Below the pieces are notes generated by a model that did not search any database, was not told where the DNA came from, and worked only from the letters and a program-made list of their open reading frames with translations. From a virus, in the IMG/VR virus record IMGVR_UViG_3300021197_000701, positions 1 to 32,680 of that record: a stretch of 32,680 nucleotides of DNA; one strand, given 5' to 3'. A program made the translations under genes and the position numbers. Shown piece after piece: positions 1-32,680 of the stretch (positions are counted from its first letter, which is position 1; each line of letters begins with the position of its first letter).

Positions 1-5
1 CTAAA

Positions 6-12
6 TTTATAT
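6..12 (+). promoter_or_regulatory. TATA-like box for the polymerase gene
   Basis: The heptamer TTTATAT is centred 27 bases before the ATG at 36, the usual archaeal distance from TATA box to transcription start. This would give a leaderless or nearly leaderless transcript. No Shine-Dalgarno site is visible before the ATG, which agrees with leaderless translation. The same heptamer recurs at the same distance before the next gene. The promoter role is inferred from position and recurrence. Confidence 0.5.
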
Positions 13-35
13 GCTATGTAGGTATAGTATATTTG

Positions 36-2312
36 ATGATAGTAGAGCGGCAGGGCAACCGTAATGTCTTGGTAAGACATAGGGATAGTAGCGGAGAGCG
101 TAAAGAGACTATGCTCAAAGGTTACTATCCTTTTGGTTACCTATTGGATGAAGATGCTGAACACCTACCGGCTCTATCTAAAGAATCCGGCTACGAAGGT
201 GTTTATGGCGAATCGCTAACTAAGATAACCATGGGCAACCCTGCTGATATTGGCGATTTAAAAAACCAATTTGGCAAGACATGGGAATGCAACATACCGT
301 GGACTAATCGTTGCTTATCTCTATACAACCAATCTAATTCCCCAATTGAAAATTACAACCATCGTATCTGGTATTTGGATATGGAGTGGTCGATGGATAG
401 TGAGCGTATAACTGTCATAAGTGTATATGATAGTTACAAAGAAAAGATGTGGACTTGGGCCGTAGTACCACCCGAAGACTTTAACGAAAGCCCGACAACT
501 TTAGATTTCCTTAGATTCAAAGAACACCCCGATTGGCAAAATGGAAGTAAATCAATTTCCGAATACGAATACTCACAAGCACCAATTAGATTATTCCAAA
601 ACGAAGGCGATATGTTATGGTCGTTTGTTAAGCAAATGCAAAGATGCGACCCCGATATTATTACCGGCTGGAATGTAGTAAATGCAGATTGTAGGGTACT
701 AATTGAAAGATGTCAGGCAAACGGTATAGACCCCAAAAAGATGTGTGGTGGCTCATCCCGTACCATTAGATATAATTATAGTGATTGGGCTCAACCTATT
801 GGTGGTCGGCTAGTTATTGATTTGATGCTTGCGGTGTGTAATTTGTGGCAACTAAAGAATGGAGCACTACCTAATAAAAAGTTAGATACCGTAGCCGACT
901 TGTTGTTGGGTGACAGAAAGTTACCGCTTTCCGACGGCCATAACACATATTACTCCGATTTCCATACATATCTTGACTATAACATACAAGATGTGGCACT
1001 ACTGCCTAAACTAAACGAAAAGGTAAATGCTATCAATCACTACCTTGCTATCCAACATATTGTGCAATGTGATATTCAGACAACACCGTTTGTCACTCGG
1101 ATATTTACCGTTATGGCTATCAATGATAACAAGTTTAATTATTGTATTCCATCAAAACCGCAATTCCAACATGAAGCGTATAGTGGTGCTGACATTATGG
1201 AACCCGAGCCTGGAGTCTACGAGGGCGTTGCCATCATGGATATTAAGGCTATGTATCACTCCAATGTTAATTTGCATAACATATCATGGGAAACGCTCGA
1301 CGACGATGGTAAGGACTGTGGTAATGGTACTTCTTTTAATCAAAGCAGATTAGGTTTGCTTGGTCGCCAAATGGATTACATGACTGTTCTTCGTAATGAC
1401 TATAAGCGTTTAAAGGCCAGTGCTAAAAGTAAAGCGGAGGAGGATAGGTGGGATGCTATGCAGTACGCCACTAAATCACTTGTTGCGTCTATGTACGGGG
1501 CAGCCGGTGATGCTAAATATGGACTGTATCATCCGAAGGTAGCCGCCGCTATCACATTTACCTCACGCCAAACACTATTCCGATTGCGTGACGAGTGTGA
1601 AATGCGTGATATGAAGGTAATATACGGTCATACTGATTCTGTATTCGTTATGTGCGATTCTCCCGAATTGGGCCAAATACATATTGAAAGTATTAACGAT
1701 GATATGTCTCCTATTATTACCGAGTTTGAAAAGTGGTGTTCGTCTATGCTAATCGTCGCTAAGAATCGCTATGCTGGTATGACTAAATGGACTGAAGGAG
1801 AATACCACGACCCTAAGTTGTATGTCAAAGGTATAGAATTAAAGCAAAATAGGCTTCCTGCCATTATGAAGCGGGTTATGTCGGAAACAATAGAGGGTCT
1901 TCTAACCGGTGTCAGCGAGGGCCAAATGACTACTAATCTTACTTCGTTAATAGCAGGTGTTGTAAAGGGCGAGATTGAGGGTAAAGACCTGTGTATCAAT
2001 GCTAAACTGTCTAAAAACCTAGAGGATTATACCGTGTTGGGTGAGTCCCGTCGTGGTGCTGCTTGGGCTAATCGGGTGTTGGGTAAGGGTTATCGTAAGG
2101 GTAGCAACTTTTTATCCACGCTATCTATTGATGGCTCATACATAGCATTTTGTGACCCCAAAGAAATAGAAGGAATAACTACTATTGGGTACAAACACCT
2201 AGCCGAGCGATTTATTATTAACAAAGTGCGACCCTATTATCACATTGCGGGTTTCGACATGCAACCGCTAGTAAATGCTCTAAACGGTGTTTCCGCTCTA
2301 GAGTGGTTGTAA
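36..2312 (+). CDS. Family B DNA polymerase with 3'-5' exonuclease domain
   Basis: This is the replicative DNA polymerase, 758 residues, close to archaeal PolB length. The exonuclease domain shows Exo I LDMEW (D115, E117), Exo II GWNVVNAD (D218) and Exo III YNIQD (Y315, D319). The polymerase domain shows motif A MDIKAMYHS (D402), motif B KSLVASMYG (K480) and motif C YGHTDS (530-535). A thumb-like segment KLYVKGIELKQNR follows. Motif C is odd: the usual first aspartate is His532, while Asp534, which matches the essential metal ligand in RB69 polymerase, is kept. Exo II also lacks the usual phenylalanine before its aspartate. The ATG at 36 is preferred; an in-frame TTG at 33 would add one residue. 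It heads the plus-strand replication block. Family assignment is firm; proofreading and synthesis activity are inferred from the motifs. Confidence 0.95.
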   Translation: MIVERQGNRNVLVRHRDSSGERKETMLKGYYPFGYLLDEDAEHLPALSKESGYEGVYGESLTKITMGNPADIGDLKNQFGKTWECNIPWTNRCLSLYNQSNSPIENYNHRIWYLDMEWSMDSERITVISVYDSYKEKMWTWAVVPPEDFNESPTTLDFLRFKEHPDWQNGSKSISEYEYSQAPIRLFQNEGDMLWSFVKQMQRCDPDIITGWNVVNADCRVLIERCQANGIDPKKMCGGSSRTIRYNYSDWAQPIGGRLVIDLMLAVCNLWQLKNGALPNKKLDTVADLLLGDRKLPLSDGHNTYYSDFHTYLDYNIQDVALLPKLNEKVNAINHYLAIQHIVQCDIQTTPFVTRIFTVMAINDNKFNYCIPSKPQFQHEAYSGADIMEPEPGVYEGVAIMDIKAMYHSNVNLHNISWETLDDDGKDCGNGTSFNQSRLGLLGRQMDYMTVLRNDYKRLKASAKSKAEEDRWDAMQYATKSLVASMYGAAGDAKYGLYHPKVAAAITFTSRQTLFRLRDECEMRDMKVIYGHTDSVFVMCDSPELGQIHIESINDDMSPIITEFEKWCSSMLIVAKNRYAGMTKWTEGEYHDPKLYVKGIELKQNRLPAIMKRVMSETIEGLLTGVSEGQMTTNLTSLIAGVVKGEIEGKDLCINAKLSKNLEDYTVLGESRRGAAWANRVLGKGYRKGSNFLSTLSIDGSYIAFCDPKEIEGITTIGYKHLAERFIINKVRPYYHIAGFDMQPLVNALNGVSALEWL

Positions 2313-2329
2313 GTATAGTAATAGGTATG

Positions 2330-2336
2330 TTTATAT
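2330..2336 (+). promoter_or_regulatory. TATA-like box for the Cas4-like nuclease gene
   Basis: A TTTATAT heptamer lies in the 46-base gap after the polymerase stop, centred 26 bases before the ATG at 2359. It is identical to the box before the polymerase gene at nearly the same distance. A weak GTGAT just before the ATG could also serve a short leader. Confidence 0.5.
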
Positions 2337-2358
2337 GGTGTGATGTGGTAGTGATATT

Positions 2359-3216
2359 ATGACCCAAACCCCGAAACTAACATACAATCCAAAAGAACTC
2401 GATAGGGAGTTAAAGATGAGTAAGTCGTCTTTCGTTCTTTTCAATATGTGTCCCCGTAAGTATTGGTGGAATTACATAGCATTGCCTGACCTTCGACCTC
2501 CCCCAACCGAGGCAATGAGGCGTGGTAGTGCTATACACAAGGCTATGGAACCTATCATCGAAGCACCTAAAAATACCAAGAAAATAAAGAAGGCCGATGC
2601 TTCTATTGTCAAAGAAGGATTTGGTGGTGATTTTGGTTACGAAATCATGAAGGAATTATTATCCGATTTAGAAGATAAAATTGGTCCTTGGGAATTATTA
2701 CAAGCAGAAATGAAAATGACCGTAAAGGATGAGCGTAAAGACATTTGGCTTGTCGGTGCTATTGATGGCCTACTGCGTACCGAGGATGGAAAGGTTATCC
2801 TTGTCGAATTAAAAACAGGTAATATGAATGACGGCAAACTATCTCGTACTAGAAGGGAGTTGGCATTCTATACCTATATGCTCAATATGATAGATGAGTG
2901 GCCTATGCCTACACATTTCCTATACATTGCTCCAGATGCCGCTAATGAAAAGACATTAGACAAACTAATGAAGCAAAAGAAAAAGGTTGTCGGCTGTGGT
3001 ATAACACAGGGTATGTATGTTTTAGAGCCTATATCTGTCCGCACAATTAATGCGTTTCTCAAAGTGTATAACAAAACCGTGGACTCACTAAAGGCACAAG
3101 AATATCCTATCAATTGGAATGATTACTTTTGTACTCAATACTGTGACTATGTGGTTCAATGTGAGCCTGAGACTCATGGGTTATGCCCCGACCCCACCAT
3201 CGAGGAGGAGGAATAA
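2359..3216 (+). CDS. Cas4/RecB-like PD-(D/E)XK nuclease with Fe-S cysteines
   Basis: A 285-residue nuclease of the PD-(D/E)XK superfamily. Near the N-terminus are SSFVLFNMCPRKYWW (C31) and RGSAIHKAM (H60), typical of Cas4 and RecB/AddB nuclease domains. The catalytic core is GAIDGLL (D136) followed by VELKTG (E150, K152). The C-terminus has C258, C262 and C268 in C-x3-C-x5-C spacing; with C31 these would bind a 4Fe-4S cluster, as in Cas4 and AddB. No cas1, cas2 or CRISPR repeats are nearby, so a role in viral replication or recombination (end resection, processing replication intermediates) is more likely than spacer acquisition. The gene lies between polymerase and primase. The fold call is firm; polarity and substrate cannot be read from the sequence. 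Confidence 0.88.
   Translation: MTQTPKLTYNPKELDRELKMSKSSFVLFNMCPRKYWWNYIALPDLRPPPTEAMRRGSAIHKAMEPIIEAPKNTKKIKKADASIVKEGFGGDFGYEIMKELLSDLEDKIGPWELLQAEMKMTVKDERKDIWLVGAIDGLLRTEDGKVILVELKTGNMNDGKLSRTRRELAFYTYMLNMIDEWPMPTHFLYIAPDAANEKTLDKLMKQKKKVVGCGITQGMYVLEPISVRTINAFLKVYNKTVDSLKAQEYPINWNDYFCTQYCDYVVQCEPETHGLCPDPTIEEEE
3202..3210 (+). promoter_or_regulatory. Strong Shine-Dalgarno site inside the end of the nuclease gene
   Basis: GAGGAGGAG lies 8 bases before the ATG at 3219 and matches the AGGAGGTGA core complementary to 16S rRNA ends. It also encodes part of the glutamate-rich C-terminus of the nuclease. It decides the start of the next gene over an in-frame upstream ATG at 3183, which has no such site. 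Confidence 0.75.
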
Positions 3217-3218
3217 AT

Positions 3219-3461
3219 ATGGAAGATATACTAAATCATTGCGGCTACGATAATGCTTATGACTTAATTAAAGACCACACCGACCCCCTGGAGTTAATGG
3301 ACTTGTTAGAGGACTTAATTAAAAGTCCTTTGGATGCACCTGATTTTGTCAAAGAAACGGTAGAGGCAATAGCGACGGAGATTTTCGAGTGGATAGACCT
3401 TGAACAGATAAAGGCTGATGCAGATGAAGAAGCCTATCAAAGATATAGGGATGGTGATTAA
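3219..3461 (+). CDS. Small acidic helical protein, function unknown
   Basis: An 80-residue protein rich in Asp and Glu, begins MEDILNHCGYDNAYDLI and appears mostly helical, with amphipathic stretches such as LELMDLLEDLI. No family recognised. The start at 3219 follows a strong Shine-Dalgarno site; an ATG at 3183 in the same frame would overlap the nuclease gene and add 12 residues, but lacks that site. It is joined to the next gene with no gap (TAA then ATG), so the two are likely cotranslated. Its acidity would fit a DNA mimic or a protein-protein adaptor, but that is speculation. Confidence 0.75.
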   Translation: MEDILNHCGYDNAYDLIKDHTDPLELMDLLEDLIKSPLDAPDFVKETVEAIATEIFEWIDLEQIKADADEEAYQRYRDGD

Positions 3462-3920
3462 ATGTCTGAAGAATGGTACATAGGCGACCCTTGCTATGTC
3501 GTTCCCGATGAAAGGTGGGGCGAGTTCTGCGATGCCCTTAATAAATCAGACCGTGGACATGGGCCGTTTGTCTTCGATGGCGTTCCTTTAGAGATTTGCT
3601 CTAACGGTGGAGATGGTTCATGGCATTGGGGTTCACAGTCCTTTTGTGTTGATGCAGGCATATTCACAGTCATTCCCATGAGTAAGGTTGAGGAATGGGG
3701 TCAGGGTTTGGAAGCACGAAGACTTGGTATCATAAAGAAAGACGAACCGACATTGCGAGTGGAAAACGGGGTAGTCTATATCAATGATACTCCAGATGAT
3801 AGCGTTAGCGAGTGTATGGAATGTGGTCGAGAAGAACAGCATTTAGAGGATTGGTGTTGTGACAGTGGGGCATGTACCGGCTGCTCTGAATGCTTCGAAT
3901 GCGAGTGCGAAGAAGAATGA
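3462..3920 (+). CDS. Phage-type GDPCYV protein with cysteine-rich C-terminus
   Basis: A 152-residue protein beginning MSEEWYIGDPCYVVPDERW. The GDPCYV signature followed by Trp and a conserved interior Gly-Asp-Gly segment (NGGDGSWHWG) is seen in small uncharacterised proteins of phages and bacteria; no activity is known to me. The last 40 residues hold about nine cysteines (SECMECGREE, then CC, CTGCSECFECECEEE), a likely zinc-binding knuckle or ribbon. Start ATG directly abuts the previous stop. It sits between nuclease and primase, so a replication-linked or host-control role is possible. Unknown function. Confidence 0.75.
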   Translation: MSEEWYIGDPCYVVPDERWGEFCDALNKSDRGHGPFVFDGVPLEICSNGGDGSWHWGSQSFCVDAGIFTVIPMSKVEEWGQGLEARRLGIIKKDEPTLRVENGVVYINDTPDDSVSECMECGREEQHLEDWCCDSGACTGCSECFECECEEE

Positions 3921-3928
3921 TGGATATG

Positions 3929-3937
3929 TTGATATAC
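3929..3937 (+). promoter_or_regulatory. TATA-like box TTGATATAC before the zinc-ribbon/primase pair
   Basis: TTGATATAC is centred 26 bases before the ATG at 3959, in the short gap after the GDPCYV gene. It fits the TTNATATAC element found before several minus-strand virion genes. The spacing predicts a leaderless zinc-ribbon mRNA that also carries the overlapping primase gene. Confidence 0.45.
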
Positions 3938-3958
3938 CCCAGCGTGTAACCAGAATAT

Positions 3959-4111
3959 ATGGAAACCGTAACCGCATGCAGTAAATGTAGTAGCGAGCAT
4001 ATAGAACAGGACATAATGGTTCTCGCAATGGGTCAGGAAGGAAAAGCACCAAAGGAAATAGTGGTTGTGAAGTGTAATGACTGTAACGAGATGTATCAAG
4101 TTTCCTCGTGA
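3959..4111 (+). CDS. Small zinc-ribbon protein
   Basis: A 50-residue protein, METVTACSKCSSEHI at the N-terminus and VVVKCNDCNEMYQVSS at the C-terminus. Two CxxC knuckles about 30 residues apart make a compact zinc ribbon. Such ribbons occur in archaeal viruses as DNA-binding or transcription-linked small proteins; the exact role cannot be stated. Its end overlaps the primase start by 35 bases in another frame, which suggests translational coupling. A TATA-like box 26 bases upstream supports the ATG at 3959. Confidence 0.75.
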   Translation: METVTACSKCSSEHIEQDIMVLAMGQEGKAPKEIVVVKCNDCNEMYQVSS

Positions 4112-5117
4112 GATAGGGCTAAAGCGTAGAGTGTGCAAAACCCAAATCGAGTTTATGGAGTATGTCCGTAGGCTAGTCGGTAAGTCATCGGTATATACCT
4201 CACTCTATTCTTTTACTAGGACTGATTCAAATAAACCTTGGCGCATGGACTATACAAGTGCTACCATAGATAAGGCATGGTGGGACTTTGACAGTGGTGA
4301 CAAGGGTGGTATCGAACAGGTCAAACAAGATGTGGCTAAACTCATCAAACGGTTATCCGGAGATGTATCGGTGGTTGCTACGGGAAGGGGTTTTCATGTG
4401 TACCAATTCTTCCAACGACCCGTCACCGGTTACGAGTGGAGAAACCATTTGAATCGCTACCAAAGACTAATGGCTAAGGGCTTAGTTACACTTGACGGTG
4501 TAGGTTTGCCCGAGAAGCTTGTTCGTATTCCTAATACATACAACCCAAAACGAAGTCGTTGGTCGGTGTGCATAGATGCAAGCGACTTTTCAAACAACCC
4601 AGATACATTTACTATCCCCAAAAAACCAAACCCGCATTCGTTTTCAATATGTCCGTTATTAGGGGTCAGAAACGCCCCAGAATCGTTTGATTTCGTTATG
4701 TGGGTACATGACAACCCCGCACCCACGAATGGCGCAGAAACGCATGGAAACGGCAATCTTATTATTTCCATAGATAAGTCGGTAGGTATGGGAGATATAC
4801 CTATACCACCGTGTATATCCGATGCTACTCAAAGAGAGAATCCTAATCATTATTCACGCATAGCCCTCGTACAACATCTTTCAGAAGAATTGCGTTGGTT
4901 TGCTAACCCCGACTCCTTAACACCTAAGCAATGGGAAGGTATAGAGCAATCTATCCTTTCGTACATAGAAACATTGAATTGGCGAGATTTTAGCGTCGCC
5001 AAAAGTCGCCAAGGTATTAGGTCTAACATGAAATACAAACAATCACCCACCTGTCGTGCTATGCAGTCTCGTGGTATGTGTGCAGAAAAGTGTTGGCGAT
5101 ACGATGGCACATTCTAA
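4077..5117 (+). CDS. One-chain primase: PriS-type catalytic domain plus PriL-type Fe-S domain
   Basis: A 346-residue primase of the archaeo-eukaryotic superfamily. The catalytic part has motif I WWDFDSGD (D70, D72), motif II GRGFHVY (H107) and motif III TLDGVGLPEKLVRIPNTYN (D140, R150), the metal-binding and nucleotide-binding set of PriS. The C-terminal hundred residues look like the large-subunit Fe-S domain: IPPC (C246), then NHYSR, then SPTC (C326), RGMC (C335) and C339, four cysteines fit for a 4Fe-4S cluster. In cellular archaea these two parts are separate proteins. The start at 4077 overlaps the zinc-ribbon gene; an internal ATG at 4155 is less likely because it would cut the N-terminal region. 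It would make primers for the neighbouring polymerase. Catalytic domain firm; PriL match is from cysteine spacing and local motifs. Confidence 0.9.
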   Translation: MTVTRCIKFPREIGLKRRVCKTQIEFMEYVRRLVGKSSVYTSLYSFTRTDSNKPWRMDYTSATIDKAWWDFDSGDKGGIEQVKQDVAKLIKRLSGDVSVVATGRGFHVYQFFQRPVTGYEWRNHLNRYQRLMAKGLVTLDGVGLPEKLVRIPNTYNPKRSRWSVCIDASDFSNNPDTFTIPKKPNPHSFSICPLLGVRNAPESFDFVMWVHDNPAPTNGAETHGNGNLIISIDKSVGMGDIPIPPCISDATQRENPNHYSRIALVQHLSEELRWFANPDSLTPKQWEGIEQSILSYIETLNWRDFSVAKSRQGIRSNMKYKQSPTCRAMQSRGMCAEKCWRYDGTF

Positions 5118-5125
5118 GTACTACT

Positions 5126-5132
5126 ATTATAT
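5126..5132 (+). promoter_or_regulatory. Possible TATA-like box before the second zinc-ribbon gene
   Basis: ATTATAT is centred 30 bases before the ATG at 5159 in the 41-base gap after the primase. GGATGGAG just before the ATG could act as Shine-Dalgarno on a short leader. Weaker than the other boxes. Confidence 0.3.
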
Positions 5133-5158
5133 GAGTCTTCGTGTTATAGGATGGAGCA

Positions 5159-5341
5159 ATGAGCAGCTTGGATATTACAAAAAATAAAATCTTCGAGTGT
5201 TTAGATTGTGGTCAGCAATGGGCTGAAGACAAAGTACCAAAGGTAAATCGTTGTCATTGGTGCATGTCAACTAAGGTAGAGTTGGTTTGTGATATGACTA
5301 GCCAAATGCACTTGTTACACCACGATGAAGCACAGTGTTAA
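5159..5341 (+). CDS. Small zinc-ribbon protein
   Basis: A 60-residue protein with FECLDCGQQW and NRCHWCMST, two CxxC pairs about 16 residues apart, the pattern of a rubredoxin-like or TFIIB-like zinc ribbon. The C-terminus is His/Cys-rich (HLLHHDEAQC) and could add metal ligands. The ATG is preceded by GGATGGAG. It lies between primase and ERCC4 nuclease and is probably part of the replication/repair operon. Partner or target unknown. Confidence 0.75.
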   Translation: MSSLDITKNKIFECLDCGQQWAEDKVPKVNRCHWCMSTKVELVCDMTSQMHLLHHDEAQC

Positions 5342-5367
5342 AACCTTACTCAAATTAAAGGTATAGT

Positions 5368-6090
5368 GTGTTATTCATAGATGATAGAGAAAATCCTAAA
5401 GTCTCAAACAAAGTTTTAATGGCACTCGGTGACAATAATCTTAATCCTGAAGGCCATGCCAAGTTAGAGCGATTGTCCGTTGGTGACTATACTATTCCAG
5501 ATATGGGATGGGGTGTAGAGGCCAAAGAAATTAATGACTTATATCATTCAATCAAAGGCAATGGTCGTTCAAGAACGGTTAATGCACAACTTGTTGATTT
5601 AGCGGACAATTTTGATGTTGCTTTTCTTGTAGTATATGGCACTCAACTAAAGCCGTTTGTAAAAGGAAGAAAACCTACTAGGCAAGAAATGGCTATACGA
5701 ATACAGCGAATGAATGCAACCATCAAAAAATATAAAGAGACCTTGCATATTCGTCACCCAAAAATTAAGTTTATGCAAGTCGATAGTATGGATGACTTCG
5801 TTGAGTGGATAAAGACTAACTACACGCAAATGATTATCCAAGGAAAGAGAAATATGCACCCATTTTTAACGGGGGGTGTTATGGAAGAAACTGACCCACG
5901 GATAAGAATGTTATGTGGTGTTCAAGGCATTACGCCACACATAGCAAAAGACCTATTGGCTAAATATGGCTCAATACAAAAAATACTCGATAAAAAAATA
6001 ACCCAGAAAGAGTTGATGAAAACTAAAGGGATAACTAGGCAACGGGCTAAACAACTAAAGAATGCTTCTAATTTGTGGGAAGATGGTTGA
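5368..6090 (+). CDS. ERCC4-family (Hef/XPF/Mus81-like) structure-specific nuclease
   Basis: A 240-residue nuclease starting at GTG. The ERCC4 domain begins at once with FIDDREN (D5, D6, E8), then SVGDYTI (D40), GVEAKEINDLYHSI (E51, K53, D57) and a core strand AFLVVYG. The family signature is usually GD..ERK..D; here the arginine is replaced (EAK). Two helix-hairpin-helix motifs follow at about 185-235 (CGVQGITPHIAKDLLAKYG and TKGITRQRAKQLKN), so the arrangement matches the nuclease half of archaeal Hef or XPF without a helicase. Such enzymes cut branched DNA such as flaps, forks or recombination intermediates. The GTG start puts the first domain strand at the N-terminus, as in the family; no earlier start is in frame before the preceding stop region. 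The stop overlaps no gene but is 1 base from the next ATG. Confidence 0.9.
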   Translation: MLFIDDRENPKVSNKVLMALGDNNLNPEGHAKLERLSVGDYTIPDMGWGVEAKEINDLYHSIKGNGRSRTVNAQLVDLADNFDVAFLVVYGTQLKPFVKGRKPTRQEMAIRIQRMNATIKKYKETLHIRHPKIKFMQVDSMDDFVEWIKTNYTQMIIQGKRNMHPFLTGGVMEETDPRIRMLCGVQGITPHIAKDLLAKYGSIQKILDKKITQKELMKTKGITRQRAKQLKNASNLWEDG

Positions 6091-6091
6091 T

Positions 6092-6178
6092 ATGACGCAT
6101 CGTGATTGGGATGATAAACCCGAACCCTACATATCTATTTTTCTTCTTGTTTTGTGCTTAGTGCTTTTATTACTTTAA
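6092..6178 (+). CDS. Tiny single-span membrane peptide
   Basis: A 28-residue reading frame, MTHRDWDDKPEPY followed by a leucine-rich membrane span to the stop. The ATG comes one base after the stop of the ERCC4 nuclease. Its hydrophobic end overlaps, on the opposite strand, the end of the minus-strand membrane gene at 6135-6281 by 44 bases. Both are short and hydrophobic, so one may be a chance by-product of the other. The polar head plus clean span is typical of small viral membrane peptides. Less sure than its antisense neighbour. Confidence 0.4.
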   Translation: MTHRDWDDKPEPYISIFLLVLCLVLLLL

Positions 6179-6281
6179 TTAGACCAGACCCAAGAAAAAA
6201 GTAAAATGCTAATTCTAGCAGAAGTAAGCCTATCATGATAGGTAAAGGCATACATTGGTTTAAAACGCAAACATCGCTCAT
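6135..6281 (-). CDS. Small membrane protein at the end of the virion operon
   Basis: A 48-residue protein: MSDVCVLNQCMPLP, a membrane span (IMIGLLLLELAFYFFLGSGL), then a basic tail IKVIKALSTKQEEK. Its ATG overlaps the stop of the 2225-residue tail protein as ATGA (6281-6278), the same coupling used elsewhere in this operon, which is good support for translation. It is the last gene of the block. Its position after the tail genes and its topology would allow a role in lysis or membrane attachment; there is no specific family match. Overlaps a plus-strand peptide gene head to head. Confidence 0.65.
   Translation of the reverse strand: MSDVCVLNQCMPLPIMIGLLLLELAFYFFLGSGLIKVIKALSTKQEEK
6136..6180 (+). 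terminator. T-rich stretch, possible transcription terminator of the plus-strand block
   Basis: About 45 bases rich in T, with runs of five, four, three and four Ts, lie just after the ERCC4 nuclease gene on the plus strand, where convergent transcription must stop. Archaeal termination often occurs on T-rich tracts without a hairpin. The stretch also codes for the peptide at 6092-6178, so the T content may be due to hydrophobic codons. Confidence 0.25.
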
Positions 6282-9200
6282 AGATTCCGTGTTCCCCCAT
6301 TCTTTAGACCTAAGAATCGGTATGTGTCCGAACGACCACTAATAGCAGCTCTAACAAACTTGACATCGACTTTGTGTAATACTACCGAGCAATACTGTGC
6401 GGTAGTAGTGTCTTGGCCTTGATTTGCCTGTCTTCTTAGTGTTAGTTTGATAGTGTTTCCAGGAGTCTCCGCACCGGATAGTGGGCCACTAATAATAGCA
6501 ATATCTCTATTACTAAATGGGCTTTCTAGGCTTACCGTAGAGGTCATTGAAGCACCAGTCTCCACACACTCTAGGGTAGCAAATAGGGCTACGCTACCTG
6601 ACGCAGCATCTAGTGAGGAAATACCACTAACTACTATTTGTTGCCCCATTACATCACTAGGTACGGTTACTCGTAGTGTATGTTGGTGAATAAAGCCTTT
6701 TGTGTCTGCATCATTATCGGTAAGGCCTGGGAAAACAGCACCTTCTTTTGAAACAATAGAACCACGCTTTTTGTCCCACACTATGTCGGCCCCTTCGACA
6801 GCCTTTGTTACTTGGGTTGGTGCGCCACTATTTTTAGAACCGAGAATACTAAAGTCCCCATCTTGCAAACCGTATTGGTTGTGCATATCCATTTTACCTG
6901 AAATCCTATTCATTAAATCCGGAGTTGTATTATTAACTCCTATCGCATTACTACCAAGCATTTGTCCGGCAATATCACCTGATGATACACCGGCAAAGTT
7001 TCTGTTTCCTACAGGTGTGTATTGGTTTAAAGAAATACCCTCGCCTAAAACTGGGCCTAGAACTGGGCCTCCGCCTAATGGTGGCGCAAGTGGTGGTCTA
7101 TAACCCCCACCGCCTCCAGGCCCACTTCCACCACCACCGCCTCCAGGAGATGGTTGGGGTGAATATGGTATTGTTCCAGGAGTTCTTCCTTTGTTTATTT
7201 CAGGCAATATATAGGATGCTAAATTAGGTAACGCTTTAGATTCGTCTTGTTCTAGCATTAATGTAAGTTTTCCAATATCGTATGATTGCGCAGCCCAATT
7301 AACAGATTTAATAGAAAATGGAGTAGGGTTTGAAAGACCAAGGTTTGCATCGGTATAAGTTACCTTTGTCGATGGGTAAAAGTTTATGTCATCGACCACA
7401 CTAATTCGTGGAGCAAAATAAACCGGTGCGTCTTGTGCGGTAGGAATACCTGCTATATTTCTAATGCCTAATGGGAATGGCGAATAGGCTCTATATGTAG
7501 AGGTATTAAATCCAGGCATATCTTCTTTATTTGCATAATATGGGTTAGAGGTAGGTTTTCCGTTTCTGTGGCGTAACAAAGAACGCAGGTACTCGGCGTT
7601 AATAGAAACAATAATTCTTTCATTACCGGTAGCACCATTCGCACCTGTCCAATAGGTTGAAGGGATTTCTACTTCGTAGAAACCACTATGCTTAAACTTC
7701 AAAAAGGTTCGTGAGCCGTAATCGTCTGTAATAGAGTGACCGGTTGAATTATCGGAAAAACTTGTATTAGGGTCGTATAGTGCTAGGTAAAACTCTACAT
7801 CTTCGGGTGTAGCCTCATCCTCATCATAGTGTTGGGCTAATTGTATTCCGACTCTAAGTTGTTGTCCGGCAGCTGCGTTAGATGTTTTAGGCATATTTTT
7901 AGGGATATGGACTATTTGGACAGCATCGGAAACAGATTTTAAGCCGACCCAACCATAGTAATGTTTTGCTGGTTCGTCACCGGTATTGATATAACTCACG
8001 CCACCTCCGTTTGTGTGGCCAGTAGTATTTCTATTGTAAGAATTTAGTGTGCTACCCATCCAAGAAATGTTTCCATCTAATGCGTTTTGCATTCCTGAAA
8101 AGTGTATTCCATTCCACCATGAAGTCCAACCTTGCGCTACTAACCCAGCGATTAGTGGGGTATTTACACTTCTAAGTGCTGGGTCTTGGATATATCCATG
8201 TCTAGCACCAAATAACATAAGGTCGGATTCGGTTGACTGGATAGTTGGTGAAGCAGTAATTCTTAGTGGTGAAACCTTACTCTTTTCGTATGTTGATTTT
8301 GCTATTGCTAGTGCCTCACGATGAGATACTACATTAGGCAACTCTAACATTTTCCATCTTAGTTCTGTTCCTTTACTTGCGGTTGGGTAATCCACAAACG
8401 AGGAACCATTATTATAAAAAATTCTTACATTTGAAACAGCAGCAGTAGGTGAACCAACTATGTCAGATATTCTAAGGTTGTCTCGTGTAAATACATGACC
8501 GGATGAATATGCTGGTCGAAAATCTATTCGCCCATCTCTACCAGTAACATAGGTAAAAATAGTTGTGGAGTTTTCACTTCCGACCTTTGTTGTATCGCCC
8601 ATATCTGTTAGAATTGCTAACACACTTTTTCCTCTAGCATCGGATATTCCACCGTAACTATCCCAATCTAACACACCTCCTGAAGTTGCGGTGTATGCAC
8701 GAGTACTACCATCAACGGTTGTTTGTGTTGTAGTCATTCTTCTAGTAATAGGACAATTCTTTATGCTAAAGGTGATTGGCATTGTAAATTGACTTAGGTG
8801 CGTTTCGCTGTTTGCTAATACACCCAATGCTCGCAATTTGTCGTGCGAGTAGAATGTATGTCCTTCTCTACTTTCAATAAATCCGTTTAGTCCCAATTGG
8901 AATCTTAGTGCTAGTGGTGCTGATATTCCCGAGTAAAATACTATTTTATCGTAACCATCAGTGATATTGTTAATCGAGTCATTATATTTTAGTGTAAAGG
9001 GTATTCCTGTTGTCGTTGCGGCTGATTGGGTGTAAGTCCTCCAAGCATTAAACAATCGTGACTTTATTTCTTCTAGAGTCATTTGTGTTTCATCTAAGTC
9101 AAACATGTGTATATTGCTTAGGGTATTTGTTGAGGTGTTATTTGCGCCCCAATAGTAAAACAATAGATTTCTTTCTTGGGTATTGGTATTGCCTGATGTT

Positions 9201-12200
9201 CTTTCTATTTCGACCATACCTATTCCCTTTGATGGGAACTCGGAAGTATCATCAAGGACTATTGCGTTTGAACCTTGTGCATAGGTATTTGATGACATGT
9301 TAGAACCAGCACTAAAGAAGTTATACCAATTCGGGTGATTAGATAAGTCTCCATCACGAACCGTCTTGGGTGATGCTGCTGCTTCTTGCCAATAATCATC
9401 TATTAATGCGGGGTGACCTTCTGTTTCAACAACAAGGTCTCCTAATGTTTTTCGACCACCACTCTTTTGTCCTGCCCTGCCACCGTTTGATTCGGTGTTT
9501 AGATTAAAGAACTTAGAAAAATCTATTATTAAAAATGCACCGGCTTTATCCTCCCAGTTTTGGTGCGCTGCATCCCCTAGTGCATCGGAGCCTAATGATG
9601 ACCACGAATTGCCACTATACGGTTCTATTTCGGCATCACATTCCCATATGTCACAATCCATACCTATTGCTAAATCAATGTAGTTTATAGCAACACCATC
9701 AATATCTTCTTGGTCGGTATATTGAAGTGTTAGTGAATAGTTATCTGGTGTAGGGTGTAAAAGACCAAAACTATTTTTTCTTATGTGTCCGTCGGCATTT
9801 GCTTCGCCGTTGTTTCTCATATCGGCCCAAAGAACCCAAATGTGTTTATAATCATCGGATATGGTTCTAATTCTAATCGTTGAGCCTACGGCGTGTGTTA
9901 AAGAAATAAACTTACACCCATCTAATCTAATATAACCACCCGAGTTTGTAGCACCAGAAAAGGAGAACGAGTCAACTACACCTTGTGGGGTTACTAATTC
10001 GGCTACACCACCGGCATCTAAAACTGCTTCTATGGCTCCTGTGCGACCTATATCTGTAAAAACATTTGTTGAAGCAGGAACAACCACCGAAGTTGTAGTT
10101 AGTCCTGCGTATGCTGGTGTTTCGTCGATTTTTCCAAACATCTTTTTGAACCACAATGACTTAGGTAAATCACGCATCCACATAGCATGGTTGACACGAT
10201 TTTTTACTAAAGCAAAGTCACCGTCTGTATTAAAGGTAGTACCACTAGAAGTAGTGTGTAGGTCAAAATATCCGTAATCCCAATAAACATTCCACGGCCC
10301 TGCACCAGAAGTGAATGCACTTAGGCCGGTATATGTTGCTGAAGAATTGACTTTAGCCCAAGGCACATTGGTAAAAAGGTAGTAGTCAAAACCTGTACCT
10401 GCATAATTAGTTACCTTTTCAATACCATACAACTCAAAAACATCATTACTTATGCCACTAATGTAAGTTCCGGTTTTATTAAATGTAATACTTCCTAATT
10501 CAAGGTTTTCGGGGATAGTGCTAAATGAACCAGCATCAAGCAAAAATGCTGCATAGTCGGTTGACGAACCATCTTGCTCCCATCTTACTGCGTAAGTTGT
10601 CTGTGCGTTTGCTGATGGTGGGCCACCCGCTACGGAAAATATGCTGCTGTCACTATCAAAGGTAACAGCATCCACTAACTTGTTTGTACCATCTATTGAT
10701 GTATTATTGTCGGCAGTACCATAGATATTGACCGTATCGGTTGCAGCAAGACCATGTGAAGGCATAGACACACCTGTTTTGCTAGAAACCAATGAACCAT
10801 CAGCGTTTTGCATAGGGAATAGTACTTGTGACCTTTTGTAAAGCCAATTTAACTCTACATCGTTAGGTGCAGATGCGTCTTCGTTATTATACAATTGAAT
10901 GGGGTGAGCTGAATGTAATGTTGTTCGTTGGTCTTTCTTTTCTAAATAGTCTAGTGATGAAGCACTAGCCGATGAATACTTTTCAAAACCAATCGAGTCG
11001 TCGTGAAGACTTAGTCTTACTGCGCCAAAGTAAAGGGCATCCGATAATGCCTCGGCTGAGCCCCTTTTGGCGATTGATTTATCCGTGTCGTCACTAAATA
11101 ATCCTTGACCAATATCCCAAGTTGGTATTTGTCTATCTAATAATTTAGCGGGGTCGGTGCATGAAATGCTTACCGTTTTGTTTTGTTGTTTAGCAATTTG
11201 TCTTACCCTAACGCTGTTTATATTACCTGACATTATGAATCTATCGTCATTATTTCTTGCTATCATAAACAGATATTCTGCTGAACCCCCACCACTTATT
11301 AGTGGGTATATGTCAAGATTATTTGCATCATCACTAATCTCTACTGATAAATCCGAGAAACTGTTAGATGCCATATTGTATGACATAGTAGTAAGTACCG
11401 GTGTACCTAAGTGACCACTTGGGTATGCAGTATCAGAAGTAGCAATTGCTGGAGCACCACCACCAGCACTAGCGGTCTTTCCAAGATGATGTGTTACATT
11501 TCTTCCGAATGCAACCCTGTCAACCATAATAATTTGTTGCCATGCGTACACATTGGTATTGTTTTGAGTGTGGCCGTCGTCAAAATCTCTACCCAAGCAA
11601 GATAACTTCCAACCGTAAAATTGCGATGGAGTCCAATCAGAACTATCGGGGGATGCTGTGAATGCCGTTACAGCCCCACTTGCGGTTCCGTTGACAAAGA
11701 GTTGGTATGATTGATTAGTGAAATCCATTACTACATCAAAATCAACCCACATATCTTCCATTTCGATAGCATCTGTACTAACTAATCCGGCTGGTTTGCT
11801 ATAAACGGTTTCGGTTTTGTTGTAAAGAGCGTGTGCTAACTTGGTATAGATTGTTGACCAATCAATTTCTATCTTGATTGCAGGGTTGCTTGCACTACCA
11901 TCTGCGGTCTTAGTTACGCCGGTTGAAGCAAAGGTTGTAGTTTCCGAGTCGAATCCTATACTAAGATAGTTTAGTGGGGATTTTGTTTTTACATTTGCAT
12001 CATCAAACGAGCCGGTTGTTTCTAATCCAGAAAAACTTTGTGCGCACAATCTAATGTGAAATCTATCTTTATTTCCCATAGCGTTTAGAGTTCCATCGTA
12101 AAGCATGAGGATTTGTTCGCCATGAGTCGCAAATGTTCTAAATGCCTTTTCACAAAACCACTTAGTATCTAATACCATAAACGGCTTTCCACCCAAAGAA

Positions 12201-12955
12201 GTTATTGGAACACCAATACCTTCTCTATGTGTTAGATTTGCGCTTTCTCGTGCAAAGGATTGCCATTGGAACATACCGGTCATATATGCTTCACGACGAA
12301 GTACTTGTTTCATTGATGCACCACTACTTGCTGCTGCCCCAATATCAATATGATTCCCAGCTTGGCTATGTTTATTACTACCGCTAGTTGCGCTGTAATC
12401 TTTAATGTCACTTCTTCCGTATGAACCATCGTTGTCTATTGGGTAATAGTATTTAGTACCGGTTCTATACGGGTTATTTACCATCATGTAGCCGTCAGCA
12501 CTGGTAGCACCGGTCATAGCATTAGTTGTTGTGGCTGTTGTAGCCCTATTTTGATGGAAAAAGGATTGTGGGGAGCGAGATGTGGCTCTACCTTCCCAAT
12601 TTTCACCACCACCTAATCTAATAGTGTCCTTTGTAATAAACTCGTGTACGCCGTTGTTATGCAACTCTCCGCCCATCTCTGATTTTCCATAATGTGTAGA
12701 GACAGGATAATAATTAGTAAGGTGTGAACCGCCACCTGCTTGTGCGGCAAAACTTTGTCTTTCGATTACCGAATATCGGTATGTAGGATTTAATACGGCT
12801 TCGCCATTAATTGTGTTGCCTGCGTGGGATAGTGTGTGGTCTATTGTAAAAGAGTCAACGCTATTTTTATCATCGGCAATACATTGCGAGCCATTAAAGT
12901 CATCATAGTAACCACTAATCCAAGCCACATATTTATCTGTAATTTTCCTTGTCAT
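6278..12955 (-). CDS. Giant tail hub/fibre protein (2225 residues)
   Basis: The largest gene, directly after the tape measure, where siphoviruses carry distal tail and tail-associated proteins. Residues about 300-490 look like a LamG/concanavalin-type lectin domain (WVDFDVVMDFTNQSYQLFVNG, then IIMVDRVAFGR split by strands). About 530-610 and 1440-1580 resemble tail-hub (gp27/gpJ-like) segments, e.g. VSISCTDPAKLLDRQIP and KSVLAILTDMGD with later EALAIAKSTYEK. About 1930-1975 is a Gly/Pro-rich linker (runs of G, then PPLAPPLGGGPVLGP). The last 140 residues form a beta-rich domain that may bind ligand. No catalytic motif recognised. ATG follows a GGAAGTGA Shine-Dalgarno site; stop overlaps the ATG of the next gene. 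It probably forms the tail tip and touches the host surface. Domain borders are approximate. Confidence 0.7.
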   Translation of the reverse strand: MTRKITDKYVAWISGYYDDFNGSQCIADDKNSVDSFTIDHTLSHAGNTINGEAVLNPTYRYSVIERQSFAAQAGGGSHLTNYYPVSTHYGKSEMGGELHNNGVHEFITKDTIRLGGGENWEGRATSRSPQSFFHQNRATTATTTNAMTGATSADGYMMVNNPYRTGTKYYYPIDNDGSYGRSDIKDYSATSGSNKHSQAGNHIDIGAAASSGASMKQVLRREAYMTGMFQWQSFARESANLTHREGIGVPITSLGGKPFMVLDTKWFCEKAFRTFATHGEQILMLYDGTLNAMGNKDRFHIRLCAQSFSGLETTGSFDDANVKTKSPLNYLSIGFDSETTTFASTGVTKTADGSASNPAIKIEIDWSTIYTKLAHALYNKTETVYSKPAGLVSTDAIEMEDMWVDFDVVMDFTNQSYQLFVNGTASGAVTAFTASPDSSDWTPSQFYGWKLSCLGRDFDDGHTQNNTNVYAWQQIIMVDRVAFGRNVTHHLGKTASAGGGAPAIATSDTAYPSGHLGTPVLTTMSYNMASNSFSDLSVEISDDANNLDIYPLISGGGSAEYLFMIARNNDDRFIMSGNINSVRVRQIAKQQNKTVSISCTDPAKLLDRQIPTWDIGQGLFSDDTDKSIAKRGSAEALSDALYFGAVRLSLHDDSIGFEKYSSASASSLDYLEKKDQRTTLHSAHPIQLYNNEDASAPNDVELNWLYKRSQVLFPMQNADGSLVSSKTGVSMPSHGLAATDTVNIYGTADNNTSIDGTNKLVDAVTFDSDSSIFSVAGGPPSANAQTTYAVRWEQDGSSTDYAAFLLDAGSFSTIPENLELGSITFNKTGTYISGISNDVFELYGIEKVTNYAGTGFDYYLFTNVPWAKVNSSATYTGLSAFTSGAGPWNVYWDYGYFDLHTTSSGTTFNTDGDFALVKNRVNHAMWMRDLPKSLWFKKMFGKIDETPAYAGLTTTSVVVPASTNVFTDIGRTGAIEAVLDAGGVAELVTPQGVVDSFSFSGATNSGGYIRLDGCKFISLTHAVGSTIRIRTISDDYKHIWVLWADMRNNGEANADGHIRKNSFGLLHPTPDNYSLTLQYTDQEDIDGVAINYIDLAIGMDCDIWECDAEIEPYSGNSWSSLGSDALGDAAHQNWEDKAGAFLIIDFSKFFNLNTESNGGRAGQKSGGRKTLGDLVVETEGHPALIDDYWQEAAASPKTVRDGDLSNHPNWYNFFSAGSNMSSNTYAQGSNAIVLDDTSEFPSKGIGMVEIERTSGNTNTQERNLLFYYWGANNTSTNTLSNIHMFDLDETQMTLEEIKSRLFNAWRTYTQSAATTTGIPFTLKYNDSINNITDGYDKIVFYSGISAPLALRFQLGLNGFIESREGHTFYSHDKLRALGVLANSETHLSQFTMPITFSIKNCPITRRMTTTQTTVDGSTRAYTATSGGVLDWDSYGGISDARGKSVLAILTDMGDTTKVGSENSTTIFTYVTGRDGRIDFRPAYSSGHVFTRDNLRISDIVGSPTAAVSNVRIFYNNGSSFVDYPTASKGTELRWKMLELPNVVSHREALAIAKSTYEKSKVSPLRITASPTIQSTESDLMLFGARHGYIQDPALRSVNTPLIAGLVAQGWTSWWNGIHFSGMQNALDGNISWMGSTLNSYNRNTTGHTNGGGVSYINTGDEPAKHYYGWVGLKSVSDAVQIVHIPKNMPKTSNAAAGQQLRVGIQLAQHYDEDEATPEDVEFYLALYDPNTSFSDNSTGHSITDDYGSRTFLKFKHSGFYEVEIPSTYWTGANGATGNERIIVSINAEYLRSLLRHRNGKPTSNPYYANKEDMPGFNTSTYRAYSPFPLGIRNIAGIPTAQDAPVYFAPRISVVDDINFYPSTKVTYTDANLGLSNPTPFSIKSVNWAAQSYDIGKLTLMLEQDESKALPNLASYILPEINKGRTPGTIPYSPQPSPGGGGGGSGPGGGGGYRPPLAPPLGGGPVLGPVLGEGISLNQYTPVGNRNFAGVSSGDIAGQMLGSNAIGVNNTTPDLMNRISGKMDMHNQYGLQDGDFSILGSKNSGAPTQVTKAVEGADIVWDKKRGSIVSKEGAVFPGLTDNDADTKGFIHQHTLRVTVPSDVMGQQIVVSGISSLDAASGSVALFATLECVETGASMTSTVSLESPFSNRDIAIISGPLSGAETPGNTIKLTLRRQANQGQDTTTAQYCSVVLHKVDVKFVRAAISGRSDTYRFLGLKNGGTRNL

Positions 12956-12969
12956 TTACTTCACTTCCA

Positions 12970-15900
12970 CTATACTCCGGCACTATTTAGTGGTACACCT
13001 GCTTGCACCAACTGACTCATAACGCCACTTGTCACTTGTTCTATTGCATCTCCTATTGTTATGCCGTTAAAGTTATTTGTCATAACTAACTCGACATTGG
13101 AATATAAGTTCTCTACGCCTTTATTAACAACCTGCTTCATCATGTCGCCGGTTAGGTTAGAGGATTTGCCACCAAAGAATAATTCTTCTCGTGCGCTAGC
13201 AAAAGAGCGCATTTTTTCTTCGGCGGTAGTGAATCCGTCTCCTGCTGCGTCGATACCATCTATAATACCTCCGTTTTGGTAAAATGTGTCGGCTGCCATT
13301 ACAGCATTATTACCCATTTGTAAAAAGAACTCACGACCTCTATCGGTTAGGTCACTCATTTTAATAGTACCATCATTAAGTGCTTCTAGTAATTCTTCAG
13401 TAGTTTCAATTATCATTTCTTGGTCTGCATAAACATTAACTGTTTCATATTGCTTTGTTCTTTCGGCCTGACCACCAGGCATATCACTAACCGGAGATTG
13501 GCCTGTGACCTCTACCTGTTTTGTTCCTGTTTTTACCCGCTTCGTGTATCTTGCTAGGTCATAACCTTCACCATAAAAACCAGCACCTTCTGGTGCATAT
13601 ACATTTGGCCCAGTAATCATTTGACGACTTAGTGCATCTAAAGTTTTTGAGATTTTTTGCTCATCGCTTAGACCTTTTATTTGTTCGCCGAACTCTGCAA
13701 TAGCACCTTGTTTTAATATATTTTCAAACTCTACTAATGCGTTAATGTCGTTTTGAATCATCGAGTAAAACGGGTCATCGGCAGCATATATTGATTGGTC
13801 CTCCTTCAAGTTCTCCATCACATCCTGACTGTGTTGTAAAGCCACATTAAATTGGGTTAATGACATAGTGGTTAAGTCAATTGCCTTGGGGAAATCCTTT
13901 TGGTAGGATGTGATTGCCTCGGGAACTGCATACGATTGTGATTCCTCTAAAGACATATCAGCAAGTAATTGTCCAGTTGCGGCTAATGAAGCATTCATGC
14001 CATCGACGGCTACTATTGCATCGGTTGATTCTCGGACTAATGACCCAATTGCTAAAGCGGTTAAAACTAATGCTGCACCTACGCCTGTTAATACTGCTGT
14101 TACGCTTAACGCTGCGTTCATTCCCATAATAGAAAATGCAGCCAAATCGGCCATAGTCTTAATACCCATCATTTGAGCAGTCATTATACCCATTTGGATG
14201 ATTGCCGGTATCATACTCATGGTCATTAAAATCATGGATATACGCATAGATTCGTTAGCGTCATCGGTTAGTCCTATGTGGTGGCCTAGTGTACCAACGG
14301 CCATAGAAAGCACCCCAGACATCATTCCTAGACCATTGTATGCGGCACTCATTCTATGTATCGCAACGGTTTGTGTTTCAACACCGGTAAGTAATTTTCT
14401 TTCTTCAATTATTAACATCTTTTTCTGCAAAAGTGCAATCGCTTCGGCTTCACTTAAACCGCCCCTCACTGCTGTGAGTGCTGCTATTGCTTCTATTTCG
14501 GCAATGGTAAGGAACATAAGTTCTTTCTTTTCCATACCTAAAGATTCCATTTGCATAATTATTTCTTCATTAAGCATTGCTGCTCTAGCATCAACACTAA
14601 TCATTTCTTCCTTTGCAAGAATACCAAGTTCATCCTCTATTCGGATTCTTTTTAACACCGCTAATTCATTTTCAGCCTTAGCAATCTTTACATTTGTTTC
14701 TTTTAATTCTATTTTATTTTTCTCTTTACTAGACTCGAAGTGTCTGGAGCGAGCATGTATTTTTCTTTCTAAGGTAACCGCTAGTTGGTGTTCTCTTGTA
14801 AGTTGTTTTTCAACCGCAGTTATATTTTCACCTAACCGCATTCTTTGGGTATCGGTTAGTGTTTTATTCATAACTATTAATGTGCGGATTGCGTCTCTTT
14901 CTCCCTCAGCCATTGCGGTTGCAGTCATTTGTAAAGCGGCTAGTTCTGTTCGTCTATTTACTTGTCTGTCTAGCAAAACATTTCTTTCCTGAACCAAATC
15001 ATTAAGTATTTGTTCTCTATTAGCAATACCAATTCGTTTCTGGTCAGCCATATCAATTTTAACGCCTTGTATTTCTAGCAACTCGTTATATTCCATTTGC
15101 TTACCGTTTATCAGATTTGCTACAACAAGTTGTTCTTGTTGTATAGATAATCCTGCCATACTAAGGTTTTTTGCATTTTTAAGATTGTCTGTACGAATAA
15201 GTTCTTCGCCACCAACTGCTCGTAAAACCGCATTGTATGTTTTCATAGCAATGGAAACCGATTTTATTTGCATCATCATATCAAATACTCTACCAAATGC
15301 ACCTAAGTAGTTTTGCATTTGAACAACAAATACACCCATCTTACCGAACATAGGTATTGTTGATAATTCCATAAATGCGGTATTGATTTTTGTTTGGAAC
15401 TTAACGAACTCGGTCATTGTGGGAAGCAATCCCTGACCCATTTGTGCTTGCACATGTTCTAAGTCAGCAAGTGCTTCTTTATACAGGGTTGATGCGTCAT
15501 CAGTAACACGGTTAACTTCTTCTTGTGCGGTTGCTTGATTGTTCATCGCATCTTCGTGCAACTCGGTCATTCTACTCGAGTTTTGAATTAACTTTACGAA
15601 TCTAACATAGTGGTCGTTACCAGCAACGGTCTGAACAATGTTTTGTCTTTGCTCAGCAGTTAATCGTGGGAAAACATCTGCTAACTCTAAAACTATTTCA
15701 GACATTGGGCGTAATGCGCCTGATGCGTTTTTGGTTTCGATACCATATTGCTTTAGTAAATCGTTGTTATTTTGTATGTTAGAACCTAATCTAGCGTATA
15801 TCATACGCAATGCTCTACCGGCTTTACCCTGTTCTTCACCTGCTTCAATCAATGTAGCCGACATAGCGGCCATCATTGCCATTGATTCGCCTGTTTGGTG

Positions 15901-16545
15901 GGCTTGGGCAGCGAATTGATTCATAACGAATGTAATTTGCTTTAAGTTGGCTGCGGAACGGTTCTCAACAGTGTTTAGTTGGTCTAAAATCTCTAATGTA
16001 TTACCCATTACAGTTTTTCTTTGGTTTTCCGCATCAAGTAACTTGAATTGTTTAGCCGTCAAATCACCATACATGAAGCCGGTTTGCTGTTGTAAGTTAA
16101 TCATACGCTGCATTGCTTCTTCTGTACCCATACCGGAAATCAAAGCAAATTGCTGACCTAACTCGGTAGCAGTAGCAGTAGCCGCTTCACCAACTACTGC
16201 AGACAACTGTGCCATTCGGGAACCAGCGGATAGTGCTTGTTCAGCAGTAAATCCAAATGCCGCACCGGTGTCGATAATTTCCGCTGCTAATTCTTTGTTT
16301 TGACCGGCGAACTTCTCGAACTCGATAGTCGCTTCGGAAAGTGCTATACCTAAAGGTAGTATTTGGTCAACTATACCACTAATTGTTTCTCCAATACCCA
16401 TTAGGGATTGTCTAACACCATCTACTGCATCAAGCATTAGCGATTCGACAACCGCCATTTGTGCGTCAACATCTTTGATAAGGCGAGCCGCTTGGAATGT
16501 TCCTATGATGTCGAAGAATACCCTTGGGCCACTTACCATTGCCAT
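12970..16545 (-). CDS. Tail tape measure protein
   Basis: A 1191-residue protein that sets tail length and occupies the tail lumen. The N-terminal 400 residues resemble the TP901-1-type tape measure core, with Ala/Gln-rich helices (AAEIIDTGAAFGFTAEQALS, MMAAMSATLIEAGEEQGKAG, RALRMIYARLG). About 465-730 is long coiled coil (LVQERNVLLDRQ, ELKETNVKIAKAENELAVLK). About 738-842 is strongly hydrophobic with several possible membrane spans, as often found in tape measures that help DNA cross the membrane. The C-terminus has a small globular part. It follows the frameshifting chaperone, the classical order. At roughly 1.5 angstrom per residue the tail would be near 180 nm, a rule-of-thumb estimate. 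GGGGGTG lies before the ATG. Confidence 0.93.
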   Translation of the reverse strand: MAMVSGPRVFFDIIGTFQAARLIKDVDAQMAVVESLMLDAVDGVRQSLMGIGETISGIVDQILPLGIALSEATIEFEKFAGQNKELAAEIIDTGAAFGFTAEQALSAGSRMAQLSAVVGEAATATATELGQQFALISGMGTEEAMQRMINLQQQTGFMYGDLTAKQFKLLDAENQRKTVMGNTLEILDQLNTVENRSAANLKQITFVMNQFAAQAHQTGESMAMMAAMSATLIEAGEEQGKAGRALRMIYARLGSNIQNNNDLLKQYGIETKNASGALRPMSEIVLELADVFPRLTAEQRQNIVQTVAGNDHYVRFVKLIQNSSRMTELHEDAMNNQATAQEEVNRVTDDASTLYKEALADLEHVQAQMGQGLLPTMTEFVKFQTKINTAFMELSTIPMFGKMGVFVVQMQNYLGAFGRVFDMMMQIKSVSIAMKTYNAVLRAVGGEELIRTDNLKNAKNLSMAGLSIQQEQLVVANLINGKQMEYNELLEIQGVKIDMADQKRIGIANREQILNDLVQERNVLLDRQVNRRTELAALQMTATAMAEGERDAIRTLIVMNKTLTDTQRMRLGENITAVEKQLTREHQLAVTLERKIHARSRHFESSKEKNKIELKETNVKIAKAENELAVLKRIRIEDELGILAKEEMISVDARAAMLNEEIIMQMESLGMEKKELMFLTIAEIEAIAALTAVRGGLSEAEAIALLQKKMLIIEERKLLTGVETQTVAIHRMSAAYNGLGMMSGVLSMAVGTLGHHIGLTDDANESMRISMILMTMSMIPAIIQMGIMTAQMMGIKTMADLAAFSIMGMNAALSVTAVLTGVGAALVLTALAIGSLVRESTDAIVAVDGMNASLAATGQLLADMSLEESQSYAVPEAITSYQKDFPKAIDLTTMSLTQFNVALQHSQDVMENLKEDQSIYAADDPFYSMIQNDINALVEFENILKQGAIAEFGEQIKGLSDEQKISKTLDALSRQMITGPNVYAPEGAGFYGEGYDLARYTKRVKTGTKQVEVTGQSPVSDMPGGQAERTKQYETVNVYADQEMIIETTEELLEALNDGTIKMSDLTDRGREFFLQMGNNAVMAADTFYQNGGIIDGIDAAGDGFTTAEEKMRSFASAREELFFGGKSSNLTGDMMKQVVNKGVENLYSNVELVMTNNFNGITIGDAIEQVTSGVMSQLVQAGVPLNSAGV

Positions 16546-16556
16546 ATTAACACCCC

Positions 16557-16841
16557 CTATTGATTTTCAAAGTCCGTCAGCATTTGTATTGCATCACTTT
16601 CCGATATGGCATTATTTTTAGCCGCTTGCCTCGCTTGGTTGCGACGAGCAATAACACCTTTGATATTGGATGATGAGTTAGACTTACCTTTAGAAGTTGC
16701 GTCTGAGATTTGCCTTGAAACCTCACTAGCAATCTCAACATCTAACTCTAGTCTGTGCAATCCCCCTATACCGTGGTACTTCTCGTATAAGTCCGAGGGA
16801 AGAACCCCCTTGAAAGCACTTGCTAGTAATGGTGCTACTCG
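16557..16841 (-). CDS. Frameshift extension of the tail assembly chaperone (T-like part)
   Basis: Open in the -1 frame from the end of the upstream chaperone gene, coding 94 residues that begin RVAPLLASAFKGVLPSDLYE and then YHGIGGLHRLELDVEIA. No ATG starts it; only a TTG at 16760 would give a 67-residue piece. The LPSDLYEKYHG..LHRLELDV pattern is what one expects for a GT extension that contacts the tape measure. Joined after Pro117 of the upstream product it makes a 211-residue protein. Helical, with a basic Arg/Lys stretch near the end (ARRNQARQAAKN). It ends 11 bases before the tape measure ATG. The fusion is inferred from frame continuity and gene order. Confidence 0.75.
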   Translation of the reverse strand, partial: RVAPLLASAFKGVLPSDLYEKYHGIGGLHRLELDVEIASEVSRQISDATSKGKSNSSSNIKGVIARRNQARQAAKNNAISESDAIQMLTDFENQ

Positions 16842-17191
16842 GGGGAAGAGTCCAAAGGGATTGCGCCCTCTGGGTCATCGCCACGGACAAATCCGAGAAT
16901 AGTACGCATTTCTTCTGAAGTTAATGAGTTTAAATCAAAATCTTCTTCTAAAATACAGTTAGGAACCCACGAAGTCATTTGGTCTTCTAGTGAACCACCA
17001 AGTTCTTCGATATGGGATAAAAAGATTTCGTTTTGCTCGATAGTCCAATCTTCGGGGCTTCCGAAATCACGGCATTTGCGTACCGCTTTCGCTTGGATGC
17101 TTTCGATTTTAATTTTTTCAAGACCCGAGGCTTGGCGAACCCAAACCTTTGTTCCGTCTCCTAATTCAATTTCCTTTTTTAGTACTGGCAC
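16835..17191 (-). CDS. Tail assembly chaperone (G-like part)
   Basis: A 118-residue acidic protein, beginning MPVLKKEIELGDGTKVWVRQ, just upstream of the tape measure, with helical middle (EKIKIESIQAKAVRKCRDFG) and an acidic end. Position, size and the open -1 frame after it match the gpG/gpGT chaperone system known in lambda and many long-tailed phages, where the short product and the frameshifted long product coat the tape measure before tube assembly. The start is GTG at 17191, inside the previous small gene (26-base overlap, different frame). Sequence similarity to known chaperones is not obvious by eye, which is usual for this family. Confidence 0.75.
   Translation of the reverse strand: MPVLKKEIELGDGTKVWVRQASGLEKIKIESIQAKAVRKCRDFGSPEDWTIEQNEIFLSHIEELGGSLEDQMTSWVPNCILEEDFDLNSLTSEEMRTILGFVRGDDPEGAIPLDSSPE
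16838..16846 (-). other. Likely -1 ribosomal frameshift site
   Basis: In the zero frame the minus strand reads TCT TCC CCC GAG TAG. The run of five C lets the Pro tRNA on CCC slip back one base onto CCC without loss of pairing, two codons before the stop. The -1 frame is then open for 94 codons. It does not fit the classical X XXY YYZ heptamer perfectly, and no strong downstream hairpin was seen by eye. Confidence 0.65.
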
Positions 17192-17303
17192 TTTTCTTCA
17201 CACTCTTCTTTTCTTTCTTCTCTTTTTTTGGTGGTATTACTTCGTAATCACCATTTTCTTTAAGACGGTACACTGTACCATCTGGTTCAGTCCACTCATC
17301 CAT
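17166..17303 (-). CDS. Small lysine-rich protein, unknown
   Basis: A 45-residue frame starting MDEWTEPDGTVYRLKENGDY and ending in a basic tail (PPKKEKKEKKSVKKSASTKK). A GAGGTG Shine-Dalgarno site that contains the stop codon of the preceding gene lies before the ATG. It overlaps the chaperone start by 26 bases. The N-terminal part looks like a two-strand hairpin, the tail looks disordered and could bind nucleic acid or an acidic protein such as the neighbouring chaperone. No family recognised. Confidence 0.6.
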   Translation of the reverse strand: MDEWTEPDGTVYRLKENGDYEVIPPKKEKKEKKSVKKSASTKKGN

Positions 17304-17313
17304 CTAAAACACC

Positions 17314-17832
17314 TCAAGCCATTGTTTCTTGGTATGTAATATAGATGCTTGCTTCGCCACCAGTTAGAGCCGCACCAGCAATTGTGAAAAGTAGGTTCTT
17401 AGCACCAGGTAGTTTTGTACCCTTAGCGCATAACTCCCATCCAATAGTAGCCGCAGCAAGCGCAGCGTTGTCGAATGCAGTAGCAGCCATAATTGAATCT
17501 GTAACTCCGGTATGTCCTAACATAATAGTAGCGGAGCCGCTTGAAGCAAATGCTATATCTATATCAAGATAAAAACACTTTAGGATTGCGCCAGCAGGTA
17601 ATTGTTGAGCAGTACCAATCAAGTCTGCTGCTAATACTTTAGCCGCAGTATCTCCGCCATTAACATCAAAAGAATAACTAAACTTTAGAGTTTTCTCGAT
17701 AGAAGTTGCGGTTTTAGCATCTGTAACTGCATCGTTTGCTAACTTAGCAGTAGTAATGTTAGCATCATTGATGTGTTCTGTTCTAATAAGATTGTTAAGG
17801 TATTTGTTAGATTGGGGACTTCCATATGCCAT
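17314..17832 (-). CDS. Probable virion protein with tail-fibre-like N-terminal segment
   Basis: A 172-residue protein between the tail tube and tape measure. Residues 15-45 (HINDANITTAKLANDAVTDA) follow the 'x-I-x-x-x-K-L-A' helical repeat common at the base of phage tail fibres and needle-like trimers. The rest is beta-rich, small-residue-rich (SSGSATIMLGHTG, FTIAGAALTGGEASIYITYQ), like a small jelly-roll or decoration domain. Start ATG has AGAGGAATT before it, and a TTCATATAC box lies 37 bases upstream, so it seems to have its own promoter and may be made in high amounts. Could be a tail decoration or minor fibre; uncertain. Confidence 0.65.
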   Translation of the reverse strand: MAYGSPQSNKYLNNLIRTEHINDANITTAKLANDAVTDAKTATSIEKTLKFSYSFDVNGGDTAAKVLAADLIGTAQQLPAGAILKCFYLDIDIAFASSGSATIMLGHTGVTDSIMAATAFDNAALAAATIGWELCAKGTKLPGAKNLLFTIAGAALTGGEASIYITYQETMA

Positions 17833-17869
17833 AATAATTCCTCTGTTATTTGTCCTTACTTGCGCTGGA

Positions 17870-17878
17870 GTATATGAA
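17870..17878 (-). promoter_or_regulatory. Promoter element TTCATATAC before the 172-residue virion gene
   Basis: The minus strand reads TTCATATACTC, ending 37 bases before the ATG at 17832, in a 67-base gap that is large for this operon. The same element at almost the same distance precedes the tail tube gene. With transcription starting about 25 bases after the box there is room for a short leader with the AGAGGA ribosome site. Confidence 0.55.
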
Positions 17879-17899
17879 TGCTCGCTCTAGTATTGCCCA

Positions 17900-18091
17900 T
17901 CACTGGTCCTCAAATGTGATGTATGCAGTAACTAGATTTGATGTTCTGTTACGAATCATGTCAATGGAGATAATTTTATCACCATTAGCAAGTGCTCGTA
18001 GCGCAGTTTGAAGGGCTGCGTCAATAGTACCCAAATCCCCACGAACTTCAGTAACTGTGAGTTTGGTAATGTCGCTGATGGTGTGAGACAT
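17900..18091 (-). CDS. Small protein after the tail tube, unknown
   Basis: A 63-residue protein starting MSHTISDITKLTVTEVRGDL. Predicted helix in the middle (GTIDAALQTALRALANGDKI) followed by a beta hairpin ending in ITFEDQ. The ATG is preceded by GAGGTGATT, in which TGA is the stop of the tail tube gene. Cotranslated with the tube, it may be a minor tail or assembly protein. No family recognised. Confidence 0.65.
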   Translation of the reverse strand: MSHTISDITKLTVTEVRGDLGTIDAALQTALRALANGDKIISIDMIRNRTSNLVTAYITFEDQ

Positions 18092-18093
18092 TT

Positions 18094-18108
18094 AATCACC
18101 TCAAATAC
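18094..18108 (-). promoter_or_regulatory. Stop-embedded Shine-Dalgarno site (15-base repeat copy 1)
   Basis: The minus strand reads GTATTTGAGGTGATT. TGA is the stop of the tail tube gene and GAGGTGAT is a near-perfect match to the 16S anti-Shine-Dalgarno. The same 15 bases occur at 27135-27149 after the capsid gene. Confidence 0.7.
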
Positions 18109-19141
18109 TGGAAGTTGCGTTTATTACATCACAAGTTGCCATAGCCTTCTTTGTTTCATCGAATAGTGCGGTGAAACCTAGAGACATTGTTTGTGTGTCA
18201 CGACCAGATACATTGCTTGATGGTGCATCCCACTGAACATTGTAAAGTTTAATGGTAGTAGTGTGTGCTCCTGTTGCTGAGAAAACAAGTGTAATTGCTG
18301 GATTACTGGAACCTGGTTGATATACGGTGTTTGCTCCACCGTCAATAATGTTACCGAAAATTGGTTCGTCTAGGCTAGTGGCGTGAACTGGGTTAATAAA
18401 CTCAACTGTTCCTGTAATTTCACGGAGTTGTGGTGGTGCTTCACGAACACATGTGTCACTACCAAGTGCGAAAGATGCGTCAACATCACGGTTTAAATTA
18501 AACTCGATGTCAACGGATTTTACGATTGTTGATTTAGCAGACCCCTTAAACTTAACTTCAGCTGATTGGAAGTGAACTGGTTCTCCAGCATCAGGTACGG
18601 TTGCACCCGCTTCAGCCGCTAGTGCTGCTGGGGATGAAACGGAATCTTCACCTTCGGCTTTACCTACGAAATCAACGCCCATCATTACATATTCACCAAC
18701 CGCTCCTTTAATAGAAACACGGTTAATGCTTAGAGATGTGTAGGAATGTTCCTTTTCATCACGCATAACAATTATTTGATATACTGGGAATGCAGTTGAT
18801 GCCGCACGACCTTCATTATGTGTAATTTCAGTCATTGCGTGTGTGTATGGGTCTCCCGAACCTGTTGTGGCTACCTTAGGAAAAATACCTTTTAATACTA
18901 AAGCAGCGAAACCGGAATCGTCAAGGGCCATGTTGATAGAACCTTCGCCATATCTCTTTCCAGTCTTTGTCTTTGTTGCTCCATATCGTGTCATGTCCGA
19001 GCGTGTATTTACATCGAAAACTGTTTGAAATGACTCGTCATCTATTAATCCATAGAATTGTGAGCCACTACCTACTGTTCCGAATGATGTTTGTTGACGC
19101 AGTAAGACACCACGATTGCCTGTTCCTATTGTGTAAGCCAT
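18101..19141 (-). CDS. Major tail tube protein
   Basis: A 346-residue beta-rich protein placed before the chaperone and tape measure genes. It starts MAYTIGTGNRGVLLRQQTSF, typical of phage tail tube proteins of the long type, and has a later segment ITGTVEFINPVHATSLDE and an end motif (DTQTMSLGFTALFDETKK) of the tube fold, where strands build the inner barrel. Residues about 160-210 may be an inserted surface domain. A TTCATATAC promoter lies 39 bases upstream in an otherwise empty 49-base gap, consistent with high expression. No sheath gene follows, so the tail is probably non-contractile. Confidence 0.8.
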   Translation of the reverse strand: MAYTIGTGNRGVLLRQQTSFGTVGSGSQFYGLIDDESFQTVFDVNTRSDMTRYGATKTKTGKRYGEGSINMALDDSGFAALVLKGIFPKVATTGSGDPYTHAMTEITHNEGRAASTAFPVYQIIVMRDEKEHSYTSLSINRVSIKGAVGEYVMMGVDFVGKAEGEDSVSSPAALAAEAGATVPDAGEPVHFQSAEVKFKGSAKSTIVKSVDIEFNLNRDVDASFALGSDTCVREAPPQLREITGTVEFINPVHATSLDEPIFGNIIDGGANTVYQPGSSNPAITLVFSATGAHTTTIKLYNVQWDAPSSNVSGRDTQTMSLGFTALFDETKKAMATCDVINATSSI

Positions 19142-19180
19142 AATAACAACCCTTAGTTAATGTCTCCTATTATTGGGCGA

Positions 19181-19189
19181 GTATATGAA
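19181..19189 (-). promoter_or_regulatory. Promoter element TTCATATAC before the tail tube gene
   Basis: The minus strand reads GAGTTCATATACTC, its TTCATATAC core ending 39 bases before the ATG at 19141. Identical core to the element before the 172-residue gene and one base different from the element inside the protease/scaffold gene. Confidence 0.55.
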
Positions 19190-19190
19190 C

Positions 19191-20237
19191 TCACCTACGC
19201 TGTAGAGGAATGCGTCTTAGTAAATCAAACCTGAGTTGGTGAACACAAACTGTTTCATCATCATCTAATTTTGTGTCTAAAGTTAACTCGTAACCTAGAA
19301 TAGCATCTTTGTTAAAATCAAGACCTAGATTAGTCATTATCTCATCGAACACATCACCGGCTAGATTCATACAATAACGATATGCGTTAGCATAGTTAGT
19401 GCCTCGTGTTAACATAAATACCTCTACTTGGCTCATATCATCTATTCTATGACCACCAAGCGCACTAATTTCATTTGATGTAACCGATTTAATTACTACA
19501 TGTATAGATGGAGCGGCTATCCTACTTATCATTGATGTGCTTATGTCATAACCATACTTGATGGATGACGAATCAACCATTGTTAGATATGGTCTTGTGG
19601 AGTTTTGTAGTACCTCTACCATTTTTAGACCACCCCTATGTAGCGTATCTGTGACAAAGGGACTAGGAGCCATTTCATCTGGTGAAAACGCCCCATCAGT
19701 TGACGCATAAACATTGTACCAATCCACTGAACCATTCGTATTTCCCCACTCGATACTACGACTAGAGCCTGATGCACCAGCAACACTTATGTAGGCCGAT
19801 ACAGCATCATCATCTTCGATGATTTCATGGCGATATAACTTTGCGTTACCGCTAGAATCCATAGTTAATCTTATGATAGTCAATTCGTTTTTTAAGTCTA
19901 ACCCGCTAAATGTTGTCGTGGTAGCACCAACAAGCTTTAGACCATCATCACCGTTGGCTTTAACACTAACAGTTTTTGTACCATTGTCAAGTTTCATTAA
20001 AACATGGTCGGTAGCGGGTGTTGTATTATATTTAATCATAGCCCAAAGTGTATATGCTACCTTTCCTGATGCGGGGCTATTAGCCATTGTTTGGTCGGTA
20101 ACTACCCACGCACCATCACTCGTACTACCGCCCGAGCCGGTTTTACTCCATGCTATTAATTCATTCCCATTCTGAACAGCAGGGTCTGTCCCTTCCATTC
20201 TAAGTTGCCAAAACATTGTTTTATCTGCTACTACCAT
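19191..20237 (-). CDS. LamG-like domain fused to a tail-terminator-like domain
   Basis: A 348-residue protein. Residues about 1-185 look like a LamG/concanavalin lectin fold: FWQLRMEGTDPAVQNG, AYTLWAMIKYNT, KLYRHEIIEDDD, VDWYNVYASTDGAF. Residues about 200-348 (RPYLTMVDSSSIKYGYD, then HVVIKS, VEVFML, DAILGYELTLDTKLDDDE, VHQLRFDLLRRIP) have the alternating strand/helix pattern and position of a tail completion or terminator protein just before the tail tube gene. A lectin module on a neck protein would sit on the outside of the head-tail joint. ATG follows AAGGTGATT, which holds the stop of the gene before. The terminator call is inferred mainly from gene order. Confidence 0.55.
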   Translation of the reverse strand: MVVADKTMFWQLRMEGTDPAVQNGNELIAWSKTGSGGSTSDGAWVVTDQTMANSPASGKVAYTLWAMIKYNTTPATDHVLMKLDNGTKTVSVKANGDDGLKLVGATTTTFSGLDLKNELTIIRLTMDSSGNAKLYRHEIIEDDDAVSAYISVAGASGSSRSIEWGNTNGSVDWYNVYASTDGAFSPDEMAPSPFVTDTLHRGGLKMVEVLQNSTRPYLTMVDSSSIKYGYDISTSMISRIAAPSIHVVIKSVTSNEISALGGHRIDDMSQVEVFMLTRGTNYANAYRYCMNLAGDVFDEIMTNLGLDFNKDAILGYELTLDTKLDDDETVCVHQLRFDLLRRIPLQRR

Positions 20238-20241
20238 TTAA

Positions 20242-20910
20242 TCACCTTGCATTATATCCTAAGTTCTTCCTTAAAAACGCATTCATTCTTGGTTCGAAGT
20301 GAACATCAAAATACTTTTCGGCTATGCCTATGAAGTCATAACGCTTGATTGGACTAGAGCCACCAATGCCTGGAAATTGGAATGGTCTCCCTGCTTTTTG
20401 TAAAATAGGGAACTTAGCAAAGCGTGACGAACCTCTAAATGAAGCTGTGTTCCAAACAACCTTCTTTTCTTTTTTCTTCATATCAAAGCCATAATCCCAC
20501 GGCCCCTTTTGCTGTGAATAAAGCACTGCTAAATCAACACCGCTACCACCACCATTGTCACGACGAGGACCTAATGGTTCTGGAGCAACATACATTCTAG
20601 AGCCAGCATATTGTCCGTGTTCAATATCCCTTACATCTATTGCGTCGGAAATAATACCGTAGGCTTCGTTTTTTAAACTAGAAGAAAGGGAAAGACCATC
20701 AAACTTTGCATCATCAGCAGCATCACGCATAACATCGTGAATTAAATCTTTAAGGTCATGCTTTAGTTTATGCTTGATGCTTTGCATGTATTGGGTTAAT
20801 TGGAGTTTATTCATTCGCATGCCAAAGCCCATGCCTTTACCATTAGAATCCCAACTCGCTCTAGTCTCCCAACCACCAGAACCACCCATACGGGTTGAGC
20901 CTTTACCCAT
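20242..20910 (-). CDS. Probable neck/tail completion protein (gp10-like)
   Basis: A 222-residue basic protein with a glycine-rich start (MGKGSTRMGGSGGWETRASW), a helical part (YMQSIKHKLKHDLKDLIHDV) and a C-terminal part with AGRPFQFPGIGG and a final helix (MNAFLRKNLGYNAR). Helix-then-strand layout and position between connector and tail terminator match HK97 gp10-type completion proteins. Its ATG overlaps the stop of the acetyltransferase gene as TAATG. Function is inferred from context. Confidence 0.55.
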   Translation of the reverse strand: MGKGSTRMGGSGGWETRASWDSNGKGMGFGMRMNKLQLTQYMQSIKHKLKHDLKDLIHDVMRDAADDAKFDGLSLSSSLKNEAYGIISDAIDVRDIEHGQYAGSRMYVAPEPLGPRRDNGGGSGVDLAVLYSQQKGPWDYGFDMKKKEKKVVWNTASFRGSSRFAKFPILQKAGRPFQFPGIGGSSPIKRYDFIGIAEKYFDVHFEPRMNAFLRKNLGYNAR

Positions 20911-21386
20911 TAGTCAAGCCTCCATATTTGTTGACTTGGTAAATATAACTTAGTGTATTCTTGGTATGTCATAATATCCGAGGCATCACCATATGACTCT
21001 ACTCTAGTATAGTTTAGTTTTTCAACTACCTTTACAAGATTTTTCATTTGGGATTCTTCTATTGGATTCAAAACGGTTACCTTTGTTATACCATCCATAT
21101 GTTCGGATTTGTTGCGTTCTTTTAGTAGGTGTGTGTGCAAACCTTTGCTACGCCATTCTTTGCGTACATAGGTGTTCCCTACCAATACAAAGCGTCTATC
21201 GTGCATCATTAGGGATGATGTGTATGCTATGGCTACATTATCGGCAAACAACACCCAATAAACCATATCGTTATACAATGGTGGGTAGCCTTTTTCGATA
21301 GGCGTTAAAATTGGACTACCCCAAATGACCTCTAAATCATCGTGCATTAGAATAAGCTCGATGTGAAAATTAGCATTAACATCCAT
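20910..21386 (-). CDS. GNAT-family N-acetyltransferase in the neck gene cluster
   Basis: A 158-residue protein with the GNAT acetyl-CoA motif: strand RFVLVGNTYV then RKEWRSKGLHTHLLKERN, where R-S-K-G-L-H takes the place of the Q/R-x-x-G-x-G/A loop, followed by strand KVTVLNPIEESQMKN and a final LNYTRVESYGDA segment. It would transfer an acetyl group from acetyl-CoA to an amine of an unknown substrate. It lies with TGATG and TAATG overlaps between a connector and a tail completion gene, so it is made with virion parts. The start is ATG at 21386; a TTG at 21389 is in frame. Targets could be a virion protein or a host protein. Confidence 0.75.
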   Translation of the reverse strand: MDVNANFHIELILMHDDLEVIWGSPILTPIEKGYPPLYNDMVYWVLFADNVAIAYTSSLMMHDRRFVLVGNTYVRKEWRSKGLHTHLLKERNKSEHMDGITKVTVLNPIEESQMKNLVKVVEKLNYTRVESYGDASDIMTYQEYTKLYLPSQQIWRLD

Positions 21387-21928
21387 CAATCGACACTCCC
21401 CATATGTGCTAGACGGCGAAGGTTATCAAGACCACGCTGACGAAGCACATTGGAGCGCATTCCACCTTTTTCATACTCTACACCCGATTGGAAAACGGAT
21501 TCATCTTCAAGATAGTAGGCGGCTGCTAGGTCGGCACATACTTCACGAAGGATATGTGCCATTTCACCTTCTTGTACGGGTACATCGTCTGCATGGTCAA
21601 AAGAAACTCCAGTAACTCCTGTAAGTGTGTGTGTGGATTTGCCAGTCCAAGCGAAAGAATCACCGTCAATGTTACCATTACCTGCTGACGCAAAATCTGT
21701 ACCGCTTGTTAAAACAATGCTTGTAGCACCGGCGGCTATTGCACCGTCTAATGTGGTTTCACCTATTTCACGACTAGGTGTTGTTCTTCCATATTGAACA
21801 AACTCCTGGTCTATGTCTATTGTAGCCCTGCGTATTGCACTTGTTAATCTGCTTCCTGCTCGTGTTCGTTGAGCGGAGTCTAGCCCTAATCTAGAGCCAG
21901 CGTCAGATTCGGTGCAATAATAAACCAC
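21386..21928 (-). CDS. Head-tail connector protein with inserted beta domain
   Basis: A 180-residue protein, starts at GTG: MVYYCTESDAGSRLGL, the common N-terminus of head-tail connector/adaptor proteins. Helices follow (RLTSAIRRATIDIDQEFVQY). Residues about 55-105 form an inserted beta module (AIAAGATSIVLTSGTDF, GDSFAWTGKSTHTLTGVTG) of a type seen in phage tail and fibre proteins, then the helical C-terminus (HILREVCADLAAAYYLEDES). Connectors close the portal and give the tail its docking ring. The GTG is 1 base past the stop of the preceding gene. The stop overlaps the acetyltransferase start. Confidence 0.7.
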   Translation of the reverse strand: MVYYCTESDAGSRLGLDSAQRTRAGSRLTSAIRRATIDIDQEFVQYGRTTPSREIGETTLDGAIAAGATSIVLTSGTDFASAGNGNIDGDSFAWTGKSTHTLTGVTGVSFDHADDVPVQEGEMAHILREVCADLAAAYYLEDESVFQSGVEYEKGGMRSNVLRQRGLDNLRRLAHMGSVD

Positions 21929-21929
21929 T

Positions 21930-22082
21930 TTACATCAACCCGCCAACATCAATTCCAAGTGAAGCAACCATAGCAAAGAAAGCGTATTTCAAATACTTAG
22001 CCATTACAGACAATTCAAAAACTGCTTGTTCAAGCAAACGCACCCTTTCGTCAAGGGATTCAAATTGTTCTTCGCTAACCAT
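21930..22082 (-). CDS. Small helical membrane-associated protein
   Basis: A 50-residue protein, MVSEEQFESLDERVRLLEQA, a coiled-coil-like start, then a hydrophobic stretch (LKYAFFAMVASLGIDVGGLM) able to span or touch a membrane. The ATG lies one base after the stop of the SAP-domain gene, and the next gene's GTG starts one base past its stop. This tight packing supports it as real. Topology (coiled coil plus one span) is like small holin-type or spanin-type proteins, but no family match. Confidence 0.65.
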   Translation of the reverse strand: MVSEEQFESLDERVRLLEQAVFELSVMAKYLKYAFFAMVASLGIDVGGLM

Positions 22083-22083
22083 T

Positions 22084-22374
22084 TCACTCAACAACATCTT
22101 TTATTTCTTCGATTCTAGCCAAAAGTTCTGCTTTAGTACCTTTAACTTCTAAACCGTTTTCATTGCATAAAGCAATCAAGTCATCCTTTTTCATTTTCTT
22201 TAGTGATGAAAGGGAAGGTAGTGATTTAGAGGCATCGACTAAATCTTCGGCTAAATCAAGTACTTCATCTAGCGTAATCTTTCCATCGGCCATTAGTTTC
22301 TTGTATGCTTGATAAGCACCTAACCCTAAACCAGCCGCAATAGCAGCATATAGCATAATCATTTCTGTTTCCAT
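22084..22374 (-). CDS. Membrane-anchored SAP-domain protein
   Basis: A 96-residue protein with an N-terminal membrane span (MIMLYAAIAAGLGLGAYQAY), an acidic helical linker (DEVLDLAEDLVDASKSL) and a C-terminal SAP domain (LKKMKKDDLIALCNENGLEV, then KGTKAELLARIEEI). SAP domains bind DNA, so this would hold DNA at a membrane. It lies in the virion operon between fibre and connector. Ribosome site TTAGGTGAT, which contains the TAG stop of the gene before, precedes the ATG. Possible roles: tethering viral DNA, or a virion internal protein. Fold call good; role open. Confidence 0.75.
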   Translation of the reverse strand: METEMIMLYAAIAAGLGLGAYQAYKKLMADGKITLDEVLDLAEDLVDASKSLPSLSSLKKMKKDDLIALCNENGLEVKGTKAELLARIEEIKDVVE

Positions 22375-22382
22375 AGTATCAC

Positions 22383-22553
22383 CTAATCTTTATATTCAAT
22401 CGCCCTCATCAACGAGTGAGGTATGACTGTGAAATGACTAGCGGCCTCGCTCCTATAAAGTTTGTACCCATAAGGGGTCTCTTCTATTAGTATGTTTGCG
22501 AAACACCTTTCGGCGGGGACAAATACTATCTTTCCAAATCTCTTTTTACTCAT
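22383..22553 (-). CDS. Small basic protein, unknown
   Basis: A 56-residue protein: MSKKRFGKIVFVPAERCFAN, then ILIEETPYGYKLYRSEAASH and a short C-terminal helix. Looks like a small beta-alpha fold. Its ATG overlaps the stop of the 36-residue gene (ATGAGTAA), and its TAG stop is part of the ribosome site of the SAP gene. No family recognised. Confidence 0.65.
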   Translation of the reverse strand: MSKKRFGKIVFVPAERCFANILIEETPYGYKLYRSEAASHFTVIPHSLMRAIEYKD

Positions 22554-22656
22554 TCTTTTCACCTGTAATCAAATCTTTCTTCTCTTTCTTTTCCGCTTCA
22601 TCTAACTCGTTAGACTTTGCATCGAACCATGTATCTAGTAAATTACATCTTGTCAT
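22546..22656 (-). CDS. Very small charged protein, unknown
   Basis: A 36-residue frame, MTRCNLLDTWFDAKSNELDE followed by a Lys/Glu-rich helix. GGTGGT lies before the ATG, which comes one base after the stop of the previous gene; its stop overlaps the next start by 8 bases. Its coupling on both sides argues that it is translated. Highly charged helix, perhaps a binding peptide or assembly aid. Confidence 0.5.
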   Translation of the reverse strand: MTRCNLLDTWFDAKSNELDEAEKKEKKDLITGEKNE

Positions 22657-22657
22657 T

Positions 22658-22840
22658 TTAACCACCTATCAAACTATTCAAATGTTCCATTGTTGGGGCC
22701 GCACTAATGTCTGTGGGCCAATTGTCTAATCGCACCGAATATGTACCACTATCATTAAACAAAAGGGGAGTGTCGGCATTTAATTCTGTTTCGTAATGCG
22801 TGTGCATTACATCTCCTAAGTTACTACAATTACTACACAT
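22658..22840 (-). CDS. Small protein after the fibre gene, unknown
   Basis: A 60-residue protein starting MCSNCSNLGDVMHTHYETEL, with a CxxC and two His near the start that could bind a metal, then GTYSVRLDNWPTD. It starts 4 bases after the stop of the fibre gene and ends one base before the next ATG. Ribosome site weak (GTGAT). No family recognised; its location suggests a fibre-linked assembly protein or a minor structural protein. Confidence 0.55.
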   Translation of the reverse strand: MCSNCSNLGDVMHTHYETELNADTPLLFNDSGTYSVRLDNWPTDISAAPTMEHLNSLIGG

Positions 22841-22844
22841 ATTA

Positions 22845-25784
22845 TCACGCTATTTTTACCATATGAAGATTCGTAAAAGTATTTACGCTTGATATTTTAA
22901 CAGTTCCCGATGTAGAGCAACCTATTTTTCCATAGACACCAAATGTATCACCATCTGCTAATGTCAAAAGATAATTACCCTCAATAACTGTATCGGAGTA
23001 TCTGTCATTATTGATATGTCTTGTAAAGCCTCGCAAAGTACCACCTGAAGGCGTTCCTCCGCCCGCATTGTAATATAAGTTATTTTGTATTTGGAATAAT
23101 CTACCATCTGCTTCGCCTAGAGTTCCCGTCTTATACATAAGGTGGGAAACAATAAGGTATGTTCCCGCTAATGCTGCCGTACAAGTAAATACTCCGCTTG
23201 ACATAGCATCACGCAAAGCCGTACTTCCTTCAGAATAAGTCCAATTATCTACGAGTATATTAGTTGCTTTATTATCTGTATGGTCGCCTCCAATATCACC
23301 CCATCGACAAAATGTTCCTGTTGGTGTTGTAGCCGCAGTTAAATAACCAGCATCATTATTTAAACCACTAACGGCTGAGCCTGGAAATACAGGGCCGTCT
23401 GTACCACTCGTTAATTGAATATCAGTACCCGCATCAGTAGTGAACATCAATTCACCTGCATTTTGGTCGTGTACCCATACTTGACCATAACCAGCAGTAT
23501 CTCCGGTAGCATCACCCCTTTCTTTTAGAGTTATTGTACCATCAACTGTGAACATACTTTTGGGGGTAGTAAGCCCTCCGACAGCAACTCCTTCATCACC
23601 ACTTCCACCATTGATAAAGAATAAGTTATTGGTATCTTCCCCATGTACTCTAAAGTCCATATCCTCTCCATTATAATTAACAGTTACAAATCCGCCACCA
23701 GTAGGGTGTCCTTCCATAAAGAACATAGTTTTCCTTGCGCCTTGATGAAATATCTGCATACCTATTTTACCTGCAAGTGTGCTATTTACGGTTGAACCTT
23801 CCGCACCGTCAATACCAGCGTATATTCTAGCGTAATCAACTGGGGTTGTCAAATCATCTGCCCCTACACTTGATTCTCTTTTGCCTATATACTCTATGTT
23901 ACCGAGATTGTCTCCTGCTGTTGGGGCGGTCATATTAACAAACTCTATGTCGGGGGTCATACTATCGGTGCTGGTACTTTCAATTTTAAGTATTGTACCA
24001 TTACCGCTCCCTTTAACATGTAGTGGTGCATCGGGAGAAGTTTCACCAATACCTACCCTTGAAGTTGAACCATCAATTCTCATTACTTCTGTGTTTGCAG
24101 AACCCCCATCATTTACTTGAAATATAATATCTTTATCTTGAGTTACATTTTCGATAATTGCATTATCAGAAGATGTAGTCATTTTCAAATCAGTACCTAC
24201 TGTAACTCCCGATTGTAATACTAATGTGGATTCGGCTTCAACAGCAGAAACAACTTCTGCATTACTTAATTGAGTATTTGTATCAGTGTAGTTACTTGCA
24301 TGTATTGTACCTGCGCTTGCACCGGCCCAATCAACATGTTCTGCTGCTACGAAGTTTTGTAGTGAGTCGTGGTCTATTTCTGCGGGAACGGCAACGGCTG
24401 TGATTGTAGCACCACTGTTTGTTACGCCTACACCTGTTGCACCCAATATGGAAAAGTCTGCTGACCCTCCTGTATCTTCGGCTTTAGAGCCGCCGCCACT
24501 ATCGGTAGTTATTGTCACTCCGGTTATGTCACCGGAACCACCACCGCTAACTTCACTAGAGCCTAGTTTTAGTTTGTTACTATCCGTACTATCAAGCCAA
24601 AGTGTGTTGTTGGCTACTCCGCCTGGATTTGAACCGACTGGGGTCAGTTCTAATCCTGTTGGGTCAATTAGGCCGTCAACGGTCAATTTACCCAATATAT
24701 GAACGGTGTCGGACTTTAGTGTGTGTATAGATGCGGAAGATACACCACCAATAGATGAATAAATGCCATTTGCCGTTTCCTCAAAGTTCCATGTACCTCT
24801 AATTGTTGGTTTTTCTATAACATGTATGTGGGATTTAGCACCTGTTTGTAGGTTTGTGCCTCCACCGTACAAATATGAGCCGGATTGGATTTCTAGAGAT
24901 GCGCACTCTAATGTTAAGCCTTCGGGAATAATGTTCTTATTAGCATTTCCTGAGAAATTACCTACTACTACATCTTCTAGTAGTGCAATGAAGTCGGTTG
25001 TTGTTCCGAAGTTAGTTGTATCGTTTGTGCATGGCATTTGTTGTGAGTTTTTAGCATCAATTGTAAGTTTTGCGTTGCTAAAATCACATATTGCGGCAGC
25101 ACAAGCAAAGTGCTGGCCAGATGATGACCCGTCTCCGGTAACTCGGATATGTTTTTGGGTATCACTATATGATATAGGAGTATTATCAAATGTTGCAGTT
25201 GAACCAATAGTTAACTTGCAACAATTGGATTCTGGATATGCCCTAAAAGCACCTGGAGTTGATGCTGAATCAACATCATCCGAGCGATTGAAGGTAAACT
25301 TGTTATTTAGTGTAACATTTGGTAATTCGCCATCCGTTAGATATGCTGCTGCACCGTTACCATTGTTTAGGATAAACGACACAGTTGTTTTTGCATACCC
25401 AGATGAAACATAGTCTACATCACCATAAAAAATAACTGGGTGGTTGTAGTATGGCGCACCCGTAGGGTGTGTACCGGCAAAGGTTATTGCTGTGCTACTT
25501 TGTGTAAATTGTATTTTTTGTTCGTGGCCTAATGTTAGTTGCATAAGTTGTAAAGTACCTACGCCAAATATAAGCTTGTGTGCTCTAGCAAAATCTTCAT
25601 CGGTAATTAGTAATCCCAAACTAGATTGACCTATTAAACAATCACCAGCTGCAACACCACCTTTAAACTCAAGCGTGTCGGTTGCGGCAATAGAAGTTGG
25701 GGCTGAACCAGTACCTACATCGACCCAATTAGCCACATTAGTAGAATCGGTACTTACTGCACCTACCCAGTTTAGTATTGCCAT
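22845..25784 (-). CDS. Tail fibre / receptor-binding protein with C1q-like tip
   Basis: A 979-residue protein. It starts MAILNWVGAVSTDSTNVANW, followed by about 370 residues of beta-rich repeats (a beta-helix or stacked sandwich is likely). A Gly/Ser-rich joint at about 410-460 (VSGGGSGDITGVTITTDSGG) leads to DHDSLQNFVAAEHVDW, a pattern frequent in marine phage fibres. About 575-595 reads RVGIGETSPDAPLHVKG, another common fibre segment. The last 150 residues (ALAGTYLIVSHLMYKTG, DGDTFGVYGK) resemble a C1q/TNF-like trimeric knob, a likely receptor-binding tip. The gene lies between head and connector genes rather than after the tail hub. Glycan or protein receptor cannot be told. Confidence 0.8.
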   Translation of the reverse strand: MAILNWVGAVSTDSTNVANWVDVGTGSAPTSIAATDTLEFKGGVAAGDCLIGQSSLGLLITDEDFARAHKLIFGVGTLQLMQLTLGHEQKIQFTQSSTAITFAGTHPTGAPYYNHPVIFYGDVDYVSSGYAKTTVSFILNNGNGAAAYLTDGELPNVTLNNKFTFNRSDDVDSASTPGAFRAYPESNCCKLTIGSTATFDNTPISYSDTQKHIRVTGDGSSSGQHFACAAAICDFSNAKLTIDAKNSQQMPCTNDTTNFGTTTDFIALLEDVVVGNFSGNANKNIIPEGLTLECASLEIQSGSYLYGGGTNLQTGAKSHIHVIEKPTIRGTWNFEETANGIYSSIGGVSSASIHTLKSDTVHILGKLTVDGLIDPTGLELTPVGSNPGGVANNTLWLDSTDSNKLKLGSSEVSGGGSGDITGVTITTDSGGGSKAEDTGGSADFSILGATGVGVTNSGATITAVAVPAEIDHDSLQNFVAAEHVDWAGASAGTIHASNYTDTNTQLSNAEVVSAVEAESTLVLQSGVTVGTDLKMTTSSDNAIIENVTQDKDIIFQVNDGGSANTEVMRIDGSTSRVGIGETSPDAPLHVKGSGNGTILKIESTSTDSMTPDIEFVNMTAPTAGDNLGNIEYIGKRESSVGADDLTTPVDYARIYAGIDGAEGSTVNSTLAGKIGMQIFHQGARKTMFFMEGHPTGGGFVTVNYNGEDMDFRVHGEDTNNLFFINGGSGDEGVAVGGLTTPKSMFTVDGTITLKERGDATGDTAGYGQVWVHDQNAGELMFTTDAGTDIQLTSGTDGPVFPGSAVSGLNNDAGYLTAATTPTGTFCRWGDIGGDHTDNKATNILVDNWTYSEGSTALRDAMSSGVFTCTAALAGTYLIVSHLMYKTGTLGEADGRLFQIQNNLYYNAGGGTPSGGTLRGFTRHINNDRYSDTVIEGNYLLTLADGDTFGVYGKIGCSTSGTVKISSVNTFTNLHMVKIA

Positions 25785-25790
25785 ATAACA

Positions 25791-26240
25791 TCACTCGTAT
25801 GGGCTAGTTTCACGGAGCGAGTTTCGTATTACATCGGACTCGTTACTATTAGTAGGTTGTCGGGAATTAGTTGAGTCGATAACAAATGCAGTCCCACCCT
25901 TTCCTGCAACCATACTCAATAATTCGTCAGACCTTTTTGTAAATGATTTTAATTGTTCTTGGAACCTTTGGTCAATTGCTTTTTGTTCATCAAGGGGATA
26001 AAAGGTAGCAACGGTATTTACTAGCACCAAAAGACAATCCATACAAACCAATGCCTTTATTGCTGTTTCTTTCTGTGCGTCGGTAACAGCATTTGCGGAA
26101 TCCGAGGCTAAATACTCGGTACTTCGTGCTTTTTTGTTGACTTCTTCGGTGCGCATACTAATATATTCAGTAATTGTAGCGTTGTTTAGTCCACGAGGCC
26201 TATTCAAAAGGTCACGGATATTATCGGTAGTGACTGTCAT
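25791..26240 (-). CDS. Probable head completion/connector protein
   Basis: A 149-residue, mostly helical protein: MTVTTDNIRDLLNRPRGLNN, then ITEYISMRTEEVNKKAR and ALVCMDCLLVLVNTVATFYP, with a disordered polar tail. The layout 'IRDLL... I..YI..R' plus helices resembles gp6-type connector proteins that bind the portal. Its ATG overlaps the previous stop (ATGA). A second connector candidate lies at 21386-21928, so one may be the adaptor and the other the stopper. Assigned from secondary structure and order. Confidence 0.5.
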   Translation of the reverse strand: MTVTTDNIRDLLNRPRGLNNATITEYISMRTEEVNKKARSTEYLASDSANAVTDAQKETAIKALVCMDCLLVLVNTVATFYPLDEQKAIDQRFQEQLKSFTKRSDELLSMVAGKGGTAFVIDSTNSRQPTNSNESDVIRNSLRETSPYE

Positions 26241-26563
26241 TCTTCTTCCTCCACACTCGGTGCGCTATCGACTACGACTGCGCCTTCAGGTGGCTCATTA
26301 GTTCTGGTTATTAAAACTATACGGCCTGTTCGCATTAGTTTGCGGGCAAAGGAGTTATTTGGTAACCAAAGAGTTTTTTCGGGGGGTATATCTCCCGCCC
26401 ATTCTGGTAGTGCTTTTTGGTAAAGCCTACGGACAACCCAGCCTGGGCCAGATTGCCAGTTATCTAAACGATGTTGAAGTTCGGTGGTATTAGGATTACC
26501 GAATGTTGGTATTCCTTCACTCGTCGCTCTTTTTAATAGGTTTGCTCTTTTGCTTATTGCCAT
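26237..26563 (-). CDS. Small head-region protein, possibly SAP-like
   Basis: A 108-residue protein if it starts at MAISKRANLL; a longer start at 26605 is possible (122 residues) but overlaps the previous gene more. The N-terminus has LKRATSEGIPTFGNPNTTEL and then QHRLDNW, faintly like a SAP helix-turn-helix. The middle has PEWAGDIPPEKTLWLPNNSF and a strand (GRIVLITRTNEPP). C-terminus acidic. It overlaps both neighbours. No firm family. Confidence 0.5.
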   Translation of the reverse strand: MAISKRANLLKRATSEGIPTFGNPNTTELQHRLDNWQSGPGWVVRRLYQKALPEWAGDIPPEKTLWLPNNSFARKLMRTGRIVLITRTNEPPEGAVVVDSAPSVEEEE

Positions 26564-26738
26564 TATCTTCACTACTCTTCTTTGGCTTTGTTGCAGGTAA
26601 ATCATCTTGTGACCTTACCCATGCTCTCATGTCTGGACCGACACCAATAAGACCTTCCGGCCATTCTTTAGGGGAAACTTTATTGAAGTCTTTGCACATG
26701 GCTTGTAATCTAGCCAAGTCTGTTCTTGTCCGTGACAT
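26517..26738 (-). CDS. Small protein with basic tail, unknown
   Basis: A 73-residue protein beginning MSRTRTDLARLQAMCKDFNK, with a folded-looking part containing PKEWPEGLIGVGPDMRAWV and a lysine-rich disordered end (TKPKKSSEDNGNKQKSKPIK). The ATG at 26738 has GGAGTGAT five bases before it, which rules over an in-frame TTG at 26759. It may be a small head or packaging-associated protein. Its end overlaps the next gene by 47 bases. Confidence 0.6.
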   Translation of the reverse strand: MSRTRTDLARLQAMCKDFNKVSPKEWPEGLIGVGPDMRAWVRSQDDLPATKPKKSSEDNGNKQKSKPIKKSDE

Positions 26739-26743
26739 GTATA

Positions 26744-27130
26744 TCACTCCGCAAGGCAAAGGATAAACTCACATGGGGCGGTATCTGCTTGAATGGAAAC
26801 TTGGTTGATAGCGGTTTGTGCATCATCAACTCTAACCATGAAAACGCCATTTGGGGCAATCTTCAATGTTGAAAGTGCGGTTGCACCGGAGTCATTCAAA
26901 ATCAAAGTAACGAAGTTTGTTGCATCACGGTTCTCAAAATATACACCGTCTGCTTGTGCCATACCGTAGGTATCAACATCATAGACGACTGCGCTACTAT
27001 GGGAAATTGTTCCTGAAATCTTAACTGCGTCACCCGATGTAAAGGCTGCCGAGCATGATTCTGTAAATCCACTTGCGCTATCGCCTGAGGCCATGTCGAA
27101 TGTAGCGGTTACTGTGTTGTTACGAGCCAT
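26744..27130 (-). CDS. Small beta-rich virion protein after the capsid gene
   Basis: A 128-residue protein, MARNNTVTATFDMASGDSAS, nearly all beta strands (FVTLILNDSGATALSTLKIA, GVFMVRVDDA, CEFILCLAE). A single small sandwich like those of head or tail decoration proteins is likely. It is linked to the capsid gene through a stop-embedded Shine-Dalgarno site, which suggests high expression with capsid. Could be a second cement protein or a neck ring protein. Confidence 0.6.
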   Translation of the reverse strand: MARNNTVTATFDMASGDSASGFTESCSAAFTSGDAVKISGTISHSSAVVYDVDTYGMAQADGVYFENRDATNFVTLILNDSGATALSTLKIAPNGVFMVRVDDAQTAINQVSIQADTAPCEFILCLAE

Positions 27131-27134
27131 ACTA

Positions 27135-27149
27135 AATCACCTCAAATAC
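27135..27149 (-). promoter_or_regulatory. Stop-embedded Shine-Dalgarno site (15-base repeat copy 2)
   Basis: The minus strand reads GTATTTGAGGTGATT at the end of the capsid gene, identical to the junction at 18094-18108. TGA is the capsid stop; GAGGTGAT is the ribosome site for the next gene. Confidence 0.7.
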
Positions 27150-28038
27150 CGGTGATTTTAACAATTCGATTGTTCTTACCGGATGCTGCGCCGTCATCGT
27201 GTTGGTGGATAACTACGCCCATGTAGGAAGTAAGTAGGTAATCGAATCCGACACCAGGCAATCGAGTCAATTCTGTCTCGGTAACACCAGGTCCGTTGTA
27301 TGTGAACATTTCAGCTGTTTCTGCACCAGGAACCAAAAGAAGTCCTGTTGCGGAGAAATCCGAATCACGAGTGTAATAGACCTTTAGGTTGATTTGACCG
27401 CCAAGACGCTCAGCAAGGGACTGGACAACATTTCCGTAAAGGGTTGTGCTGTTCATAGCCGACTTGTGTGTTGCTGGTAGGATTAGAGCCAATGACTCGT
27501 TACCGGAAACTCTAGCGTTGCTAAAGATTAAATCGACTGACTTTAGAATGTCCTGCTCAGCATCTCCAGTTGAGGTCTTGAATCCACTACCTGTTGCAGC
27601 AAGTGTTTGTCCTGCTCCAGCCAATAGTTTGTCAAGAATGTGTGCGTCAATAACATCTGCACGACCCTTTGCGATAGCCAATTGCTGTCTATCCATGTTT
27701 TCAAAGGATTCGCCACGAAGCTTAACAGTATCAAGGAAGGTTGTGCGACCCTGACCCTTTTCGAGCTTAACAGTGTAATTCTTGGTTCCAATCTTGGTTG
27801 CATCCACAACAGCTGCATCATCAATTGGGTAACTAAATGAACCGACACCAGCAGTGTACCACTTGAACTCAAGCCAAGGTACGCTACGGACACCGACTAA
27901 ATCAGTTCCGATAGATAGTCTAAGGGACTCTAGTTGAATAAAGTCACGCATTACTTGTTGGATAACAGCGTCACCGGTTCCGAATGGGCCGGATGCTGCG
28001 CTGATGTTTAGTACTTCTTCTAATGATTTGTTTGCCAT
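27142..28038 (-). CDS. Major capsid protein, HK97-like
   Basis: A 298-residue protein with the expected place after protease, scaffold and decoration genes. The N-terminal arm (MANKSLEEVLNISAASGPFG) is short, then VIQQVMRDFIQLESLRL, an E-loop-like stretch (WYTAGVGSFSYPIDDAAVV, KLEKGQGRTTFLDTVKLRGE) and the spine helix region ADVIDAHILDKLLAGAG. The C-terminal half has strands LALILPATH and FDYLLTSYMGVVIHQH. Order and layout fit the HK97 fold that tailed archaeal viruses use. The start at the fourth codon of the frame (28038) is preferred: GGAGATGA lies 5-9 bases before it and too near the upstream ATG at 28047. Fold inferred from pattern and context. Confidence 0.82.
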   Translation of the reverse strand: MANKSLEEVLNISAASGPFGTGDAVIQQVMRDFIQLESLRLSIGTDLVGVRSVPWLEFKWYTAGVGSFSYPIDDAAVVDATKIGTKNYTVKLEKGQGRTTFLDTVKLRGESFENMDRQQLAIAKGRADVIDAHILDKLLAGAGQTLAATGSGFKTSTGDAEQDILKSVDLIFSNARVSGNESLALILPATHKSAMNSTTLYGNVVQSLAERLGGQINLKVYYTRDSDFSATGLLLVPGAETAEMFTYNGPGVTETELTRLPGVGFDYLLTSYMGVVIHQHDDGAASGKNNRIVKITGI

Positions 28039-28063
28039 TTTCGTCATCTCCTATTTTTTAGTT

Positions 28064-28516
28064 TCAAGCGGTTGCTGCTCCTGCGGTCATCACCGGAATA
28101 AGTTCACCCTCAGTTGCGGAAGAACCGTTTGCTGGGGTTAGTAGAGCACTTGCTGTTACCTGTCCTTCACCGACATAGATTCCAAGAACCTTTGAGGAGT
28201 TTGCGGTAGGTGATGCTAGTCCATTTGCCTTTGCATAAACTAGACATCCTGTTGTGTATGTCTTAGATGCTTCAGATTGAACCATTAGAACACCGCCCAA
28301 TGGGAAGTATGAAACTGTTGCACCTGATGTTTCAAATGCGTGGTCAGCATCCCTACTAGATTCGCCAGCGGAAATACCAATAGAAATTGATGTTGCCGTG
28401 TTTTCGGTCAATGTGTTGTTTGTTCCATCGACAGTTAAGATTCTTCCGATTCCTCGGATAACTTCTGCGTCTTTCAATGTTGCGTTTCGTGGGTCTGCTG
28501 CTCCAAATGCTACCAT
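28064..28516 (-). CDS. Capsid decoration/stabilisation protein
   Basis: A 150-residue, small-residue-rich beta protein: MVAFGAADPRNATLKDAEVI, SISIGISAGESSRDADHAFE, GCLVYAKANGLASPTANSSK, VLGIYVGEG. Such layouts are seen in head decoration proteins (DUF2190-like) placed between scaffold and capsid genes. Ribosome site AGAGGTGAA precedes the ATG. It would bind the outside of the capsid and strengthen it. Call from context and composition. Confidence 0.65.
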   Translation of the reverse strand: MVAFGAADPRNATLKDAEVIRGIGRILTVDGTNNTLTENTATSISIGISAGESSRDADHAFETSGATVSYFPLGGVLMVQSEASKTYTTGCLVYAKANGLASPTANSSKVLGIYVGEGQVTASALLTPANGSSATEGELIPVMTAGAATA

Positions 28517-28518
28517 AA

Positions 28519-29019
28519 TTATTCACCTCTAGGTGTGATAAGGCCTTTATCGACTGCCTCTTCATAAGTCCATGCTTTACCGTCTCCATTTATGGAGAAG
28601 TTACCGGAATTGTATGATGCTACTAGGCTGTTCCAAACACGAGCATAAATTGCTGCGTCTGTTTCAACCATTTCACCGTTAAGGTAATTTGCGACAACTT
28701 GCTTTGGTGCGGTTGTTGCTTCGACTACCTCGGAAACGGATTCGTCAGATGCTGGGGTTGCTTCTGCTAGAACCTTTTCTGGAACAGGTTCTGGGCGGGA
28801 TGCTTCCCAAGATGCGATTAGGTTTTCAATAGTCTCGCTTGATAAGTCGTCGTGACCTTTCAAACCCATATCGGATGCTTTCTGTACCAAAGCGGTTCTT
28901 GCTTCTTCAGCAACTGCCGCCTCTCGTGCTTCGTTTTCACTAATTGTAGCGTTAGCCAAAACTAATTCAGCCTTTATGGCTTCAAGTTCGGCACTCATGT
29001 TTTCGATTTCGTCAGACAT
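28519..29019 (-). CDS. Scaffold protein from an internal start in the protease gene
   Basis: In frame with the protease gene, ATG at 29019 (Met535) begins MSDEIENMSAELEAIKAELV, a coiled-coil scaffold of 166 residues. AAGGTGA lies a few bases before this ATG, and a TTAATATAC box ends 39 bases before it, the same spacing as in front of the tail tube gene. This fits a nested scaffold as in lambda C/Nu3, made in excess of the protease fusion. Inferred from signals, not proven. Confidence 0.6.
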   Translation of the reverse strand: MSDEIENMSAELEAIKAELVLANATISENEAREAAVAEEARTALVQKASDMGLKGHDDLSSETIENLIASWEASRPEPVPEKVLAEATPASDESVSEVVEATTAPKQVVANYLNGEMVETDAAIYARVWNSLVASYNSGNFSINGDGKAWTYEEAVDKGLITPRGE

Positions 29020-30621
29020 CGGGCTCACCTTTGGTTGATTCTCGTTAGACTCGCTCTGGTATATTAACTCATCACTTGCCTTGAGTTTTTCAACAACTTT
29101 AATATCTGCCCTTTCGTAAGCCGGTTTGTGTACGATAGCCAAATGGTCGAAGGTAAAGTCGGCCTCAAAAGTCATGCTACCATCCTCCGCCGTTGCGATA
29201 GGTATTCCCCACCCACCGATAGATACTCCGTACTCACCACGAGTCCATAGACCGGACTCTAATGCAGGGAATAATTCGGTACGCTTTACTTCTGCTACAT
29301 AGTGTACTTCGTATTTGTTATCATCAATGTCAACAATAGATGCTTCTGTAACTACACCTACTACGGCATCATTTACGCCACCATCCATGTTTCGGGTAAA
29401 ACCTACCCCCTTTTCTTTTGTTGGGGGATGGTTTAGTGTTAGGTCAGCCCCTATCATTTGACTAATAATCTTTTCAACACCGGCACGAGTTATTTGCCAT
29501 TTGTTTTTGTTTAGTCCTTCGTGGAATGCTACACCGCTAATTTTTACAATAGAGTCACCGGATGCTTGGACAACGGCAACTGCCTCTGTAATCTTAGTAT
29601 CAAAGAAAACATATTCAACAGATGCACTATGCAATTTCTTTTTATCCATACCATAACCGGCTTCTTTTTCGTCGGTTTTGAAAGTGTGGCCTTTGTGGGC
29701 TAACATACAAACATCTTTACTGTTACCCATACCAACACATCTTTCCATGTATTCGTCATGGGTTTCGGTTGTTGATGGTTTAGGTGGTTTAACCGCCGTA
29801 ACCTCTTCTTTTTCTTTCTTCATACCCGACTCCACCTCTAGTGGTTCGTATAAATCTTCGGAAGATGTTAGTTTAGTTACTGATTTACCACCTTCCCACA
29901 TTCGACAAGACCAATAACGAGCCTTTGTCTTGGGGCCTGGATTAGAGTCACATTGATGTCGTGCTCGGAATGATTTTCTTCGTGCTGGGTCATCACGCTT
30001 GATTTCCATATTAGGGTCACCAAAGCGTACAATGACTACTTTGCCTGCTGGGTTCTTTACATAGACACCAAACTTTTTTCTTTCTCCAGGTGTTCGGAAT
30101 GGCTTATTGATAGTAACGGTTTTTCCTCCATACTTAGCAGCTTCGAGGGTTTCCATACTGGCAATAATAGTGAGTTGCCTTTCATCTTCGACGGCTTCTT
30201 CGGAGGCTCGTGGGTGGGATGAAGGCAATAGGTCGTTATCTTGTTTGTAGTTTGGGTTGCTTGGTCTTCCGTTTCTAAGCAAGTAAAGGAATGCTTTTGC
30301 ACGAGCGATACCCCATCCACTCCTAGACATATTGGGAGCATGACTTGTGCTAAAAGCACCAGCACCCCTACGAAAGACAGACTTTAGCATACCCATACTT
30401 GCTTTGCTACCTTTACCTTTTTTGTTATGTTCGGTCATCATAGAGCGAAGGCGGGATTCGGTTCCTTTGCTCATACTAATTGATTTATTAGGTTTCTTTG
30501 CGGAACCTGGAGGATTCTTTTTAGAGCCTTTGCGCTTTTCGCTTGGTTTAGCGGGAGTCTTTCGTGGGTCGTTTTTCCCTGGCTTACCATATTGTAATGC
30601 CTCTACTGTTTTATCATTCAT
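28519..30621 (-). CDS. Fusion of basic N-terminal region, prohead protease and scaffold
   Basis: A 700-residue protein. Residues 1-90 are strongly Lys/Arg-rich. About 100-140 (SGWGIARAKAFLYLLRNGRP) and 180-245 (FGVYVKNPAGKVVIVRFGDP, RRKSFRARHQC, YWSCRMW) match a module I know from marine phage prohead proteins. About 290-325 has a short Cys/His segment (YMERCVGMGNSKDVCMLAHK). About 335-515 is a protease-like domain with candidate catalytic residues His near 395 (LTLNHPP) and Ser near 465 (YGVSIGGWG), plus FDHLAIVHKPAYERADI near 490. The last 166 residues are coiled-coil scaffold. It would fill the prohead, cut capsid parts and then itself. Overlaps the previous gene by ATGA. An internal start is described separately. 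The protease call is good, its exact catalytic set unproven. Confidence 0.75.
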   Translation of the reverse strand: MNDKTVEALQYGKPGKNDPRKTPAKPSEKRKGSKKNPPGSAKKPNKSISMSKGTESRLRSMMTEHNKKGKGSKASMGMLKSVFRRGAGAFSTSHAPNMSRSGWGIARAKAFLYLLRNGRPSNPNYKQDNDLLPSSHPRASEEAVEDERQLTIIASMETLEAAKYGGKTVTINKPFRTPGERKKFGVYVKNPAGKVVIVRFGDPNMEIKRDDPARRKSFRARHQCDSNPGPKTKARYWSCRMWEGGKSVTKLTSSEDLYEPLEVESGMKKEKEEVTAVKPPKPSTTETHDEYMERCVGMGNSKDVCMLAHKGHTFKTDEKEAGYGMDKKKLHSASVEYVFFDTKITEAVAVVQASGDSIVKISGVAFHEGLNKNKWQITRAGVEKIISQMIGADLTLNHPPTKEKGVGFTRNMDGGVNDAVVGVVTEASIVDIDDNKYEVHYVAEVKRTELFPALESGLWTRGEYGVSIGGWGIPIATAEDGSMTFEADFTFDHLAIVHKPAYERADIKVVEKLKASDELIYQSESNENQPKVSPMSDEIENMSAELEAIKAELVLANATISENEAREAAVAEEARTALVQKASDMGLKGHDDLSSETIENLIASWEASRPEPVPEKVLAEATPASDESVSEVVEATTAPKQVVANYLNGEMVETDAAIYARVWNSLVASYNSGNFSINGDGKAWTYEEAVDKGLITPRGE
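29059..29067 (-). promoter_or_regulatory. Internal promoter element TTAATATAC inside the protease gene
   Basis: The minus strand reads GAGTTAATATACCAG, differing by one base in the core from TTCATATAC before the tail tube and 172-residue genes. It ends 39 bases before the internal scaffold start at 29019. It would drive scaffold, decoration and capsid genes at a high level. Confidence 0.5.
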
Positions 30622-30995
30622 TTCTTATTTCCCCCTTTTTCCATAGCATGTTCGTGAAGTTGCTTTGTCTTTTCAATGTGCATTACATGGTCATGTTGTT
30701 GTAAATCTCGCTGTCTTTCGTGCTCTAACTCAACACCCATGTTATCAATTTCAACACTTTGTTCAGATTCCCACATACGAAGTACGGTACTTAGGGCTGG
30801 GCCAGCCACCCCACCAATTATTGCTATTAGTGCGATAAACCCATCAAGATTTTGTAATACTACATCGGGTTTCCAAATACCCATTCCAACTACTGCGCCA
30901 CATGCAAGAAGCCAAAGATAGATTGCGGGTATTACTGTGCGCTTAACCATACGGTCATTAAACGACTGATTTTTTGGTTTCTTTATTTTAGCCAT
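30618..30995 (-). CDS. Small two-span membrane protein with charged tail
   Basis: A 125-residue protein, MAKIKKPKNQSFNDRMVKRT, then two membrane spans (VIPAIYLWLLACGAVVGMGI and GFIALIAIIGGVAGPALSTV) and a long charged helix with many Glu, His and Gln (ELEHERQRDLQQHDHVMH). GGAGAGGT before the ATG at 30995 decides this start over an in-frame ATG at 31010. Two spans and a charged tail are holin-like, but it sits between portal and protease, not with a lysis enzyme. It might link capsid assembly with the membrane. No firm family. Confidence 0.6.
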   Translation of the reverse strand: MAKIKKPKNQSFNDRMVKRTVIPAIYLWLLACGAVVGMGIWKPDVVLQNLDGFIALIAIIGGVAGPALSTVLRMWESEQSVEIDNMGVELEHERQRDLQQHDHVMHIEKTKQLHEHAMEKGGNKK

Positions 30996-31019
30996 GCTAT
31001 ACCTCTCCATATTCTATTT

Positions 31020-32519
31020 TTAGTTGTCAGTATCATTTGAATCTTTACTTTCAATGTCTGGTTTGGATTCGTTTTCGGTAGAGTTTTCTCTAGGTAATTC
31101 GCCCTTTGGACTACTACTAGATTTTGTTTTTTTGTTCCCATTATCTTTCTTTTCGCCGATAATACGCAACCCTTGTTCTTCAGAAATTAATCCACTATCC
31201 CAACCCATAGTCGCTCTACGCATCCTATTCAAAGGTGTTTCTTCGTCGATTGGTAGGAATGTTAGGAAAGGTAAATCCTCATGCTTATGTGGTATGCCTA
31301 AAAGATTAAGATGCTTAGAAAATAGTTTGTGTACCGATTCGGTTAATACACCTTGTAGCCTAGTGATTGCAGATACTGCCCAAACATTAGCGTTGTAGGT
31401 AGCGGCAAAGGTTGAACCTCTTTCTTGTCCCGATGCAACTCGGGGGACATGTAAAACCGCTGCTATATCCGCATTTACTGAATCAAGGAAAGCAGATGCG
31501 TCGGGGATTGCATTTTTCAAATCGACATGGTGTATGTCTATGTAGGAAGGTAGAATAGGGATTTGGTCGCCGTCTAGGGTTTCTAGTAGTTTGGCGACAT
31601 CGTTCATAATGCTTTTTAGTCTTTCCTGTTGTTCTGCTGGGTCTTGTATATGTTCAACGGCTTCCATACCAATAGTAATATATTGTTTTGTTAGACTATC
31701 TTCTAGTGCCACACGATTATTGATACTGTTATACTTTGCTCGGATAGGTTGTTTTAGAGCACTAAATCGTGACGCACCCCATATACCATAGGTCTTTCTT
31801 CCTAATCTATCTTGAAACCAATTAGAGCGATAATCAATTTTAATGTGCCACACTTCATCCGACTGAAATACCTGCGTATCAACTGCGTTTTCACGGAACA
31901 AGTAATAGTTAGCATCCATTACGGGATTGTCCTCGGTAATATGTCCGGTATATCCCGTCGATGTTATGTCTCTAATATCCACTCGCCTATCCATAATGGT
32001 AATTTGTTTTGCGGGTAAAGATTGAACCTTTGTGATACCTATACCCGCTTTACCAACAAGTTTGTTGATGTCATTACCATACACCATTAGGTTACGCATA
32101 GCCGAAATTAGAATATCATCAAAGTCGGTATCGTGAATTAATTGTTTTATTGCATTGCGAATACGGGCGTTTTTAGCCCCCCTATAATCAACGGAGTAGT
32201 TGTTAGCCGTCAATGACACGGAACGCACCGCACCGTTCAATTCTGGGTCTAATTTAACCATACTATCGTATAGGTCAAATGTTTGGTCATAGTTATCATA
32301 TGATGAACGGGCTCTAGATGATTTAGTTAGGTCATCCGTGGACTTTAAAACATCACTAATGCCACCAAACACTTCAACGGGTGATGCTTTTCTAGCACCT
32401 ACCGCTGTTGGGGTTACATCGGCTTTAATAGAAACCGGTTTTCTGAACGGGTTCCATAGCCTACGCCTCTCGCTCATGGTGTTCAAATAAGCCCATGTGT
32501 ATTTGAACCAACCGCTCAT
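31020..32519 (-). CDS. Portal protein
   Basis: A 499-residue portal, the ring through which DNA enters and leaves the head. It begins MSGWFKYTWAYLNTMSERRR, then a stretch typical of portals (YDSMVKLDPELNGAVRSVSL, RNLMVYGNDINKLV), RVALEDSLTKQYITIGM near the stem, and FAATYNANVWAVSAITRLQ with the long C-terminal helix, ending in a disordered charged tail (from about 455). First gene of the minus-strand block. A TATAAA box 20 bases before the ATG at 32519 supports this start; an ATG at 32477 is possible. No terminase gene lies upstream within the window. Confidence 0.9.
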   Translation of the reverse strand: MSGWFKYTWAYLNTMSERRRLWNPFRKPVSIKADVTPTAVGARKASPVEVFGGISDVLKSTDDLTKSSRARSSYDNYDQTFDLYDSMVKLDPELNGAVRSVSLTANNYSVDYRGAKNARIRNAIKQLIHDTDFDDILISAMRNLMVYGNDINKLVGKAGIGITKVQSLPAKQITIMDRRVDIRDITSTGYTGHITEDNPVMDANYYLFRENAVDTQVFQSDEVWHIKIDYRSNWFQDRLGRKTYGIWGASRFSALKQPIRAKYNSINNRVALEDSLTKQYITIGMEAVEHIQDPAEQQERLKSIMNDVAKLLETLDGDQIPILPSYIDIHHVDLKNAIPDASAFLDSVNADIAAVLHVPRVASGQERGSTFAATYNANVWAVSAITRLQGVLTESVHKLFSKHLNLLGIPHKHEDLPFLTFLPIDEETPLNRMRRATMGWDSGLISEEQGLRIIGEKKDNGNKKTKSSSSPKGELPRENSTENESKPDIESKDSNDTDN

Positions 32520-32539
32520 AACCGGATTTTATTCTTTTG

Positions 32540-32545
32540 TTTATA
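32540..32545 (-). promoter_or_regulatory. TATA box of the virion operon
   Basis: The minus strand reads GTGTATAAACA, with TATAAA centred about 23 bases before the portal ATG, fit for leaderless transcription. It lies in the only long gap of the window (32520-32680), which is AT-rich and has no convincing gene. Its sequence differs from the TTNATATAC element of the downstream genes. Confidence 0.45.
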
Positions 32546-32627
32546 CACAAATAAAATAATCGGGTTACTGCTATGGTTGTATGTATTTTTTATTATTTCT
32601 TCTTAGGTAATAGGATAAAACTAAGAG

Positions 32628-32665
32628 TATAGTGGCTACAATCCGTAATTTGTCCCCCCACTATA
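32628..32665. repeat. Inverted repeat in the upstream region of the virion operon
   Basis: TATAGTGG at 32628-32635 and CCACTATA at 32658-32665 are perfect 8-base inverted repeats with 22 bases between, including a run of six C. Located about 110-145 bases before the portal gene. It could be an operator or a weak hairpin; short enough to be chance. Confidence 0.3.
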
Positions 32666-32680
32666 AGCACAAATAATTAA

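Follow-up and report, generated by a model that had tools for sequence, protein, structure and literature searches.

A probable lambda G/GT-type tail-assembly chaperone gene pair with a conserved CCCTTTG heptamer as the probable slip site for −1 frameshifting in a marine, probably archaeal, tailed virus

RESULTS

Organization of the chaperone locus

The stretch of DNA analysed here, below called the window, comprises 32,680 nt of the IMG/VR record IMGVR_UViG_3300021197_000701, with the chaperone locus on its minus strand. The order of genes is tail tube, chaperone and tape measure, with a Phage_tube_2 match upstream and a PhageMin_Tail match downstream of the chaperone (Table 1). The zero-frame chaperone gene ends TCC CCC GAG TAG, as the preliminary description had stated, and is overlapped by a −1 frame that has no stop from 16874 to the TAG at 16559–16557 and ends 11 bases short of the tape measure gene. 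When the 118-codon frame is joined to the −1 frame at the heptamer CCCTTTG, the fusion product has 211 aa, and both this size and the open frame running to just before the tape measure gene, as proposed earlier, were found to be correct. The claim that the −1 frame lacks an ATG could be upheld for its first ≈85 codons but not for its end, where one ATG is found (...IQMLTDFENQ); a TTG at 16760 yields a 67-aa ORF in this frame of the window.

Some further features of the minus strand were seen around the locus. A small ORF of 45 aa (MDEWTEPDGTVYRLKENGDYEVIPPKK...; 17166–17303) is located between a 172-aa gene and the chaperone, sharing 26 bases with the start of the latter, and downstream of the tape measure gene there is a single ORF of 2225 aa (6278–12955), probably encoding a large tail or tip protein. 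A SAP-like motif (LIALCNENGLEVKGTKAELLARI; 22084–22374) and a GNAT-acetyltransferase-like protein (20910–21389), as judged by eye, both sit within the structural gene module.

Table 1. Features of the chaperone locus, with positions in the window
Feature	Position	Strand	Properties
Tail tube protein, upstream of chaperone	18101..19141	-	Pfam Phage_tube_2 1.4e-13
Zero-frame tail assembly chaperone (gpG-like)	16835..17191	-	118 aa, GTG start, TAG stop; ORF and relatives
GAGGG, window version of SD-like GGAGG 5' of slip site	16866..16870	-	Weaker than in many relatives
Slippery heptamer C_CCT_TTG (X XXY YYZ, zero-frame phase)	16859-16853	-	TTR-type conservation 74/74; zero parsimony changes at six leading bases
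C-run put forward in the preliminary description	16841..16845	-	Only in window, L002 and L007; judged incidental
−1 frame extension (gpT-like)	16557..16853	-	98 codons past slip and TAG stop
Tape measure protein	12970..16545	-	1191 aa; ATG at 16545, preceded by GGGGGTG; Pfam PhageMin_Tail 4.7e-19; PHROG tape measure 1.5e-21

Relatives and coding status of the −1 frame

The 118-aa protein and two distant members served as queries for scans of viral contigs, a first scan giving 80 relatives of the zero-frame protein and later scans adding more. This resulted in 127 related viral loci having a complete zero-frame end, together with the window; some contigs occur twice among these loci, and 99 sequences differ from one another when both genes are compared in full. 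No relatives were found in isolate phage records or in bacterial and archaeal genomes. In nearly all relatives the −1 extension reaches 81 to 104 codons past the stop, with the shorter ones (L047, L096 and L116) running into contig ends, and where the sequence is long enough the extension is followed by a long ORF resembling a tape measure gene, with its start at −41 to +69 nt relative to the last base of the extension.

The extension could be aligned in 44 members, with a conserved motif RVAPxLxxAFKGxLPSDL, and dN/dS over 45 codons of the −1 frame was about 0.05–0.2 (about 0.1) wherever dS was measurable. The frame is open in every relative with complete sequence. As judged from these alignments, strong purifying selection acts on the −1 frame in the relatives and its openness exceeds chance, which bears out the conservation that the preliminary description had suggested to look for. 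Neither an independent start codon for the −1 frame nor stops within it, either of which had been named there as evidence against frameshifting, were found when looked for in the relatives.

A conserved slippery heptamer

It had been claimed that the locus lacks a canonical X XXY YYZ heptamer and that the ribosome slips at a run of five C. However, an in-phase C_CCT_TTG is present five codons ahead of the zero-frame stop, and it is this site, seven bases upstream of the C-run, that is strictly conserved. The codon pair at the slip site is CCT TTG in 65 of the 99 distinct sequences, CCT TTA in 9 and xxT TTT in 25, and C_CCT_TTR is kept in all sequences having TTR as the second codon (Table 1). 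Among these 74 TTG or TTA sequences the base preceding CCT is invariably C, while the codon to which it belongs varies between ATC, GTC, CTC, CCC and TGC. Elsewhere in these genes the share ending with C is 15% of Ile, 11% of Val and 10% of Leu codons, and CCT makes up 27% of the Pro codons.

On a tree of 73 TTR-type sequences, parsimony gave 12–25 changes (mean 18.1) for every third codon position within the upstream 60 bases and 0 changes for the two that fall in the heptamer (−1 and +2). Because these heptamer positions are unchanged while the amino acid at the codon before the heptamer (codon −1) changed 16 times on the same tree, the substitution pattern indicates that the constraint at the site acts on nucleotides as X XXY YYZ, and not on protein. 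The phase of the fastest-evolving column, finally, shifts from 2 upstream to 1 downstream, which is exactly −1, with the switch falling at the heptamer. A slip at the heptamer is expected to give the junction peptide GDDPEGAIPLGLFPR, a slip at the C-run would give GDDPEGAIPLDSSPR, and the tryptic C-terminal peptide of the zero-frame product is GDDPEGAIPLDSSPE.

Alternative explanations

The C-run itself, at which the preliminary description let the ribosome slip −1 on TCC_CCC just ahead of the stop, is real, lies inside the −1 overlap and would let CCC re-pair with CCC following the −1 move. It was nevertheless rejected on conservation as the slip site, since alignment with the relatives showed it to be absent outside the window and two other sequences. 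The nearest sisters (L003–L006) are without the C-run and yet keep the −1 frame, and in 36/99 sequences the zero-frame stop is found at or before its position, making slippage there impossible in those cases. Selection on the −1 frame is, furthermore, visible already upstream of the C-run, with base +12 being invariant in 88/88 sequences. The confinement of the C-run to three sequences, together with the position of these 36 stops, leads us to consider it incidental and a slip at this position very unlikely to explain the conserved arrangement, although a minor second slip there might still occur in the window itself.

Slippage at the heptamer also has to be weighed against synthesis of the −1 frame as a separate protein, either from an internal start or by re-initiation after the TAG. 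This would agree with the −1 frame ATG at +38 seen in 55/99 relatives, with a TTG at +32 in 17, and with the public virus protein A0A516MCV4 (85 aa), a match to the extension that was perhaps annotated as an ORF of its own. However, in 19 of the 99 distinct sequences, among them the window, neither ATG nor GTG nor TTG is found in the −1 frame as far as +62 (the first 19 codons of that frame), and with the +38 ATG being present in only 55 an independent start is not a general explanation, for which reason it was rejected. The conserved −1 codons (RVAP) sit upstream of the +38 ATG, and a separate start leaves the invariant heptamer unexplained, so that we find separate synthesis highly improbable. 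The arrangement also formally resembles a single-base frame disruption, such as would be seen in a decayed gene or in two genes separated by a mistake in sequencing or assembly; all relatives, which come from many independent metagenomes, have the break at one and the same codon, however, and the invariant slippery heptamer with purifying selection on both sides speaks against error or decay to an extent that makes the probability of this explanation negligible.

Possible stimulatory elements

The window carries AGAGGG upstream of the slip site, at the place of the SD-like GGAGG that many relatives have at −13 to −9 from the CCT codon. This GGAGG was found in 40/99 sequences, where codon usage would predict 5.1 (2000 randomisations, maximum 15), and in 34 representatives it was found in 13 versus 1.8 expected (maximum 7). 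Bacterial frameshift sites can have an upstream SD-like element (PMC8211752), and the element may stimulate slippage here. A conserved downstream hairpin or pseudoknot was not found, with a mean z of about −0.8 to −0.9 as compared to −0.25 to −1.1 in control regions, and a hairpin around the slip site of the window (−30 kcal/mol) is not common to the relatives. A strong hairpin (z −3.4 to −4.8) is present about 13–40 bases 3' of the slip codon in L121, L125, L129 and L130, but not downstream of the heptamer in their close relatives L123, L126 and L127.

Variants having UUU as the second codon

The TTT-type sequences form one clade in the tree, nested among the TTA types. A_CCT, G_CCT, A_CAT or G_CAT precedes TTT in 10 of the 25 distinct TTT-type sequences, and in none of the 74 TTR sequences; these variants (A_CCT_TTT, G_CCT_TTT, A_CAT_TTT and G_CAT_TTT) occur in L085, L091, L099, L102, L104, L107, L109, L113, L114 and L115. 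The perfect re-pairing of UUU to UUU is likely, judging from these variants, to make re-pairing of the first codon less necessary. A more far-reaching proposal, which we advance tentatively and regard as somewhat doubtful, is that this clade records a natural switch from tandem two-tRNA slippage to single-tRNA slippage once the second codon had become UUU, which re-pairs perfectly on U_UUU, with the upstream SD-like GGAGG serving as a general stimulator and with an archaeal host.

Identity of the chaperone

AlphaFold modelled the zero-frame protein with confidence as a beta-hairpin plus helices (pLDDT 91) and the −1 extension as all-helical (pLDDT 83). When its fold was compared with the PDB, the zero-frame protein came closest to the HK97 tail assembly chaperone 2ob9, which is a weak match (E 0.099, probability 0.77, TM 0.40, 12% identity). 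Sequence searches of Pfam, PHROGs and PDB with the window protein gave noise-level matches only. In the viral library there was one strong match to an unnamed protein (E 3.4e-13, 48% identity), with annotated tail assembly chaperones recurring among the weaker matches, and from the relatives two reached phrog_344 and one phrog_1613 (tail assembly chaperone), all weakly (E 0.01–0.03). What the locus shares with gpG/gpGT is the position between tube and tape measure, an open and coding −1 frame without a conserved start of its own, and a slip site; the earlier assignment to a tail-assembly chaperone having a −1 frameshift extension in the gpG/gpGT position is hence supported by gene order, frames and selection on the −1 frame.

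DISCUSSION

We consider it very probable, on the basis of the comparative sequence data, that the locus codes for a tail-assembly chaperone pair of the lambda G/GT type, with programmed −1 frameshifting at CCCTTTG as its mode of expression. Most ribosomes would then translate the 118 codons and stop at the TAG to give the gpG-like protein. In a minority, the tRNA-Pro on CCU and the tRNA-Leu on UUG would together move back by one base on C_CCU_UUG and re-pair with CCC and UUU, whereupon 98 more codons would be read in the −1 frame to give the 211-residue gpGT-like fusion. Many phages produce a long and a short version of this assembly helper through such a backward slip. Both gpG and gpGT of lambda attach to the tape measure protein, and it is through the T part that the tail subunit is bound (PMC5009743); by analogy, the G part of the present protein would bind the tape measure protein and its T part would recruit tail tube subunits. 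We infer the slippage, its efficiency and the chaperone function from the sequences compared here.

The slip site of phage lambda gpG/gpGT is GGGAAAG, while the heptamer found here is CCCUUUG; family searches show no sequence similarity between the two systems. Frameshifted tail chaperones at classical heptamers have been published for haloarchaeal viruses (PMC5009743, PMC7911831, PMC8211752), and the haloarchaeal siphoviruses HVTV-1, HCTV-1/2/5 and Hardycor1 resemble the present virus in gene order and in having a −1 shift at a classical heptamer. Archaeal gpG/gpGT frameshifts at such heptamers have thus already been published, and the present locus adds a member with a CCCUUUG site. The earlier statement that little work has been done on the slip sites of archaeal tail modules is by the same token true only in part, with several haloarchaeal heptamers being available (PMC5009743, PMC7911831). 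HVTV-1 has a heptamer of its own, G GGA AAG, which lies in phase at the equivalent place, shortly before the first frame ends, as compared to C_CCU_UUG here, and no sequence homology to the chaperone of this virus (Druskaviridae) was detected (hhalign probability 0.5%). The tail chaperones of the HF1-group haloviruses likewise have overlapping frames ahead of the tape measure gene, but these were published as using a +1 shift without a classical heptamer (PMC7230728), in contrast to −1 at a classical heptamer here. A G at position Z in YYZ is unusual among textbook heptamers (PMC8211752), and HCTV-5 uses G_GGA_AAG, also with G at Z (PMC5009743). Use of CCCUUUG in tail genes or in archaea was not found in a literature search of partial coverage.

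The window derives from a marine tailed virus for which an archaeal host is plausible. Its closest named DNA polymerase B matches are from haloarchaeal viruses (23–25% identity), PCNA and TFIIB were not found in large relatives, and neither host nor provirus was found in the bacterial or archaeal genomes searched. The plus strand of the window also carries an ERCC4 nuclease with helix-hairpin-helix (Hef/XPF-like; 5368–6090). Such Hef/XPF-like ERCC4-HHH nucleases are typical of archaea and their viruses, and HVTV-1 also encodes a Hef nuclease (weak match).

To our knowledge, few cases of −1 frameshifting in archaea have been demonstrated. The present analysis suggests that a wide family of tailed viruses, marine and probably archaeal, has retained the gpG/gpGT frameshift together with CCCUUUG as a strictly conserved heptamer, and in these viruses the second frame is easily overlooked or annotated as an ORF of its own. 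The natural variation at the site, with CCCUUUR being invariant and relaxed only together with UUU, as well as the SD-like element, may provide testable rules for archaeal −1 frameshifting.
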